From: Hyphomicrobium sp.
Lineage (GTDB): Bacteria; Pseudomonadota; Alphaproteobacteria; Rhizobiales; Hyphomicrobiaceae
DNA length: 64,000 nucleotides
NCBI GenBank assembly: GCA_016793445.1
Contig: JAEUME010000006.1
Span: forward strand, 62,001 to 126,000
Reading direction: 5' to 3'
In this document: positions 1 to 64,000 of the stretch, piece after piece
Layout: each line of letters starts with the position of its first letter
Numbering within the stretch: the first letter of the stretch is position 1
Translations under genes and position numbers: made by a program
Notes under the pieces: generated by a model
What the model saw: the letters and a program-made list of their open reading frames with translations, nothing else
What the model was told of the DNA's origin: nothing
Databases searched by the model: none

Positions 1-1
1 G

Positions 2-430
2 ATCGCCCATGCGGGCGATCCGTTTGAGCGCGGGAGCGTGAGGCCTCTCGATTTCGGGCACTGGGCGGCACACAAGCTGGAAGTGCTGTCCAACTACGAA
101 CTGCGCCACGGGGAGGCGGTCGCCATCGGCATCGCGTTGGACACACGCTATTCGGTGCTTGCCGGGCTATTGCCTGAGGGCGAGGAGATGCGCGTTTGCC
201 GTCTATTGCGGCGGCTCGGGTTCACGCTTTGGCACGACGCCTGCGATCTGAAAGATGGCTTCGGATCTCGCAGCCTCTTAAAGGGTTTGGAGGAATTCCG
301 CGAACACCTGGGGGGTGATCTCACGATCACTCTGTTGACCAAACTGGGCAGTGGACTTGAGGTCAACAAGATGGATGAGCGTCTTGTCGATGACGCGCTC
401 GACTGGTTGCGCGCGGAGGCGTCACACTGA
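2..430 (+). CDS. eboD: EboD-like 3-dehydroquinate synthase family protein, 5' truncated by window edge
   Basis: The reading frame is open from base 2, so this is the last 142 residues of a gene that starts before the window; the GTG at 38 is internal. Visible motifs are GDPFERGS, DFGHWAAHKLE and RHGEAVAIG. The two His-containing motifs match the metal-binding histidines of the dehydroquinate synthase / sugar-phosphate cyclase fold. The gene overlaps the next one by one base (TGATG), and its neighbours are eboE, eboC, eboA and eboB, so it is the EboD member of an ebo cluster rather than the shikimate-pathway aroB. The product of the EboD reaction is not established; a cyclised sugar-derived compound is the family expectation. 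Confidence 0.85.
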   Translation: MAHAGDPFERGSVRPLDFGHWAAHKLEVLSNYELRHGEAVAIGIALDTRYSVLAGLLPEGEEMRVCRLLRRLGFTLWHDACDLKDGFGSRSLLKGLEEFREHLGGDLTITLLTKLGSGLEVNKMDERLVDDALDWLRAEASH

Positions 431-1629
431 TGCAACTCGATCTGCCGGGGCGGCCGCATCTTACCTACTGTAGTAACATTCACGCAGGCGAGACGTGGGA
501 CGAAATCGATCAGTCGCTTCGGCACTATATCCCGCGCGTCAAGGGTGAGGTTTCACCGAATGCTCCCATGGGCATCGGCCTGCGGCTATCTGCTGTCGCT
601 GCACATGAGCTGTCCGATCCTGGAGCGCGCGCCAGGTTCAAGCACTTCCTCGCGGCACAAGATTGTTACGTCTTCACGATCAACGCCTTTCCCTACGGCA
701 ATTTTCATGGCGAACGTGTGAAAGAGCACGTGTACGAACCGGATTGGCGTTCGCAAGACCGGCTACGGTTTACGAACCAGGTCGCAGACATCCTGGACGG
801 CATCGCACCGCCGGGGCTTGGCGCCAGCATCAGCACCGTTCCTGGGGCGTTTCGCGCAAACGTCACGACGCCGGCCGACATCGCAGCCATTACGGAAGGT
901 TTCGTTCGCGCGGCGGCACATCTGGAAACAATCCGGCAAAGGAACGGCCGCATGCTCGTTCTTGCCATAGAACCAGAGCCCGCATGCTTTTTGGAAACCA
1001 CGGCGGAGGCCGTACGCTTCTTTAAAGATCATCTCTACGCGGGCCCGGCACGTGAGTTGTTCTCGCAGCTGACAGGTAGCCCGCTTGCCGCTGCCGAGGC
1101 GGCCTTGCGGCGGCATCTTACCCTTTGTTTTGACGTGTGCCATTCGGCGGTGGCATTCGAGGAGACGCAGGAGGCGCTCGATGCGGTGCGGTCTGCGGGC
1201 ATCGGCATCGGCAAGCTGCAGCTCAGCTCCGCGCTGCGGGCGACGGGACAAGCGGCAACTTTCGAACGTTTGCTCGGCCACTTTGACGATCGTGTCTACC
1301 TGCACCAGACCGTGCAACGGCAGGATGGACTTTTAACCCGTTATACGGATTTGCCAGACGCGTTTGCGTCTGCGCAACGCGGTGATGCCGGGGCCGAGTG
1401 GCGTGTGCATTGCCACGTCCCCGTGTTCTTGGAGCACTACGGGACGGTGGGGTCGACCCAGAAGAATCTTCGCGAGGCTCTCTCCCTTTGCAGGACGCGC
1501 GAAGTCTCGCCGCATCTTGAAGTCGAGACTTACACATGGGCGGTGCTGCCAAGCGGCGCGCGTAACGGCGATCTCGGTAATGACATTGTGCGGGAGCTGC
1601 TATGGGTGCGATCGGAGCTCGGCGCGTGA
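430..1629 (+). CDS. eboE: EboE-like metabolite traffic protein (xylose isomerase-like TIM barrel)
   Basis: This 399-residue protein starts at an ATG that overlaps the stop of the preceding EboD gene. It has no signal peptide or membrane segment. Motifs such as CFDVCHSAVAFE and LEVETYTWAVLP fit a sugar-phosphate isomerase / xylose isomerase-like TIM barrel, and the position directly after an EboD-type cyclase identifies it as EboE. The family is known mainly from ebo clusters of cyanobacteria, some Pseudomonas and algal endosymbionts; its chemistry is unresolved. Assignment rests on fold-type motifs plus neighbourhood, not on an alignment. Confidence 0.8.
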   Translation: MQLDLPGRPHLTYCSNIHAGETWDEIDQSLRHYIPRVKGEVSPNAPMGIGLRLSAVAAHELSDPGARARFKHFLAAQDCYVFTINAFPYGNFHGERVKEHVYEPDWRSQDRLRFTNQVADILDGIAPPGLGASISTVPGAFRANVTTPADIAAITEGFVRAAAHLETIRQRNGRMLVLAIEPEPACFLETTAEAVRFFKDHLYAGPARELFSQLTGSPLAAAEAALRRHLTLCFDVCHSAVAFEETQEALDAVRSAGIGIGKLQLSSALRATGQAATFERLLGHFDDRVYLHQTVQRQDGLLTRYTDLPDAFASAQRGDAGAEWRVHCHVPVFLEHYGTVGSTQKNLREALSLCRTREVSPHLEVETYTWAVLPSGARNGDLGNDIVRELLWVRSELGA

Positions 1630-2474
1630 CGACATTGCCTGCCCTCTTGCGGCTTGCTCGCGTTTCGAATTTGCCGACTGTCTGGAGCAACGTCCTGGCC
1701 GCCGGCGTTCTAGCCGGTGAGCTTTCCGTGCGCGGTATGGCACTGACGCTCTTTGCCATGTCCGCGATGTACACCGGTGGAATGATCCTCAACGATGCCT
1801 TTGATCGCGAGATCGATGCGCGCGAGCGGCCGTCACGTCCAATCCCGTCTGGCGCGATTTCAACGGCTGTTGCGTGGTCGGCCGGCTTGGCGTGTCTCGC
1901 GGCCGGCGTCATCACTCTGGCGGCATTTGGGGCCAGGAGCGCTGGCGGCGGCATCGCACTTGCTGGCGCAATTTTGCTTTATGATGCCTGGCACAAGGGA
2001 AATCCGCTGTCCCCCTTGATCATGGGAACATGCCGCGCGCTGGTCTACATCGGCACGGCATTGGCTGCGGGCGCGGTGCTGTCAGGGCCGATCCTGTGTG
2101 CCGCACTTGCCTTGTTGCTCTACGTCGCCGGACTGACGCGGGCAGCCAAGGGCGGCGCCTTTCGCGATCTCGCCAGTTCCTGGCCACTGATATTGCTTCT
2201 GGCGCCGCTGATCGTGGCCTTGGCTTCAAGTGCGATGACGGCCGCCAGCATAGCATTTGCCGTCACCGCTCTGGCAGCCGTTGGATGGGCGATCGGGCTG
2301 CTACGCTCCCAGGAACCCGGCCAGCGCGAGGCGGCGATAGGACTGCTGATCGCCACCATCGCGCTGATGGATGGCGTGGTGGCGGCGGCGCACGGCTCTC
2401 CGGCTGTGGCCTTTGCCTGCCTCGGCCTCTTCGTCGTGACGTTACTTGCGCAACGCTTCGTGCCCGGAACCTGA
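1602..2474 (+). CDS. eboC: EboC-like UbiA-family prenyltransferase
   Basis: A 290-residue polytopic membrane protein of the UbiA superfamily. The first prenyl-diphosphate/Mg2+ motif is NDAFDREIDARERP at residues 64-77 (NDxxDxxxD), followed later by a YDAWHKGNPLSP segment typical of the EboC branch. These enzymes transfer a prenyl group to an aromatic or cyclic acceptor in the membrane; the acceptor here is probably the product of the EboD/EboE steps, which is inference. The ATG at 1602 has GGGAG five bases upstream but overlaps eboE by 28 bases. The in-frame GTG at 1626 gives a GTGA overlap with the eboE stop and also has GGAG upstream, so either start is possible. Confidence 0.85.
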   Translation: MGAIGARRVTTLPALLRLARVSNLPTVWSNVLAAGVLAGELSVRGMALTLFAMSAMYTGGMILNDAFDREIDARERPSRPIPSGAISTAVAWSAGLACLAAGVITLAAFGARSAGGGIALAGAILLYDAWHKGNPLSPLIMGTCRALVYIGTALAAGAVLSGPILCAALALLLYVAGLTRAAKGGAFRDLASSWPLILLLAPLIVALASSAMTAASIAFAVTALAAVGWAIGLLRSQEPGQREAAIGLLIATIALMDGVVAAAHGSPAVAFACLGLFVVTLLAQRFVPGT

Positions 2475-2480
2475 AATTGA

Positions 2481-3380
2481 GTGAGCCGCCCTATGATCGT
2501 TTCACAGGATGCCGCCGTACAAATTTCGAAAGCAGAAGCCCTGCTTCATGACTGGCTTTCCCGGCGGCTTTCTTCGGAAGCCCTGGCTTGGCTGGATCAG
2601 CAAATCAAGTTGCTCGAAACGGGACAACGCCCCCAGCAGCTTGCGATCGCAATCGGATTGGCTCCACGCAAGGTTGGAAAAGCCGATCTCGACTTGACGG
2701 CTGCAGAGCTCCAGGCTGCGCACGACGTGCGTCCAGGCCTGGATCCCGGGGGGTGGAGCGTCGATCAGGCCGCGCGAATTCTGCTGGTGCTGGCAAGCGC
2801 AGGCGCGAACCGCGACGCATTTGCTGAGAGCCTCGAGCGCGTCTTTGCCGCCGCGGAGATCGGTGAGCAGATCGCCCTCTTGCGCGGCCTGCCTCTCCTG
2901 CCTGAGCCGGAACGACTGATGCCGTACGCCGCTGAAGGCGTCCGTTCGGCCATGCAGCCGATATTCGAAGCCGTTGCACACCGCAATCCCTATCCGCGCG
3001 AACGCTTCAGCGAGGCGCAGTGGAATCAAATGGTGGTCAAGACGTTGTTCATTGGCAGCCGCCTATCGCCAATTCAAGGGCTGGACGACCGGCGCAATGC
3101 CGATCTGGCGCAGATGCTTGTCGACTACGCGGCCGAGCGCCGAGCCGCCGGGCGGCCGATTTCGCCGGAGCTTTGGCGTTGCGTCGCGCCGTTCGCGCGC
3201 GACGATGAGGTCGCGGCATTGTCGAAGATCCTTCTTTCCGGCACGCAAGCGGAGCGCTCCGGAGCCGCCTTGGCGCTTCATGAATGTCCCGTGCCCTCCG
3301 CGAAAGCCGCTTTGAGACCACACGCCAACTTGGTGTCCGCAATCGAAGCTGGACGCCTTTCATGGAATTCGATCTCCTAA
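2481..3380 (+). CDS. eboA: EboA domain protein
   Basis: A 299-residue soluble protein with many Leu/Ala-rich helices and no recognised catalytic motif. It sits six bases after the UbiA-type gene and 25 bases before the TatD-type gene, the position and size expected for EboA of ebo clusters. EboA has no known biochemical function. The start used is GTG at 2481; ATG at 2493 (MIVSQD) is an equally good alternative because neither has a strong ribosome binding site. Identification is therefore by neighbourhood plus length, with moderate certainty. Confidence 0.7.
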   Translation: MSRPMIVSQDAAVQISKAEALLHDWLSRRLSSEALAWLDQQIKLLETGQRPQQLAIAIGLAPRKVGKADLDLTAAELQAAHDVRPGLDPGGWSVDQAARILLVLASAGANRDAFAESLERVFAAAEIGEQIALLRGLPLLPEPERLMPYAAEGVRSAMQPIFEAVAHRNPYPRERFSEAQWNQMVVKTLFIGSRLSPIQGLDDRRNADLAQMLVDYAAERRAAGRPISPELWRCVAPFARDDEVAALSKILLSGTQAERSGAALALHECPVPSAKAALRPHANLVSAIEAGRLSWNSIS

Positions 3381-3405
3381 TCCAGTCACACTTGGAGCCG
3401 CCCAC

Positions 3406-4299
3406 ATGTATATCGATCCGCACGCCCATATGATTTCGCGCACCACTGATGACTACGAAGCCATGGCAAGAAACGGCGTGGTTGCTGTTATCGAACCCGC
3501 GTTCTGGATTGGGCAAGCCCGCACCAATGTCGGAAGCTACAAAGATTATCTTTCGCACATTTTGGGCTTCGAACGCTTCCGCGCAGGACAATTCGGCGTT
3601 CGCCACTATTGCTGCGTCGGCCTCAACTCCAAGGAGGCGAACAATGAAGCTCTTGCCGAGGCGGTCATGGCAATTCTGCCTCAATTCGCCACCAAGGAAG
3701 GCGTCGTCGCGATTGGTGAAATCGGTTACGATGAGCAGACGGCGCTTGAGGATAAGTATTTTCGCCTGCAACTCGATCTCGCGCGCGAGTTGGAACTGCC
3801 CGTCATGATCCACACACCCCACCGTGACAAGAAGCGCGGCGCATCGCGTTCCATCGACGTCATCATCGAGCATAAGCTCGACCCGTCGCGGGTCGTTATC
3901 GATCACGTCAACGAGGAGACGATCAAGGAGGTGAAGGATCGTGGGTTCTGGGCCGCATTTTCGATCTATCCGCATTCCAAGATGACGGCCGAGCGCATGG
4001 CGGCCCTCGTGACGAGCTTCGGACCAGAGCAACTGATTGTCGATTCTGCTTGCGACTGGGGCGTTTCTGATCCGCTCTCGGTGCCCAAGACAGCAAAACT
4101 GATGGCCAAGCAGGGTGTGCCGGAGGCCGCGGTCAAACTTGTCACCTACACCAACGCCCTTACGGTCTACGGCAAGAGCGGACAAATGGCAGAGACCGAC
4201 TGGCTGTCACCGCCGGCTATCGACCAGAGAACGCTCTATCAAGGCAACACTGTGCTGCGGGGCGGACAAACACCCAGGGTTGGCCAGCCGGACTCGTGA
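3406..4299 (+). CDS. eboB: EboB-like TatD-family metal-dependent hydrolase
   Basis: A 297-residue amidohydrolase-fold protein. The N-terminal metal motif is HAH at residues 6-8, followed by GEIGYDEQ, IHTPHRDK, VIDHVNEET and a late VDSACDWGVSDP segment, together giving the His/Glu/His/Asp ligand set of the TatD family. GGAG lies eight bases before the ATG. It is the last gene of the ebo block visible here. TatD proteins proper are nucleases; the EboB branch is distinct and its substrate is unknown. No eboF (phosphodiesterase-like) gene follows; if present it must be upstream of the window. Confidence 0.82.
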   Translation: MYIDPHAHMISRTTDDYEAMARNGVVAVIEPAFWIGQARTNVGSYKDYLSHILGFERFRAGQFGVRHYCCVGLNSKEANNEALAEAVMAILPQFATKEGVVAIGEIGYDEQTALEDKYFRLQLDLARELELPVMIHTPHRDKKRGASRSIDVIIEHKLDPSRVVIDHVNEETIKEVKDRGFWAAFSIYPHSKMTAERMAALVTSFGPEQLIVDSACDWGVSDPLSVPKTAKLMAKQGVPEAAVKLVTYTNALTVYGKSGQMAETDWLSPPAIDQRTLYQGNTVLRGGQTPRVGQPDS

Positions 4300-4459
4300 T
4301 CAAGCCGATCACGCTCGAACTTGGCCGCAACGATCAGCACGAGAGCGCAGCCGAAGGGCAAGCGAGCGCAGCTTCATCAACTCCTCTTCGCTGACGGAAC
4401 TGAGTACCGCACAAGATCGTTTCCTGGAGTTGACAGTTAAGCGATAGAAAGGACACACA

Positions 4460-4933
4460 ATGGCAAAGAACACGATTTGCCTGTGGTATGACAAGGACGC
4501 CGAGGCTGCTGCCCGCTTCTACGCCCAGACATTTCCCGACAGCGCGGTGGGTGCCGTCCACCGTGCGCCGAGTGACTACCCATCGGGCAAGGCGGGCGAC
4601 GTTCTGACGGTGGAATTCACAGTCGCCGGCATTCCGTGTCTTGGCCTCAACGGTGGTCCCGCGTTCAAGCACACCGAAGCCTTCTCCTTCCAGATCGCTA
4701 CCGACAATCAGGAAGAGACCGATCGCTACTGGAACGCCATCGTGGACAATGGCGGCCAGGAGAGTGCGTGCGGTTGGTGCAAGGACAAGTGGGGGGTGTC
4801 CTGGCAAATAACGCCGCGCGTTCTGACCGAAGCGCTGGCTGCCGGTGGCGATGAGGCAAGGCGCGCGTTTGATGTGATGATGGACATGAGGAAGATCGAC
4901 GTTGCCGCGATCAAGGCCGCGCGGCGCGGGTGA
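4460..4933 (+). CDS. VOC-fold PhnB-like protein (3-demethylubiquinone-9 methyltransferase-type domain)
   Basis: This 157-residue protein has the MAKNTICLWYDKDAEAA start and the tail WGVSWQITPRVLTEAL characteristic of the PhnB-like branch of the vicinal-oxygen-chelate superfamily. Two beta-alpha-beta-beta-beta modules can be traced. Members are often named 3-demethylubiquinone-9 3-methyltransferase but are not proven methyltransferases and commonly bind no catalytic metal. GAAAGGA lies seven bases before the ATG. It is separated by 160 bases from eboB and by about 350 from the kdp operon, so it looks like a single transcription unit. Confidence 0.8.
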   Translation: MAKNTICLWYDKDAEAAARFYAQTFPDSAVGAVHRAPSDYPSGKAGDVLTVEFTVAGIPCLGLNGGPAFKHTEAFSFQIATDNQEETDRYWNAIVDNGGQESACGWCKDKWGVSWQITPRVLTEALAAGGDEARRAFDVMMDMRKIDVAAIKAARRG

Positions 4934-5281
4934 CGGTGCGCCGTCTGGTGCCGCCGTCTTTTGCGTAGGGATCTCACGTCAGAATTCAGGATTATGGAAT
5001 CGCGCGCCTTTCCCCTCCCCTTGTGGAGGAGGAACAAGCGCGTGCGAGAGGCCAAGTGCGCCGTCTGCATGCTCTGAAAATGCTCTAGATAGCACACTAG
5101 ATAGCACACTGTGCTTACGATCTTCGAACGTCCCAGGAATGCGTTCGATAGCGCGCTAGAAAATTGCCGCCATCCCGATCTTTACGCCGTCCTTATTCGC
5201 GCGGGCGGATTTCCCAATCGAGACCTTATGCCGTCCTGGCGCACTCTGCCCTCCACCACACGAACTTGGAGGAGCAGCAGC
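4934..5281. other. Intergenic region upstream of kdp
   Basis: No convincing gene. It must hold the promoter for the kdp operon, which KdpE would bind, but no operator could be recognised by eye. A perfect 12-base tandem duplication lies at 5086-5109. The last 15 bases carry the GGAGG ribosome binding site of the small leader peptide. Confidence 0.5.
5086..5109. repeat. Two tandem copies of a 12-base unit
   Basis: TAGATAGCACAC occurs twice head to tail, at 5086-5097 and 5098-5109, about 175 bases upstream of the first kdp-linked start codon. It may be a regulatory direct repeat or simple slippage. Confidence 0.7.
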
Positions 5282-5365
5282 ATGCTCGACCTCGTCTTCC
5301 TCGCTCTCGGCCTGGGCGGCTTCGCTCTGATGGGTGCCTACGCTGCGCTCTGCGACCGGCTCTAG
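5282..5365 (+). CDS. 27-residue membrane peptide preceding kdpF
   Basis: MLDLVFLALGLGGFALMG followed by a short polar tail: one hydrophobic helix of about 18 residues ending in YAALCDRL. GGAGG lies nine bases before the ATG at 5282, and the TAG stop overlaps the AGGAGG that serves kdpF, so translation of the two is probably coupled. Size and position resemble KdpF itself, and small proteins of this look are found ahead of kdpF in other bacteria. A role in stabilising or regulating the KdpABC complex is inference. Confidence 0.65.
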   Translation: MLDLVFLALGLGGFALMGAYAALCDRL

Positions 5366-5374
5366 GAGGCGCCC

Positions 5375-5461
5375 ATGAGTGATCCCATCATCGGTCTGTT
5401 GATCGCCGTCGGGCTCGGCGCCTACCTGATTTACACCCTGCTTCGGCCCGAACGTTTCTGA
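5375..5461 (+). CDS. kdpF: K+-transporting ATPase subunit KdpF
   Basis: A 28-residue single-helix peptide (MSDPIIGLLIAVGLGAYLIY, then TLLRPERF) with AGGAGG five bases upstream. KdpF is a small lipid-like stabiliser of the KdpABC complex in the inner membrane; length, the LLRPERF ending and position directly before kdpA all match the family. It would be missed by automatic callers that apply a length cut-off. Confidence 0.9.
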   Translation: MSDPIIGLLIAVGLGAYLIYTLLRPERF

Positions 5462-5479
5462 TTCTGGAAAGGTCAATCC

Positions 5480-7189
5480 ATGACACCCGTTGGTTGGCTG
5501 CAGATCGCGCTGGTGCTCGGCGCGGTCCTCGTCTGCGCCTGGCAGCTCGGCCTCTATATGGCCCGCGTATTTCAGGCCGAGAAAACATTTCTCACGCCAG
5601 TGCTGCTGCCTGTCGAGCGCGCGTTCTACAACGCTGCGGGCATCAGGTTCGAGAAAGAGCAGTCCTGGCTCACATACACGCTCGCGATGCTCGCCTTCAA
5701 CGCGCTTGGATTTCTCGTACTCTACGCGCTCATGCGATTGCAGGCGCTGTTACCGCTCAACCCGCAGGGGTTCGCCGGGGTGGCGCCCGATCTTGCCTTC
5801 AACACGGCGATGAGCTTCGCGACCAACACGAACTGGCAAGCTTACGGCGGCGAGACGACCATGAGCCACCTCGTGCAGATGGCTGGTCTTACCGTGCAGA
5901 ACTTCCTTTCGGCTGCGACCGGCATCGCGTTGGCAATCGCCGTAACGCGCGCCTTTGCGCGCAGCTCGGCACAGACGCTGGGCAACTTCTGGGTCGATAT
6001 GACCTGCGCAACGCTTTACGTGCTGCTGCCGCTGTCTGTCCTGGTTGCCATCACTTTTGCATTGACCGGTGTGCCGCAGACCCTGGCCGGCAGTGTCGAG
6101 GCGACGACGCTGGAGGGCGCAAAGCAGACGATCGCGCTCGGCCCCGTTGCCAGTCAGGAGGCGATCAAGCAGCTCGGCACAAACGGCGGCGGCTTCTTCA
6201 ACGCCAACGCCGCTCATCCCTTCGAGAACCCGAATGCCTGGTCGAACGCACTCTCGATCTGGAGCATGCTGCTGGTGGCGACTGCCCTCACGTTCACCTT
6301 CGGACGGATGGTCGGCGACAGGAGGCAGGGTCTCGCGCTGCTGTTCGCGATGTATGCCCTGCTGATTGCGGCAACCGCCGTCGTCTACTGGGCGGAGGCA
6401 TCCGGCAATCCGCTGCTTGCCAAGGAGGGTGTCGACATTGCCGCCGGCAACATGGAGGGCAAGGAGATCCGTTTCGGGCAGGCGCTTTCGGCCCTCTATG
6501 TGGTCGCCACGACTGGCCTGTCCTGCGGTGCCGTCAACACCATGCACAATTCCCTGATGCCACTCGGCGGATCAGTGCCTCTCTTCCTGATGCAGCTCGG
6601 TGAGATCCTGCCGGGCGGAGTCGGCTCGGGCTTGTACGGCATGATCGTCGTTGCGCTGCTGACGGTGTTCATCGCCGGCCTTATGGTTGGCCGCACGCCT
6701 GAATACCTCGGCAAGAAAATCGAGGCGCGCGAGATGAAGCTCGCCATGCTGGCGGTTCTGATACTGCCGCTCGTCATCCTCGGCTTCTCGGCGGCGTCTG
6801 CGATGCTGCCCAAGGCGCTCGAAAGCCTGGCCAACCCAGGTCCGCGCGGCTTGACCGAGATTCTCTATGCCTACTCGTCCGCAACTGGCAACAACGGATC
6901 GGCGTTCGCGGGGCTCTCTGCCAATACGACTTGGTACAACACCACTCTAGGCATCGCCATGCTGCTCGGCCGCTTCGCCTACATCGTGCCGGTGATGGCG
7001 ATTGCGGGCGCTCTGGCGGCCAAAAAGAAAGTGCCGGTCTCGCCAGGCACTTTCCCGACGCACGGGCCTCTGTTCATCGGCCTGCTCATCGGCGTCATCC
7101 TGATCCTTGGCGGACTGCAGTACTTCCCGGCCCTCGCACTCGGCCCGATCGTCGAGCACTTCCTGATGCATGCCGGCAAGACCTTCTGA
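5480..7189 (+). CDS. kdpA: K+-transporting ATPase subunit KdpA
   Basis: A 569-residue polytopic protein, the K+-binding and translocating subunit of the Kdp P-type ATPase, related to Trk/Ktr channels. Family motifs include [44 protein letters not shown] and [12 protein letters not shown], the loops that form the four-fold selectivity filter. Length equals the usual 555-600. It lies 18 bases after kdpF and its stop (TGATGG) is followed within 11 bases by the preferred kdpB start. Confidence 0.98.
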
Positions 7190-7200
7190 TGGAGCGCACC

Positions 7201-9255
7201 ATGGCTCGTGCCAAGACGACGTCACTCTTCGATACCGGGATCCTGCGGCAGGCCGCGCTTGACGCGGTCGCGAAACTGGCTCCCGCCAAACTTGTGCGAA
7301 ACCCCGTCATGTTCGTGACCGGCGCAGTGGCGGTTCTCGTCACGCTCGTCTTCATCCGCGATCTGCTTTACGTGCGGGCCGGCCTTAGCTTCACCGGGCA
7401 AATTGCAGCCTGGCTGTGGTTCACGGTGATTTTCGCTAATTTCGCGGAGGCGATCGCGGAAGGGCGGGGCAAGGCCCATGCCGATGCCCTGCGGTCCACT
7501 CGAAGCGACACGCAGGCGAAAGTTCTCTTGCATCCAGATGATCCCGCCGACGATCTGTGGGAGCCGAAATCAGCAGATTTTCTCGATGTCGGGGAGGTGG
7601 TGCTGGTCGAGGCAGGAGAAACGATTCCGGCCGACGGTGAAGTCGTGGCCGGTATCGCCTCGGTCAACGAGTCCGCGGTCACAGGTGAATCGGCGCCCGT
7701 CATCCGCGAATCCGGCGGTGACCGCTCGGCCGTCACGGGCGGAACGGTCGTGCTATCCGACTGGATCAGAGTGCGCGTCACGTCGGCTCCGGGCTCGTCC
7801 TTTCTCGATCGCATGATCGCGCTTGTCGAAGGCGCACAACGGCAGAAAACACCCAACGAACTCGCGCTCTCGGTCCTGCTGTCCGGGATGACGCTGATCT
7901 TTCTGATCGCCGTTACGACCCTGTGGGGACTTGCCGGCTATTCCGGCACCATCTTGTCGGTCACGGTTCTGGTCGCGCTGCTGGTCACGCTGATCCCGAC
8001 CACGATCGGTGGGCTGCTTTCCGCAATCGGCATCGCCGGCATGGATCGTCTGATCCGGTTCAACGTCATGGCGACATCCGGGCGGGCCGTGGAAGCCGCA
8101 GGCGATGTCGACACGCTTCTCCTTGACAAGACCGGCACGATCACTTTCGGCAATCGGCTTGCAACCGCTTTCATCCCCGCTCCAGGCTTCACCGACAACG
8201 ACATCGCTGCGGCGGCACTGCTTTCATCGCTCTCCGACGAGACGCCGGAAGGCCGCTCGATCGTGGCTCTCGCCAAAGGTAACCATGCGCAGACCGAGCC
8301 TGATCTGCGATCGCATGCGCCGGCATTCATCCCATTCTCGGCGCAGACAAGAATCTCGGGCATCGACGTCGATGGGCGCCAGATCCGCAAAGGGGCCGTC
8401 GATGCGGTGCTCAGAGCCATCGGCATGCCCCTGAACGACACACCCGCCGCTTTCCGCGAGGCCGTCGAGCGCATCTCCCGCACCGGTGGCACGCCACTCG
8501 CAGTTGCCGACGGCAACCGGCTGCTCGGCGTCATACATCTCAAAGACGTGGTGAAGCCTGACATCAAGGAACGCTTTGCGGCCTTGCGCGCGATGGGCAT
8601 CAAGACTGTAATGGTCACCGGCGACAACCCGGTCACCGCCGCGGCTATCGCCTCGGAAGCCGGCGTCGATGACTACATCGCCGAAGCCACGCCGCAGGAC
8701 AAACTTGCCTATATCAAAGCCGAGCAGGGCAAGGGCCGTCTGATCGCGATGTGCGGCGATGGCACAAACGACGCGCCTGCCCTGGCGCAGGCTGATGTCG
8801 GCGTCGCAATGCAGTCTGGAACTCAGGCTGCCCGCGAGGCCGGCAACATGGTCGATCTCGACAGCAATCCAACCAAGCTCATCGAAGTGACCGAAATCGG
8901 CAAGCAACTCCTGATGACGCGCGGCTCGCTGACGACGTTCTCGATCGCCAACGATGTCGCCAAGTACTTCGCGATTATCCCGGCGCTGTTCCTGGCAACC
9001 TATCCGGAGCTAGGAGCGCTCAACATCATGCACCTGGCGACGCCTGAAAGCGCCATCCTGTCGGCAGTCATCTTCAATGCGCTGATTATCGTGGCGCTGA
9101 TCCCGCTGGCGCTCAAAGGCATCGCTTACCAGCCGGTCGGCGCCGCCGCCCTCTTGCGCCGCAACCTGCTCGTCTACGGGCTCGGTGGACTGATCGTGCC
9201 CTTCGTCGGCATCAAGCTTATCGACCTCGCCGTCTCGGCGTTGCGGCTCGCCTGA
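7201..9255 (+). CDS. kdpB: K+-transporting ATPase subunit KdpB
   Basis: The catalytic ATP-hydrolysing subunit of Kdp, 684 residues from ATG 7201, matching the usual length. The phosphorylation motif is [11 protein letters not shown], the actuator loop contains VTGESAPVI, and the hinge is [20 protein letters not shown] sits six bases before 7201. An in-frame ATG at 7189 overlapping the kdpA stop would add four residues. The frame is open far upstream into kdpA, but those codons are not KdpB-like. Confidence 0.98.
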
Positions 9256-9267
9256 AGGAGACCTCCC

Positions 9268-9849
9268 ATGCTTGCGCATGTTCGTCCCGCACTGGTCATG
9301 ATGGTGCTCTTCACCCTGCTTACAGGGCTCGCCTACCCACTGGCGATGACTGGCTTGGCGCAGCTCGTCTTTCCGTCGGCCGCAAACGGTAGCCTAATGA
9401 TCCGAGCCAATACGATCGTCGGCTCGGAGCTTGTCGGCCAGTCCTTCACATCGGACCGGTATTTCTGGCCACGGCCGTCTGCTGCCGGTGACAAGGGATA
9501 TAATGCCGCCAGTTCGTCCGGCTCCAACCTCGGTCCGCTATCCAAGAAGTTGATCGAGCGCGTGAACGGGGATGTGGCAGCCCTGCACAAGGCCGGCGCA
9601 ACAAGCCCCATCCCGGTCGACGCGGTAACCGCCTCGGCGAGTGGGCTTGATCCGCATATCTCGCCCACATTTGCTGCCCAGCAGGTCGCGCGTATCGCGG
9701 CGGCCCGAAAGATTCCCGAGGCGCAAGTCCGCGAGCTCGTCGAACGGGCAACCGAGCAACCGTTCCTTGGGCTCTTCGGAGAGCGGCGAATCAACGTGCT
9801 CCGATTGAATCTTGCTCTTGACGCGGCCCCGCCCCCCGGTGCCGGATAG
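9268..9849 (+). CDS. kdpC: K+-transporting ATPase subunit KdpC
   Basis: A 193-residue protein with one N-terminal transmembrane helix and a periplasmic domain, the accessory subunit that holds KdpB to KdpA and raises K+/ATP affinity. Family motifs are QSFTSDRYFWPRPSA, ASSSGSNLGP, AVTASASGLDPHISP and the C-terminal VNVLRLN-type strand. GAAGGAGA lies eight bases upstream of the ATG; the gene follows kdpB by 12 bases. Confidence 0.97.
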   Translation: MLAHVRPALVMMVLFTLLTGLAYPLAMTGLAQLVFPSAANGSLMIRANTIVGSELVGQSFTSDRYFWPRPSAAGDKGYNAASSSGSNLGPLSKKLIERVNGDVAALHKAGATSPIPVDAVTASASGLDPHISPTFAAQQVARIAAARKIPEAQVRELVERATEQPFLGLFGERRINVLRLNLALDAAPPPGAG

Positions 9850-9855
9850 GGCGTG

Positions 9856-12585
9856 ATGGCCGAACAGAGCACCACATCCTCCAAGGAGAAGCGCCCTTCC
9901 CCCAAGGCGCTGCTCGAGCTTGCCGCAAGGGAAAACCGCGGCAAGCTCAAGGTGTTTCTCGGCATGGCGCCCGGCGTCGGCAAAACCTACGCCATGCTCT
10001 CCGCCGCGCGAGCCCAGAAGGCAGAGGGCGTCGATGTCCTCGTCGGGGTCGTCGAAACACACGGACGATCCGAGACCGCGGGCTTGCTCGACGGCCTAGA
10101 GGTTCTGCCACGCAAACCGGTCCCTTACCGCCGCCGCACGCTGATGGAATTCGACGTCGAGGCGGCCATCGCGCGCAGGCCGAAGCTTCTGCTCGTCGAC
10201 GAGTTCGCCCATACGAACGCGCCTAGCCTGATCCACCCCAAGCGCTACCAGGATGTGGAAGAGATCCTTCGTAACGGCATCGATGTCTGGACCACGCTCA
10301 ACATCCAACACCTCGAAAGTCTGCAAGACGTCGTTCAGAAGATTACCGGTGTCCGTGTGCAGGAGACTGTCCCTGACAAGGCAATCGAGAAGGCCGACGA
10401 AATCGTCGTCGTCGACCTGCCACCGGAGGAGCTCATTCAACGGCTGAAAGAGGGCAAAGTCTACTTGCCGGACAACGCTCGCCGCGCCATCGATCAGTTC
10501 TTTCGCCCGAGCAACCTCACCGCGCTGCGCGAGCTAGCCTTGCGCCGCACGGCCGACCGCGTTGACGAGCAGATGCTGGCCCAGCTTCGCCAGCAGGGAA
10601 TCGAAGGCCCGTGGCCGACCGCGGAACGCATATTGGTCTGCGTGGGTAGCGACGCACATTCCGAGGCTGTGATACGCGTGGCGAGCAGGCTCGCAAGAGC
10701 ACAGAAGTCCGAATGGATCGCGTTGCACCTTAGCCCGAGCGACCGGGAGATCGCTGACCGTGCCGTGGTTCGCCGCACCGAGAAGATGATGCGTCTCGCC
10801 GAGCGCCTCGGTGCGAGCACAGCGCGGCTCAATGCAACCGATCTCGCTGGCAATATCCTCTCTTACGCAAAGCGCAACAATATCACGCAGATTATCATCG
10901 GCCGCTCGAAGGCAGGACGCATCGGCCGTCTGCTGGGCCGTTCCCTTTCGCGCGACCTAGTCCGGCGGGCAGACGGCCTGTCGGTTCTGATTGTGGCGCC
11001 GGAAGCAGACAAGCCGTCCAAAGGTCATCTCCCTGCGACACCTCAAAGGGACTGGACATCGTCTGCGACATTGGCCACGTCGATTGCGGTTGCCACAGGC
11101 GCAGTCACAGCATCAGTCCTGGCCGGGCTCGCGCTCGAGCAGGTCACGCGGCTGCCGAACCTATCGATGGTTTTCCTGCTCGCCGTGCTCTTATGCGGCA
11201 TGCGGTTTGGTACACTGTCGGCGATTGCGGCGTCAGTGTTGTCGTTCTTTGCCTACAACTTCTTCTTCATCGGCCCGCGCCACACCTTCACCATCGCCGA
11301 GCCTCATGAACTGCTGTCACTGTTTATTTTCCTGGCTGTCGCCTTTGTAACCGGATCGCTGGCCGGCCGGCTGAGGGAGCAGGCGACAGCCACGCGCGAG
11401 CGCGCGGAAGCGATGCAGGCGCTGTTCGATTTCTCTCGCAAGCTCTCCGGTGCGCCCAAGCTCGACGACGTGCTCTGGTTGCTGGCAAGCCAGGTCGCAG
11501 CGATCGCCAAAGGTAAATCTGTCGTTCTTCTCGATCAGGGCAAGGGGCTCTCGATCGAGAGCGGTTGGCCGCCGGAAGATGAGCTGGCCACATCGGATTG
11601 GGCGGCGGCACGATGGGCAAATGAGAAGCAAGAGCCTGCCGGGCGAGGCACCGAAACATTACCATCGGCGCGCTTCCACTTCCGCCCTATACTTGGCTCA
11701 AAGGGCTCGATTGGAGCTGTTGGCATCGATCCGGGTGATGCAGACGATGCGATGAGTGACTCCGTAGCCTCAACGCTGCAGTCCTTCATCGAGCAGGCCG
11801 CCGTGGCCATCGAGAGGATCGCGCTTGTCGAGCAGGCGTCCAAGGCCGAAACCGCCGCAGAGGGCGAGCGCCTGCGAGCCGCGCTCCTGTCGTCGATCTC
11901 GCATGACCTGCGCACCCCGCTTGCCTCGATAGTGGGATCGGTTACAAGCCTTCGGACGCTCGGTGATCGCATGCCCAGGTCCGACCGAAGCGATCTTCTG
12001 GCGACGATCGAGGAGGAGGCCGGCCGCCTGTCGCGCTTCGTCTCAAACCTGCTCGACATGACGCGGCTGGAAGCCGGGGCCATTGATATCCGCCGCGACT
12101 GGGTGGACGTCAGGGACGCTGTCGCCAGTGCGATCGACCGCGCGCGTAAGGCGTTCCCCGGGCGGAAGATCGAGAGCACCATGCCCGACACGTTGCCGCT
12201 CATTCGTGGCGATGCGGCCCTGTTGGAGCAAGTCATGCTCAATCTGCTCGACAATGCCCACAAGTACAGCGATCTGAACTCTGCCACCGAAGTCAAAGTG
12301 ACGTCGGGGCCTGCCGAGATCATGCTGACCGTGTCTGACCGCGGGATCGGCATTCCTGCTGAGGCCCTGGAGAAGGTGTTCGACAAGTTCTATCGTGTCG
12401 CCGGCAGCGATGGCCGTGCGCCGGGGACGGGCCTTGGCCTGTCGATCTGTGCCGGCATCGTCAAAGGCATGGGCGGTGCTATCAAGGCAGAGAGCCCGAT
12501 TGTGGACAAAAGAGGGACACGCATCACCGTCACCCTGCCGATCGAGGCCAACGGCCTGTCGCGGCAGACGGGGGGCCTGTCATGA
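9856..12585 (+). CDS. kdpD: Osmosensitive K+ channel sensor histidine kinase KdpD
   Basis: A 909-residue sensor kinase of the usual KdpD architecture: N-terminal KdpD domain with Walker A GMAPGVGKTYA and Walker B-like LLVDEFAHTN, a universal-stress-protein-like domain with GRSKAGRIGRLLGRSLS, four closely spaced transmembrane helices, a GAF-like linker, then HisKA (SISHDLRTPLASI) and HATPase_c (NLLDNAHKYS, DRGIGIP, GTGLGLSICAGIV). It senses K+ limitation and phosphorylates KdpE. The GTG at 9853 immediately before the ATG is an alternative start. The 3' end overlaps kdpE by four bases (ATGA). Confidence 0.97.
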   Translation: MAEQSTTSSKEKRPSPKALLELAARENRGKLKVFLGMAPGVGKTYAMLSAARAQKAEGVDVLVGVVETHGRSETAGLLDGLEVLPRKPVPYRRRTLMEFDVEAAIARRPKLLLVDEFAHTNAPSLIHPKRYQDVEEILRNGIDVWTTLNIQHLESLQDVVQKITGVRVQETVPDKAIEKADEIVVVDLPPEELIQRLKEGKVYLPDNARRAIDQFFRPSNLTALRELALRRTADRVDEQMLAQLRQQGIEGPWPTAERILVCVGSDAHSEAVIRVASRLARAQKSEWIALHLSPSDREIADRAVVRRTEKMMRLAERLGASTARLNATDLAGNILSYAKRNNITQIIIGRSKAGRIGRLLGRSLSRDLVRRADGLSVLIVAPEADKPSKGHLPATPQRDWTSSATLATSIAVATGAVTASVLAGLALEQVTRLPNLSMVFLLAVLLCGMRFGTLSAIAASVLSFFAYNFFFIGPRHTFTIAEPHELLSLFIFLAVAFVTGSLAGRLREQATATRERAEAMQALFDFSRKLSGAPKLDDVLWLLASQVAAIAKGKSVVLLDQGKGLSIESGWPPEDELATSDWAAARWANEKQEPAGRGTETLPSARFHFRPILGSKGSIGAVGIDPGDADDAMSDSVASTLQSFIEQAAVAIERIALVEQASKAETAAEGERLRAALLSSISHDLRTPLASIVGSVTSLRTLGDRMPRSDRSDLLATIEEEAGRLSRFVSNLLDMTRLEAGAIDIRRDWVDVRDAVASAIDRARKAFPGRKIESTMPDTLPLIRGDAALLEQVMLNLLDNAHKYSDLNSATEVKVTSGPAEIMLTVSDRGIGIPAEALEKVFDKFYRVAGSDGRAPGTGLGLSICAGIVKGMGGAIKAESPIVDKRGTRITVTLPIEANGLSRQTGGLS

Positions 12586-13265
12586 CAGCTCATCGCGTCC
12601 TGGTCGTCGACGACGAGCCGCAGATTCAGCGGTTCCTGAAGCCGAGCCTGGGTGCCGCCGGCTACGAGGTCATTGCCGCGGTCAACGGGTCGCAAGCGCT
12701 CAAGGCCGCCGCCACGCAAGCGCCGGACATCATTCTGCTCGATCTCGGCCTGCCCGACATGGACGGCAAGGACGTGATCGCCGAGCTGCGCACGTGGTCG
12801 AAGGTGCCGATCGTTGTGCTCTCTGCGCGTGACCGCGAGGCGGAAAAGATCGCCGCACTCGATCTCGGTGCCGACGACTACGTCAATAAGCCGTTCGGCA
12901 TCGGCGAACTGATGGCACGCCTCAGGACGGCCTTGCGTCACGCTACTCAGAGCGCAGGGCAAGTCGCGCAGGTGGTCAGTGGTGACCTCGTCATCGACAT
13001 CGCCGCGCATTCGGTTACCCGCTCCGGCACACCAATCAAGCTGACGCCGAAAGAGTTCGAGCTCCTCGCCATCCTTGCCCGCAACGCTGAGCGTGTCGTT
13101 ACACACCGTCAGATATTGACCTCCGTCTGGGGTCCGGCCCACACCGAAGACCTTCAGTACCTGCGCGTCTTCATCGGCCAACTGCGGCAGAAGCTGAAAC
13201 GCAAGCCAGACGATGTCGAGTTGATCCAGACCGAAGCGGGTATCGGCTATCGCCTTGTCCCGTAG
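12582..13265 (+). CDS. kdpE: KDP operon response regulator KdpE
   Basis: A 227-residue OmpR/PhoB-type regulator. The receiver has the acidic pocket VVDDEP, phospho-acceptor Asp54 in LLDLGLPDMDG and the conserved Lys in NKPFGIGEL. The winged-helix C-terminal domain contains LTPKEFELLAIL and ends in the usual GYRLVP. Phosphorylated KdpE activates kdp transcription. Its start overlaps the kdpD stop, so structural and regulatory genes form one operon. Confidence 0.97.
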   Translation: MTAHRVLVVDDEPQIQRFLKPSLGAAGYEVIAAVNGSQALKAAATQAPDIILLDLGLPDMDGKDVIAELRTWSKVPIVVLSARDREAEKIAALDLGADDYVNKPFGIGELMARLRTALRHATQSAGQVAQVVSGDLVIDIAAHSVTRSGTPIKLTPKEFELLAILARNAERVVTHRQILTSVWGPAHTEDLQYLRVFIGQLRQKLKRKPDDVELIQTEAGIGYRLVP

Positions 13266-13322
13266 GTGTGCAGTCAGCATTTCAGCCCGGAACGGCCAAT
13301 CTCGGCCGGGGCGTGACGCTCA

Positions 13323-13339
13323 TTTGCCGCGACGGCAAA
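13323..13339 (+). terminator. Possible stem-loop after kdpE
   Basis: TTTGCCG-CGA-CGGCAAA forms a perfect 7-bp stem with a 3-base loop 58 bases after the kdpE stop. There is no following T tract, so termination is only a possibility. Confidence 0.25.
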
Positions 13340-13456
13340 GTGGCCTGGCCCGGCGCCGGACCGGACCGGAACAGGTCAACGCGATGGTGGAAGGCGTGAC
13401 GGTTGATGGACTGTCCTGTTCGCGAGGGTGTTCAAAGCACCATCCCCCATTGCGCT

Positions 13457-13891
13457 TTAGCGGCCCCCCTGGATGTAGTGTTCAAGCTGTTCGATGATGA
13501 ATTTCTGATCGGCAATAATGCTTTTGACCATATCGCCGATCGAAACGATACCCACGACCTTCTTGTGTTCGAGGACGGGCAGATGGCGCACGGCTTTTGC
13601 AGTCATGACCGCCATGCATTCCTCCACCGTCTGATCCTGTCGAGCGCATATAACCCTTGTCGACATGATCTCCCTGACCAGAGTTCCGGGTGACGTACGT
13701 CCCAGCAATGCGATCTTCCGGGCGTAATCCCGTTCAGTAATAATGCCGGCGAGGTGGCCATCGTCTAGAACCACCAGTGCACCGATCCGGTGCTCTGCCA
13801 TTGTCTTGAGTGCGTCGAAGACGGAGGCGTCCGGACGAATATGATGTACGTCGCGGCCTTTCTCGCTGAGCACATGTCGTACGGTTGGCAT
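13457..13891 (-). CDS. Tandem CBS domain protein
   Basis: A 144-residue protein made of two CBS domains, the first around residues 10-62 (IGALVVLDDGHLAGIITERD) and the second around 73-128 (MSTRVICARQDQTV, then RHLPVLEHKKVVGIVSIGD). A CBS pair usually binds adenine nucleotides or S-adenosylmethionine and reports cell energy status. It stands alone, convergent with kdpE. No effector domain is attached, so its partner cannot be named. Confidence 0.88.
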   Translation of the reverse strand: MPTVRHVLSEKGRDVHHIRPDASVFDALKTMAEHRIGALVVLDDGHLAGIITERDYARKIALLGRTSPGTLVREIMSTRVICARQDQTVEECMAVMTAKAVRHLPVLEHKKVVGIVSIGDMVKSIIADQKFIIEQLEHYIQGGR

Positions 13892-13987
13892 CCTATTATC
13901 AGCTTTCAGCGTTCGGGTGGCACGATCGCTCGCTTGCCTGGGCCATCACAACAGACCGGCGTCTTTCCTTGAGCCGGCCTCGGCTAA

Positions 13988-14458
13988 CTAGTCCCGCGCA
14001 CTAATGTGTGCGTGCGGGACGTCGGCCATCAGCGAGTGGAAATTCTGACCGGTGACGTGAACCAGAGTACGGTGGTCGCCTCCTTCGAAATAGATGTCGT
14101 CAAAACCTTCGAAGCTGTCGTCCATCACGGCCATCAATCCATAGGCGCCGGCGACGGGCGGGACCGAGCCCAATTCGCAGTCGCCAAATATCATAGACGC
14201 TTCAGTTTCGGTCGCCAATTCGATCGGTTGTTGAAGCCAATTGGAAAACGCCTCGATCTGTACATGGCACGAGGCCGGTACGATCGCCAAAAGATACCCG
14301 TCGTTACGTCTCATGAGGACGCCCTTGGCCAAATTGTCTTCGGGTATGGAACTGGCGTGCGCTGTCGCCGATGAGCATAGGGTGTGCTCATGGGTCGTGA
14401 CGTCATAGGGAACGCCCCGATCGTCGAGATACTGCTCGAGTGATAATGCGATACCCAT
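13988..14458 (-). CDS. YbaK/EbsC-type aminoacyl-tRNA deacylase domain protein
   Basis: A 156-residue protein of the YbaK / prolyl-tRNA-synthetase-associated domain family. The conserved lysine is in DNLAKGVLMR near residue 45, and the family GxxPP-like turn appears as ELGSVPPVAGAYG. Such proteins hydrolyse mischarged aminoacyl-tRNAs (for example Cys-tRNA-Pro) in trans, but many single-domain members have unknown specificity. It has its own upstream region and no operon partner. Confidence 0.82.
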   Translation of the reverse strand: MGIALSLEQYLDDRGVPYDVTTHEHTLCSSATAHASSIPEDNLAKGVLMRRNDGYLLAIVPASCHVQIEAFSNWLQQPIELATETEASMIFGDCELGSVPPVAGAYGLMAVMDDSFEGFDDIYFEGGDHRTLVHVTGQNFHSLMADVPHAHISARD

Positions 14459-14998
14459 GGCAAGTCTCCTATCCTACCATCCGCTAGACGGTCATTGGCG
14501 GCCGGAGAACCCAGACTGCACTTTCGCTTATCCAGGCCGCCGATCGATGGACGCAAACGGGATCCAGTCGAACTCGACCCTATGAGCGCAAGCGTATGCG
14601 CCATCAACCGTGCTTCTTATCTAAAAAAGTTTAGTCCCTTTGCCGGGCGCTCGCAACGAATTGCCGTTACCTCGGGGCGAGTTTTACGAAGTATCTTCAC
14701 GTGCGCAGAATTGAGGTACGAAGAAGATTCCGGAGCCACCTCGTTGTTCAGGCGCCAAGCTTGCTGCACCGCAATCGCTCCGCCCTGCGCGGTCCGGGCG
14801 AGCCCGTGGAGTTGAGGGGATCTTGTTGGCGGTGCGCCATTGCCGGTCTGACGAAGCTGAACGCGTTTCCAAACAGCTCCTTCCTCTGTCCGGCTCGACC
14901 GGGCTGACAATCCTTCACCATGCGCAATGGTTGTTCTGGCGCTGGTCCATGGCTGGGCGCACTCTTGGCATCCCTGTCCAGACCTCGTGGAGACTGTT
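14459..14998. other. Intergenic region, no gene recognised
   Basis: Divergent promoters for the YbaK-type gene (leftward) and the small secreted protein gene (rightward) must lie here. Open frames present on both strands show no family resemblance, signal sequence or credible ribosome binding site. No repeat or RNA gene is evident. Confidence 0.5.
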
Positions 14999-15217
14999 AT
15001 GACCCGTACTGCACTGCTCGCGGCATCGGCTGCCGTTTCCGTTCTTTGTCTGTCCTCCGGCGCAGAGGCCGGCGGATGTCTGCGTGGCGACCGGATCGAG
15101 ACCCGGCTGTCGACGGCAGTGCAACGCACCGACCGCCTGCTCCAGCGTGTTGGTGATCGGATTGTGCGCGTGGGCGATCGGATGTTGTCCTGGGTTCACA
15201 GGCGTCCCCGCGCATAG
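14999..15217 (+). CDS. Small secreted protein, unknown
   Basis: A 72-residue product from the ATG at 14999, preceded at seven bases by GGAG. A typical signal peptide occupies residues 1-24 (LLAASAAVSVLCLSSGAEAG). The mature part is Arg-rich with a predicted amphipathic helix holding two similar segments (RTDRLLQRVGDRIVRVGDRM). The frame is open back to 14927, but the earlier GTG would place residues ahead of the signal peptide. Function unknown. Confidence 0.6.
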   Translation: MTRTALLAASAAVSVLCLSSGAEAGGCLRGDRIETRLSTAVQRTDRLLQRVGDRIVRVGDRMLSWVHRRPRA

Positions 15218-15459
15218 CGCAGTGGCGTGAAGCTTATCATCCCGATGTCGTTTTTAAGGTTCGGCTGACGTGGCCTTGGATGGTACGGCGCCTGAGGCGT
15301 CCGTCATTCCTGATTGCGCTTCGGGTGCCCACCTGCATCCGCGCACTCATCGTCCGATGCTGCTGATCGACATGGACCATGAGCAGCGCGGGCGTTGTGT
15401 TGACGCCCGAGATCACCGCGATCAGCCGGTCCACGCTTTGTCTTAGCGCTGGCGCTGGC

Positions 15460-16242
15460 TCAATCGATGATGTGATATCCTCCATCAATATAGATCGTGT
15501 CACCGGTCATCAACTTCGCGCCGTCAAGGGCTAGAAAAGCGACGGCCAAGCCAACATCATCGATCGATACGAGGCTATGAGTTGGAGCCTTGGACTCTGC
15601 CTTCTTCAACAGCTCGTCAAAATCGCTGATCCCCGAGGCCGCGCGCGTTTTCAGGGGGCCTGGGGATATCGCGTGCGCGCGAATTCCTTTAGGACCAAGC
15701 TCTGCTGCAACGTAGCGTGTGGCGCATTCCAAAGCGGCCTTGACAGGACCCATGATGTTATAGTTTTCGACCACCAACTGTGAGCCATAGTAGGTCATCG
15801 TAAAAAGCGTTCCGCCGTCTTTCATGAGCGGCTCAGCTAATTTTGCCATGCGGATGAATGACCAGCAGGACAATTCCATGGCCTTGAGGAAGCCGTCCTT
15901 CGAGCAGTCGACGACACGGCCTTGAAGATCCTGCTTGGGTGCAAATGCTATTGAGTGCAGCACTATGTCGAGCTTACCCCATTTTCTTTCTATAGCTTCG
16001 AATACCCCCTCCAGGTCCCCAGGCTGCTCCACGTTCATCGGCAGGTAAATGGCAGGCTTGATCTCGGACAACAGGGGGTCGACGAACCGCTTCGTCTTCT
16101 CGTCGCGATAGGTAATCGCGAGTTCGGCGCCAAGCGCGTCAAACGCCTTGGCGCATCCCCAGGCGATCGACTGGTCGTTGGCGATCCCGGTAACGAGCGC
16201 CTTTTTTCCTTTAAGCAGCTTGAACGAAGCAGGGTTCTTCAT
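15460..16242 (-). CDS. fabI: Enoyl-ACP reductase FabI, accessory copy
   Basis: A 260-residue NADH-dependent enoyl-ACP reductase of the short-chain dehydrogenase superfamily. It has the divergent cofactor loop GIANDQSIAWG, LHSIAFAPK, and the Tyr-x6-Lys catalytic pair in ENYNIMGPVKAALE. The tail (DTIYIDGGYHIID) lacks the longer extension of the second FabI encoded at 59193. A near-perfect AGGAGG lies just before the ATG, and the gene overlaps ackA by four bases. Its place at the end of an ackA-phosphotransacylase block suggests a role other than the main fatty-acid cycle, which is inference. Confidence 0.92.
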   Translation of the reverse strand: MKNPASFKLLKGKKALVTGIANDQSIAWGCAKAFDALGAELAITYRDEKTKRFVDPLLSEIKPAIYLPMNVEQPGDLEGVFEAIERKWGKLDIVLHSIAFAPKQDLQGRVVDCSKDGFLKAMELSCWSFIRMAKLAEPLMKDGGTLFTMTYYGSQLVVENYNIMGPVKAALECATRYVAAELGPKGIRAHAISPGPLKTRAASGISDFDELLKKAESKAPTHSLVSIDDVGLAVAFLALDGAKLMTGDTIYIDGGYHIID

Positions 16243-17453
16243 CGGACCTCCTTACCTAGGCGCGTGTTTGAAGCCTCCATACAATCGAGCGTGTGCCGGG
16301 CAATCATCAATTCTTCGTCGGTAGGTATGACGTAGCATGCAATCCGCGATTGTCCCGTCGAGATCAGCGGGTCGCCGTGTTCGTTTGCTTGCTCATCCAT
16401 TTCGAGTCCCAGCCAAGCCAACCGCTTCGCTACGGCTGTCCGTATTGCGGGTGCGTTCTCGCCAATGCCCGCGGTGAATACGAAGCCATCCAGTCCTTCC
16501 ATAGTGGCCGCGAGCGCCCCCGCGAAAGCAGCAATGCGATAGACGAAATAATCCAGCGCTAGTCGCGCATTGGGCTCTTTGCTAGCCAGCAATACGCGGA
16601 CATCATTGCTGACGCCCGAAAGTCCTTTGAGACCGCAATCGTGATAGAGGAAGTGCTCAACCTGGGCTGGGGCCATGCCCTTCTGTTGAACGAGGAAGAG
16701 AACCACGCCTGCATCGAGTTGACCGGGTCTCGTGCCCATTGGCAACCCATCGAGAGCCGTAAAGCCCATCGTGCTGTCGATGCTCTTGCCGTTTGAGATC
16801 GCACACATGGACGCGCCGCTGCCCAGGTGCGCCACGATGATTTTGCCCTGCGCAATAGACGGTGCGATCGTCTTCAGGCGCTCGGCGATGAATTCGTATG
16901 ACAGGCCGTGGAAACCGTAGCGGCGGACGCCTTCAGCATAAAGAGACTCCGGTATGGCGTAACGATCGGCGAGTGTGGAGTGAGTGCGATGAAATGCGGT
17001 GTCAAAACAAGCCACCTGCACCACATTCGGCAGTCGCTCGTGGATAATTTTGATTGGCGTCAGATTGTGCGGCTGATGCAGCGGAGCAAGCGGCACCAAA
17101 GGTTCCAGTCTTTCGATGACGTCGCCGTCAATGACAGTGGGGGCTGAAAAGTGAATGCCCCCGTGGACAACTCGGTGACCAACAGCGACCGGCAATGCGC
17201 CGCCAAGGTACTCGCGAAGAGCCTGAACAACCTGCTCGAGCGCTTGATGCGGTGTTGCCAACTCGCCCGCGGGCCAACGCAGATCTTTCAGAATCTCCCC
17301 TCGAGCGCTCTTCATAACGAGGTGTGGATCAACTCCAATTCCTTCGACCTGCCCCTTGACGAGGCGGTCGAGCTTTTGGCGATGCTCGATTGCAAATAGC
17401 TGGAATTTCAGACTCGAACTGCCAGCGTTCAGCACGAGTATGGTTTCGCTCAT
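16239..17453 (-). CDS. ackA: Acetate kinase
   Basis: A 404-residue member of the acetokinase family, the usual length. It begins with ETILVLNAGSSSLKFQLF, followed by GHRVVHGG, CFDTAFHRT, HLGSGASMCAI, FTALDGLPMGTRPGQ and FTAGIGENAPAIR, the nucleotide and acyl-phosphate binding motifs. It interconverts acyl phosphate + ADP with the acid + ATP. It follows the phosphotransacylase gene by only four bases and overlaps fabI. Propionate or butyrate as alternative substrate cannot be excluded from sequence. Confidence 0.95.
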   Translation of the reverse strand: MSETILVLNAGSSSLKFQLFAIEHRQKLDRLVKGQVEGIGVDPHLVMKSARGEILKDLRWPAGELATPHQALEQVVQALREYLGGALPVAVGHRVVHGGIHFSAPTVIDGDVIERLEPLVPLAPLHQPHNLTPIKIIHERLPNVVQVACFDTAFHRTHSTLADRYAIPESLYAEGVRRYGFHGLSYEFIAERLKTIAPSIAQGKIIVAHLGSGASMCAISNGKSIDSTMGFTALDGLPMGTRPGQLDAGVVLFLVQQKGMAPAQVEHFLYHDCGLKGLSGVSNDVRVLLASKEPNARLALDYFVYRIAAFAGALAATMEGLDGFVFTAGIGENAPAIRTAVAKRLAWLGLEMDEQANEHGDPLISTGQSRIACYVIPTDEELMIARHTLDCMEASNTRLGKEVR

Positions 17454-17457
17454 GTTA

Positions 17458-18432
17458 TCATGACCGGATAGGCGCGTGCGCCCGCAGGCTATGCGCGTAC
17501 ACGCTTGCTATTGCACACGAAGCTAGGCGAGTCCGAACATTATCGGCACGTGACGTCAGGATAACCGGAACTCGGGCGCCGACGACGATTCCGGCAGCAT
17601 CGGCACCGGAAAGGAAGGAAAGATTTTTGGCGAGCATGTTGCCAGCTTCGAGGTCTGGCACGACAAGAATGTTGGCGCGTCCCGCGACTTCCGACCTGAT
17701 ACCCTTTATGGCTGCGGCCTCAAGGCTAATTGCATTATCGAACGCCAAAGGTCCGTCCAACACGCCACCGGTGATCTGCCCGCGATCCGCCATTTTGCAT
17801 AATGCGGCAGCGTCTATTGTCGAGGGAATGCTGACCGTTACGGTTTCGACCGCTGAAAGTATAGCAACCTTTGGCGTGCCAAGCCCAAGCCCCTGAAAGA
17901 GATCGATGGCATTCTGGACGATATCGCGTTTTGCCATGAGATCAGGAAAGATATTGACGGCTGCGTCGGTGATGAACAGCGTCTCAGGATGATTTGGTAC
18001 ATCCATAATAAAGACGTGACTAATGCGGCGGCCGGTTCGAAGTCCCGTGTCCTTCTTAGTCACCTCAAGAAGAAGCTCGTCGGAATGGAGGCTGCCTTTC
18101 ATTAGAATTTCCGCGCGGCCCAATCGCACGAGTTCAACGGCCTTGAACGCAGCGTCGTGACTGTGTGCGGCTTCGATAATCTCGACGCCCTCAAGCGACA
18201 GTTTCAACTTGTCCGCAACCGCCTTTATTTTTGACGTCGGGCCGATCAACGCCGGCACAATGAGACCAGCGTCGGCGGCCTCCATCGCACCCTTCAGCGA
18301 CGTCTCATCACAGGGATGCGCGATTGCTGTCGAAACCGCCGGCAACGTCTTTGCCTGCGCGATGAGCCGTTCATATTTTTCGTGCTTTCTCTTGGGCAAG
18401 TTCGCGCTTTTTTCCGGCATGGGAGCCACCAT
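17458..18432 (-). CDS. Phosphate acetyl/butyryltransferase family protein
   Basis: About 324 residues of the PTA/PTB family, which moves an acyl group between CoA and phosphate. Motifs include LMKGSLHSDELL, ITDAAVNIFPDL, DGPLAFDNAIS and VPDLEAGNMLAKNL. The sequence resembles the phosphate butyryltransferase-like / C-terminal half of bifunctional enoyl-CoA hydratase/phosphate acetyltransferase rather than E. coli Pta, and it is not fused to any other domain. With ackA four bases downstream it forms an acid-activation or acid-excretion pair. ATG 18432 is taken as start; a TTG one codon earlier is possible. Confidence 0.9.
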   Translation of the reverse strand: MVAPMPEKSANLPKRKHEKYERLIAQAKTLPAVSTAIAHPCDETSLKGAMEAADAGLIVPALIGPTSKIKAVADKLKLSLEGVEIIEAAHSHDAAFKAVELVRLGRAEILMKGSLHSDELLLEVTKKDTGLRTGRRISHVFIMDVPNHPETLFITDAAVNIFPDLMAKRDIVQNAIDLFQGLGLGTPKVAILSAVETVTVSIPSTIDAAALCKMADRGQITGGVLDGPLAFDNAISLEAAAIKGIRSEVAGRANILVVPDLEAGNMLAKNLSFLSGADAAGIVVGARVPVILTSRADNVRTRLASCAIASVYAHSLRAHAPIRS

Positions 18433-18485
18433 CAAATATGACCCATTGGCTTATGCGGCGTTATCAAGGAAAGTTTCATTGAAGC

Positions 18486-18917
18486 TCATGCCCACCTGAG
18501 GAACATGCCCACTTCGCCCGGCAAGCCACCGGGAAAATTGATTATTTCGCAATGCAATTTGTATCCGAGCGGCTGCATTTCTTGCTTATAGAATATGAAA
18601 GCTCGCTTGGCGAAGCCCTCGAGTGACTGCGGCCAATCGGGATCAAGATTGTTGATGCTGCGACCGCCGTCGTTGCAGTAAGAGGCGGGAAAAGTCATCA
18701 CTTGAATCTGGTGAAGACCATTCTCGGCTGCACGTCGAACCGCTGCGTTGACACGTTCTTTCACTTCAGAGTGGAGGTCCTGGGACATGAAGGCCTCCTG
18801 AAGCTCCTTTTTCTGCTTCTCCTTTCTTTCCCGTTCTTTGCGCTCCTCTGCGACCTTCGCATCATCGGCGGTCGCGCTGATCATGTGCAATTCTTGAGGT
18901 TTGAGAATTCCGGCCAT
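18486..18917 (-). CDS. Conserved protein of unknown function in acyl-phosphate/DUF3141 block
   Basis: A 143-residue protein. Residues 20-45 form a highly charged Lys/Glu-rich helix (ERKERERKEKQKKELQEA), likely a coiled coil. The C-terminal part contains MTFPASYCNDGGRSINN and ends with FPGGLPGEVGMFLRWA. No signal peptide or membrane segment is visible. It lies between the DUF3141 gene (21 bases away) and the phosphotransacylase gene, all on one strand. I do not recognise a named family. Confidence 0.7.
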   Translation of the reverse strand: MAGILKPQELHMISATADDAKVAEERKERERKEKQKKELQEAFMSQDLHSEVKERVNAAVRRAAENGLHQIQVMTFPASYCNDGGRSINNLDPDWPQSLEGFAKRAFIFYKQEMQPLGYKLHCEIINFPGGLPGEVGMFLRWA

Positions 18918-18938
18918 GGGACTTCCTCTATCTTGGTT

Positions 18939-21236
18939 TTATGTTTTCCCGTGGGAGCTGTGGCCCTTCTTCAATGGCACAGCACGCACTTCTACGGCAG
19001 GGATTTCGGGGGCTGCAAGCGCGGCGGGGTTGTCATGGGCTTTGTCAAACATCGCGTCGATAATTCCCCGTCGCGATATCGCAGTCGTCGTCTGCAGCCC
19101 GGTCGTCTCGATCAGCCGGTCGAGCTTCCCCTTCATGATCGAAGCGAGCTTAGGATCGCGTTCAAGCATGGAGGGGATAGCGTTGAGGGCGGCACGTTCG
19201 TCTATAATCAGCATAAAGAACTGTTGACGCAGGATCTGCTTGAAGGTCCGTAGAGACAATCCCGCTCCGGTTTCCTCGCGCATCCGGCGCAGGAGCCTGA
19301 AGGAACGTTCGTCAATGGCTCCTTCAGGCAATCGAATGTAAATCAGCGCGCGAATCGTCGCCTCAAGCGGCCCGCCAATCGCTATGTTCGACTTCAGTTC
19401 CTCAATTCGCTGCTCGACAAGGAGCCGGTAGGCTGCGCCATCACACGGCTTGGGCCTGGGATTTTGCTGTGAACCATTGAGTCCAACCAACGCCTGAACA
19501 ATGGGAGAGCCGTAGAACGCATGAAACCAGGCTTCCTGCAGTTGGTCTCTCATATTTTGGAAGCCATCGAGTGACGCTACCATAAAATCCGAGAAGGCCT
19601 TTTGGGCCTGCCAAAAAATGTTGTTTTCATCGACTGGGCTTCGTGCCTTCTTGGCGCTGTCGATCAGCGGATTGAGCGCGTGCCACATCGGATTGCTGTT
19701 TGAAAACATTTCGTACTGCACGCGCGCAGGATGCATTCGTCTGAGAAAGTCCGCCGATGTTTCGTTCGTGAACATTTTCACCCAAGGCTGGGCCAGCGAC
19801 TTGTAAAGGCCGAGGTTTATTTCCGACAGGCGAGCGGCGGCGGCGAACTTGCGCTCGTCATCGAGACTGTTTCCCCCTAACGCTCGAATATCGTCGAGGG
19901 TTCGGGTTTCGAAGCGCGCAAGATATTCGCCACCAATGAGATCAACGGTCGGATGCTTCTGGTCCTTGGGCGTAAAAACGGCTTCATAGAGGCCCGGTGG
20001 GAGGACATCTATCAAATCAATATTGCTCGCAAATTCGTCGTGCTCCTTCTTCGCAACCGAGCCCGACACAAAAATTCCAAGGTGGCCGATGTCTGAGTGC
20101 ACGGAGTAGACGATCGTCTGGCCATGAACCCTGATGTCGTCGACGCTGTCGTATAGATCGAGAATCCAACCAAGGGCCTGCTGCGGCGGCGTGATGTTGT
20201 CCCCTTGTGAGCAGAAAACAACAATGGGTGTGCGAATATTGCGCATATCCACATGTGTGCCGTCCGATAGAATGACCTCGGCCGTCGCAAGCTTGTTCCC
20301 AACGAAAAGGTTGTCGGCGATAAACTGCATCTCCTCCGCGTTGAGGAGAACATGGCCACCCCACCACTGCTCAAACTCCAGATAGCGTGGTGCTTCAGTG
20401 TCCACCTTAGAGTAGAGATTGTAGGTCTTGGTCCAGTAGGTGTTGGCCGGATTGAGATTCTCAAAATTCGTGACGAGCCAGGCGCCATCGAATTTCCCGG
20501 CTCCCAAGTCGCCTGTGAGGGCCGTCATCCAAGTGCCACCGATAAGACCGCCGGTGTATCGCATCGGGTTCTTGCCGCGCACACCTGCCCAATATGAGAG
20601 TGGTGAGCCAGCCAGAATAATTGGTCCGAAAAGATCTGGCCGCAACGCGGCAACGATCATCACCGCCCAACCGGCCTGGCAATTTCCGATAACTGCGGGA
20701 CGGCCTTCAGCCGATGGATGAGATGCGATCACGCGCTCCAAAAAGGTAATTTCCGCGTGAGCGATGTCTTCGATCGTCTGACCCGCCATGGGTTCGGGCA
20801 GGAAGCCGACGAAGTAGCAGGGATGGCCAGCCTTCAATGCCACACCGATCTCGCTATCCGGCTTGAATCCGCCGATACCGGGACCGTGTCCCGCGCGAGG
20901 ATCGACCACAACGAATGGCCGTTTTCTCTCGTCGATGATCACACCCTCGGGCGGCCTTATCCGCACCAAGGCGTAGTTGACGGGACGAGGCAGTTTGCGC
21001 CCATCGACGACGAGATCGCATTCAAATTTCAGGACATGGGGAGCGGCCTTGGCCGAATGCTCCTCGTAGCGCTCAGAGCGTTGACGCATCACATCGAAGA
21101 AGAGTAATCCGCGCTGGCACGCGTCTATCCAATAGTTCCAGGCGTCCAAAGCCGGGTTGCCGGGCTCAGAGCGAGAACCGCTGTCGATCAGCGGGCGCGC
21201 TGAAGACGTTTCATTGACCTCCTTCACCTTCTTCAT
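18939..21236 (-). CDS. DUF3141 alpha/beta hydrolase, PHA-synthase-like
   Basis: A 765-residue protein from ATG 21236 (GGAGG seven bases upstream; an earlier in-frame start at 21293 is less likely). A lipase-like nucleophile elbow GNCQAG places Cys186 where PhaC polyhydroxyalkanoate synthases have their cysteine; Asp346 (SQGDNITPP) and His385 (SDIGHLGIF) follow at about 160 and 39 residues, close to PhaC spacing. Residues beyond about 430 form a long helical region of unknown role. The DUF3141 family has no established enzyme activity. Neighbouring acetate kinase, phosphotransacylase and polyphosphate kinase genes make acyl-CoA or polymer chemistry plausible. No membrane segments are seen. Confidence 0.85.
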   Translation of the reverse strand: MKKVKEVNETSSARPLIDSGSRSEPGNPALDAWNYWIDACQRGLLFFDVMRQRSERYEEHSAKAAPHVLKFECDLVVDGRKLPRPVNYALVRIRPPEGVIIDERKRPFVVVDPRAGHGPGIGGFKPDSEIGVALKAGHPCYFVGFLPEPMAGQTIEDIAHAEITFLERVIASHPSAEGRPAVIGNCQAGWAVMIVAALRPDLFGPIILAGSPLSYWAGVRGKNPMRYTGGLIGGTWMTALTGDLGAGKFDGAWLVTNFENLNPANTYWTKTYNLYSKVDTEAPRYLEFEQWWGGHVLLNAEEMQFIADNLFVGNKLATAEVILSDGTHVDMRNIRTPIVVFCSQGDNITPPQQALGWILDLYDSVDDIRVHGQTIVYSVHSDIGHLGIFVSGSVAKKEHDEFASNIDLIDVLPPGLYEAVFTPKDQKHPTVDLIGGEYLARFETRTLDDIRALGGNSLDDERKFAAAARLSEINLGLYKSLAQPWVKMFTNETSADFLRRMHPARVQYEMFSNSNPMWHALNPLIDSAKKARSPVDENNIFWQAQKAFSDFMVASLDGFQNMRDQLQEAWFHAFYGSPIVQALVGLNGSQQNPRPKPCDGAAYRLLVEQRIEELKSNIAIGGPLEATIRALIYIRLPEGAIDERSFRLLRRMREETGAGLSLRTFKQILRQQFFMLIIDERAALNAIPSMLERDPKLASIMKGKLDRLIETTGLQTTTAISRRGIIDAMFDKAHDNPAALAAPEIPAVEVRAVPLKKGHSSHGKT

Positions 21237-21383
21237 TGCACTGCCTCCGCTCGATGATTGGTCCAACCAACTGCGACAGTACGGCGTATGCATTGGCCGA
21301 CCACAAAAATAAAATTATTCGCTTCAGGCAACATACGATTGCTCCAGTCAGCTCGGCGATAAGTACGCCGGCCTTGAGCGCAT

Positions 21384-21947
21384 TTAATATGGCTGTGTTG
21401 GTTTGGTTCGTTCGCCTCGATCCAAAAGCTGCAATTCAACGTGGGCAATTCCTGCCTCATGATGTACCGACATGGAAATGCCACTTCGCCGGAAGACCTT
21501 TAGCATTGCGGTATTGCCGGGCAGCACCTCTGCCACAAACCGAGTAATGCCCGCTCCTTTGGCTATATCGCCCAACTCGCGGAGAATAATCCCTGCAAGT
21601 CCCTGACGCTGGTAGTCTTCTTCGATCGTAAAGGCGATTTCCGCAACGTCGGGCTTGAGCGGAAACAACCGAACATAACGGCCGCCGCCAATAATCACTT
21701 CTTTGGCTGCTATTGCCACGACAGCGACGAGCGCAACTGTATGATCAAAGTCGACGTGAGTTGCTGACCTCAATTCATCATCGCTTATGTTGTGCTTCAC
21801 GCTCATGAAACGCGTATAGATCGATTGCGGATCGAGTGCCTGAAAGGCCGCGAGAAGCCGTGCCTCGTCATCGGCCGAGATCGCACGCAGTGTGAACTGC
21901 GTTCCATTCCTGAGAGCGAACTGACGACGATAGCTACGCGGGTCCAT
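21384..21947 (-). CDS. GNAT-family N-acetyltransferase
   Basis: A 187-residue GNAT-fold protein. The acetyl-CoA pyrophosphate-binding turn is DYQRQGLAGIILREL around residues 110-124, followed by FVAEVLPGNTAMLKVFRRSG, the usual beta5-alpha4 region. The sequence resembles the stand-alone GNAT domain found in acyl-CoA synthetase/Pat-type protein acetyltransferases. Substrate unknown; with acetyl-phosphate and acyl-CoA genes alongside, regulatory protein acetylation is a reasonable guess. Confidence 0.82.
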   Translation of the reverse strand: MDPRSYRRQFALRNGTQFTLRAISADDEARLLAAFQALDPQSIYTRFMSVKHNISDDELRSATHVDFDHTVALVAVVAIAAKEVIIGGGRYVRLFPLKPDVAEIAFTIEEDYQRQGLAGIILRELGDIAKGAGITRFVAEVLPGNTAMLKVFRRSGISMSVHHEAGIAHVELQLLDRGERTKPTQPY

Positions 21948-21967
21948 ACTTTAGCCTGCTAACCGGG

Positions 21968-22807
21968 CTAGAATTTTTCCGAGATCATCCGGAATTGCAG
22001 ATCGTGTGTAAGCTTCGGGTTTTTGACGTTGCGTTTTGGCAGTTTGACTTTTTCGCGAGGTACTTCCTCGTAAGGTATTTTGCTCAGTAAGTGACTGATG
22101 ATGTTCAGCCGCGCGCGCTTCTTATCGTCCGAGCGTGCGATATACCAAGGCGCCCAAGCCGTGTCCGTCGCCCTAAACATTTCGTCGCGTGCTTCGGTAT
22201 AGTCATCCCAACGGCTATAGGATTTGAGGTCCATTTTAGACAGCTTCCAGATCTTGCGGCCGTCATCAACGCGAGCTTCGAGCCGTCGCGTTTGCTCTTC
22301 GGGGCTGACCTCAAGCCAATATTTGAGAAGGATGATGCCACTCTCGACCATAGCCTTTTCCACGCCGGGTGCCGCGTCCAAGAACTTCTTCACCTGGTCT
22401 TCGGTGCAGAACCCCATCACTCTTTCTACACCGGCGCGATTGTACCAACTCCTATCAAAAATCACGATTTCGCCGGCGGCAGGGAGATGCGGCATATATC
22501 GCTGAATATAGAGCTGCGACAGCTCTCGCTCAGTGGGAGCTGGGAGGGCAACAACGCGAAAAGTGCGCGGACTCACCCGGTCGGTAATTGCCTTGATGGT
22601 CCCTCCCTTGCCCGCACCGTCACGCCCTTCAAAGACAATGCAGACTTTGCCGCCCTTGTGGCGGACCCATTCCTGCAGTTTGACAAGCTCGACGTGCAGT
22701 TTCTTGAGTTCCTTTTCATACGCCTTGCGCTTCAGGAACCCGCCTTGCTTATCGTCCGTCGATCTTTCAATTTTCTCCGCATTATCGTGCTTTGTTTGTT
22801 TTGTCAT
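21968..22807 (-). CDS. ppk2: Polyphosphate kinase 2 (PPK2 family)
   Basis: About 279 residues with all PPK2 motifs: Walker A EGRDGAGKGGTIKA, lid-proximal FDRSWYNRAGVERVMGFC and the PEEQTRRLEAR arginine segment, then KMDLKSYSRWDDYTEARDEMF. PPK2 enzymes phosphorylate nucleoside mono- or diphosphates at the expense of polyphosphate. The single-domain form with this length is usually class I (NDP-phosphorylating), but class was not tested. ATG 22807 is chosen; an in-frame TTG at 22846 overlapping the HlyD stop would add 13 residues and cannot be excluded. Confidence 0.93.
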   Translation of the reverse strand: MTKQTKHDNAEKIERSTDDKQGGFLKRKAYEKELKKLHVELVKLQEWVRHKGGKVCIVFEGRDGAGKGGTIKAITDRVSPRTFRVVALPAPTERELSQLYIQRYMPHLPAAGEIVIFDRSWYNRAGVERVMGFCTEDQVKKFLDAAPGVEKAMVESGIILLKYWLEVSPEEQTRRLEARVDDGRKIWKLSKMDLKSYSRWDDYTEARDEMFRATDTAWAPWYIARSDDKKRARLNIISHLLSKIPYEEVPREKVKLPKRNVKNPKLTHDLQFRMISEKF

Positions 22808-22842
22808 GGCGCTCAACACTTGCGGGTTAGCCGTGAGTGGAC

Positions 22843-24078
22843 TCAATGTCCGCCCGAAAAAACAAGAGTTCTAATCGGCAGCAAGAGTGCCTGCGCTCGC
22901 AATATAAGCGCGTGTACAAGCGCTACCGTATCCACAATGTGAAGATAGACTCGTGTCAAAAAGCCAAGATCTTCGTTGGCAAGGCGGGAATGGTTGTTCG
23001 AATAGGCATTAACAATGCAGCTCGAGCCCGGCGTTACGTCGTCTAGCCCGTTGTTGAAGAGCGGTTCTAAAAATACAGTAATGGTGCCTTGTTGTGTAAC
23101 CTGCTTCAGATCAATGAGCTGTTCGCTGGCACGGAATTGGCCCGCAGCAATATAATCTTGAACATCGGTGACCACCAGCGGGATGATAGCCAGCGGCTTT
23201 GAAATGCATGTCGCCTCCGCCACCATCCCGACCTGCATGATCTGCGCTTCGATCTGCCCGAAGCCGGCATGGAGCCGGCGCCTGCCGGTAGAGGCTGGGA
23301 TAAGTATTCCTGCTGGCCGCATGAACGGGTTGACAAAATCACCGACCTTCAAAACAAACTGTTCAATTGTTCCATCTGTCCCAGCGTAGATTGTCGTCTT
23401 GTCAAGATCGACCTGCGCTTGCTCGCGTTCAGCTTCGGCGCTTGCCTTTTGGGCGGGCAGTTGCGTATTGAGGCGGATCTCGGTTGCCTCCTTTGCAGCC
23501 TCGACGGCCTTGAGGTTGCCCTTCTTGCCTTCGACGGCCACCGTCAGCTTCTCAATTTCGCGTTCCGCGACAATGCCAGCGTTGCGGGCGACCAGCTCCT
23601 GCTTCGTCTGCAGCTCATCAATGGCTTGTTGTAGGGCGCTTCTGGCTTGCTCTATCTGCCCTTCTGCCGCAACTATATCGGACTTTGCCGCTATCATCGC
23701 AGCTTCGATCTCGGCGATGCGCTTTTGAGATGTGACCAACGCGGCCTCTTGCTTTGAGCTGTCGAGCCTGAACAGCTTCTGGCCTTCCTTCACTTCGTCG
23801 GTGAGATTGACATAGATTTCCGCCACCCGGCCTGGCGTTTCCGGAAGGATCGGCACGGTTCTAAAAAACGAGACGGCATTCGATGTCGACGGATGATTAT
23901 AGAAGATGACCGTTATGAGCAGCACCGTCAGGATAACGCATCCGGTCAGGCCCCATCTCAGCTCATACCAGACAGAATAAATCGTGATTTCGCGGCCTAT
24001 TCTTTTTCCCTGCCTGTAATAGCGGTACAAAAAGTCAGGCACGATTGTGAACAGCGAGCAGAAGATCAATTCAAGCAT
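22843..24078 (-). CDS. HlyD/EmrA-type membrane fusion protein
   Basis: A 411-residue inner-membrane-anchored adaptor. One strong transmembrane helix lies near residues 47-66 (GCVILTVLLITVIFY), then a biotinyl-lipoyl-like hairpin domain (PGRVAEIYVNLTDEVKEGQKLFRLD), a long coiled coil (about residues 110-225) and a second lipoyl half (GTIEQFVLKVGDFV). Such adaptors bridge inner-membrane pumps to an outer-membrane channel, but no ABC, MFS or TolC-like partner is encoded nearby. It overlaps the preceding small membrane protein gene by eight bases. Confidence 0.85.
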   Translation of the reverse strand: MLELIFCSLFTIVPDFLYRYYRQGKRIGREITIYSVWYELRWGLTGCVILTVLLITVIFYNHPSTSNAVSFFRTVPILPETPGRVAEIYVNLTDEVKEGQKLFRLDSSKQEAALVTSQKRIAEIEAAMIAAKSDIVAAEGQIEQARSALQQAIDELQTKQELVARNAGIVAEREIEKLTVAVEGKKGNLKAVEAAKEATEIRLNTQLPAQKASAEAEREQAQVDLDKTTIYAGTDGTIEQFVLKVGDFVNPFMRPAGILIPASTGRRRLHAGFGQIEAQIMQVGMVAEATCISKPLAIIPLVVTDVQDYIAAGQFRASEQLIDLKQVTQQGTITVFLEPLFNNGLDDVTPGSSCIVNAYSNNHSRLANEDLGFLTRVYLHIVDTVALVHALILRAQALLLPIRTLVFSGGH

Positions 24079-24562
24079 CGGCCGCCTCTCCCGCGCTTGT
24101 CCTGGCAGCGCCAGGTGCTTTCAACGTGGGGTCCGTCACGTCAGATCCGCCTTCTGTTTCAGCGTCAGGCCGTGCGGATGTCCTGAGGTGAGACAAAATT
24201 CGGGGTGTCTCTTGAGATGGCGGCTCAATACCTGCCATCTTTTCCAGTGCAGCAGCCGAACGCTTCGCTGGGGTTTGAAAGTCAGGCAAATCGATCAATG
24301 CCAGCAACAGGCCTATCACCCAGAACGCGTGGATATGGGTGAATAGAGCGAGCAAGCCTAGCACAGCGACAATTTCAAACTGCAGCTTCTTATGGCCCAA
24401 ACGTTCGGGCAACGAATGAAGAGTGAAAAACAGAATGCCAAGACCGAGTATCCCAGCGATCAGGAAAATCGCCGTAAGCACATACAAAATGTCCGTCTCG
24501 CCGGGAGCTGTGATGAACCACGGCAGGTGGGACGTCACGGCGGAATGCATTTCAGAACGCAC
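24071..24562 (-). CDS. Small inner-membrane protein, unknown
   Basis: A 163-residue protein with two or three transmembrane helices (LYVLTAIFLIAGILGLGILF near residues 26-46 and FEIVAVLGLLALFTHIHAFW near 62-82), followed by a hydrophilic Pro/Ala/Thr-rich tail. The GTG start at 24562 has GGGAG eight bases upstream; ATG 24550 is an alternative. It overlaps the HlyD gene, and such small membrane proteins commonly accompany YibH/YiaW-type adaptors. First gene of the minus-strand block. Confidence 0.65.
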   Translation of the reverse strand: MRSEMHSAVTSHLPWFITAPGETDILYVLTAIFLIAGILGLGILFFTLHSLPERLGHKKLQFEIVAVLGLLALFTHIHAFWVIGLLLALIDLPDFQTPAKRSAAALEKMAGIEPPSQETPRILSHLRTSARPDAETEGGSDVTDPTLKAPGAARTSAGEAADA

Positions 24563-25008
24563 ACCAAATTCTCCCCCGCTTCAGGCGGTTAATAAGGCCA
24601 GTACCCTCCGCAAATTTCCCGAGCCGAAAAAAAAACAGCGTAGCAGCTTGAAATAGCGTATTCACTCAAACGGACGTCTGCCCTGCTGTGCTGCAACATC
24701 AATCTTTGCATTTGCGAGAGTAGCAGCTCGTGGATCGTGACGCGTTGACCTTTTGCGACACTTATTGAGTTCTTCTATTCTAGACCTAAACTTCAAGGAC
24801 GCCACAAGTCATTTTTTTTAGAACGTAACCAATGCCATGCCCGAGGCCTCTCTAGTGAAGCCGGGTAGATCCAGTATTGACAGAGGCAGAGCAACGGCCA
24901 AATGTTGTCGTGACTTCAAGCAGAAACTTCCCGATTGAACCCACGCAAACTCGCGGCACCGGTTGTGATGCCTGCGGTGCGTGCAATGGCTGACAGAGGA
25001 GAAAAAAC
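24563..25008. other. Divergent intergenic region
   Basis: Holds the promoters for the minus-strand HlyD-to-FabI block and for the plus-strand universal stress protein gene. It is AT-richer than its surroundings and includes A- and T-tracts (24628-24636, 24814-24821). I looked for an FNR/FixK-type TTGAT-N4-ATCAA site and did not find one. No gene or RNA recognised. Confidence 0.5.
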
Positions 25009-25422
25009 ATGTCCAAGAAGGTACTCTGCGCTGTGGACGGCACCGACCACTCCAACCGCGCGATTGAAGTGGCGGCCGAGTTCACAAAAGCGGCAAACGG
25101 TGAGCTGGTTCTTCTTGTCGTCGATCAGGTGATGCTGGAAGGCCGCGGCGGCCCGGCTCACAAGCTCGGAGCCGAGAAAGCCAAGAACATGCTGAGCGCG
25201 GCGCAGCGCACGGCAGCCGGCGCCGGATGTTCGAACACGCGACTCGTGTCGGTCGCGAGCCGAGACGTGGCGCGCGCAATTTTGAACTATGCCGAAGACG
25301 AGAAAGTCGACCACATCGTCGTGGGGACTGGCGAGAAAGGTGCCACATCACGCCTCGTTGTCGGATCGGTCTCCCACGATCTCGTGGTGCGCGCCCATTG
25401 CAGTGTGACGGTCGCGCGCTAG
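25009..25422 (+). CDS. Universal stress protein UspA family
   Basis: A 137-residue single Usp domain. It starts KKVLCAVDGTDHSNRAIEVA and ends with the ATP-binding signature GTGEKGATSRLVVGSVSHDL followed by the VTVAR strand, so it belongs to the ATP-binding class. AGAGGAG lies before the ATG. The gene stands alone between two long intergenic regions and is probably induced by stress or oxygen limitation like other members, which the sequence does not show. Confidence 0.92.
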   Translation: MSKKVLCAVDGTDHSNRAIEVAAEFTKAANGELVLLVVDQVMLEGRGGPAHKLGAEKAKNMLSAAQRTAAGAGCSNTRLVSVASRDVARAILNYAEDEKVDHIVVGTGEKGATSRLVVGSVSHDLVVRAHCSVTVAR

Positions 25423-25880
25423 GCGCGTGAGACCGCAACCCCGCGCGGGCGCCTCACCACCGCTCTCATGAGAGCCTGGACATCCTCGTCCCGCATCAAC
25501 ATCGGGCCCGGTTCTCGCGTCTCTCCTGGTTCGGCACAAGACGATCAAGCACTGCGCCATCGAGCACCGATGCTGGCATCGGTCAATGTGGTATGGACCA
25601 TTCCATCATGAGGGAGTCTCGCCGCGTCACGGCTCCCCATTTCCGCGGCGCCGATCCGAACCAGGCAATTTCGCGATAGAGATTGACCCTCATTTTTTAG
25701 CTGGCTGGACGGCCAGCCGTTGCGCGTGGATAGGGGGGCTATCTGGTGGCTGGTTGGGAGTGTTCCCAAGAAAGCCGATTCGCGAACGTTCCTTCTATTG
25801 CATGGCAAAACGCAAATGGCTGGTGCGAATTGGTGCAAGTGCTTTAACATCGACACACGCGACCTGGATGATAACCTTCC
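25423..25880. other. Intergenic region, no gene recognised
   Basis: Short open frames exist on both strands but have no family resemblance or good ribosome binding site. A small inverted repeat AGCTGGCTGGACGGCCAGC-like element lies near 25698-25716. The promoter of the AI-2E transporter gene is expected at its right end. Confidence 0.45.
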
Positions 25881-26954
25881 ATGATTGAAATCCAGCACGA
25901 CACTGAACGGCTGCGCAGCCTAGGCGTGGCGGTGATTGCGATTGGCGTCGGCATCGCCGGCCTCGTCTATGGCCGCTCGTTCCTCTTGCCACTAGCTATC
26001 GCGATCTTTCTTTGGAGCGTTCTCGAAGCGATCGTGCAGGGTATAACGGGTTTGTCCATTAGGGGACACAGGCCACCACGATCTGTCGCTTTGCTTCTCG
26101 GCTTGTTGTCGGTCGGCCTTGGCTTCTACCTCATCACCGGAATTCTTCTCGGACAGGTTGATGCCATCATCGAAACCTGGCCGCACTACGTGGCGCGCTT
26201 GCAAACAATCATCAGCAATTTCACGATATGGCTCGGTCCGGGGTGGGCTGCAAAAGTCAAAGAAGCCGTCGGCAAACTCGACATGATGAAGCAGGTTCCG
26301 GAGATCATCGCGTCGACACAGTCGTTCGTGATCAACGCCCTGCTCGTCGCCGCTTATCTTGGCTTCTTACTCGTCGAGCGCAACTATATCGCTGCGAAGA
26401 TTGCTGCCATTTTCCCCGATGAGCAAAAAGCGCGTGAAACGGCAGGTGTTTTCAATCGAATATCATTGAGCGTCCAACGCTATATCTGGATCAAGACCCT
26501 CGTAAGCATTCTGACTGGCGTTACGTGTTACGTTGTTCTGCGTCTGATCGGCATTCACTTTGCTGAAACGTGGGCGCTCCTGATCTTCGTCCTGAACTTT
26601 ATTCCCAACATCGGATCCATCATCGGTGTAGCGTTTCCCGCGCTTCTCGCGCTGGTTCAGTTTGATACCGTTGGCCCGTTCGTTGTGCTCGTTGCCAGCT
26701 TGACCGCCATTCAAATGGCGATCGGTAGTGTTCTGGAGCCCATGCTGATGGGGAACACACTCAACATGAGTCCGCTCTCTATCATCCTCGGCCTCGCATT
26801 CTGGGGCACAATCTGGGGTATTGTCGGCATGTTCCTCAGTGTCCCTATTTTGGTTGTTGTCATGATCGTATGTGCGAACATTCCGAGCTGGCGTTGGATC
26901 GCGATCCTGCTTTCCAAGGATGGAAACATAGACGGCGAGCCGCAGAAGGCGTGA
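25881..26954 (+). CDS. AI-2E family transporter (YdiK/TqsA-like permease)
   Basis: A 357-residue inner-membrane protein with about eight predicted helices. The family signature is the C-terminal NFIPNIGSIIGVAFPALLAL segment followed by GSVLEPMLMGNTLNMSPLSI and FWGTIWGIVGMFLSVPI. Members are proposed exporters of autoinducer-2 or Na+/H+ antiporter-like permeases; substrate is not predictable here. It ends 24 bases from the convergent P-type ATPase gene. Confidence 0.88.
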   Translation: MIEIQHDTERLRSLGVAVIAIGVGIAGLVYGRSFLLPLAIAIFLWSVLEAIVQGITGLSIRGHRPPRSVALLLGLLSVGLGFYLITGILLGQVDAIIETWPHYVARLQTIISNFTIWLGPGWAAKVKEAVGKLDMMKQVPEIIASTQSFVINALLVAAYLGFLLVERNYIAAKIAAIFPDEQKARETAGVFNRISLSVQRYIWIKTLVSILTGVTCYVVLRLIGIHFAETWALLIFVLNFIPNIGSIIGVAFPALLALVQFDTVGPFVVLVASLTAIQMAIGSVLEPMLMGNTLNMSPLSIILGLAFWGTIWGIVGMFLSVPILVVVMIVCANIPSWRWIAILLSKDGNIDGEPQKA

Positions 26955-26978
26955 GCCCAACGCTCACTCCAAGGCCGT

Positions 26979-29294
26979 CTAGCCCGCAGCCGCGTGCTCG
27001 TAAATGTCTTCTTCCTGGGCGTTATGAATTCGCACCAGCGACTCTAGAGACTCGATCATGCGCTGTGCGTCCCTGATGAGATACCGGTCTGTATCCTCTA
27101 CCTTTAGTTCGTCCGAAAGCCGGGACAGCAGCCGCGCCAAATGCAGAATTTCGCGATGCGCCCGGCTCATCGCCGCGAGGCCGTGGCTATCATGCAAGTA
27201 CTTTGCAAGCCGCGGATAAATTCTGCCTTCGTCATCTCGCTCGTGCTCGACGATCTTCGTATTCACGATCGCTGAAGCCTCACGAATGAGCGCAACGGCG
27301 GATTCTGGCTTAGCATCGTCGAGCGCGTCGGCGATCTCGCGCAGACGATCGAGCGAAGCTTCCAGTGCATGATGCACTTGCTGCAGGGCCCGCGCTGCCG
27401 ATTGTTGCATAGAAGGGTGGCCTGGTTTCCAAGCCGGCCTCAGCGCACGCAAGGCGTTCAAGATGACGGCCACGTCGATCGCCTCCTGCGTCAACGCTCC
27501 AGCAACCGGCGCCAGGTAGCCGAAGGCTGCCGCAATCATGGCGATTCCCGACAAAGACAGTCCGGCAAGGATGCTCTGAAGGGCGATGCGATGCGCGCGG
27601 CGCGCAATTGCAACGGCCTCCCCGACGCGATCCAGGCGGTCCACGAGAATGACCACGTCGGCAGCCTCCGACGACGCGCTTGCGCCACGGGCACCCATCG
27701 CGATCCCGACATCGGCTGCCGCGAGGGCCGGCGCATCGTTGATACCGTCGCCCACCATCAGCGTCGGGTGCTGCCGCTGCTCGAAGGCAACGGCATCGAC
27801 CTTGTCGGAGGGCTCACGATCGGCGAGCACCGCATCGAGATCAAGCGCCGACCCGATCGTCTCAGCCGAATCCGCACGGTCTCCCGTCACCATCACGATC
27901 CGCCGGATACCGGTGGTGCGCAGGGATTGGATCGCTCGCGGCGTCTCGCGGCGCAGTTCGTCCCCGAGCAGAATGGCCCCTAACACATGTCCGTCGACCG
28001 AAACGAAGACTGTGAGTGCTGACCGCCACGAAGCGCGCCGGAGCGCCCGCACGGCCCACGCCTGCGGGCGTCCAGGCCCCCAAACAAGATGATGTGATCC
28101 AGCTTTGATCTTACGCCCACCAATGATCCCCTCAAGTCCCGATCCCATGGTCTCGCGAACCTGCTCGGGAACATCGAGGCGCAGCCCCCTGGCCACGGCA
28201 GCCGAAACGATCGCAGCCGCTACGACATGTTGCGACGCCTGTTCGAGAGATGCGGCGAGCCTCAGAACTTCGTCCGGATCTTCCCCCGGCGCCGTCTCTA
28301 TGGCGACGAGACGGGCCCCACCCACGGTAAGCGTGCCGGTCTTGTCAAACATCACGGTATGCGTGCGCGCCAGTGCCTCCAGCGGTCCACCACCTTTAAT
28401 GAGAATGCCGAGCCGGGCTGCCTGGGATACACCAGCAATGAAGGCGACCGGCGCCGCCAGGATCAGCGGGCACGGGGTAGAGGCGACAAGAACGGCCAAA
28501 CCTCGGACAGGATCGCCTGAAAACCACCACGCCGCCCCCGCGAGCACGAGTGTGACAGGTAACAGAAGCAGCGCGTAGCGATCTGCGAGACGTATGAACG
28601 GCGACTTCGTGGTTTGCGCCGCCGTCACCAGCCGAATGATACCGGCATACGTGCTTTCACCGGCAGTCGCGTTGGCCTTCATCTCGAACGTGGCGCCCGC
28701 GTTTATCGTACCGCTCCGGACCAGATCGCCTATGCTGCGGGTGACGGGGACCGGCTCGCCTGTCAAGGCCGCCTCATCAAGCGTTGCACTTTCTGCAGCA
28801 ATGATCCCGTCGACAGGAACCACCTCGCCGGCACGAACGACGAGCTTGTCCCCGATCCCGACTTTATCAATCGGAACGTCTTCTAAGATCTCTCCACGAC
28901 GGCGGTGAGCTAAGCGGGGTGCGCGATCGACGAGTGACTTGAGATCCCGTTCCGCACGCGAAACGGCAAAGTCTTCGAGGAGATTACCCCCCGCGTACAT
29001 AACCGCGATGACCACACCCGCGAGCGGTTCACCCAGCAGCAGAGCCGCCGACATCGACACGAACGCAACAGCATCAACTCCGAGACTGCCGGCAAGAAGA
29101 TCGCGCCAAATCGATACGGCCAAGCCGATGATAACCGGTATCGTAGCGATGGCCCAAAGACGATGGGCCCAAACCTCAGCACCGTCGATCCAGAGCAGAA
29201 GACCGAGCGAAAGCCCTCCGATGGCTATGACGAAGAGACTTCTCTTCACCACGCGGTCAGAGAGGAGAGCGTCCGGTTCGTAATCGTTAGCCAT
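26979..29294 (-). CDS. Heavy-metal P1B-type ATPase with C-terminal hemerythrin-like domain
   Basis: A 771-residue protein from ATG 29294 (GGAAGGA upstream; TTG 29321 is a poorer start). It contains the P-type ATPase core: actuator TLDEAALTGEPVPV, ion-binding helix STPCPLILAAPVAF, phosphorylation motif MFDKTGTLTVGGA, and VGDGINDAPALAAADVGIAMG near the hinge. No N-terminal metal-binding HMA domain is present. After the last membrane segment, about 145 residues (QQVHHALEASLDRL, KIVEHERDDEGRIYPRL, RAHREILHLARLL, RIHNAQEEDIYEH) form a His/Glu-rich four-helix pattern like hemerythrin HHE domains. The TPCP motif does not fix the metal. Confidence 0.9.
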   Translation of the reverse strand: MANDYEPDALLSDRVVKRSLFVIAIGGLSLGLLLWIDGAEVWAHRLWAIATIPVIIGLAVSIWRDLLAGSLGVDAVAFVSMSAALLLGEPLAGVVIAVMYAGGNLLEDFAVSRAERDLKSLVDRAPRLAHRRRGEILEDVPIDKVGIGDKLVVRAGEVVPVDGIIAAESATLDEAALTGEPVPVTRSIGDLVRSGTINAGATFEMKANATAGESTYAGIIRLVTAAQTTKSPFIRLADRYALLLLPVTLVLAGAAWWFSGDPVRGLAVLVASTPCPLILAAPVAFIAGVSQAARLGILIKGGGPLEALARTHTVMFDKTGTLTVGGARLVAIETAPGEDPDEVLRLAASLEQASQHVVAAAIVSAAVARGLRLDVPEQVRETMGSGLEGIIGGRKIKAGSHHLVWGPGRPQAWAVRALRRASWRSALTVFVSVDGHVLGAILLGDELRRETPRAIQSLRTTGIRRIVMVTGDRADSAETIGSALDLDAVLADREPSDKVDAVAFEQRQHPTLMVGDGINDAPALAAADVGIAMGARGASASSEAADVVILVDRLDRVGEAVAIARRAHRIALQSILAGLSLSGIAMIAAAFGYLAPVAGALTQEAIDVAVILNALRALRPAWKPGHPSMQQSAARALQQVHHALEASLDRLREIADALDDAKPESAVALIREASAIVNTKIVEHERDDEGRIYPRLAKYLHDSHGLAAMSRAHREILHLARLLSRLSDELKVEDTDRYLIRDAQRMIESLESLVRIHNAQEEDIYEHAAAG

Positions 29295-29374
29295 GCCCGC
29301 AGTCCTTCCGAACGAAGTCAATCCGCTCGATCAGGCGGTTATGGCTGCCCTCATGCGGTGTCGCAACAGCCTTG

Positions 29375-29518
29375 AGCTGCCCCTGGTTCCGTGGACACCT
29401 AAGTTAAGGTAATCGCATCCGCAGACAACCGGGCTCAGAAAGCCGAGCGTCGAGCGACGACGTCGCGGATTGTAGAACCGCTAGATGTAGTCGAACACGT
29501 CGACCCTTGCAGCGTCGC
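29375..29518 (-). mobile_element. IS3-family insertion sequence remnant (transposase C-terminus and end)
   Basis: Read on the minus strand from 29518, the frame gives RDAARVDVFDYI, a TAG stop (bases 29481-29483), then RFYNPRRRRSTLGFLSPVV. This is the C-terminal signature of IS3-family OrfB (FDYIExFYNxxRRHSxLGxLSP) with the Glu codon changed to TAG. Sequence toward 29375 (ends CCGTGGACACC and TGAGCTGCCC) looks like the terminal repeat of such an element. Only about 145 bases survive, so it is inactive. Confidence 0.7.
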
Positions 29519-29822
29519 GCGTTGGTGACGAGTTCAGCCGTCGTGCCGCATTCCCTCTATTGACATAACGCAATCGAATGAGAGCGCATGATCACCCGCC
29601 GAAACAGATCGCCGACGCATCGTGAAAAAGAGACTCTCTTGCACGTCTTCGCACTTTGCCGATCTTGAGCAACAAATTTGCATGGCGGCAATTCAGAAAG
29701 TTTGGCCCGGTCCTGTAGAGCTTCCATCAGGTGCGTCATCTTTCGATGGCGCTTCGTTCTCTTGAGTCATACGATGCGGATGTTGGGAAACGGATCACGT
29801 ATAACCTTCAGGATATCATCGG

Positions 29823-30863
29823 ATGAGTCGACTTATCAGCCGGGTTCTCGGCGCCTCTATTTTTTTGATTGTAGCTGTATTCGGTTGGGCTAATGCCCAG
29901 CAGGGCGCGGGGCCATTTGTATTGCACTCGGGCAAAGTCATTACAACGATGTTCACCAATGAGTTCGGCAGAGACGCAGATGCGAGAACAGAGATCGTCT
30001 CCGTCAGTCCTGAGATTGTCAGTCTTCAATATAGCAGCACGCGCGGGCTGTTCACCCGTCGTGACATTCTCGTCCGCGACCGCCAGTCTGCGCGCACCTA
30101 TGTACTGGGCTACTCTGCGAGGATGCCAACGGTAATTCCGGGATCAACGTCTCTTGGGATTTCTTCGGCCGTCCTTCAGGAACTGAGATCGAACGGGAGA
30201 GCGCCTCTCACTCTGATCTACTCTGAAAACCTCGACCGGATTGATTGCAATCTAACAACGACTGCGGTTGATACTAGGGTTCCTTTGATCGTCGAGGATC
30301 GAATTTTCGACGTTCCAACTGTTCAGGCGCGGGTTAATTGCGCGTCGGGCAATCGCACCGGCACCGGGCAGTTTATCGTTGCCAACGATGTCAATAATCC
30401 AGTGCTGATTGAATCGACGTTAAACTTCAGCTGGGAGCAGAGGCCGAGAACCAATCGGGTAACACGGGTCGTAGCCGGTCTTGGTCTGCAAGCTGAGATG
30501 AGACACGCACTTGAAACGCTAGGCACCTACGACGTTTATGGGCTGTTGTTTGATTTCGATAGTGCTCAGCTCCGACCCGAGACCGCACAGCTTGTTCGCG
30601 AAATCGCCACCATGCTGCAACAGAATCCGAACTGGACAATCCTTATCGCCGGCCATACGGACTCGATAGGGGGCGCTGAGTACAACATGCGGCTCTCTGA
30701 ACGGCGCGCGGAATCTGTCAAGCAGGCTCTCATCAGCAACGGCGTTGCCGCTAGTCGCTTACAATCGGTAGGCCATGGCATGTCCAAGCCCAAGGCCGAT
30801 AATTCAACCCTCGCCGGACGAGCCATCAACCGTCGCGTCGAATTTCGCCGAACGGATCGCTGA
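29823..30863 (+). CDS. OmpA-family peptidoglycan-binding protein
   Basis: A 346-residue exported protein: an N-terminal signal peptide (ILGASIFLIVAVFGWANA-like, residues 5-25), a middle beta-rich region of unknown fold, and a C-terminal OmpA domain of about 110 residues. The latter has DFDSAQLRPETAQLV, IAGHTDSIGGAEYNMRLSERRA and the final GRAINRRVEF, the Asp/Arg pair that binds diaminopimelate of peptidoglycan. It lacks an obvious eight-strand N-terminal porin barrel. It stands alone; a hairpin follows it. Confidence 0.85.
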   Translation: MSRLISRVLGASIFLIVAVFGWANAQQGAGPFVLHSGKVITTMFTNEFGRDADARTEIVSVSPEIVSLQYSSTRGLFTRRDILVRDRQSARTYVLGYSARMPTVIPGSTSLGISSAVLQELRSNGRAPLTLIYSENLDRIDCNLTTTAVDTRVPLIVEDRIFDVPTVQARVNCASGNRTGTGQFIVANDVNNPVLIESTLNFSWEQRPRTNRVTRVVAGLGLQAEMRHALETLGTYDVYGLLFDFDSAQLRPETAQLVREIATMLQQNPNWTILIAGHTDSIGGAEYNMRLSERRAESVKQALISNGVAASRLQSVGHGMSKPKADNSTLAGRAINRRVEFRRTDR

Positions 30864-30993
30864 GGAAGCTTTTGAATGCGCCTGTCGCACTCATCCTAAT
30901 CTTCGACTTCGCATCTATTCCGCGGAACAAGACGATCAACCCATGGCCCCACGCCGCGACTTGAAATGTTTGCCATAGACGAGACACCGCGCA

Positions 30994-31025
30994 GGAGCGC
31001 GCCTCGATAACGTAAGGCGCGCTCC
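30994..31025. terminator. Hairpin between convergent ompA-like and alkylsulfatase genes
   Basis: GGAGCGCGCCT (30994-31004) and AGGCGCGCTCC (31015-31025) form a perfect 11-bp stem with a 10-base loop. It lies between two convergent genes. No clear T tract on either side, so it may work as a bidirectional block or mRNA-end stabiliser. Confidence 0.55.
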
Positions 31026-31069
31026 GCAATTCTTGGCTCTCGGACGCTGTCGCACCGGTCCGTAGGCAA

Positions 31070-33172
31070 TTATTCCGGGATGATCTTTTCCGGAACCGCT
31101 TCGTAGGCATCTGTGTGCGTCATGGCGGTTGCCGTCAGTTTTGTGCCTGGCATGATTTCAAATCGCGGATCGAAATCGACCATGGTGGCAGCCAGCTTCT
31201 TCAGAATGCTGACGTCTCCCTCCACCTTCGCGGTTCCTTCGGCGATCTGGGTTTCGAGCGTCTTGGCCCCCATCATGGTCTGCACGAGGTCGGAGCGATT
31301 GATCGTCAGCGTCAAGTCCGCGTTCTTGGCCTCGAAGCCGGCGATATTCGTCAGGGTCTCGTTTTCCAGTTCAATGATGAACTTCTCGCCGTTGTCGGGT
31401 GTGATGAGATTGATGGTGAAGCGCATCCCTTCCGCTTTGCGTCCATCCATACGAATTGCGAGGAAATTCAAGAACAGCTCCGTCGACATGGCGCGGATCA
31501 CGTCGGGCGAGGTTGTCGAGGCCGTTTCACCCTGCGGGATGCCCGTCCTCAGCTCGTAGGCGCCGGCCAGGAAGCTGTTGCGCAGACCGGGGTTTTCCTG
31601 CTGGTAGCCCAATTGTTCGAAGACGTCCGCGAGCAGGCCCTTGGCGTCTGCGTTGTTGGGCTGCGCCTGAACGAGCTTATTCAGGATTTCGGAGGCCAGA
31701 AGATACTGCCCCTCGTCATGCAACTGCCGCCCGCGCGCCAGAATTTTTTCCGCGCCCCCCATCATCTCGACGTAGAGCGGCGCGGAATCAGCGGGCGAGA
31801 GCGGAACGAGCGTTGCGGGATTGCAATCCCAGAAGCCCAGGTAGCGCTGGATGACGCCGCGAGCGTTGTGCTCGGGAGATCCGTGATATCCACGGCAGTG
31901 CCATGCCTGCTGAAGGCTCTTGGGCAACTCATAGACGTTATGCACCTGGTTGATGGTGACGCCCTGGTTGGCGTAATGCAGGACCTGATTATTCATATTG
32001 GCGTAGAGGTCGCGCTGCTGCCGCAGCACCTCCTGGATGCGCGTATTGCCCCAGCGCGGCCAGTGGTGCGAAGCAAACATTACCTCGGCCTCGAGGCCGA
32101 AGCGATAGAGGGACTCGCCGATGTACTTCGACCAATTCAGGGGATCGCGAACGGGCGCCCCGCGCAGCGTGTAGATGTTGTGCAGGGACGCGACAACGTT
32201 TTCAGCCATCCATAGCGCTTTCATCTCGGGGATGTACGTATTCATTTCCCGTGGCGCTTCGGTATTGGGCGTATTCTGAAAGATCATTTTCACGCCATCG
32301 ACGTCGATCTCCTCGATCGGGGCGGAAACATAGCGGGTGGGGGCAATCAAACCGACAGCGCCAGAGGATGTCCCCTGGCCCAGGCCCTGACCGACATAGC
32401 CATAGGGGCTCGCGGGGAGCAGCAGGCCGTATTGATAGAAGAGGCGCCGGTTCATGGCATTGCCGGCGTAGACATTTTCCGAAATGGTGAACTGCATGAA
32501 ATCAATCGGAGCGATGACAGGGACCTTGCCCGATTGCACGTCCGCCTCGTCGACGATGGCCCTGACGCCGCCCCAATGGTCGGCATGGGTGTGGGAGTAG
32601 ATCACCGCCGAGACGGGCAGGTCCTTCCCCACGTGTTTTTGAAAAAGCTTCCACGCCGCACGGACCGGCTCTGCCGATATGAGAGGATCAAAGACGATCC
32701 ATCCGGTTTTCCCGCGCACAAACGTGATATCCGAAAGATCGAACCCCCGAACCTGATAGATGCCCGGGATGACTTCATAAAGCCCGTAGTTGTTATTCAA
32801 CTTCGACTGCCGCAGCAGCGAGGGGTGGATGCTGTCGAACTCATCCTTCTCATTGAGGAACTGGAAACGCTTCATGTCCCAGGCAACACCGCCGGAGTCC
32901 GCCGGAATCTGCAGTTCCTCCATCGGTGCAATGAGGCCCCTGCTCTGCTCCTCGAAATCACGCTTGTCGGAAAAGGGGAGACTGGCCGCGGCCTTGCGGA
33001 GGATGTCCAGCGTGAACTTCGATGGAGCCTTGCCCTGGGGATGAAAATGCCCGGGATGGGGAGGTGCCGGCTCAGCGAGAGCAGCGGTGGTCTCCATTAG
33101 AGCTCGACCGCTGATGGCGAACGCAGCACCTGCGGCCGGAATTGAGCCGATAAAGTCACGCCTCGTTGTCAT
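31070..33172 (-). CDS. Tat-exported alkyl sulfatase (SdsA1/BDS1-type metallo-beta-lactamase fold)
   Basis: A 700-residue periplasmic enzyme with twin-arginine signal TTRRDFIGSIPAAG. The N-terminal half is a metallo-beta-lactamase domain with the zinc motif HTHADHWGG; a dimerisation helical domain follows, and the last about 120 residues form an SCP2-like substrate-recruiting domain (MMGAKTLETQIAEGTAKVEGD). It would hydrolyse sulfate esters of primary or secondary alkyl alcohols such as dodecyl sulfate. ATG 33172 puts the RR pair near the N-terminus; a GTG two codons earlier is possible. It is divergent from a LysR gene that likely controls it. Confidence 0.92.
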   Translation of the reverse strand: MTTRRDFIGSIPAAGAAFAISGRALMETTAALAEPAPPHPGHFHPQGKAPSKFTLDILRKAAASLPFSDKRDFEEQSRGLIAPMEELQIPADSGGVAWDMKRFQFLNEKDEFDSIHPSLLRQSKLNNNYGLYEVIPGIYQVRGFDLSDITFVRGKTGWIVFDPLISAEPVRAAWKLFQKHVGKDLPVSAVIYSHTHADHWGGVRAIVDEADVQSGKVPVIAPIDFMQFTISENVYAGNAMNRRLFYQYGLLLPASPYGYVGQGLGQGTSSGAVGLIAPTRYVSAPIEEIDVDGVKMIFQNTPNTEAPREMNTYIPEMKALWMAENVVASLHNIYTLRGAPVRDPLNWSKYIGESLYRFGLEAEVMFASHHWPRWGNTRIQEVLRQQRDLYANMNNQVLHYANQGVTINQVHNVYELPKSLQQAWHCRGYHGSPEHNARGVIQRYLGFWDCNPATLVPLSPADSAPLYVEMMGGAEKILARGRQLHDEGQYLLASEILNKLVQAQPNNADAKGLLADVFEQLGYQQENPGLRNSFLAGAYELRTGIPQGETASTTSPDVIRAMSTELFLNFLAIRMDGRKAEGMRFTINLITPDNGEKFIIELENETLTNIAGFEAKNADLTLTINRSDLVQTMMGAKTLETQIAEGTAKVEGDVSILKKLAATMVDFDPRFEIMPGTKLTATAMTHTDAYEAVPEKIIPE

Positions 33173-33212
33173 TTTCACATCCCCAAAACTGTGCTTCGAA
33201 TTTTATCAAGCA

Positions 33213-33231
33213 TTATGCGCAGGTTGCGTAA
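33213..33231. promoter_or_regulatory. Candidate LysR-type dyad (T-N11-A-like)
   Basis: TTATGCGCAGGTTGCGTAA has partial dyad symmetry (TTAxGC ... GCxTAA) and lies about 40 bases upstream of the alkylsulfatase start in the divergent intergenic region, where a LysR regulator would bind. Confidence 0.35.
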
Positions 33232-33372
33232 GTGCCGGCGCTTCGCCCTGACTCGCCCTGCAATCATCTGCCCGATGATGGATGGGCTGTCATCTTGCAA
33301 AGGAACATGCCTAGCAAATTTTGCGCTTGAATTATGTCGCGAGTAACGCGCATAGCCTTTTATGGAGGCTGC

Positions 33373-33411
33373 AATTCAAATCTTTGCGCATCTCGATGCA
33401 GAAATTGAATT
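33373..33411. promoter_or_regulatory. Inverted repeat abutting the LysR start codon
   Basis: AATTCAA (33373-33379) and TTGAATT (33405-33411) form an inverted repeat with 25 bases between, ending exactly before the ATG of the LysR gene. It could be an autoregulatory operator or part of the leader. Confidence 0.3.
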
Positions 33412-34374
33412 ATGATTGAACTTCTCGAATACGCGCGCGCCCTGAGCGCTCACCGCAATTTTGCCCGCGCTGCAAAACAGCTGGGCATCTCGCAGCCGAC
33501 ATTGACGCGAGCGATCCAGGAACTCGAAGCCCAGTTGGGCGCCAAGCTGTTCGACCGTACCCGGCGTGGGGTGTTCCCGACTGCGATCGGCGAAGTCGTT
33601 ATCGAAGGCGCGCGCCGGGTGTCTCGCTGCGTAGAAGATCTCAAGAAGGAAATCCGTTCGTTCGAGGGGATGGAAAGAGCGGAACTGAAAGTCGGGGTCG
33701 GGCCACTTGTTGCACAGACATGGATGCCGGACGCAGTCATCGCGATGCTTGCAAAGTACCCGTCTATCGAGGTTCACGTCTCGACTTACGAATGGTGGGA
33801 ATTGGCCCCACAACTGCTCAATCACCACTGCGAACTTGTCGTCGGTGAAATCACTCCAGACATTAAGCGTCACAGCGAAATCGCACTCCATCCGCTGCCG
33901 CAGCGCCCCTTGCGTTTCTTCTGCCGATCAGGACACCCGCTTACGCGCCTGAAGAACCCGACGATTGCTCAAATCGGCGCATATCCCATGGCGAGCACCA
34001 AATTCCCGTTGCGCGCCGCAGAGCATTTTGGCGGCACCCGAGCCCTGGGCAGGCTCGCGCCCAATGGCATGTACTTCGAGCCGCAGATTTCCTGTCAAAC
34101 CTTTGATGTGTGCCTTCGCATCATCAAGGCAACCGACAACATCGGGATCGCCCCTCTCGCGCAACTGACGCGACTTGACTTGAATGAGAGCTTTTTCGTC
34201 ATTCCTTTCGATGCTGCAAGCTTGCGGACGAACTACGGAGTGATGCATCTGCGCGACCGCTCGTTGAGCCCGAGTGCCCAAGCCTTCGTGGACCAAGCCT
34301 TGGATATGGAGCAAGCCTACTTCGAACCAACTCAGTTCGAACATGCGCCAGCGAGCAAGCGGCGCGGCCGATGA
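33412..34374 (+). CDS. LysR-family transcriptional regulator
   Basis: A 320-residue regulator. The N-terminal winged helix-turn-helix spans residues 2-60 with AAKQLGISQPTLTRAIQELE and LFDRTRRGVFPTAIG. The co-inducer domain contains LKVGVGPLVAQTWMPDAV and continues to about residue 300. It is divergently placed 240 bases from the alkylsulfatase gene, so it probably regulates it in response to a sulfate ester or product. No clear ribosome binding site precedes the ATG. Confidence 0.92.
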   Translation: MIELLEYARALSAHRNFARAAKQLGISQPTLTRAIQELEAQLGAKLFDRTRRGVFPTAIGEVVIEGARRVSRCVEDLKKEIRSFEGMERAELKVGVGPLVAQTWMPDAVIAMLAKYPSIEVHVSTYEWWELAPQLLNHHCELVVGEITPDIKRHSEIALHPLPQRPLRFFCRSGHPLTRLKNPTIAQIGAYPMASTKFPLRAAEHFGGTRALGRLAPNGMYFEPQISCQTFDVCLRIIKATDNIGIAPLAQLTRLDLNESFFVIPFDAASLRTNYGVMHLRDRSLSPSAQAFVDQALDMEQAYFEPTQFEHAPASKRRGR

Positions 34375-34605
34375 AACGCAGGACGGCCGATCACACATCG
34401 CGCAGATAAGAAATTACACATCCACCAAGACGACCCGCGCCAATTCGAAATCAATTTCCAAACGTTGTCATGCCGCCATTCGGGGTGGCCACGCATGAAG
34501 ATTAAGGTTTGTGTGGCAGGGAAGCAACGTGTGGAATCCTTGCCGCCGTATATAAAGATAGAATGGCATTGGATGGCTGTTTCGGTCGGCGTCAAAGGTG
34601 GGCAA

Positions 34606-35493
34606 ATGAGAATAGCAAAATCAGCAGCAACGGCTCTGGTGATGCTGCTTGCTCTTGGCAGCGTGGCAATTGCCAATGATCTCAAGTCCAACGAGGCGGC
34701 ATCAACCGGCTCCCCGGATACTTGGAGTTTGTCGTTTACAACCTACACTTGGCTGCCGTGGATTTCGGGAGATCTTACCGTCAAGGGCCGCTCTTTCGAC
34801 GTCGACGTTTCCGCAGGGCAGGTGCTGGATGCGCTGGACTGGTCGGGCATACCGGCATGGTTCAGCTATGCCGAAGCCAGAAACGGCCGCATCGGTCTGT
34901 TCAACGACATCGCCTATTCGAAACTGACCGCTTCACGCGATTTTGCCAAAACCGGCCCCGGCGGCGCGCTTTCGCTGTCTGGCAATCTTGGAGCCGACTA
35001 CGAGCAGACCGTTATTGAACAGGGCGGCGCCTATGAAGTCTGGTCAGACGATGCCGCGGGTCACGGCGGCACTGCCGTCGATTTGCTTGCGGGTGGCCGC
35101 TATTGGAACCAGAAGGCGACGGTTTCGGCCGACCTGTCGGCGACGTTAAATCTGGACCGCCTTACGGTCGAAGGAAACCGCGTATTTGCCCGCTCGGGGT
35201 CTGTGGACTGGTTTGATCCCTTCATCGGCGCACGGCTTCGACAGCAGATAGCACCGGGGCACAGTCTTTTGCTGCGCGGCGACGTTGGTGGTTTCGACGT
35301 CGGCAGCGACTTAACATGGCAGGTGATCGCCAGCTACAATTTCGAACTGTGCCTCATGAATGGCCACGCTCTGGATGGATACATCGGGTATCGTGCATTG
35401 TCCGTCGACTATTCGCAAGGATCCGGAACGAACCGCTACGTGTTCGACAACATTCTCCAAGGCCCGGTCATCGGCGCCACGTTGCATTTTTGA
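34606..35493 (+). CDS. Outer-membrane beta-barrel-like protein, unknown
   Basis: A 295-residue exported protein. The ATG at 34606 directly precedes a signal peptide (MRIAKSAATALVMLLALGSV, cleaved after AIA); the frame is open to 34465 but without signal character. The mature chain alternates polar and aromatic residues in strands (LSFTTYTWLPWISGDLTVKG, YSKLTASRDFA), contains FDPFIGARLRQQIAPGHSL and ends in a C-terminal aromatic residue (GATLHF), the hallmark of outer-membrane barrels. Substrate or role unknown. Confidence 0.75.
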   Translation: MRIAKSAATALVMLLALGSVAIANDLKSNEAASTGSPDTWSLSFTTYTWLPWISGDLTVKGRSFDVDVSAGQVLDALDWSGIPAWFSYAEARNGRIGLFNDIAYSKLTASRDFAKTGPGGALSLSGNLGADYEQTVIEQGGAYEVWSDDAAGHGGTAVDLLAGGRYWNQKATVSADLSATLNLDRLTVEGNRVFARSGSVDWFDPFIGARLRQQIAPGHSLLLRGDVGGFDVGSDLTWQVIASYNFELCLMNGHALDGYIGYRALSVDYSQGSGTNRYVFDNILQGPVIGATLHF

Positions 35494-35634
35494 GTCCCTC
35501 CGCGCCGATCACGATCGGCCACGAACGGGATCAATCCGTTACCCCGAATATCGGTGCGCTCCACTCGTTAACGCGAGCGAAGGATCCACCTTCGACCTTC
35601 CTGAAATCCGCGGCCATTTCCTGTCGGCCGTAAA

Positions 35635-36986
<1,352 letters not shown>

Positions 36987-36990
<4 letters not shown>

Positions 36991-38900
36991 GCAATCGAAT
37001 CATGGCATTCGGGACGGGGGAAGGCGAGCTTAAAGGTGGTTCCCTTGCCGGGCGAGCTGGCGACATCAATATGTATTTTATAGCGGCTTGCGATCGCCTT
37101 GGAGATGGTGAGTCCCAGGCCCGTGCCGCTGACGCCGTCGGCGCGCCGGCTGAAAAACGGCTCGAAGATCCGTGGCAGTACGTCGGGCTCTATTCCGACG
37201 CCGGTATCCGCGAAGCGGACGACGATGGTGTCGGCCTCGTACTGGCCCGTGATCGTCAACCGGCCGCCCTTGGACATGGCGTGGAAGGCATTTTGGACCA
37301 GATTGAGCACCAGCATTCTCAATTCCGCATCGGTTGCCAGAACCCGCAGATCCTCTCCGCCGAAGTCGACATCGACCGCAATGCCGTGGGTCTCCGCCTC
37401 GAAGCGCAGAAGGGCGACGACTTCCGGGATTATGGTCGAGAGTGAGACGAGTTGCAGTTTGGCCGAGGGCACCTGACTGAGGTCGAGAAGCCTTTTCGTG
37501 ACGCTGATACATTTGTCGATCTCGCCGTCTATCATCGCCAAGTAGTCGCTCGCCTCCTGATCGAGGGCGCTGTGGGAAATCGTGCGGCGCTGAATCGCCC
37601 GCAGGCCGAGCCGGACGGATGTCAGAGGATTATAGATCTCGTGCGCCACACCGGCAGCGAGCTGACCGATCTCCGACAGCCGCTGTTCGTGCGACAGTCG
37701 GATCTGCTGCTCGAAATCACGGATCACCTCAATGATGAGGGTTCGTCTGCGACCGTTGCGCTCCACTGACAGGCGCGCGGCGGTCGCCTCGACCTGGATG
37801 GGGCCATTGTTAGCCCGGACATGCTCGTGAATGTACTTGATGGGTGTGCAATCCTCGGTGATGGCGTGGAACGGGCAGATCTCCAAAGTAGGCGGGCACC
37901 GCTCGCTCCGGCCATGGGCAAGATAGCAGGGTACGCCCACCAGCGTGGACAGCTCCGCGCCGCTCTGCCGCGCGTAGGCCTGATTGGCCATCACCACGGT
38001 GTAGTCCTCATCGAGGACGCGCACGGCATCCGGCACTGTGTCAATGAGCGTCTTCAGAAACGCCTCCTGCTCGCGGGCCTCTTGCACGCCGCGCTCGATG
38101 CGGTCGGCCATACCGTTGAAGTTGCGGCACAGCGCTGCAAGCTCGTCCGTATCGGCCTGATCGACTGCGACACGCGATCGAAGATCCCCAGCGGCGAGCG
38201 CCCGGCTCGCCTCGTCGAGCGCCATGATGGGGGTCAAGACCTTGCGCTTCATGAAAAGCCATACAGTGCCCAGCCCGGCAAGCAGGACCAGCAGGCCCGC
38301 TCCGCTCATGGCCGCTGCTGCACGCATGGCTGCGGCGTGGATGCCATGGGCCTCATGATCGACGATAAGCACGCCGTTGATCGGGCTCTTGGAGACCGCG
38401 CCATGACAGGTCTCGCACGGCTGCCGGTTGGGAATAGGATTGACGCTGCGCAGCACCTCCTCGCCGCCGTCCAGAGTCACGAGCTGGGTCGAGCGCTCAA
38501 GGCTGCGAAGGCCAGCCTCTGCGCAATTGGCACATCCGAGGTCGGAGAAGGAGAGCTTTGTGGCGAGCTTTGATTTGTCGCTTGCGAATCGAACCTCACG
38601 CGCCGGGTTCAGGATGAGGACGCCTGTAATACCAGGCTGCTGACCCAGCCTGCTGATGATATCCTCGAGCCCGGGGAGGTCGCGCTTGAGCATCGCGTTC
38701 TCCAGGGAGACCTGGAGCAGGCGATTGACCTGATTGGAGGCATTACCACGCTCAGACCCGAGCTCATGGCGGTACGTCTCGATGAACACGAAAAGAAAGC
38801 CCAGCGAAGCGAGCGCTACGGCGAGCGCCAGACCGGCCAGAACCTTGCGGCTCAAGCGCCCGGACGCGATCGCGGCAACTCCTGTCGACTCTTCGGCCAT
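36987..38900 (-). CDS. Membrane histidine kinase with c-type heme motif in sensor domain
   Basis: A 637-residue kinase from ATG 38900. Transmembrane helices lie near residues 20-41 and 198-217. The periplasmic loop between them contains CANC (123-126) and CETCH (162-166), the latter a c-type heme attachment motif. HAMP follows (about 218-270), then a PAS domain with a Cys cluster (CYLAHGRSERCPP, CPFH), HisKA with GVAHEIYNPLTS, and HATPase_c (NLVQNAFHAM, DTGVGI, GTGLGLTISKAIA). Heme attachment suggests redox or gas sensing. The open frame continues upstream inside the polyferredoxin gene but with no credible start. Confidence 0.9.
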
Positions 38901-38926
38901 TCGCTGGCCCAATTCCCTATTGGCGC

Positions 38927-39937
38927 TCAGGACTGCACCTGAAACAGCCGCTGGGCGTGGTTGCTGACGGCGCAGATGCGGCAGATGTCCTCGCCCGCCG
39001 CCACCGGCGCAGCATCCGGTTGCGCCGGGCGATGGAACGCTGCCCCGCATTTGCTGCACCGGCGTTGCTGCAAGATGACATGCTCCTGAAGGTAAGGCTG
39101 CAACTCGCCGATGGTAACAGCCCCCGTCTCGCACACGTCACGGCACATGCCACAGCCCGTGCACGCTCCGGGAGCGAACGCGTACATGAGAGACCCGGCC
39201 TCAGCCCCTACCAGCGTAATTGCTGCATGTGGGCAAACCTGTACGCACGCGTCGCATCCGACGCAGTGCACCTCGTCGATAACCGGCATGAACCTGTAGA
39301 GCGCATCCAATGGTTCCGATTTGCGTGCCGTACTTGCCCGGCTCGCAGGACCGCTGGGTTCGAAGAATGCCGCAAACAGGCGCCGGCGGCGTTGATCGAG
39401 GTCATGGTCACTCCGGAGCAAGGCCGCCCGCTGTCTCTGCCATGATGCCTCGTCCAGGCATTCGTGACTGAGGCGCGGCTGCCGTCGCGACAGCCGTATG
39501 CGGTTCGCACGCGCCAGCGCTGCCTCGAAGACAAGGCTCGCATCGCCTGCGAGCGAGGTGCAGCCGGCGCAGGCGGTGCGAACGGTCTTGATCTCCGCGG
39601 CCGACAAGGCCTGCAAATCGCGATCGCCGATGGCATTGAGGCAGGGAACCCGGCCTTGCCCCTGGAGCGGCTCTCCATGAGTACAAGCCCACATCGCCAC
39701 GCCGTTCTCGCGATCGATCAGTGGCAGAAACTCTGTAGCCGGAAACGAGATGGCAGCCTCGGGACAAGCCGGGCGGCACAGCGCACAGCCCGTACAGGCC
39801 TCCTCATCCAATCCAAGCGCGTGATCATCCAGGACGATGGCACCGTGCGGGCAGGCCTCGACGCAACACCGGCACGAAGCCGTCGCCAAGAGGCCATGCA
39901 CACAACGTTCATCATCGAACGTGGGCTGTCGGCTCAT
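38927..39937 (-). CDS. Polyferredoxin-type 4Fe-4S protein
   Basis: A 336-residue soluble protein with several [4Fe-4S] motifs: CRCCVEACPHGA and CTGCALCRPACP near the N-terminus, CVGCDACVQVCPHAA and CTGCGMCRDVCE in the C-terminal half, and a late CSKCG ... CRICA pair that may form a zinc or extra cluster site. A central stretch has no ferredoxin motif. It probably relays electrons within the cytoplasm or helps mature the reductase. ATG 39937 is used; a GTG at 39973 would add 12 residues. The stop is 27 bases before the histidine kinase start. Confidence 0.85.
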   Translation of the reverse strand: MSRQPTFDDERCVHGLLATASCRCCVEACPHGAIVLDDHALGLDEEACTGCALCRPACPEAAISFPATEFLPLIDRENGVAMWACTHGEPLQGQGRVPCLNAIGDRDLQALSAAEIKTVRTACAGCTSLAGDASLVFEAALARANRIRLSRRQPRLSHECLDEASWQRQRAALLRSDHDLDQRRRRLFAAFFEPSGPASRASTARKSEPLDALYRFMPVIDEVHCVGCDACVQVCPHAAITLVGAEAGSLMYAFAPGACTGCGMCRDVCETGAVTIGELQPYLQEHVILQQRRCSKCGAAFHRPAQPDAAPVAAGEDICRICAVSNHAQRLFQVQS

Positions 39938-39991
39938 ATCCTCCGAAATTGATCCATTCCCGGCCTCCTGCACGTCGATCTCAATCTCCCT

Positions 39992-40756
39992 TTACCACGA
40001 AGGAGCAACTCCCGGCACGAAGGGCCGCTCGACGTCATCAAGTGCCTGCTCCTCCTTGCCGGTCTTGGCCTCGGGAATGACGCGCGCCATGCCGGTAATG
40101 GTCTCGAGGTGTTCGCGCAATTCCTCAAGATAGCTGGTGGTCAGCAGCGACAGCGCCACATACCAGTCCGGGGCGCCTGCTTGGACGAGCCGGATCGCAT
40201 GGTTGCGAATCCAACGAAGAATGTGCTCGTCCATGAACTGCGCGGCGGCTTCCAAGGCTGGAGGTGTCTCGCCGCCCGGCCGAAATAGATGGGCCAGAAA
40301 GCGCAACTGCAGGACGAGATGGTCATCAGGCCGGTTCGCCCAGTCGGAAACCCGCAAATTATGCCTGCGATAAAAGGCCCGAACCTGTAGCATCGGATCC
40401 TGGCGTTCGAGGCCATCGTCCGTCAACCAGACGGACTCGGTCGGAGCCGCCCGATAGGTGTGACGCAGGTAGACGTCCGCATATCCTGCCGCCAGCTCGT
40501 CCAGTGCTGCCGCGGTCATCGGCTCGGGCAGCGCATCCGCTGCCAGCCACAGAGCCTCAAGCGCCGCAAGACCCGGATCACTCTTGAGCACCAAACCGAA
40601 TTGGTCCTGAACCGGCCCCGCCCTCACCGCGGCAATCACTTCGGCCGTCGGCTCACGATCGTGCAGATCGGCGAGCAACATCAGGTCAACGGCAACCTCG
40701 TCAGTCAAGGTGCGTTCGAGGCCGTCCAGGCGCTTGGAAGTGTCGTCCGTGCTCAT
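39992..40756 (-). CDS. TorD/DmsD-type redox enzyme maturation chaperone
   Basis: A 254-residue all-helical protein of the TorD family, which binds Tat signal peptides of molybdoenzymes and holds them until cofactor insertion. Family features are the central YxxTYRAAPTESVWL segment and the LRVSDWANRPDDHLVLQLRFLAHL signature, followed by DEHILRWI. It overlaps the iron-sulfur subunit gene by four bases, consistent with service to the molybdoenzyme at 41440-44019. Confidence 0.9.
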   Translation of the reverse strand: MSTDDTSKRLDGLERTLTDEVAVDLMLLADLHDREPTAEVIAAVRAGPVQDQFGLVLKSDPGLAALEALWLAADALPEPMTAAALDELAAGYADVYLRHTYRAAPTESVWLTDDGLERQDPMLQVRAFYRRHNLRVSDWANRPDDHLVLQLRFLAHLFRPGGETPPALEAAAQFMDEHILRWIRNHAIRLVQAGAPDWYVALSLLTTSYLEELREHLETITGMARVIPEAKTGKEEQALDDVERPFVPGVAPSW

Positions 40757-41418
40757 TTCACCGCGCCTTTGCTATGAGGTACGAAAACGATCGACGGCTG
40801 CGTCAGTTGCGGATCTGCCATCGACTGTACCTGCCCCACGATGAAGTCGTTTGGCCCACGCGCCTTGGTCTCGTACGTGCCCTCGCGCAGTTTATCGATC
40901 GGACCAATATCGAGCACGCGCATCATGCAAGCCATCACGCAGTAGGGCTTACGGCCGGCGTCAATCTCATCGACGCACATGTTGCACTTGGAGACGATGT
41001 TGATCTCTGGAATGAACTGGGGTGCGCCGTACGGACACGCCGCCTCGCAGCGCCGGCAGCCGATGCATAGGCTTGAATCGATGTCGACGATTCCGTCCTT
41101 GGCTCGTTTGTAGATGGCTCCAGTCGGGCACGTCGGCAGACAGGCGGGCTCTGCGCAATGGTTGCAGGACATGTTAACTTTGTAAGCGTAGACGTCCGGG
41201 AAGCTCCCGCCTTCCACATAGGCCACGCGACGGAAGCGCGGTCCAGGAGGAAGGCCATTCTTGTCCTTGCATGCGATCTCGCACGCCCGGCAGCCTATGC
41301 AGTCGACATTGTTGTGAATGAAGCCGAGCTGCATCTCGGGCTGCACGGGCGTGTAGACCTCTCTCTTGCGGCGGGCAACCGCTTCCTTGATCTTGGCTTT
41401 GTCCTTGGAATTGGCCAT
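40753..41418 (-). CDS. DmsB-like four-cluster iron-sulfur subunit
   Basis: A 221-residue electron-transfer subunit with four [4Fe-4S] sites: CIGCRACEIACKDKNG, CNHCAEPACLPTCPTGAIY, CIGCRRCEAACPYGAPQ and CNMCVDEI followed by CVMACM. This is the DmsB/PsrB/TtrB arrangement. It has no signal peptide and would travel with the Tat-exported catalytic subunit. No NrfD/DmsC-type membrane anchor gene is present; the pentaheme cytochrome encoded upstream may deliver electrons instead. Confidence 0.95.
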   Translation of the reverse strand: MANSKDKAKIKEAVARRKREVYTPVQPEMQLGFIHNNVDCIGCRACEIACKDKNGLPPGPRFRRVAYVEGGSFPDVYAYKVNMSCNHCAEPACLPTCPTGAIYKRAKDGIVDIDSSLCIGCRRCEAACPYGAPQFIPEINIVSKCNMCVDEIDAGRKPYCVMACMMRVLDIGPIDKLREGTYETKARGPNDFIVGQVQSMADPQLTQPSIVFVPHSKGAVK

Positions 41419-41439
41419 GACGTCCTCCTCGACATCACA

Positions 41440-44019
41440 TTAGAGATCGCGGCGGAACACGTGGCTGCGTGCCGTGGCAAGCTTGTCCCATCCTGGTCGG
41501 TGCTGAAGCTCTGACTTGCGTACATTGACCAGGGCCGTGTTGTAGGCAAACGCCCCGGCCGGGCTCGGCTCGTCAAGAGTGAGAAAGTCCGGGTTGCCCG
41601 CGCGGTCCACGCCTTTTTCGTCCAAGTCCATCCACGCTCCCTCATGCAGCACAGTCACACCGGGCATGCAGCGCTCGGTCACATAGGCCGGCACGACGCA
41701 CTTGCCGCGATCATTCCAGACCTCAACTGTGTCACCGGTCTTGATGCCGAGCTTCTTTGCATCCGATGCATTGAGCGTCAGCTCCTGATCGTAAGTCTCT
41801 CTGAGCCACGGGATGTTGTTGAAGATCGAATGTGTCCGGTGGCGCGGATGCGGACTGATGAGATGGAATGGGAAGTCTTTGATCTTGGGACTATTGAGGC
41901 TCTCCCACGGCTCGATCCACTTCGGTATTGCCGGAATCTCATAACCGTACTGCGTTTTGGCCCAGTCCGTGATGCCGCCAAGGACGCTGGAGAAGATCTC
42001 AATCTTGCCCGACGGAGTCTGGAATGGGATGCCCTTCTCGATCTGATCCTGGAAGGCGATGTGCGGGCGAGACAGCTTGAATTTATAGACGCCGCGCTTC
42101 TTGAACTCCTCCCAGCTCATAGTGACACCCTGGTGTCCCATGACGCGATCGTGCCACCAAGCCGACAGGTAGGCCTCGTCAACCTCATCGTCGTTGAAAA
42201 AGTAGTCGCGTGAAGCCCGGGGATTGTAACCGGGACCGAAGCCAAGACGATAGGCCAGTTCGGTGAAGACCTGGAAGTCGGTCTTCGATTCACCCATGGG
42301 TGCAATGACTCTCGGCCGGTGAATGTAGTAGTGCCCCTTGTACCAGGGCAGCGCTACGTCGTGACGCTCGAAGTGTGTTGCGATGGGCAGAAGATAGTCG
42401 GCCCAGATGCCTGTCGGTGTGATGGTCGAATCCATGCACACAAGAAGACTTTCCTTCTCCCCCTCGGCCTCCAATTTGCGAATGGCTTCGATCTCTTTGT
42501 TGATGTTCGTGAGCTGGTTCAGCCAGTCCGAGCCCTGCCAGAAGATCCCGCGGATATTGGGGATGGCGCCGTCAAGGTGATCGGTCCGCGGCCAGCAGCC
42601 GATCTCCTCCCGCCTAACGTTCGGATAATTCAAAACGCAGTGAGCCCACCGATCCGATTTGATGGAGCAGTACCAGACGTTCGCGAATTCGTCGTAGGGA
42701 TAGGCAACGGCCTCGGCATGGAATGCCTTGCCAACGCCTTCGGAGCTGCCACCGAGCACGCCGATATTGCCAGTGAGCGCTTGCAACGCCGCGGCCATGC
42801 GGCTGTACTGTTCGCCGTAGGCGTTCCTGCCGGGAGACCAGGACGCTTTCAGCGCAGCTGGCTTTGTCGTCGCGTACATCTCCGCGAGCTTTTTGATGTC
42901 GTCAGCTTTGACGCCGCAGATGGGCTCCGCCCATTCCGGTGTCTTCGCCTGGCCATCGCGCACGCCGAGAATGTAGTCCTTGAAGCTCTCCCGATCTTTG
43001 GCCCATTCAGGCATCGTGCCGGGATCCATGCCCTGCACGAATTTGTCGATGAACGGCTGGTCTTGGAGCCCTTTGTCATAAATGTGGTGGGCCATCGCCG
43101 CGAGCATGGCGGCGTCGGTGTTCGGCTTGATTGGGATCCACCACGCATCATAGACAGCTGCAGAGTCGGTATACTGGGGATCGACGAGAACAAACTTGCA
43201 GCCGCGCTGCTTGGCAAGCCGCATGTAATAGAACGTGTTGCCGCCGTGGAAGGTGTAGGCCGGATTCCAACCCCACATGATGATGAGCTTCGACTGGGCG
43301 AAGGTATCGTCCTCGTTGCCATCCTCGATCGTGCCGAATGTCATGCGCGAGGAGAACGTGGTGCCTTGATATGACGGCACCGACCAGGAACTCGTCCGGC
43401 ATCCGAACATGCCGAGAAATCGGCCAAGCAGCCCTTCGATCTGATCCGACTTATGCAGCACGCCGTAAGACGCGCCGGCGTAGCTTTGATCAACGAGGGC
43501 CATGGGCCCGTATTTCTGCTTGAGGTAGACCATGCGTTCTGCGATTTCCCCAAGCGCCTCATCCCAAGAAACGCGCTTGAACTTCGCTTCGCCTCGTCGT
43601 CCAACGCGCTTCATCGGGTAGAGCAGCCGCTCAGGCGAGTACAAGCGCGCACGATAGGAACGGCCGCGGAGGCAGGCGCGCAGCAAAGGCTCCTCCTCGG
43701 TATCTTTGCCGAACTCGCCGCCTTCCTGATAGCGGCCGTCATCGGTCGATAAACGAACGATCACGTCGCCCTTCTTGTGAGCGACGAGCATGTGGCGTGA
43801 GCCGCAATTGTGGGCACAGCTCGTCACCACGGTCGTAAGTTCGTCGTCGCGCGGATAAGGCTCGTAGGCGAAGGCCTCTGCACGGTTCGACATGCCGCCC
43901 TGCGTGATCCCTGCGACGGTCGCGCCCGCTGCAGCAGTTCGCAAGAAGTCGCGACGGTTGAAGTTGATCGCGGATGCCCACGACTCGTGCCAGGAGCCCG
44001 CTTTCTTTGGATCGGTCAT
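41440..44019 (-). CDS. Tat-exported DmsA-like molybdopterin oxidoreductase
   Basis: An 859-residue catalytic subunit of the DMSO reductase family. Tat signal NRRDFLRTAAAGA at residues 21-33. The FS0 region reads CAHNCGSRH (68-76) and later RACLRGRS, giving Cys-x3-Cys-x3-His-xn-Cys, whereas DmsA has Cys at the third position. Further motifs are LYPMKRVGRRGEAKFKRVSW, MWGWNPAYTFHGG, and a C-terminal molybdopterin-dinucleotide domain (LNASDAKKLGIKTGDTVEVW). The enzyme is periplasmic; substrate cannot be read from sequence (S-oxide, N-oxide, oxyanion all possible). GGAGG precedes the ATG. Confidence 0.93.
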   Translation of the reverse strand: MTDPKKAGSWHESWASAINFNRRDFLRTAAAGATVAGITQGGMSNRAEAFAYEPYPRDDELTTVVTSCAHNCGSRHMLVAHKKGDVIVRLSTDDGRYQEGGEFGKDTEEEPLLRACLRGRSYRARLYSPERLLYPMKRVGRRGEAKFKRVSWDEALGEIAERMVYLKQKYGPMALVDQSYAGASYGVLHKSDQIEGLLGRFLGMFGCRTSSWSVPSYQGTTFSSRMTFGTIEDGNEDDTFAQSKLIIMWGWNPAYTFHGGNTFYYMRLAKQRGCKFVLVDPQYTDSAAVYDAWWIPIKPNTDAAMLAAMAHHIYDKGLQDQPFIDKFVQGMDPGTMPEWAKDRESFKDYILGVRDGQAKTPEWAEPICGVKADDIKKLAEMYATTKPAALKASWSPGRNAYGEQYSRMAAALQALTGNIGVLGGSSEGVGKAFHAEAVAYPYDEFANVWYCSIKSDRWAHCVLNYPNVRREEIGCWPRTDHLDGAIPNIRGIFWQGSDWLNQLTNINKEIEAIRKLEAEGEKESLLVCMDSTITPTGIWADYLLPIATHFERHDVALPWYKGHYYIHRPRVIAPMGESKTDFQVFTELAYRLGFGPGYNPRASRDYFFNDDEVDEAYLSAWWHDRVMGHQGVTMSWEEFKKRGVYKFKLSRPHIAFQDQIEKGIPFQTPSGKIEIFSSVLGGITDWAKTQYGYEIPAIPKWIEPWESLNSPKIKDFPFHLISPHPRHRTHSIFNNIPWLRETYDQELTLNASDAKKLGIKTGDTVEVWNDRGKCVVPAYVTERCMPGVTVLHEGAWMDLDEKGVDRAGNPDFLTLDEPSPAGAFAYNTALVNVRKSELQHRPGWDKLATARSHVFRRDL

Positions 44020-44103
44020 ACGTCGCCTCCTTCAATTCGCCCTCGTCGTCCTCGCCTGAGAGCCTCGCGCAGGACTCGTTGCGCCAGCCCCTGCTTTCGA
44101 CAC

Positions 44104-44292
44104 CTACTGCTGCGCCGGCGCCGCGGGCTTGTCACTGGGCGTGCCACCCATGCCCTGCTGCTCGTTGGTCTGCGTCTGTGCGGCGGGGGGCGGCTCTTTT
44201 TGCTCTTCGGGCTTCTGTTCCGAGCATGCAGCCGTCAACAGCACCGCCGCCGTCACGGCGCAGAGTGCGCTGATGCCTCTGGTTCTGATCAT
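44104..44292 (-). CDS. Small lipoprotein
   Basis: A 62-residue product with a lipoprotein signal: hydrophobic stretch to a lipobox LTAAC at residues 19-23, then a short hydrophilic Glu/Gln/Pro-rich tail (EQKPEEQKEPPPAAQ) that includes QQGMGG, echoing the neighbouring Met/Gly-repeat protein. It lies between the cytochrome and molybdoenzyme genes on the same strand with a 22-base gap to the cytochrome gene. Function unknown. Confidence 0.65.
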   Translation of the reverse strand: MIRTRGISALCAVTAAVLLTAACSEQKPEEQKEPPPAAQTQTNEQQGMGGTPSDKPAAPAQQ

Positions 44293-44314
44293 TGGTTCAT
44301 CTCCTCAATAACGA

Positions 44315-45196
44315 TCATTTGGCCTGAAGCTGGTACTCAGGCGCCGATTGCGTGGGGCGATCCTTCGCCCAATCGGGAACCTCGGGGTCCATTCCAGGCC
44401 ACGCGTGACGCGGATAGGGGAAGCTGATGCGATACCACGCACGGCCGCCATGGCAGCCAAAACAGGTATCGGCGTGCTCTTTGGCGTCGGCCTCGATGGC
44501 ACTTGCATTGAGGTAGTTGACCTGATGGCGCACGGTGCGGAATTGCTCGGCGTGACAGGTCAGACAGCCGTTTGGCGCCTCAGGTGACTCGATCCCTTCG
44601 CGCAGCGCATGCCAGGGGTCTGTGCCAAGGCCCATGGCCTCGCCTGGAAACTTTCCATGGCACATCAGGCACGTCTTCGAAGGGTCTACGGCCTTGCGCA
44701 AGGCAAATGTCGCGGGACCTGCCGTGGCGTGCGTGCTCGGGGCCTCATCACGCGGATCGTTGCCCTGATGACAGAAGTTGCATTTGAGATTCATGACCTT
44801 TGTCGCGAAGGGCGAATTCAGATGCCGCGCATGAAAGCTCATCTGTTCGCCTTCGTAGGTATCGAGCGTCTGGTACCAGGCCAGGGACTGACTGGCGGCT
44901 ACACCGGCCTGCGAAGTTTCGCGCGGCTTGTGGTCGAGAATCTCGCGATGGCAGGCCACACATTGCTCGTTGCTGGCTGTCTCGATGGCGGGCTTGAAAT
45001 GCAGAGGATGCCAGCGAGCGGCTTGGTAGTCTGTGATCGCAGCCAGCGCCTCGATAGCGTCAGCCTCTCCGGCCTGCGCACGCGCGGACGCAAGCGATTT
45101 GGAAAACAACAGTGCAAGGGCCATCGCGACGAGTAATGCCGCCGTCCAGAAAATCGTGGGCTTGGTCCCGCCGCTGCGCGGGTATCTGCCGCTCAT
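44315..45196 (-). CDS. Pentaheme c-type cytochrome, membrane anchored
   Basis: A 293-residue protein with one N-terminal uncleaved-looking helix (TIFWTAALLVAMALALLFSK) and five CxxCH motifs: CVACH, CNFCH, CLMCH, CLTCH and CFGCH. Additional His residues could supply distal ligands. Topology resembles NapC/NirT-type quinol dehydrogenases, but motif spacing is different and I cannot assign that family. It probably passes electrons from the quinone pool to the periplasmic molybdoenzyme. ATG 45196 has GGGAG nine bases upstream; an earlier in-frame start at 45232 is less likely. Confidence 0.9.
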   Translation of the reverse strand: MSGRYPRSGGTKPTIFWTAALLVAMALALLFSKSLASARAQAGEADAIEALAAITDYQAARWHPLHFKPAIETASNEQCVACHREILDHKPRETSQAGVAASQSLAWYQTLDTYEGEQMSFHARHLNSPFATKVMNLKCNFCHQGNDPRDEAPSTHATAGPATFALRKAVDPSKTCLMCHGKFPGEAMGLGTDPWHALREGIESPEAPNGCLTCHAEQFRTVRHQVNYLNASAIEADAKEHADTCFGCHGGRAWYRISFPYPRHAWPGMDPEVPDWAKDRPTQSAPEYQLQAK

Positions 45197-45372
45197 TGCA
45201 CGTGCTCCCGAATATGACACTTCCCGCCCCAATGACGTCCCGGCCGCAATGACGTCTCACCTTGGCATTGAGGAATTCCGCACGCTGCGTTTGTGGAACC
45301 GCAGCGTGCGGAATGACCCAAACAGAAGGGGCAGCGGAAGAGCCCCCTCCGTTCGAGCGCAGATGTGGTGAC

Positions 45373-45750
45373 TTAGTGACCCTGCATGCCGCCCATGCCA
45401 CCCATTCCGCCCATTCCTTGCTGGCCGCCCATGCCCTGCATGCCTTGCATTCCCGACATGCCGCCCATTCCGCCCATACCGGACATGCCGCCCATTCCGC
45501 CCATACCGGACATGCCACCCATGCCGCCCATACCGGACATGCCACCCATACCGGACATGCCGCCCATACCGGACATGCCGCCCATGCCGCCCATTCCTTG
45601 CTGGCCACCCATGCCCTGCATGCCTTGCATTCCCGACATTCCACCCATTCCGCCCATACCCTGCTGCTGGGCTTCAGCGATGGCGGCGCCCGAGGCCATC
45701 AGGCCCACGGTGAGAAGCGCCAAACCTGCGTTGCGAATCTTCCTCGACAT
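45373..45750 (-). CDS. Secreted Met/Gly-repeat protein
   Basis: A 125-residue exported protein. Signal peptide residues 1-27 (GLALLTVGLMASGAAIAEA), then about 95 residues built of Met-containing triplets (GGM, SGM, QGM) with Met at nearly every third position and a terminal His. Two copies of the block GGMSGMQGMQGMGGQQGMGG bracket the array. Regularly spaced methionines suggest Cu(I) or heme-associated binding, or a flexible filamentous role; neither is shown. GGAG lies seven bases upstream of ATG 45750. It sits directly upstream of the pentaheme cytochrome gene. Confidence 0.8.
   Translation of the reverse strand: MSRKIRNAGLALLTVGLMASGAAIAEAQQQGMGGMGGMSGMQGMQGMGGQQGMGGMGGMSGMGGMSGMGGMSGMGGMGGMSGMGGMGGMSGMGGMGGMSGMQGMQGMGGQQGMGGMGGMGGMQGH
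45376..45669 (-). repeat. Low-complexity tandem repeats encoding Met-Gly triplets
   Basis: Short 9-, 18- and 27-base units (for example GGCATGTCCGGTATGGGC on the coding strand) repeat imperfectly. Synonymous changes in Gly codons between copies indicate that the amino acid pattern is kept while the DNA drifts. Confidence 0.85.
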
Positions 45751-45844
45751 CGTTCGTCTCCTCGTTGATTTGTGCATCGCTTCGCCGTTGCGGCGGGGCC
45801 TGCCTCGATGCGCTCAGAAAACCGCAGCCCACGGTGTTCGGATC

Positions 45845-46225
45845 TCAGTTTTCCAGTGAGTGCGAATTTGTTGACTTGCCCGGAGGTTCGGCATGCAGCC
45901 CGCGAATGTCGTAGGGACCAGTCATGCCGCGGCGATTAAAGGGGGTGAACCAACCGCCCTGGTTGTCCAAGAAGCCGAGGCTGTGGGGGACAGGGGGCTC
46001 GATGCCTCGCAATGCCTCGGCATACCAAACTGGGGTCTTCTCAAACTGCTCCACACGCGGCGCGTTCTCGGGGCGGCGATCGGGAGTCGTTCCGGCAACG
46101 AAGTCGCTTCCGTAGCTGGTGGCGCAAAAACTCACTGAAGCCAAAGCGAATGCTGCAAGGCATAGCGCCTGCTCGACACAGCTTCCGGCATGTTTTCGCC
46201 GTTGGCCCGGACCCATCATGCTCAC
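45845..46225 (-). CDS. Secreted protein of unknown function, first gene of respiratory island
   Basis: A 126-residue protein with a signal sequence (about residues 15-40, LAAFALASVSFCATSYG). The mature part has no CxxCH, is rich in Pro/Gly/aromatics (GFLDNQGGWFTPFNRRG, GPYDIRGLHAEPPG) and is short. GTG 46225 has AGGAAG upstream; ATG 46219 is an alternative. The start is only about 30 bases from the predicted transcription start of the sigma-54 promoter. I do not recognise the family. Confidence 0.65.
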   Translation of the reverse strand: MSMMGPGQRRKHAGSCVEQALCLAAFALASVSFCATSYGSDFVAGTTPDRRPENAPRVEQFEKTPVWYAEALRGIEPPVPHSLGFLDNQGGWFTPFNRRGMTGPYDIRGLHAEPPGKSTNSHSLEN

Positions 46226-46266
46226 CCCACTTCCTGGCCGCTTTAGCGGTCTTCATTCGCGGAAGC

Positions 46267-46281
46267 GCAAGTTGCATGCCA
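46267..46281 (-). promoter_or_regulatory. Sigma-54 (RpoN) promoter, -24/-12
   Basis: On the minus strand the sequence is TGGCATGCAACTTGC: -24 GG and -12 GC with the exact ten-base separation required, close to consensus TGGCAC-N5-TTGC. It points at the respiratory island, whose last gene is a sigma-54 activator. Initiation is expected near 46255. Confidence 0.7.
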
Positions 46282-46413
46282 GCTGTAAGGGTTTATGAAA
46301 ATATCGCGCCGTTCCAGAGTGTTGGGCAATCTTAGCGCGATCAAACCGTTTTGATGGAAGGCGGAGGAACGGACTCTTTGTCAGCCTCCTCTACCCGCTT
46401 AGGCCAACATTCC

Positions 46414-46425
46414 CCGCAATTGCGG
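46414..46425. promoter_or_regulatory. Perfect 12-bp palindrome, candidate activator site
   Basis: CCGCAATTGCGG lies about 135 bases upstream of the sigma-54 promoter, where NtrC-type activators usually bind. Only one copy was seen. Confidence 0.35.
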
Positions 46426-46525
46426 CGATAACATTGAATGCCATTTTGGCAGCTCAGCGCGCGAGGTTGCATTTGTAGGGCCGAAAGCCGCCGATGAGCG
46501 CTGCACCCTGAAACTATCGCGCCCC

Positions 46526-46708
46526 ATGGAACACGCGTCAGCTCACCTACTGAGCACGACTGAAGGCGATCAGCACTGTTTGCGGCTCAGCGCGAAACTG
46601 CCGAACACGGCACCTTGGCAAGTGCTTCGCGCGATGGAATATATCGAGGCGAACTGGGATCAGCCCATCTCCATTGAAGCGCTGGCTGAGGTGACGCAAA
46701 GCAGTGCC
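46526..46708 (+). pseudogene. AraC-family regulator fragment
   Basis: The frame encodes PNTAPWQVLRAMEYIEANWD followed by QPISIEALAEVTQSSA, the linker and first helix-turn-helix of an AraC/XylS regulator, then loses similarity and runs on as antisense of the SulP gene. A full AraC protein needs about 300 residues; both the N-terminal domain and second helix-turn-helix are missing, so this is a deletion remnant. Confidence 0.7.
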
Positions 46709-46730
46709 CCGACCAACATGAGGATAGAAC

Positions 46731-48401
46731 TCAACCCTCCGTCTTGCCCGATAGATCGCGGATCGCTTGGCGCAATGTTGGAAAGAGACGTATCCGATAA
46801 CCCTCAAATCCTCTGCCCTTCGCCCACAGTCCCCATTCAGTCGCCCGGCCAGCTGCATTCAGCATTATCCCGCGCGGCTCGAGTGCATCTGCTATTTCAA
46901 CAAGAGTTATAAGCCCCGTTGCGTCGACAGCCGTCACCGGAAGCATATCGACCACCACATGACGAAGTCCGGGGCCCGCCGCATCGACAGCGCGGTGCAA
47001 CTCGCGCCTGAAATATGATGCATTGAAGAATGTAATCGGCGCATTGAAGCGAAATAGAAGCAGACCCGGTACGGCCTGTGCCGTTTCATGGCGCTCAAGA
47101 GAGTGCAGCCCTGGGAAGCCCGCGACTTTGCCGAGTATCTCGACACGCGGCCGCGACATCAGCTTGATGAAGCGAAGGACAGAAAGAACCACGGCAAAAA
47201 GGATGGCGTTCACCGGCCCCACCACCACAACTCCCAAAGTCGCAAGGATGGAGAGCAGTCCCTCGATCGGGTCGATGCGATAGACAAGGCGCAGGCTGGC
47301 GACGTCGATCAGGGCAAGACCGGCCAAGACCAGCACGGCGCCAAGCGCCGCTTGCGGCACGTATTGAAGAGGGCCCGTAAAGAACATGGCAACCAGCGTC
47401 ACGGCAGCCGCGGCCACGAGACCGACGGCGCGGGTCTTTCCCCCTGCAGTATCGGCGACGGCCGTGCGGGAACTCGCTCCGCTCACGGCGAAGCCTTGCA
47501 GCAGCGACGAGGCAATATTTGCCGCGCCAAGTGCGGCGAAATCCTGATCCGCATCGATCTCGTAGCCGTTCTTGGATGCAAACGCGCGCGCCGTCAGCAT
47601 CATACTCGAAAAGGTCACGAGGGCGAGGCCTGCCGCCTCGGCCAAGAGCAACGGGAGTGTCGAGGCATCAACGTACGGGATCGCCGGCAGCGGCAATCCG
47701 GCAGGCACGGGGCCCACAATCTTCACGCCCATATCTGCAAGCCCGAAGAGCGGCACGGACAAACCGGCGAGTACCAACCCGGCAAGCGGCGCAGGCAGCC
47801 ACCCAAGAACGTAGGGCACGATAGCCATGACCGCGAACGTCACAGACGCAACAGCGAGCGTCGGCCAGTGCGTTTCAGTTAGCCGCGTGGCTATCTCGAT
47901 GACGCGCGACAGGGCACCACTCGCTTGCAGCGGTAATCCAAGGACTTTGTCGGCCTGTCCGAAAATGATCGAGAGGGCGACTCCGTTGAGGAAGCCGATC
48001 AAAATCGGCTTCGACAGGAAATCCGCGAGGATGCCCAAGCGCAGAAAGCTGGCGCCTATGCAGAGAATTCCCGTAAGCAGCGCCAGCGTGGCCGACAGAG
48101 AGGCATAATTTTCCGCATCTCCCGCGGCGAGAGGCGCCACAGCCGCCGCAACCACGGCGCACGTTGCAGCATCGGGGCCGATGATGAGTTGGCGCGAACT
48201 TCCGAATATCGCGTACGCGACGAGAGGCAAAATAGTCGAGTAAAGACCGACCTCCGGGCGAAATCCCGCAAGTTGGGCATAAGCGATGCCGACCGGGACT
48301 GCCACCGCCGCAACTGCAAGACCGGCCCTCATGTCGGCCGGCGCATTCTCAACTTTGTACTGCGCAAGTTCAGCAAAGCCCGGCACGAAGCGCTCGATCA
48401 T
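46731..48401 (-). CDS. SulP/SLC26 anion transporter with STAS domain
   Basis: A 556-residue inner-membrane transporter: 10-14 helices with the family start (PVGIAYAQLAGFRPEVGLYS) and conserved FSSMMLTARAFASKNGYEID and GAANIASSLLQGFAVSGASS regions, then a cytoplasmic STAS domain of about 100 residues (VVVDMLPVTAVDATGLITL). Substrate may be sulfate, bicarbonate or dicarboxylate. ATG 48401 is chosen; GTG 48428 would add nine residues. Confidence 0.92.
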   Translation of the reverse strand: MIERFVPGFAELAQYKVENAPADMRAGLAVAAVAVPVGIAYAQLAGFRPEVGLYSTILPLVAYAIFGSSRQLIIGPDAATCAVVAAAVAPLAAGDAENYASLSATLALLTGILCIGASFLRLGILADFLSKPILIGFLNGVALSIIFGQADKVLGLPLQASGALSRVIEIATRLTETHWPTLAVASVTFAVMAIVPYVLGWLPAPLAGLVLAGLSVPLFGLADMGVKIVGPVPAGLPLPAIPYVDASTLPLLLAEAAGLALVTFSSMMLTARAFASKNGYEIDADQDFAALGAANIASSLLQGFAVSGASSRTAVADTAGGKTRAVGLVAAAAVTLVAMFFTGPLQYVPQAALGAVLVLAGLALIDVASLRLVYRIDPIEGLLSILATLGVVVVGPVNAILFAVVLSVLRFIKLMSRPRVEILGKVAGFPGLHSLERHETAQAVPGLLLFRFNAPITFFNASYFRRELHRAVDAAGPGLRHVVVDMLPVTAVDATGLITLVEIADALEPRGIMLNAAGRATEWGLWAKGRGFEGYRIRLFPTLRQAIRDLSGKTEG

Positions 48402-48567
48402 GACGTTATTATCTCCAATCGGACGCACTTCTCATTGCAACCTGGCAACGCACTGTTATATCGATTGAAATACGCCGAATGACAGCCGTCGGGTTGAAAA
48501 TTTCGCGAAAATAACAGGGAATTTTGCTGAGCGAACAGGGCGGTCCGGGTCCGACACATTGACTGGC

Positions 48568-48705
48568 GTGAACGATGCTGATTACAAGCCGCCGTTCGCG
48601 TTGACCGCTAGGCTAGACAAGCTGACGATCAAGATGAACCGCGCTCAGCTTTCGCCGGACGACATCAAGAAACTGGAAGCCGCCAAAAAGTCCTCGGCAG
48701 ACTGA
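48568..48705 (+). pseudogene. Fragment resembling the C-terminus of an arylsulfatase
   Basis: A 45-codon frame ending at TGA 48703-48705 encodes DADYKPPFALTARLDKLTIK and LSPDDIKKLEAA, which resembles the C-terminal tail of bacterial arylsulfatases (YxPPFxFTGKxDKxTxKL). No catalytic domain precedes it, so it is either a remnant or chance similarity. Confidence 0.45.
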
Positions 48706-48964
48706 ACCGTTCCGACCAGGCGCTGATCGATCTCGGCTTCGGTCGCGGGGGCCGCTGCTCCGATGGAACCTCTCGTCCCATTCTTAGCTCAAGCTGTCCG
48801 GGAGGTTTGGCGGTGACAGTTACAATTGAAAATTGACGTACGCGCAGCGCCGGGCTTGGAGTGTGCCCATCGCTGCTGCATATCATGTACATTACGGTGG
48901 TTATCCCCGCATTCCTCAAGATCGGACCTAGCCCCTCGCTGATTTGTCGATTACTTTTTCGGGT

Positions 48965-49846
48965 ATGTTGCCGGATATCCCCATTTATGTTGTTAATCTT
49001 GATCGCAGTCCCGAACGATTGCAATCGATCGCGGCGCAGCTCGCGCGGATCGGAATATCCTTCAAGCGCATTGCCGGCGTTGATGGCAAAACGAGCGATC
49101 TTGAGAGAGAATTGTTCAGCGGCCGTGCTTCGCTGTCGGATGTTTCCGGTCAATCTTTGACGCGAGAAGAAATTGGATGTCACTTGAGTCATCTTAAGGC
49201 GTTCGACGAGATTCTGGCGTCGGGCGTTTCCTCGGCGATTATTCTCGAAGACGACTTGATCATCTCGCCACGCTTCCAATCCGCCGCCCTGGCTCTTGCA
49301 GCGCATTTTTCAGGAGAGCCCGTCGTCATCAAGCTGGAACCGTGGAATAAGCCTCGCCTTGCGTACATGGCCCATCGATGCGGCGATTTCGATCTTATTT
49401 TCACAAACCATCAGCTTACGCAAACCGGTGCATACTTCATTACGGCAGAGGCAATTCGCTTGTTGCGCACGCCGCTTTCGCGCATCGGCCGCCCATACGA
49501 CGATGCTCTCTACGCAGCAGGCGAAAACGGCGTTGGCGTTTTTTCGCTTTCTCCAGCCATAGCGCAGCAGACGGCCTCGTTTCAGAGCTTGATAGAAACG
49601 GGGCGCCGGAGACTTCGAGATCGCGATCGCGGTTACGGCCTGACGCGCGAGATCGTTCGCCCCATCAGGCAATGCGCTCAGTTTCTGAGCCTGCTTCGCT
49701 TGATCAAAATCAAGTCTGGGTGGCAGGGTTTAGTCAAGCTGCGCCGGTACCGTCCTGCGGGGCCTGGCCGTCCGCCCCAATCGATGGGAGACTTTACGGG
49801 GGTCAGCTCTGTAGGCGATGTACGCACCTGGCGGGTTGCAAGATGA
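48965..49846 (+). CDS. Glycosyltransferase family 25 (LPS biosynthesis type)
   Basis: A 293-residue protein. It begins with DIPIYVVNLDRSPERLQSIA, has REEIGCHLSHLKAFDEIL and ILEDDLIIS (the DxD-like acidic motif), and TQTGAYFITAEAIRLL, all typical of GT25 enzymes that add galactose or similar sugars to lipooligosaccharide. ATG 48965 is used; a TTG at 48944 would add seven residues. The gene overlaps the next by four bases, giving a tight four-gene unit. Confidence 0.88.
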   Translation: MLPDIPIYVVNLDRSPERLQSIAAQLARIGISFKRIAGVDGKTSDLERELFSGRASLSDVSGQSLTREEIGCHLSHLKAFDEILASGVSSAIILEDDLIISPRFQSAALALAAHFSGEPVVIKLEPWNKPRLAYMAHRCGDFDLIFTNHQLTQTGAYFITAEAIRLLRTPLSRIGRPYDDALYAAGENGVGVFSLSPAIAQQTASFQSLIETGRRRLRDRDRGYGLTREIVRPIRQCAQFLSLLRLIKIKSGWQGLVKLRRYRPAGPGRPPQSMGDFTGVSSVGDVRTWRVAR

Positions 49847-50823
49847 CGATTGACACTTTTACCCCTGCGCTGCGCGCCGGCGTCGAAGAATTCTTATGTA
49901 ATTTTGCCGGCCAAAAAATCTTGTTTTACCCAAATCCGGGTAATGCTGGTGATTGCCTGATCGTGTCGGGCACGATGTCGGCTTTTGAGAGGGTCAACAT
50001 TGAAGCTGCCGTCATCGGCCAGGGTGCCGATGTGTCCGGACGAACGGTTTTCATCGGCGGCGGCGGCAATTTCATCGATCTTTATACGGACGTCAGGCAG
50101 ATGATCGAGGCCTGCCACGCCGGGGCTGAGCGGTTCGTGCTGCTGCCGCATACGATACGCGGCAACGAAAAGCTGATCGCGTCTTTGGACCAGCGTGCGA
50201 CGCTCTGGTGCCGTGACACGCCTTCTCTTCAGCATGCGCGCAGCCTGAATCCGGCGCTCGATTGCAGGTCCGGACACGACATGGCCTTCCACTGCGACGC
50301 GTTTCAATTCCTGAACGATCCGATCATCATTCGAAAGGCCTCTTGGAAGCTCGATGCCGATCTCGCGAGACACGGCACGTCTCTTCTTGAGCTTTCCAAG
50401 CTGGATTGCGTGCGCTTCATGCGGCGCGACCGTGAGGCCTTGGATCTGAATTGCCAAAGCGATCTCGACGTTTCGACGGCCTTCGGAGAGGCCTCAGACG
50501 GCGCCACGGCGCGCGTAATATCGTGGTGTCTGCTCAAGACGGTATCAAGTGCGCGCAGGATCGTCACCGACCGGCTGCATGTCGCTATTGCGGCGGCGCT
50601 TCTCGAGCGGCCCTGCAAGCTTCTGGACAATGCCTACAACAAGAATCGCTCGGTCTACGAGCACAGTTTGTCTGGTTTTCCCAACCTGAGCTTTAGCCGG
50701 GTCCTTGCGCTCCCACTGCCGGATCAACCCCCGCCGCGTCAGAGATCCCTCCTTGGAAGCCTCCGCCGCAATGCGCGAAAATTTGTGCGCAAACATTTCT
50801 CAGGCGAGGAAGTTGCGCAATGA
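49843..50823 (+). CDS. Polysaccharide pyruvyl transferase family protein
   Basis: A 326-residue cytoplasmic enzyme from ATG 49843, which overlaps the GT25 stop; the frame is open further upstream but only as an overlap with GT25. Motifs are NPGNAGDCLIVSGT, FIGGGGNFIDLY, VLLPHTIRGN, LWCRDTPSLQHAR and IVTDRLHVAIAAALLERPC, as in ExoV/CsaB-like proteins. They transfer pyruvate from phosphoenolpyruvate to a sugar as a ketal, or act as related glycosyltransferases. Confidence 0.88.
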   Translation: MTIDTFTPALRAGVEEFLCNFAGQKILFYPNPGNAGDCLIVSGTMSAFERVNIEAAVIGQGADVSGRTVFIGGGGNFIDLYTDVRQMIEACHAGAERFVLLPHTIRGNEKLIASLDQRATLWCRDTPSLQHARSLNPALDCRSGHDMAFHCDAFQFLNDPIIIRKASWKLDADLARHGTSLLELSKLDCVRFMRRDREALDLNCQSDLDVSTAFGEASDGATARVISWCLLKTVSSARRIVTDRLHVAIAAALLERPCKLLDNAYNKNRSVYEHSLSGFPNLSFSRVLALPLPDQPPPRQRSLLGSLRRNARKFVRKHFSGEEVAQ

Positions 50824-51812
50824 TGATGCAAAGGCGCGCGTCGGCACGCGAGTCTGCCCTCCGGCCTTGGATCGAGCGGGATGCGGCGCACAATCGGCAT
50901 CTCGTCGTTACCGTTGATCTTGGCCGGATCCGAAGCAACGTCGAAGCAATCAGCCAGTCCTGCCGCGTTCCGGTCATGCCGGTCGTCAAGGCGGATGCCT
51001 ATGGTCTTGGCATGCTCACCATCTGCGATTGCATCTGCGATCTCGCGTCTGCTTTTTGCGTCTTTCAGCTCGAAGAAGCGGTCCGTAAAAATCTTGCAGC
51101 CCGCACAGGGCGGCGTGTGCTTGCTCTTGGTCCGCCATCGTCACTCGATCCTGAGGTCTATCTCACTCATCGGGTAACGCCCTCCGTGGCCGATGTGGAA
51201 TCAGCCAGGCTGTTACGCAAGGCAAGACCGGCACTGTGCGTGGATACAGGAATGCAACGGTTCTCATGTCCTGCGGACCAGATAGAGCGCGCGCTTAGGG
51301 CGGGCGAATGCACGGAGATCTTTGCTCACGGAACCAGGAAGGAACATGCCGCGCGCGTCGCCGAAGTCGCACATGGCCGCGACGCCTTCCGGCATGTCGC
51401 GGCTTCTGCACTGCTTTTGGAACCCGATTCGCATCTCGACGCCGTCCGTCCGGGACTTGCGATGTATGAAGGAGCCGTTGAGGCAGCGATCCCGCTCCAC
51501 GAAGTGCACCGAAGTGCCGGCCCTGCGGGATACTCTGAATTCGAAGGGCCTTACCATGGCGTAATACTGGCTGGATACGCGCAGGGATTGCGTAAGGGGC
51601 CGTGCCTGATCAACGGGCGGCTCAGCCGGATCGTGGAAGTCGGAATGCAGTCGGCCTATGTGTCGACTGCGGCCCAGGACCGGCCCGGCGATAAGGTCAT
51701 GCTTCTCGGCCACGAACTCACCGCCAGCACCGTCGCCGCAGCTTGGGGTACGAGTCCGCATGAGGTCTTGATATCCTTGACCCGCGAAGCGTCGCGCGTC
51801 TATCGATATTAG
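50820..51812 (+). CDS. Alanine-racemase-like PLP enzyme
   Basis: A 330-residue fold-type III PLP protein. The PLP lysine is Lys57 in VVKADAYGLG; VRPGLAMYEG corresponds to the phosphate/pyridine-binding strand, and the C-terminal beta domain follows. The motif holding the second catalytic base reads GYAQG where alanine racemases have GYxDG; the Tyr remains. It is shorter than Alr (about 360) and is embedded in a glycan cluster with ATGA overlap, so it probably makes a D-amino acid for glycan decoration rather than for peptidoglycan. Confidence 0.8.
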   Translation: MMMQRRASARESALRPWIERDAAHNRHLVVTVDLGRIRSNVEAISQSCRVPVMPVVKADAYGLGMLTICDCICDLASAFCVFQLEEAVRKNLAARTGRRVLALGPPSSLDPEVYLTHRVTPSVADVESARLLRKARPALCVDTGMQRFSCPADQIERALRAGECTEIFAHGTRKEHAARVAEVAHGRDAFRHVAASALLLEPDSHLDAVRPGLAMYEGAVEAAIPLHEVHRSAGPAGYSEFEGPYHGVILAGYAQGLRKGPCLINGRLSRIVEVGMQSAYVSTAAQDRPGDKVMLLGHELTASTVAAAWGTSPHEVLISLTREASRVYRY

Positions 51813-51829
51813 CTTGCAGGATTGTTTGC

Positions 51830-52957
51830 ATGGCGCGGGTTGAAGTACGTGTGTCGGAAGACGGGCTTCACCGAGAAGTCTTGAGCCCCGATCTTTGTAG
51901 TCCGCTGACATATCGCATCGTTCCGCGCGGCGGCGCCGAACCTCCAAAATTCAATACCCACGATTTCGCGCTGATAGCCCTGCTTCCGATAGCCATGCAT
52001 GAGGGTCAATCGCTGGAGGTGGATTTTCCGGCCGACTCTGTGCTGCTCGACGGACTCGATCACTACCAGGAGATCTGGCAATCCTGGCGGCCGGATATAT
52101 TCCGGCATCGTGTCACCATCCGTACGGCCGGGGAGTACCTGAAGACATCGCATCAACACTACCCGCCACGGGCCGTGGCAGCCTTCTCGTCCGGCGTCGA
52201 TAGCACGTTCACGCTCGCGCGCCACACCCACGACCGGGCTGGCCGTGCGCGACGCGATATCCGCACCGCGGTTCTGATACATGGTTTCGATATGCCTCTC
52301 GATGCCGAAGACGGCTTTGAAACGTTGTCGTCCAGCGCGCTGGCGATCTGCCAGCAACTGGGCATCGATCTGGTTACGGTGGCGACCAATTGGCGGCAAC
52401 TCATTGCCAACTGGGAAATGACGTTCGGCGCGGGGCTGGCTTCGGTTCTGCATCAGTTCGATGCCGCCCACGACCTTGCGCTGATCGCGACCGAGGAAAG
52501 CTACCAGAACTGTTTTCCGGTTTGGGGCAACAGCTTTTGGAGCGATCGCTTCTTTTCTGCGTCGAGCTTCGCAATAGAGTCGGATGGCGGCGCCTACGAC
52601 CGTATCCAGCGCGCCGAGCTTGTTAGTCAATATCCCAGGCTTGTGCCGCACTTGCGCGTTTGCTGGGCGGGACCGCGAACGGGTGAAAACTGCGGGACAT
52701 GTCCCAAGTGCACGCTGACCAAGCTGAACCTGCTTGCGGCAGGCGCACCCCAACCCTGGCCATTCCCTCAGCCGTTGACGCCGCAGCTCGTGCGCGACAT
52801 GCAGATTAAGACCCGCTGGCAGATCCAATTCCTGGAACTCATCTTATCGCGCCTTCAGAAGCGCGCCGACGTTGATCCTGACATTCTCTTGGCTGTTCGC
52901 GAACGTATCGAAAGGCAACGGTCGCCATCGCGGCGCTTCCTGGCCTTTTGGAAGTAA
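51830..52957 (+). CDS. QueC-like PP-loop ATP pyrophosphatase
   Basis: A 375-residue protein. Residues 120-125 (SSGVDS) form the PP-loop that binds ATP pyrophosphate. A Cys-x9-Cys-x2-Cys-x2-Cys set (Cys278, 288, 291, 294; NCGTCPKC) matches the zinc site of QueC (7-cyano-7-deazaguanine synthase). The 110-residue N-terminal region is additional to QueC and beta-rich. Such enzymes adenylate a carboxylate and form an amide, nitrile or thioamide. It lies 17 bases after the racemase-like gene. No other queuosine genes are nearby, so queuosine synthesis is unlikely. Confidence 0.78.
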   Translation: MARVEVRVSEDGLHREVLSPDLCSPLTYRIVPRGGAEPPKFNTHDFALIALLPIAMHEGQSLEVDFPADSVLLDGLDHYQEIWQSWRPDIFRHRVTIRTAGEYLKTSHQHYPPRAVAAFSSGVDSTFTLARHTHDRAGRARRDIRTAVLIHGFDMPLDAEDGFETLSSSALAICQQLGIDLVTVATNWRQLIANWEMTFGAGLASVLHQFDAAHDLALIATEESYQNCFPVWGNSFWSDRFFSASSFAIESDGGAYDRIQRAELVSQYPRLVPHLRVCWAGPRTGENCGTCPKCTLTKLNLLAAGAPQPWPFPQPLTPQLVRDMQIKTRWQIQFLELILSRLQKRADVDPDILLAVRERIERQRSPSRRFLAFWK

Positions 52958-53548
52958 GTTCGGCAACGTGACCAACCCCCACCGCGTGGTCCAGTTGCAA
53001 TGTTGCTGCGTGCAGATTCTCGGGCAATCTCACTAAAGGTATGCGATGAACAGCTCGCCGCGTCGTGTTCTGGGCGCGTATATCGCCGGAGGTGGATCAG
53101 CGCCTGGTTGAAGACATCGCACAGCCTTTGAAGCTCAGCTTTGAAGAGTGGCGCAGCGGGCCGATTTTGTGACTCGTTGACGCCGTCGGCGAGCACACCG
53201 TTATCGAAGAAATGCTGACGCGCTTGATCGCGACGGAGTGGAAAGGGCAAGAGGTCCGTCTGCGCGCACGCACGAAAGATGTCGGCTGTAAGATGGGCGT
53301 GCTCGCGCGGCAGTGATGCGAAATCATTTCCCTCATCGTGAGCGAACGCGCTGTTGTAGGTGATATTCCGTTATCGCATTAATCATCGCTCGCGATAATT
53401 TTCATGCACCGCGTTGACAACCACTTGCGGACCTTTAGCGTGCCCCTGCATGCGAGCCGTGCAGCGGCTCGATGATAAGAAGAAAAATAGCTGCAGGGGA
53501 AGCGTGGGGTGGCATGAGTGAGGGCGGCGGAGTTCAATCGTCGGATGT
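52958..53548. other. Accessory intergenic region with decayed coding sequence
   Basis: No intact gene. A plus-strand frame broken by one stop lies at 53050-53316 and is listed separately. The rest is AT-richer and shows no repeat, RNA gene or mobile element end that I can recognise. Confidence 0.5.
53050..53316 (+). pseudogene. Stop-interrupted reading frame, unknown
   Basis: The frame gives RRVVFWARISPEVDQRLVED, LKLSFEEWRSGPIL, a TGA, then LVDAVGEHTVIEEMLTRLIA and TEWKGQEVRLRARTKDVG before ending at 53316. Composition on both sides of the stop looks like real protein in the same frame, suggesting a recent nonsense mutation. No family recognised and no start codon of quality. Confidence 0.35.
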
Positions 53549-53764
53549 GTGGCTGCGGGTACGGCTGCGTTGCCGGGCTTCGGCGCGGTGCAAGGCGATT
53601 ATCATTATCCTACGACCGACAACCAGTTGGCAAAGGAGCTAGAAGCGGCTAATACGGACGAACTAGCGTCCGCCGTTTCTTTCGCAGGACAAAAGTCGCG
53701 CAGCAGCAGGCTGCTGGCGCCGTCTCCAGGCCATCAGTATTCGGGGGAAGTAGGACCTTCCTAG
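53549..53764 (+). CDS. Doubtful small ORF
   Basis: A 71-residue GTG-initiated frame with no ribosome binding site, no signal peptide and no recognised family. It contains VQGDYHYPTTDNQLAKELEA. Listed because it is the only open frame in this stretch; it may not be translated. Confidence 0.2.
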   Translation: MAAGTAALPGFGAVQGDYHYPTTDNQLAKELEAANTDELASAVSFAGQKSRSSRLLAPSPGHQYSGEVGPS

Positions 53765-53938
53765 AAGGGTTCTATCGCGGATGGCTCTCTGCCCCTGGTT
53801 GTATTTTGCTCAGCAACAGTTGGCGCAGTTGGGCCCTGAGCATAACTGCAAGCGCCACTTCAGGATGATTGTCCTCTGCATCGACAAGGTGAAGCCCAAG
53901 GCATTTCCTGCCTGGGACTTGAGTGTGGGGCGCGTTTC

Positions 53939-54634
53939 ATGAAGCGCTCTCTTGCGGTTCTAACGGCTTTAGTTGTCACTTACGGGTATTGGCGCTTCGG
54001 CAGCCCCTCGCAAGTAGAAAACTGCACTTTCGGTCCAGTACCTGTCGAGGAAGTTCGCGCACTGGATCGAAGAACACATCAGTTGGCGGCAGACAAATGG
54101 TTGCCCCTCTCTGGGTCGCTGGAACAGCAGGCCTCGCTCCTAGAAGCGCGTGTCAACGATATTTCTCAAGCAAAACGCACTCTATTTCATGAATTCGCGG
54201 CAGTTGACGCGGTGATGCGTGAAAGAGGGGCCTATCTGGTCCGAGCATCTCTGACGTTGAATGATGGACCATTCAGCGCAGAGGAGTACCAAGGTGTAAA
54301 AAAGCGACGCGAAGACAGCGTCGCCTTCCTCTTCTACCGTACCTATTTGGCCAATAATCTTTACGTAGGCTCATTCAGTCCAGTATTCAAATTCGCATCA
54401 ATCTCTGTCGTAACGCGGGGATACATCTCGCGCGAGGACGCCGATGCAATACTGAAGTTTTCGGCGTCCGACGTCGACTTCAGTAATTCAAAACGGACGT
54501 TGAAGATCCGACAACCGCACATCTTGACCTCGCTTCTAGGATTCGAGGGTAGCCGATCTTATATTCTAGGGCTTCCAACGGTACCCTGCGAGGAGCATTC
54601 TACCTTGCAGCATCTTCTAAAGCGAAACAATTAG
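53939..54634 (+). CDS. Membrane-anchored or secreted protein, unknown
   Basis: A 231-residue protein with an N-terminal hydrophobic segment (SLAVLTALVVTYGYW). The remainder is predicted soluble, with a helical part (RTHQLAADKWLPLSGSLEQQ) and mixed strands. Codon use and base composition are less GC-rich than neighbouring genes, suggesting acquisition. It is nine bases upstream of the next orphan gene, so they are probably co-transcribed. No family recognised. Confidence 0.6.
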   Translation: MKRSLAVLTALVVTYGYWRFGSPSQVENCTFGPVPVEEVRALDRRTHQLAADKWLPLSGSLEQQASLLEARVNDISQAKRTLFHEFAAVDAVMRERGAYLVRASLTLNDGPFSAEEYQGVKKRREDSVAFLFYRTYLANNLYVGSFSPVFKFASISVVTRGYISREDADAILKFSASDVDFSNSKRTLKIRQPHILTSLLGFEGSRSYILGLPTVPCEEHSTLQHLLKRNN

Positions 54635-54643
54635 AAACGAGGA

Positions 54644-55144
54644 ATGTCGACAATGGTGTTGCGAATCTTCTTGGAGTCGAAACCCGCTCTGTACGGGCTG
54701 GTTGGTTCTGGACACCTATACCTTGTGCTCCGCGACGTTTCTGTCGATGCGAACGGGAATGTCACATCGAACGTAGAAACTGTAAATGATTGGGTTATTC
54801 ACGGATTCCCCAATGGTTCGCTTACGCACCTCGAAGCTTTGGAAGAACCCTTATTAGGAAGCCTTGATGGATACGGAGCGGCTGGCAATGAGGAGGCCAC
54901 GCATCCTGGGGACACGGTGGCAAATCGCAACAGTGTTGACATAACGAGTTATGTGCTGGCCGGAGGAGGCTACGCAGATGCTCAATCCGCATGGAATGCC
55001 ATGGCAAGTTACGTGAATGGTATAGGCGCAGCAGATTATGACTACGAACTTCCCGATAATTTTACGAATCATATCGCGAATTCAAATTCAACGACTCTTT
55101 CCGTGAGGAGCGTCCCGATGAAGCTGTCCGGATATCGCGACTGA
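54644..55144 (+). CDS. Unknown protein, partner of preceding orphan
   Basis: A 166-residue protein without signal peptide. It contains GSGHLYLVLRDVSVDANGN with a His in a beta-strand context, DYDYELPDNFTNHIANSNST and Asn/Ser/Asp-rich loops. The GHLYLV-to-NSNS pattern faintly resembles papain-like amidase or RTX-linked domains, but no catalytic Cys is visible and I do not assign a function. Low-GC codon use like its neighbour. Confidence 0.55.
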   Translation: MSTMVLRIFLESKPALYGLVGSGHLYLVLRDVSVDANGNVTSNVETVNDWVIHGFPNGSLTHLEALEEPLLGSLDGYGAAGNEEATHPGDTVANRNSVDITSYVLAGGGYADAQSAWNAMASYVNGIGAADYDYELPDNFTNHIANSNSTTLSVRSVPMKLSGYRD

Positions 55145-55462
55145 TCCCAGATCGTATCGCCCGGCGATCCAATAATCGATAAAGTAACGTCGTCGCTCGC
55201 CCCACCTTGCCGCTCTCATGGGACGCAGCGTGCTCACCTGCGGTTCGTCTGACAGCCCCCGGCCAGACAGTCGCCTTTCCGAGAAAATCCGCCCGCCCCC
55301 GAACGCACCGAAAGAGACGGTCCGCCAAACACGACGGCCAACGCGTGCGAAAGGCGTCTCTGTCGGCCGCACCGACAGAGCGCCTCCGTAACCGGCGGAA
55401 ACGCCGGTGCAATTTGCGCGCGCAAAAGCTTCAATTAAATATAACAAAACCAATGAGTTAGT
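55145..55462. other. Intergenic region before tRNA-Gln
   Basis: Nothing recognisable beyond short shadow frames. It is the 3' flank of the minus-strand tRNA-Gln gene, so a terminator should be present, but no clear stem-loop with a T tract was found. Confidence 0.4.
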
Positions 55463-55537
55463 TGGCTGGGGTGGGAGGGTTCGAACCTCCGCATGGCGGA
55501 ATCAAAATCCGCTGCCTTACCACTTGGCTACACCCCA
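55463..55537 (-). tRNA. tRNA-Gln (anticodon TTG)
   Basis: On the minus strand the acceptor stem TGGGGTG pairs with CACCCCA, the D-arm begins TAGCCAAGTGGTAAGG, the anticodon loop is TTTTGAT (anticodon TTG), and the T-arm has GGTTCGAACC. Discriminator G and an encoded CCA (55463-55465) complete 75 bases. Confidence 0.97.
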
Positions 55538-55857
55538 TCTCCGGCCGCATTGGCGGGTTGCCGGTGACGCCCAGCGCGGCGCACCTTATGCGCTTCACCC
55601 GTCCCGGGCAATGGTTGCGCCACACAATTTGCGGCGGCCAAATGCCCTTCGCAAATCTGCTTCCAAAGCTGTCCGTACAGGCTTGGAGTTGCGTGCGAAA
55701 GTGCATATTCTGAAGCAACGATGCGGCAATTGCTGGAAGCGGGTTCGTGGCCCTTGCCGGGCGGCGGGTGCGCCGCTATAAAGCCGCCTCCCTCGATCGT
55801 CGGCCTATCCCGGACGATACGAGGTCACGGCCTTATTTGTCAGGCTGTTGGTCGGTG
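55538..55857. other. Spacer between tRNA-Gln and tRNA-Pro
   Basis: About 320 bases without a gene; it contains the divergent promoters of the two tRNA genes. Open frames present lack family resemblance. Confidence 0.45.
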
Positions 55858-55934
55858 CGGAGCGTAGCGCAGCCTGGTAGCGCACTTGCTTCGGGAGCAA
55901 GGGGTCGGAGGTTCGAATCCTCTCGCTCCGACCA
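55858..55934 (+). tRNA. tRNA-Pro (anticodon CGG)
   Basis: Acceptor stem CGGAGCG pairs with CGCTCCG; D-loop contains AGCCTGGTAGCGC; anticodon stem-loop is CTTGC-TTCGGGA-GCAAG (anticodon CGG); T-arm GGTTCGAATCC; discriminator A plus encoded CCA, 77 bases. It reads CCG codons, the preferred proline codon of this GC-rich genome. Confidence 0.97.
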
Positions 55935-55984
55935 TTCAATTCACAGGGCTGGCCGGCGCGGGCGCCTCCAAATTTGCGAGCACC

Positions 55985-56890
55985 ATGGACGCCCCGGATT
56001 TCAAAACAAAGATGACCTTCGACTATGACGTGGGCGCCGAGCTACTGCCCGGCGTCGTGCGGCTGGTCGCCAACAATCCGGGACCCTTCACCTTCAAGGG
56101 CACAAACACCTATCTCATCGGCACGCGCACCCTGGCGGTGATCGATCCAGGCCCGGCCGATGATCTCCATCTTGCAGCGATCCTGCGCGCTGCCGGTGGC
56201 CGGCAAATCACCCATATCATCTCAACCCACGCCCACCGCGATCACGTCGACGGCATTCCCGCGCTCAAGGCCGCAACGGGCGCGAAGCTGTGCGCCATGC
56301 GGCGGGCGCCGGGCATGGTTATTCCGTTGGATCGCGCGCCACAGGGCCGCGAGTTCGTCGACTTCGACCTCACGCCCGATGTCGCACTTTCGGGAGCAGA
56401 GACACTCGAGGGCCCGGATTGGGCGCTGACGGCGATCCATACGCCTGGACACGCACCCGACCATCTGTGCTTCAAGCATGCCGAAAGCGGCGCCCTCTTT
56501 TCGGGTGATCACGTCATGGCGTGGAACACGTCCGTCGTTGCCCCGCCGGAGGGACGGATGTCGGACTACATGCGTTCGCTGGAACTGCTGCTCGGCGATG
56601 AATCGAGTGTATATCTGCCAGGCCATGGCGGGCGCGTGGAAGAGCCGCGGCGCACGCTCAAGGCCTATCTGCTGCATCGGCGGATGCGCGAGCAGGGCAT
56701 TGCCAAGGCCATCAAGGACGGCGCGAAAAATGCGCGCGAGGTGCTGCCGCTGGTTTACCCAGATATCGCAGATCAGCTCATTCCGGCGGCGCTGCTGACC
56801 GTTCTGGCCCACGTCGAGATGCTGGCCGAGAAGGGCGAGATCGCAGCCGGCGACCTGCTGTCGGTTGACGCCCCGCTTCGGGCCGTTTGA
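55985..56890 (+). CDS. Metallo-beta-lactamase-fold hydrolase
   Basis: A 301-residue MBL-fold protein with metal motif STHAHRDHVDG near residue 80, HTPGHAPDHL, FSGDHVMAW and LPGHGG, and a C-terminal winged-helix-like extension of the LACTB2/RNase Z-like branch. Probably a hydrolase of a thioester, lactone or nucleic acid; not determinable. ATG 55985 (or 56012) is chosen: the longer frame starting at 55886 would begin inside tRNA-Pro. Its last 113 bases overlap the convergent DUF1499 gene. Confidence 0.88.
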   Translation: MDAPDFKTKMTFDYDVGAELLPGVVRLVANNPGPFTFKGTNTYLIGTRTLAVIDPGPADDLHLAAILRAAGGRQITHIISTHAHRDHVDGIPALKAATGAKLCAMRRAPGMVIPLDRAPQGREFVDFDLTPDVALSGAETLEGPDWALTAIHTPGHAPDHLCFKHAESGALFSGDHVMAWNTSVVAPPEGRMSDYMRSLELLLGDESSVYLPGHGGRVEEPRRTLKAYLLHRRMREQGIAKAIKDGAKNAREVLPLVYPDIADQLIPAALLTVLAHVEMLAEKGEIAAGDLLSVDAPLRAV

Positions 56891-57731
56891 GCTTGCGGCC
56901 GCCTACGGCTGTCACCTTGGCGCTGTTCTGGCTTGGAACCGTTGCTTCCAATCGGCCTACGATCTCTTTGAGAATGGTCCGCACGCGGGTGGCGTTGCGC
57001 CCGAAGTCGTTGCGGCCGTACCGTGACGCGGAACGCACATCGACGCGCGCCGTGGCATCGTCGCCCGTCACACGGATCACGACATCGTCCCTGAAGCCGA
57101 ACACCAGCGTGCGTTCGGTGAGTTCGATGGTGCCCGCTCCATCGGGCGCATCGGCTGGGGCGGTCTCCGACAGAGGCTTCAGTTTCAATTTGGTCATGGC
57201 TTGAAGAACGACATCGAAGGTATCCGCAGCCGACCGCGGCACCTGCAACGTCCGCAAATCCGGATATCGGGCGGCCTGGAGCGGGGCGTCGGCCTGAGCG
57301 TTGTAGGTAACCGGATTATAGCCCTCCCCGCGCAGCGCCCCCGTCACCTCGAAGCGCGGCGGATTGACGATATCGGTCGTCACGTCGGCAATCATTGGAT
57401 AGTCGCGGCTTGCCATCCAGGCCATGGCAGGCAGCGCAAGCAACCCGAGCGACATGGCAAGCGCACTGACGACGCGCGCGGTCCCCTGCCGTCCCGTGAC
57501 CCAGATGTCGAGCCCTGCAATCAGCGCCATGAGCACGGCGAGGACGGCACCCACAAACGCCGTGCCCGCCAAGTTCATGGCCATGGGCGTGGGCAACGAC
57601 AGAACCCGATGCAGAAAGAACGCCGTTGCCAGCAGCATCACGCAAAACAGGGCAAGACGGCTCGCCCAGCGCGCCATCAGTGACGGTGGCTGGTCGGCGG
57701 CATACTCTATCCGGGTCGAGATTACGGCCAC
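56778..57731 (-). CDS. DUF1499 membrane protein
   Basis: A 317-residue protein with three transmembrane helices in the first 110 residues (LALFCVMLLATAFFLHRVL, GTAFVGAVLAVLMALIAGLD, LAMSLGLLALPAMAWMA), then a DUF1499 domain (NPPRFEVTG, SAADTFDVVLQAMTKL, SRYGRNDFGRNATRVRTIL). The last about 40 residues are Arg/Pro-rich and read antisense through the 3' end of the MBL gene. Start is GTG 57731. Function of the family is unknown; in other species it is linked to envelope or photosynthetic membrane roles. Confidence 0.82.
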   Translation of the reverse strand: MAVISTRIEYAADQPPSLMARWASRLALFCVMLLATAFFLHRVLSLPTPMAMNLAGTAFVGAVLAVLMALIAGLDIWVTGRQGTARVVSALAMSLGLLALPAMAWMASRDYPMIADVTTDIVNPPRFEVTGALRGEGYNPVTYNAQADAPLQAARYPDLRTLQVPRSAADTFDVVLQAMTKLKLKPLSETAPADAPDGAGTIELTERTLVFGFRDDVVIRVTGDDATARVDVRSASRYGRNDFGRNATRVRTILKEIVGRLEATVPSQNSAKVTAVGGRKLKRPEAGRQPTAGRRLRSRPSRPASRRGPERSAAPPE

Positions 57732-57818
57732 GCGCTTGTCTTCACGCTCCCAGGGTTGGAAATACGGCGATCACCATAGCGGCGATTTGGTCGAAAAGGC
57801 GAAGGGAGCGGCGATTGC

Positions 57819-58463
57819 TCACGGAAAAAGCCGTGTCTTGCTCCAAGGGGTGGCCGAATCGGCACGCCGGTAGACGATGCGATCATGCAAGCGGAAGGGG
57901 CGGCTCATCCAGAACTCGATCTCGAGCGGCGTGACGCGAAAGCCCGACCAATAGGGCGGCCTTGGAATTGCACCGACAGCATATTTCGCCGCATAGCGCG
58001 CGACCTCCGTTTCCAGAGCAAAGCGCCCCTCGAGCGGACGCGACTGCTTGGAGGCCCATGCGCCAATGCGGCTCAATCGCGGGCGCGAGGCGTAATACGC
58101 ATCTGCTTCCGCGTCGGTCACGGTCGTAACGGGACCGCGTACGCGCACCTGACGCTCCAGGCTCTTCCAATGAAAGACCAGCGCAGCCTTGGGATGGGCC
58201 AGGAGCTCGCGGCCCTTCGTGCCCTCGAAGTTGGTGTAGAAGACGAAGCCGCGCTCAGGCGCGTCCGCATCGTCCACGCCTTTGAGCAACACCATCCGCA
58301 CATTGGGCATTCCGGTTTCATCAACGCTCGCCACCGCCACAGCGTTGGGGTCGTTGATCTCGCTCTGGGTAGCATCACCGAGCCAGGATGCGAACAGATC
58401 GAAGGGATCATCTGTCGGCGTGAAACCCGCCCCACCGTTCGCCTCAGACTTGCTCTTGTGCAT
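57819..58463 (-). CDS. pdxH: Pyridoxamine 5'-phosphate oxidase
   Basis: A 214-residue FMN enzyme that makes pyridoxal phosphate from PNP or PMP. Family motifs: [85 protein letters not shown] and C-terminal LHDRIVYRR with the expected final residues ending in RLFP. Length is normal. ATG 58463 used. Confidence 0.97.
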
Positions 58464-58613
58464 CAATCACCTTCCACGGACCGCTGCCGGCCCGTCGTTT
58501 TCCTGCATCGTGCGGCACACACCGCAAGCATCTCTTAACCAAACCCGCGCACACTTGCGAGCAAGTCCGCCTGTTGCGGCTTCCAGTAGCGTCAGTCAGT
58601 CGAGTTCAGCGTC

Positions 58614-59045
58614 ATGCGTTATTCGCACTCCTCTTTGTTTTCCTTCTACGCCACCGGCTTGACGGCTCTTGCGCTGGTCGCGGCAATTCTCTTCCTGCCG
58701 GAATTTGCGCGCGCCGAACCGCCGGCCACAGGCGGTGCCAAAACCCCGCCGAAACTGGCGCGGCTCACCGCTCCGCGCCAAGCCATGCTCGGGCTCCAGG
58801 ACGAGATCGCCGCATTGGAGAGCGTCCAGTATGCGCTCAGTCAGGTGGCGGACGGCTCGAGCTACGTTTGGCACCGCAGCCACGGCATGCTCTCGGGCGT
58901 TGTCCAACCCACTTCTTCCTTCAAGGATGCCGAGGGTCAGGTGTGCCGGCATATCGTCGTCATTCTCAACTCCCTCGACACCACCAGCAAGACGGAGACG
59001 ATCGCCTGCCGCATGCCCGACGGGATCTGGCAGCTGGACGGCTGA
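58614..59045 (+). CDS. RT0821/Lpp0805-like surface protein
   Basis: A 143-residue exported protein. Signal peptide residues 1-34 (LTALALVAAILFLPEFARA). The mature region has ALSQVADGSSYVWHRSHGMLSG followed by a VCRHIVVIL strand and ends ACRMPDGIWQLDG, the pattern of the RT0821/Lpp0805 surface antigen-like family in alphaproteobacteria. Function unknown. It is followed by a rho-independent terminator at 59098-59130 and is divergent from pdxH, a common arrangement in this order. Confidence 0.7.
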   Translation: MRYSHSSLFSFYATGLTALALVAAILFLPEFARAEPPATGGAKTPPKLARLTAPRQAMLGLQDEIAALESVQYALSQVADGSSYVWHRSHGMLSGVVQPTSSFKDAEGQVCRHIVVILNSLDTTSKTETIACRMPDGIWQLDG

Positions 59046-59097
59046 TTTCTCCTAAAGTTCAGTTGGTTGCATAGTCCTTTTGGTTGCGCTGCCATGC

Positions 59098-59130
59098 CCC
59101 GGTCCACGATCTGGACCGGGCCGCCCTTTT
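59098..59130 (+). terminator. Rho-independent terminator
   Basis: CCCGGTCCA (59098-59106) pairs with TGGACCGGG (59112-59120) around a 5-base loop; CCGCCC then TTTT (59127-59130) follows. It terminates the surface-protein gene before fabI. Confidence 0.75.
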
Positions 59131-59192
59131 GTGTAGGATGCGCCGGACTCAGGCCATTTTCTCACCCGCAGCTTTCAAGGATCGATAAGCCG

Positions 59193-60044
59193 ATGACGGC
59201 ATCTCAGGAACACACAGGCACGCCCACCGGCAATCTGATGGCCGGTAAGCGCGGTCTGATCATGGGTGTCGCCAACAACCGGTCCATTGCCTGGGGCATT
59301 GCCAAGGCCTGCGCCGCCCAGGGTGCCGAAATTGCGCTGACCTACCAGGGCGATGCCCTCAAGAAGCGCGTCGAGCCGCTTGCCGCCGAGCTTGGCTCCC
59401 AGCACGTGCTTCCCTGCGATGTGACCGACGCAGCCTCCATGGATGAAGTATTCGAGACGCTGGGAAAAAGCTGGGGCCGGCTCGACTTTCTCGTCCACGC
59501 CATCGCATTTGCCGACAAGAACGAGCTCGATGGGCGCTACGTCGATACGTCGGAAAAGAACTTCACCCAAAGCCTGCTGATCTCCTGCTACTCGTTCACC
59601 GCGCTCGCCCGCCGGGCGGAGAAGTTGATGACCGACGGCGGCTCTCTGGTGACCTTGACCTATTATGGCGCCGAGAAGGTCATGCCGCACTATAATGTCA
59701 TGGGCATTGCCAAGGCCGCGCTGGAAGCATCCGTACGCTATCTCGCCTCCGACCTCGGCAAGAACAATATCCGAGTCAATGCCATCTCAGCCGGTCCGAT
59801 CAAGACACTGGCCGCTTCGGGCATTTCCGACTTCCGCTACATCCTGCGCTGGAACGAGTACAATTCACCCCTGCGCCGGACGGTGACGATCGAGGACGTC
59901 GGCGGGGCCGGTGTCTATCTTCTGTCCGACCTGTCACGCGGCGTGACGGGTGAGATCCACCACGTCGACAGTGGCTATCACGTTCAGGGCATGAAGAACG
60001 AGGACGCCCCCGACATCTCGGTCGTCAAGGGCGAGGGGAGTTGA
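59193..60044 (+). CDS. fabI: Enoyl-ACP reductase FabI, housekeeping copy
   Basis: A 283-residue FabI from ATG 59193; the earlier frame from 59067 lacks similarity. Motifs: GLIMGVANNRSIAWGIAKA, VHAIAFADKNELDG, catalytic Tyr-x6-Lys in PHYNVMGIAKAALEASVRY, GPIKTLAASGISDFRYI and the C-terminal GEIHHVDSGYHVQGM. It performs the last reduction of type II fatty acid synthesis. Location with pdxH, the phosphatase gene and aroC marks it as the primary copy; a second copy is at 15460. Confidence 0.96.
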   Translation: MTASQEHTGTPTGNLMAGKRGLIMGVANNRSIAWGIAKACAAQGAEIALTYQGDALKKRVEPLAAELGSQHVLPCDVTDAASMDEVFETLGKSWGRLDFLVHAIAFADKNELDGRYVDTSEKNFTQSLLISCYSFTALARRAEKLMTDGGSLVTLTYYGAEKVMPHYNVMGIAKAALEASVRYLASDLGKNNIRVNAISAGPIKTLAASGISDFRYILRWNEYNSPLRRTVTIEDVGGAGVYLLSDLSRGVTGEIHHVDSGYHVQGMKNEDAPDISVVKGEGS

Positions 60045-60658
60045 GCCAATCCCAAAATAGGATTGCCCTCTTGAGGCCGGGCGTCACGTTGTACCTCGTG
60101 CGCCACGGCGAAACGAACTGGAATAAAGAAGCCCGTTATCAGGGCCAGGCCGATATTCCGCTCAACGACACAGGACGACGGCAGGCGGCCCGCAACGGCG
60201 GCGCGCTGCGCGCGCTGCTGCCAGGGATCGCGCACGCCGACTTCGTCTCAAGCCCTTTGTCGCGCGCGAGAGAGACCATGGAGATCCTGCGCGCTGCGCT
60301 CGGTCTCGACCCCGTTGGTTTCAGGATGGATCCCGCGCTGCTGGAGCTCCATTACGGCCACTGGGAAGGACACCTCGCCTCCGAACTTCCGGACACCGAT
60401 CCTGAGGGTGTTGCGGGAAAGCAGGCTGATCCATTCGGCTGGCGGCCAACAGGTGGCGAGAGCTATGCCGACCTCATGGAGCGGACCAACCGCTGGCTCC
60501 ACGCCTTGGAACGGACGACCGTTGCCGTAACTCATGGGGGGGTGTCTCGCGTCGCGCGCGGCGCGTTGCTGGGACTGGACCATCGTGAGGTTCCAATCCT
60601 GGAGGTACCTCAGGACAGGGTTCTGGTGCTGCGGGCCTCTACCATGAAATGGTTGTAG
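60041..60658 (+). CDS. Histidine phosphatase family protein (phosphoglycerate mutase-like)
   Basis: A 205-residue branch-1 histidine phosphatase. The catalytic motif is LVRHGETNWN near residue 20, with SSPLSRARETMEIL, LLELHYGHWEGH and TVAVTHGGVSRVARG completing the two-His/two-Arg/Glu site. The start is TTG at 60041 in a TTGA overlap with fabI, with GAGGGGAG just upstream. Substrate is unknown; a true glycolytic phosphoglycerate mutase is less likely at this size. Confidence 0.9.
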   Translation: MSQSQNRIALLRPGVTLYLVRHGETNWNKEARYQGQADIPLNDTGRRQAARNGGALRALLPGIAHADFVSSPLSRARETMEILRAALGLDPVGFRMDPALLELHYGHWEGHLASELPDTDPEGVAGKQADPFGWRPTGGESYADLMERTNRWLHALERTTVAVTHGGVSRVARGALLGLDHREVPILEVPQDRVLVLRASTMKWL

Positions 60659-60695
60659 ATCTTTTTGAGCGCGCACCAACCAAAGATCAGAGGGC

Positions 60696-61100
60696 CTAGG
60701 GCCCTGTGCGGCTCTTTTTCCGAGCCCTGGCTTCTGGAGCTTTGACGCAACGTCTGCCCGCCTTGTCGGGCTCATAGCCTGCGTCGCAGTTGGGTTTTAT
60801 CCCGACGAGCTTCACTTTCCGCGTCTTGTCTGCAGATTTGGCTGCGCTCCCTTTTGGCTCGGATTTTCCGTCCCCCTTTCCGGACTGGCCAAGATCCGGC
60901 GTCTTGGGCGTGACGCGTTTGACCGGTTCGACCATCGGTTCGATCTGTTTTGCCTGTTGCGGCTGAGCAGGCGTGGAGCTTTCAGAGCGCGCGCCTCCGG
61001 GCTCCGCCGATACCTGGCACGGAGCGGTCAGCAGCATCGCCGCAGCGAGTGCAGCAAGGCCGCCCAGGGACGTGCCGCCCCACAACGCAATGTGTGCCAT
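60696..61100 (-). CDS. Exported protein, unknown
   Basis: A 134-residue protein from ATG 61100. Signal peptide around residues 8-32 (GGLAALAAAMLLTAPCQVSA). The mature chain is low-complexity Pro/Lys/Gln-rich, with a short C-terminal module NCDAGYEPDKAGRRCVKA that holds two Cys and resembles EGF-like or granulin-like ends. The frame is open to 61259 but that upstream part crosses the strong hairpin at 61205-61236. Convergent with the phosphatase gene. Confidence 0.6.
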   Translation of the reverse strand: MAHIALWGGTSLGGLAALAAAMLLTAPCQVSAEPGGARSESSTPAQPQQAKQIEPMVEPVKRVTPKTPDLGQSGKGDGKSEPKGSAAKSADKTRKVKLVGIKPNCDAGYEPDKAGRRCVKAPEARARKKSRTGP

Positions 61101-61204
61101 ATCGCTGAAAGCCCGAAGCTGACGGCCATTTGTGGAACTATAGCGAGGAGACAAAGGCGGGGCGACCCTAGACGTCACGCCCAGCATACGGCGTAAACAA
61201 ACAA

Positions 61205-61236
61205 AAAGAGCCGGAGAAGCGGCTCTCCGGCTCTTT
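61205..61236. terminator. Strong bidirectional hairpin terminator
   Basis: AAAGAGCCGGAGA (61205-61217) and TCTCCGGCTCTTT (61224-61236) form a perfect 13-bp stem with a six-base loop; the A- and T-ended arms suit termination in either direction. Confidence 0.6.
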
Positions 61237-61711
61237 ACGCACTTCTCATGGAAGTGCATCGCTTATTGGGCCGCTCGTTGCCCGGGTGCTCAATCCGGGC
61301 GCAAGCCGCCTGAATGCGCGCTCCAAAGTCTCCTTGAGAGCGGCATCGCTTTTGACGGCCCGGTCCGGACCGTGTCACCGCATTGCCCCGTCAATTTGAT
61401 CCCTCGATGCGACGCAGGCTGCGTTCAGGCAGGTAAAGCGTGCTCGGCCAAAGTTGCTGATGCGATGCGGATGTAATGGTCATGCTGTAAGGACCACGTT
61501 TACGACGCGTGGAACCTACGGCGAACGCAGCACTGTTGCCCAAATAATCTGCGTCGCGCGCGCTTGTCACGCAAATTGCCCAGCAAGAAGGCTTGCCGGG
61601 CGTGATGGCGCCTCCTAAGAGAAAGAGTGAAGCATGGCTGCAACACGGCTTGTGTTGGAGCCGCGCCGCACCCGCGGCGTTTCCGCAGTCATCCAGCAAG
61701 CAGCCTTCGCA
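61237..61711. other. Leader region of aroC
   Basis: About 475 bases without a separate gene. The aroC frame is open from ATG 61634, and those 26 extra residues are not chorismate-synthase-like. A promoter for aroC is expected between 61400 and 61620; none was identified. Confidence 0.4.
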
Positions 61712-62800
61712 ATGTCTCACAACACCTTCGGACACCTCTTCCGCATCACCACCTGGGGCGAGAGCCACGGTCCGGCGATCGGCTGCGTGGTCGATGGCTG
61801 CCCGCCAGGTATCGCGCTCGAGGCGCAGGAGATCCAGGCGTTCCTTGACAAGCGCAGGCCGGGTCAATCGCGATTCGTCACGCAGCGCCGCGAGCCCGAT
61901 GCGGTGAAGATCCTCTCCGGCGTTTTTAACAATGAGGCGGGCCAGCAAGTCACCACAGGCGCGCCCATCGCGCTTGAGATCGAGAACGTCGACCAGCGCT
62001 CCAAGGACTATGGCGACATCGCCATGAAGTATCGCCCGGGCCACGCCGACTACACGTACGATGCCAAATACGCCATCCGCGATTATCGCGGCGGCGGTCG
62101 CTCGTCCGCCCGCGAAACCGCCTCACGCGTCGCCGCCGGCGCCGTCGCCCGCAAGGTCATTGCCGGCGTGCGCATCCGCGGCGCGCTTGTCCAGATGGGG
62201 CCGCACGCAATCGATCGCGCCAATTGGGACTGGGATGAGGTTGGCAACAACCCGTTCTTCTGCCCCGACGCAAAGGCCGCTGCCGCGTGGGAAACCTATC
62301 TCGACAACGTGCGCAAGGATGGCTCATCGGTGGGCGCGATCGTCGAGGTGATCGCTGAAGGCGTCCCCGCGGGCTGGGGCGCACCGCTCTACGGCAAACT
62401 CGACCAGGACCTTGCTTCCGCGATGATGTCGATCAACGCGGTGAAGGGCGTCGAAATCGGCGCAGGCATGGCGGCGGCCGTGCTGACGGGAGAGGAGAAC
62501 GCCGACGAGATGCGCATGGGCAACGACGGCAAGCCGCGCTTTCTATCCAACAACGCGGGTGGCATCCTCGGCGGCATCTCCACCGGTCAGCCGATCGTAT
62601 GCCGCTTCGCAGTCAAGCCAACATCGTCCATCCTGACGCCCCGCAAGACCGTGGACCGCAACGGCTCGAATACTGAAGTTGTTACCAAGGGCCGCCATGA
62701 TCCGTGCGTGGGCATTCGCGCGGTGCCGGTCGGGGAAGCAATGATGGCGATCGTCCTTGCGGATCACTTCCTGCGCCATCGCGGCCAATGCGGCGCCTGA
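61712..62800 (+). CDS. aroC: Chorismate synthase
   Basis: A 362-residue FMN-dependent enzyme that converts EPSP to chorismate, the last common step of aromatic amino acid synthesis. Signature motifs: [59 protein letters not shown] and [20 protein letters not shown] 61712 (MSHNTFGH) gives the standard start; ATG 61634 would add 26 residues. Confidence 0.98.
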
Positions 62801-62812
62801 GCCAGACGCCTC

Positions 62813-63484
62813 TCAAGGGCACAACGCCAGATCGGCAAACGCAAACCCATCCCGCACGACTGTTTCACCAACCGTGATGGCGATGGGTTCCTGGAACATC
62901 GGGCCCGCCGTGACGCAGGTGTGAAACTCACCATTCTCGCCGCACGGATCGATGCCTGCAGGAAGACCGGCGAGGAAAGACTCATCAAAGCGGCGGCCCG
63001 CGAACGAGGCATTAAGTTTGCTCTGGTCAACGACCGAGATCCACGTCTCCAGCCCGCCCTCGATCATCTCATGCGCCAACGCCGTTGTATCGCGCAGCCA
63101 CAGCGGAAAAATCGGCTTTAAGCCTGTGCTCGAAAGCTTGGTCTCCCGGTACTTGCGGATGTCTTCCAGAAAAAGATCGCCGAACGCCATCGCCTCAACG
63201 CCCTTGTCCATTGCCTGCTCGACGAACGCACTCATGCGCTTCTCATATTCCTCGTTGGGACACGGCCAGGGCAATTCAACGACATGAAGCGGAAGTCCGG
63301 CGGCAGCCGCCTGCGCTTGCAGGATCTCGCTCCGCACGCCGTGCATGGCGACCCGGTTAAAAGCGGCGTTGACGGTGGTGAGCAGCCCCACCACTTCCAC
63401 CTCGGGATTCTGCCGCAGAACATGCAGTGACCAGGCGCTGTCTTTGCCGCTCGACCAGCTCAATACTGTTTTCAAAGCATCCAC
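62813..63484 (-). CDS. Dph6-like PP-loop ATP-binding protein (putative amide ligase)
   Basis: A 223-residue N-type ATP pyrophosphatase with PP-loop LSWSSGKDSAWSL at residues 8-20, AFGDLFLEDIRKYRE and GENGEFHTCVTAGP, the Dph6/MJ0570 family signature. Eukaryotic Dph6 amidates diphthine; bacteria lack diphthamide, so the substrate here is unknown. It ends 12 bases from the convergent aroC gene and is divergent from the sirtuin gene. Confidence 0.87.
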   Translation of the reverse strand: MDALKTVLSWSSGKDSAWSLHVLRQNPEVEVVGLLTTVNAAFNRVAMHGVRSEILQAQAAAAGLPLHVVELPWPCPNEEYEKRMSAFVEQAMDKGVEAMAFGDLFLEDIRKYRETKLSSTGLKPIFPLWLRDTTALAHEMIEGGLETWISVVDQSKLNASFAGRRFDESFLAGLPAGIDPCGENGEFHTCVTAGPMFQEPIAITVGETVVRDGFAFADLALCP

Positions 63485-63547
63485 CCCGAGTTTATAGCCT
63501 TACCTGACTCAGCTTACCTTTTCAGGCCGGCCACGAAAGCGCCACCC

Positions 63548-64000
63548 ATGCCGCACTATCGATCCATCGTCATCCTTACCGGAGCAGGACTTTCCGCCGA
63601 GAGCGGCCTCTCCACGTTCCGTGATGCAAATGGCATCTGGGCGAAATACGACTGGCGCGACGTCGCCACGCCGCAAGGCTTCGAAAAGAATCCTGCCCTC
63701 GTTCACGAATTCTACAATATGCGCCGCCGTGCCCACGCGGGCGTGAAACCCAACGCGGCGCATTTGGCCCTCGGCCGTCTGAGCCGGGAGCACGAAGCCA
63801 CGACCATCGTCACGCAGAACGTCGATTGCCTGCACGAAGCAGCAGGAACCGCGCGGCTCATTCACATGCACGGCGAAGCGATGAAATCGCTGTGCGCTCA
63901 TTGCAATGCGAGGGGACCCTGGATCGGCGACATGTCTGTTGCCACAGTCTGCTCCGCTTGCGGCAAGGCGGGAGGCATGCGGCCCGACGTCGTATGGTTT
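63548..64000 (+). CDS. cobB: NAD-dependent protein deacylase (sirtuin), 3' truncated by window edge
   Basis: The first 151 residues of a sirtuin, open at the window end. Visible motifs: ILTGAGLSAESGLSTFRD (NAD-binding), YNMRRRAHAG (class III Ala-Tyr-Arg region), TIVTQNVDCLHEAAG, catalytic His in IHMHGEAMKSLC, zinc cysteines CAHC and CSACG, and GMRPDVVWF. The Tyr/Arg pair suggests desuccinylase/demalonylase ability as in E. coli CobB and SIRT5. It removes acyl groups from lysines with NAD. Confidence 0.95.
   Translation, partial: MPHYRSIVILTGAGLSAESGLSTFRDANGIWAKYDWRDVATPQGFEKNPALVHEFYNMRRRAHAGVKPNAAHLALGRLSREHEATTIVTQNVDCLHEAAGTARLIHMHGEAMKSLCAHCNARGPWIGDMSVATVCSACGKAGGMRPDVVWF

Follow-up and report, generated by a model that had tools for sequence, protein, structure and literature searches.

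Four genes on the forward strand of the window (the whole 64,000-nucleotide stretch of Hyphomicrobium DNA analysed here) form a compact cassette encoding a glycosyltransferase (GT25), a pyruvyltransferase-family protein (PyrT), a racemase-family protein (Rac), and a PP-loop protein (PPL), as listed in Table 1. ATGA overlaps join GT25 to PyrT and PyrT to Rac, while 17 bp separate Rac from PPL. An earlier note on this DNA had reported a four-gene set with these coordinates, overlaps and gap, in agreement with the open reading frames and Pfam matches found here, and had read it as a glycan gene set, which is supported. The genome carrying the cassette is 3.98 Mb in size. Because other genomes carry 50–62% identical copies of these genes in an identical arrangement, the set is not a product of chance. 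A promoter and terminator scan of the cassette gave nothing above shuffles, an RNA family scan matched two tRNAs and nothing else, and a search for gene remnants in the spacers flanking the cassette recognised no known gene among the compared loci. No tie of the cassette to lipopolysaccharide in particular was found.

Table 1. Genes of the cassette and sequence features of PPL; positions are those of the window, or residue numbers for PPL features.
Feature	Description	Length	Position	Strand	Basis
GT25	glycosyltransferase family 25 (PF01755)	293 aa	48965..49846	+	Pfam Glyco_transf_25 8.7e-24
PyrT	polysaccharide pyruvyl transferase family (PF04230)	326 aa	49843..50823	+	PS_pyruv_trans 1.4e-11
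Rac	alanine-racemase-family PLP protein	330 aa	50820..51812	+	Ala_racemase_N 3.7e-25, Ala_racemase_C 1.7e-9
PPL	PP-loop protein of QueC/QatC-like family	375 aa	51830..52957	+	sequence motifs, predicted fold
PPL features	N-terminal domain		1-110
	PP-loop SSGVDS		120-125
	HGFD		151-154
	Cys set		C278/C288/C291/C294

Judged by its divergence, GT25 is an interchangeable member of the cassette: its counterparts in three other loci (L002, L004, and L142) are 61–73% alike mutually but only 26–32% identical to the window GT25, and that of L005 is 38% identical to it. Elsewhere in the window, the reverse strand (45373-45777) encodes a short Met/Gly-rich repeat protein (MGGMSGMGG...), which adjoins genes at 40–45 kb identified by eye as encoding molybdopterin oxidoreductase, Fe-S, and multihaem cytochrome proteins.

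Sequence and predicted fold of the PP-loop protein

No family in Pfam, NCBIfam, or PADLOC matched PPL above cut-off, and comparison of its sequence or profile with the PDB returned only non-significant matches of PP-loop size. The SSGVDS segment fits the SGGxDS PP-loop, with serine instead of glycine as its second residue, and S120, G122, and D124 are invariant in an alignment of 19 relatives. Across 22 relatives, the invariant positions include W86, G122, D124, R258, and the four cysteines, with S120, H151, G152, and D154 conserved in at least 90%. The cysteines (C278-x9-C288-xx-C291-xx-C294), present in all of the 22, are predicted to form a zinc site. This site had been described as QueC-type, which holds for the set of four cysteines but not for their spacing, the first interval being one residue longer than in the published QueC pattern, C-x8-C-xx-C-xx-C (PMC13329287).

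An AlphaFold2 model of PPL was obtained from seven homologues (mean pLDDT 83.7, pTM 0.84), with values below 50 only at residues 224–235 and the C terminus. Its best structural match over the whole length was QatC (Foldseek 4.9e-6), and VIA-align gave Z scores of 15.5 for QatC, 13.0 for QueC (PDB 3bl5), and 12.3 for Cap9, with other PP-loop proteins at 10.8 and less; the nitrile synthetase ArtA scored 9.8. The QatC alignment (9y01_B against model residues 1–362) covers 295 residues at an rmsd of 4.8 and 13% identity. The window PPL has no PF06508 (QueC) match at E≤0.1, and 3 of 22 relatives match that profile weakly (best E 0.0025); a genuine queC is found elsewhere in the genome (C5:24226, 193 bits). 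The missing profile match, the separate true queC, and the order of structural matches rule out QueC proper. The genes neighbouring PPL are glycan genes, with no queuosine genes beside it; a true QueC beside queuosine genes, which by the earlier note would have refuted its reading, is thus not what is seen. By its motifs and modelled fold, PPL is a QueC/QatC-like protein distinct from QueC, and it probably takes part in glycan synthesis by adenylating a substrate to activate it. A phage origin of PPL was considered and dropped, with no match among 50,697 phage records.

Several PPL paralogues occupy other surroundings. A solitary paralogue lies at one common chromosomal place in four Hyphomicrobium genomes (L046:9516-10688, L047:9666-10919, L048:9956-11125, and L055:9785-10954), between a peptidase-like gene and a conserved membrane-protein gene and without glycan neighbours; in L047 the peptidase-like gene is partly absent or separated. 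Another paralogue in four Hyphomicrobium genomes (L138:3723-7246, L139:3859-6955, L140:3933-6962, and L141:4087-7119) is flanked by proteins that resemble, by eye, a lipid acyltransferase and a cytochrome P450 (neither has a Pfam match in L138); L138 also encodes a phosphopantetheine carrier protein there, and this set possibly belongs to a lipid or natural-product amide pathway. A 1.9-Mb alphaproteobacterial genome (G307:C5; L135–L137) carries four paralogues, two of them in tandem, with no pyruvyltransferase recognised alongside.

Pairing of the pyruvyltransferase with the PP-loop protein

PyrT, the sole PF04230 match in its genome, scores 45.2 bits against a gathering cut-off of 25.3. PEP-site residues have been shown in CsaB (R148, R306/H308, and K328) and modelled in Pvg1p (PMC10435577). 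The candidate PEP-binding residues of PyrT are R244-L-H246, K267, and R124, placed by alignment with neighbouring PyrTs; R124 is likened to CsaB R148 by motif only. The spacing of the RLH...K pattern falls between those of CsaB and Pvg1p. The RLH motif is lost in the PyrTs of L042–L045 and L072.

In the samples of genomes covered by the survey, PyrT and PPL are neighbours in Hyphomicrobium, Shinella, Rhizobium, Azospirillum, Gemmobacter, and the cyanobacterial Gloeothece. Within the PPL clade of the window, pairs occur in L002, L003, L005, L006, and L007 as well as the window itself, and among more distant PPLs in L041, L042–L045, L050, L051, and L142, the PyrT of L044 scoring below the Pfam cut-off. 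On Azospirillum and Gloeothece plasmids, a gene annotated as "polysaccharide pyruvyl transferase family protein" lies directly upstream of a PPL homologue annotated as a hypothetical protein. The order in Gemmobacter is formyltransferase-PPL-GT25-PyrT-Mur ligase, one GT25 gene thus standing between PPL and PyrT; GT25 often accompanies the pair. Of the 24 PPL-family genes counted in 14 Hyphomicrobium genomes, 8 have a PF04230 gene no more than 3 kb away, against 0.09 expected; the corresponding Poisson probability (~1e-13) ignores shared ancestry, though orientations and PyrT subfamilies differ between the pairs. Genes outside the cassette are not common to the cassette loci, and the retention of gene order although the flanking sites differ argues for both functional linkage and mobility. 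PyrT is the constant partner of PPL, in an association wider and stronger than that between Rac and PPL.

Other neighbours recur as well: Mur ligase genes in five loci (L041, L044, L051, L072, and L142) and sugar-transfer ATP-grasp (ATPgrasp_ST) proteins adjoining the PPLs of L063 and L129. PPL homologues without PyrT are found in L039, L040, L046–L048, L052, L055–L057, and most of L123–L141, so a pyruvyl ketal cannot be the substrate of every family member and other substrates are needed. Two of the loci with Rac (L004 and L038) have the cassette without PyrT; no PyrT remnant was found in either cassette, and both genomes carry PF04230 genes elsewhere. On the Gloeothece plasmids (L070 and L071), the PyrT-PPL pair stands, at 9–18 kb, beside glycosyltransferases and large non-ribosomal peptide synthetases, with sulfotransferases in L071, surroundings that represent a possible glycopeptide or glycolipid cluster.

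The racemase-family protein and its loss from one locus

Rac matches both alanine racemase domains (PF01168, 89.4 bits; PF00842, 37.7 bits). Like Alr/DadX, it has kept the catalytic lysine and tyrosine, K57 (the PLP lysine) and Y253 aligning with the genome's own Alr and with Alr sequences from the PDB, and R147 and R210 are also kept in all four known copies. It differs from Alr/DadX in shortened loops and in several conserved active-site substitutions: in all four copies GYxDG is replaced by GY[AS][QH]G, SMD by GMQ, the C-terminal YE by HE, and the lysine before DTGM by cysteine. The window form, GYAQG at residues 252–256, had been picked out in the earlier note. The functional roles of these kept and altered positions are presumed here from general knowledge of Alr. 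Rac scores 90.1 bits on NCBIfam alr (TIGR00492; cut-off 168) and is at most about 29% identical to Alr proteins on plasmids. Housekeeping Alr is a separate gene in the same genome and already provides alanine racemization, so Rac probably does not serve plain alanine supply. The simplest reading is that Rac is a racemase with a changed substrate. That it is instead a degenerate or repurposed PLP protein (e.g., a PLP-dependent lyase or a regulator) would be compatible with every other reading of the cassette and accord with the motif changes in all four copies and the unreached alr cut-off; it is nevertheless improbable, given Lys57, Tyr253, Arg147, and Arg210 in all four and the alignment of the PLP-lysine and catalytic-tyrosine segments with the genome's Alr. 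The AlphaFold prediction for Rac, based on three sequences, was too poor for use (mean pLDDT 39.8).

Of 199 related genomes, 4 contain Rac, every one of them a Hyphomicrobium; a sample of 385 genomes from the class gave no further copy. In each of the four it lies directly upstream of PPL, the only setting in which it was seen, at four unrelated chromosomal sites. A neighbourhood search for the racemase/PP-loop pair, the check that the earlier note had proposed, thus finds the pair recurring. This placement, together with the occurrence of N-aminoacyl amino sugars in bacterial glycans, would suit a route in which Rac makes a D-amino acid, PPL activates the carboxylate of this amino acid and attaches the amino acid to an amino sugar, and PyrT works separately on a different residue of that glycan. 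Such a route is unlikely, however: many genomes that lack Rac have PPL next to PyrT, and an enzyme adenylating amino acids would have no need for so consistent a PyrT partner. A further argument against it comes from L003, which dropped Rac and kept PyrT and PPL.

L003 has intact PyrT and PPL genes separated by 198 bp, and this spacer contains a decayed 3' end of Rac that matches residues 312–344 of the L004 protein. With L004 Rac as query, none of 2000 dinucleotide shuffles reached the score of this remnant, at either the protein or the DNA level; weaker protein-level matches to the same spot come from the Rac of L002 (43 of 2000 shuffles) and that of L038 (167 of 2000). In the PPL tree, L003 and the four Rac-bearing loci form one supported group of five with unresolved inner order. 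Remnant and grouping together indicate that the ancestor most likely had Rac and that L003 lost it, and the retention of PyrT and PPL around the remnant marks Rac as a dispensable add-on. The earlier note's observations are confirmed, and of its interpretation the glycan setting and the recurring racemase/PP-loop pair stand; the racemase as the core does not, as the partner of PPL across phyla is PyrT and L003 lost Rac while keeping the other two.

A tentative glycan-amidation model and its relation to known systems

PyrT is of a family that makes a carboxylate, and the adjoining PPL is of a fold class that turns carboxylates into amides, which suggests consecutive steps. In the model proposed here, GT25 would extend the glycan, PyrT would use PEP to place a pyruvyl ketal, with its carboxylate free, on a sugar, and PPL would adenylate a carboxylate (in the simplest case the ketal's own) and join it to an amine, forming an amide; in this group of Hyphomicrobium, Rac would provide a D-amino acid to serve as amine donor. 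The product would be a surface glycan bearing a D-amino acid or amide. As a whole, from PyrT ketal to PPL amide with a D-configured donor from Rac where present, the model is put forward tentatively, and with it the view of the locus as a small mobile glycan-decoration cassette. Slightly more doubtful is a generalisation in which the QueC/QatC-derived family forms, with ketal pyruvyltransferases of Alphaproteobacteria and cyanobacteria, a general two-gene module for amide-capped pyruvyl groups, capped by D-amino acids in Hyphomicrobium.

In the literature searched, no report of amidated pyruvyl ketals on glycans was found, nor any published description of the PyrT-PPL pair or of the combination of PP-loop protein, pyruvyltransferase, and racemase; the earlier note likewise knew of no described pathway of this kind. 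If the model is true, it concerns a glycan modification for which no reported structure was found, and what is commonly regarded as an end group, the pyruvyl ketal, would serve as a handle for amide chemistry that takes away its negative charge. The presence or absence of Rac beside the same PyrT-PPL pair offers a natural comparison for what the racemase adds. Mechanism aside, the pairing with pyruvyltransferases across phyla offers a clue to the function of proteins at present annotated as hypothetical.

With the ketal pyruvyltransferases CsaB and Pvg1p, PyrT has in common the family (PF04230) and the candidate R-L-H ... K pattern of the PEP site. It differs from CsaB in scoring 12.5 bits on TIGR03609 (cut-off 213) and from both in its recurrent pairing with PPL; a PPL-like partner is unmentioned in the searched passages of a pyruvylation review (PMC6801904).

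PPL resembles the N-acetyl sugar amidotransferases (LpNASAT and WbpG), zinc-binding PP-loop enzymes of glycan loci (PMC10607449), and could by analogy convert a sugar N-acetyl to an acetamidino group. The superfamily, a zinc tetracysteine, and the glycan context would all fit this activity. It is nonetheless quite unlikely, because the amidotransferase tetracysteine is CxxC-Xn-[GN]xCxxC (PMC10607449), whereas PPL has Cx9CxxCxxC with a single cysteine at the first site, and because PPL has no NCBIfam amidotransferase match. LpNASAT was not among the matches listed for the structural search with the PPL model.

QatC of the Qat anti-phage system (PDB 9y01, 9y02) is predicted to share with PPL the full-length fold with its N-terminal extension, a PP-loop core like that of QueC, and zinc cysteines toward the C terminus, although the cysteine site is Cx9CGxCxKC in PPL and Cx19CGxCxxRR in QatC. 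As QatC is the closest fold to PPL, N-terminal extension included, PPL might be expected to place a small carboxylate on the N terminus of a partner protein, as Cap9 does and as proposed for QatC, the glycan genes being mere neighbours. This is very unlikely: neither qatA, qatB, or qatD, sought in the window and related PPL loci, nor CD-NTase genes were recognised beside any PPL examined, PADLOC gave no match, and the neighbours of PPL are repeatedly glycan enzymes. On the same neighbours and the absence of any PADLOC match to the cassette (0 matches), assignment to Qat or another defence system was rejected.

The amide-forming role tentatively assigned to PPL draws on QueC (PF06508), with which it shares the PP-loop core and, by prediction, the four-cysteine zinc site. 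PPL differs in carrying an extra N-terminal domain and in lacking the published QueC substrate motifs YxQxHxxE and YPDC, whose places in the alignment are taken by HGFDxPL and VCWAGP-type segments. Polysaccharide, glycosyl, and pyruvyl contexts all go unmentioned in a 2026 survey of PF06508 (PMC13329287). QueC uses ATP and ammonia to convert a carboxylate to an amide, and Cap9 links a carboxylate to the amine of a protein N terminus (PMC13329287, PMC12424860); the carboxylate-to-amide chemistry of QueC is the model for the reaction proposed for PPL. If true, the QueC fold, known from nucleobase synthesis and protein modification, would have a third field of action in glycan chemistry.
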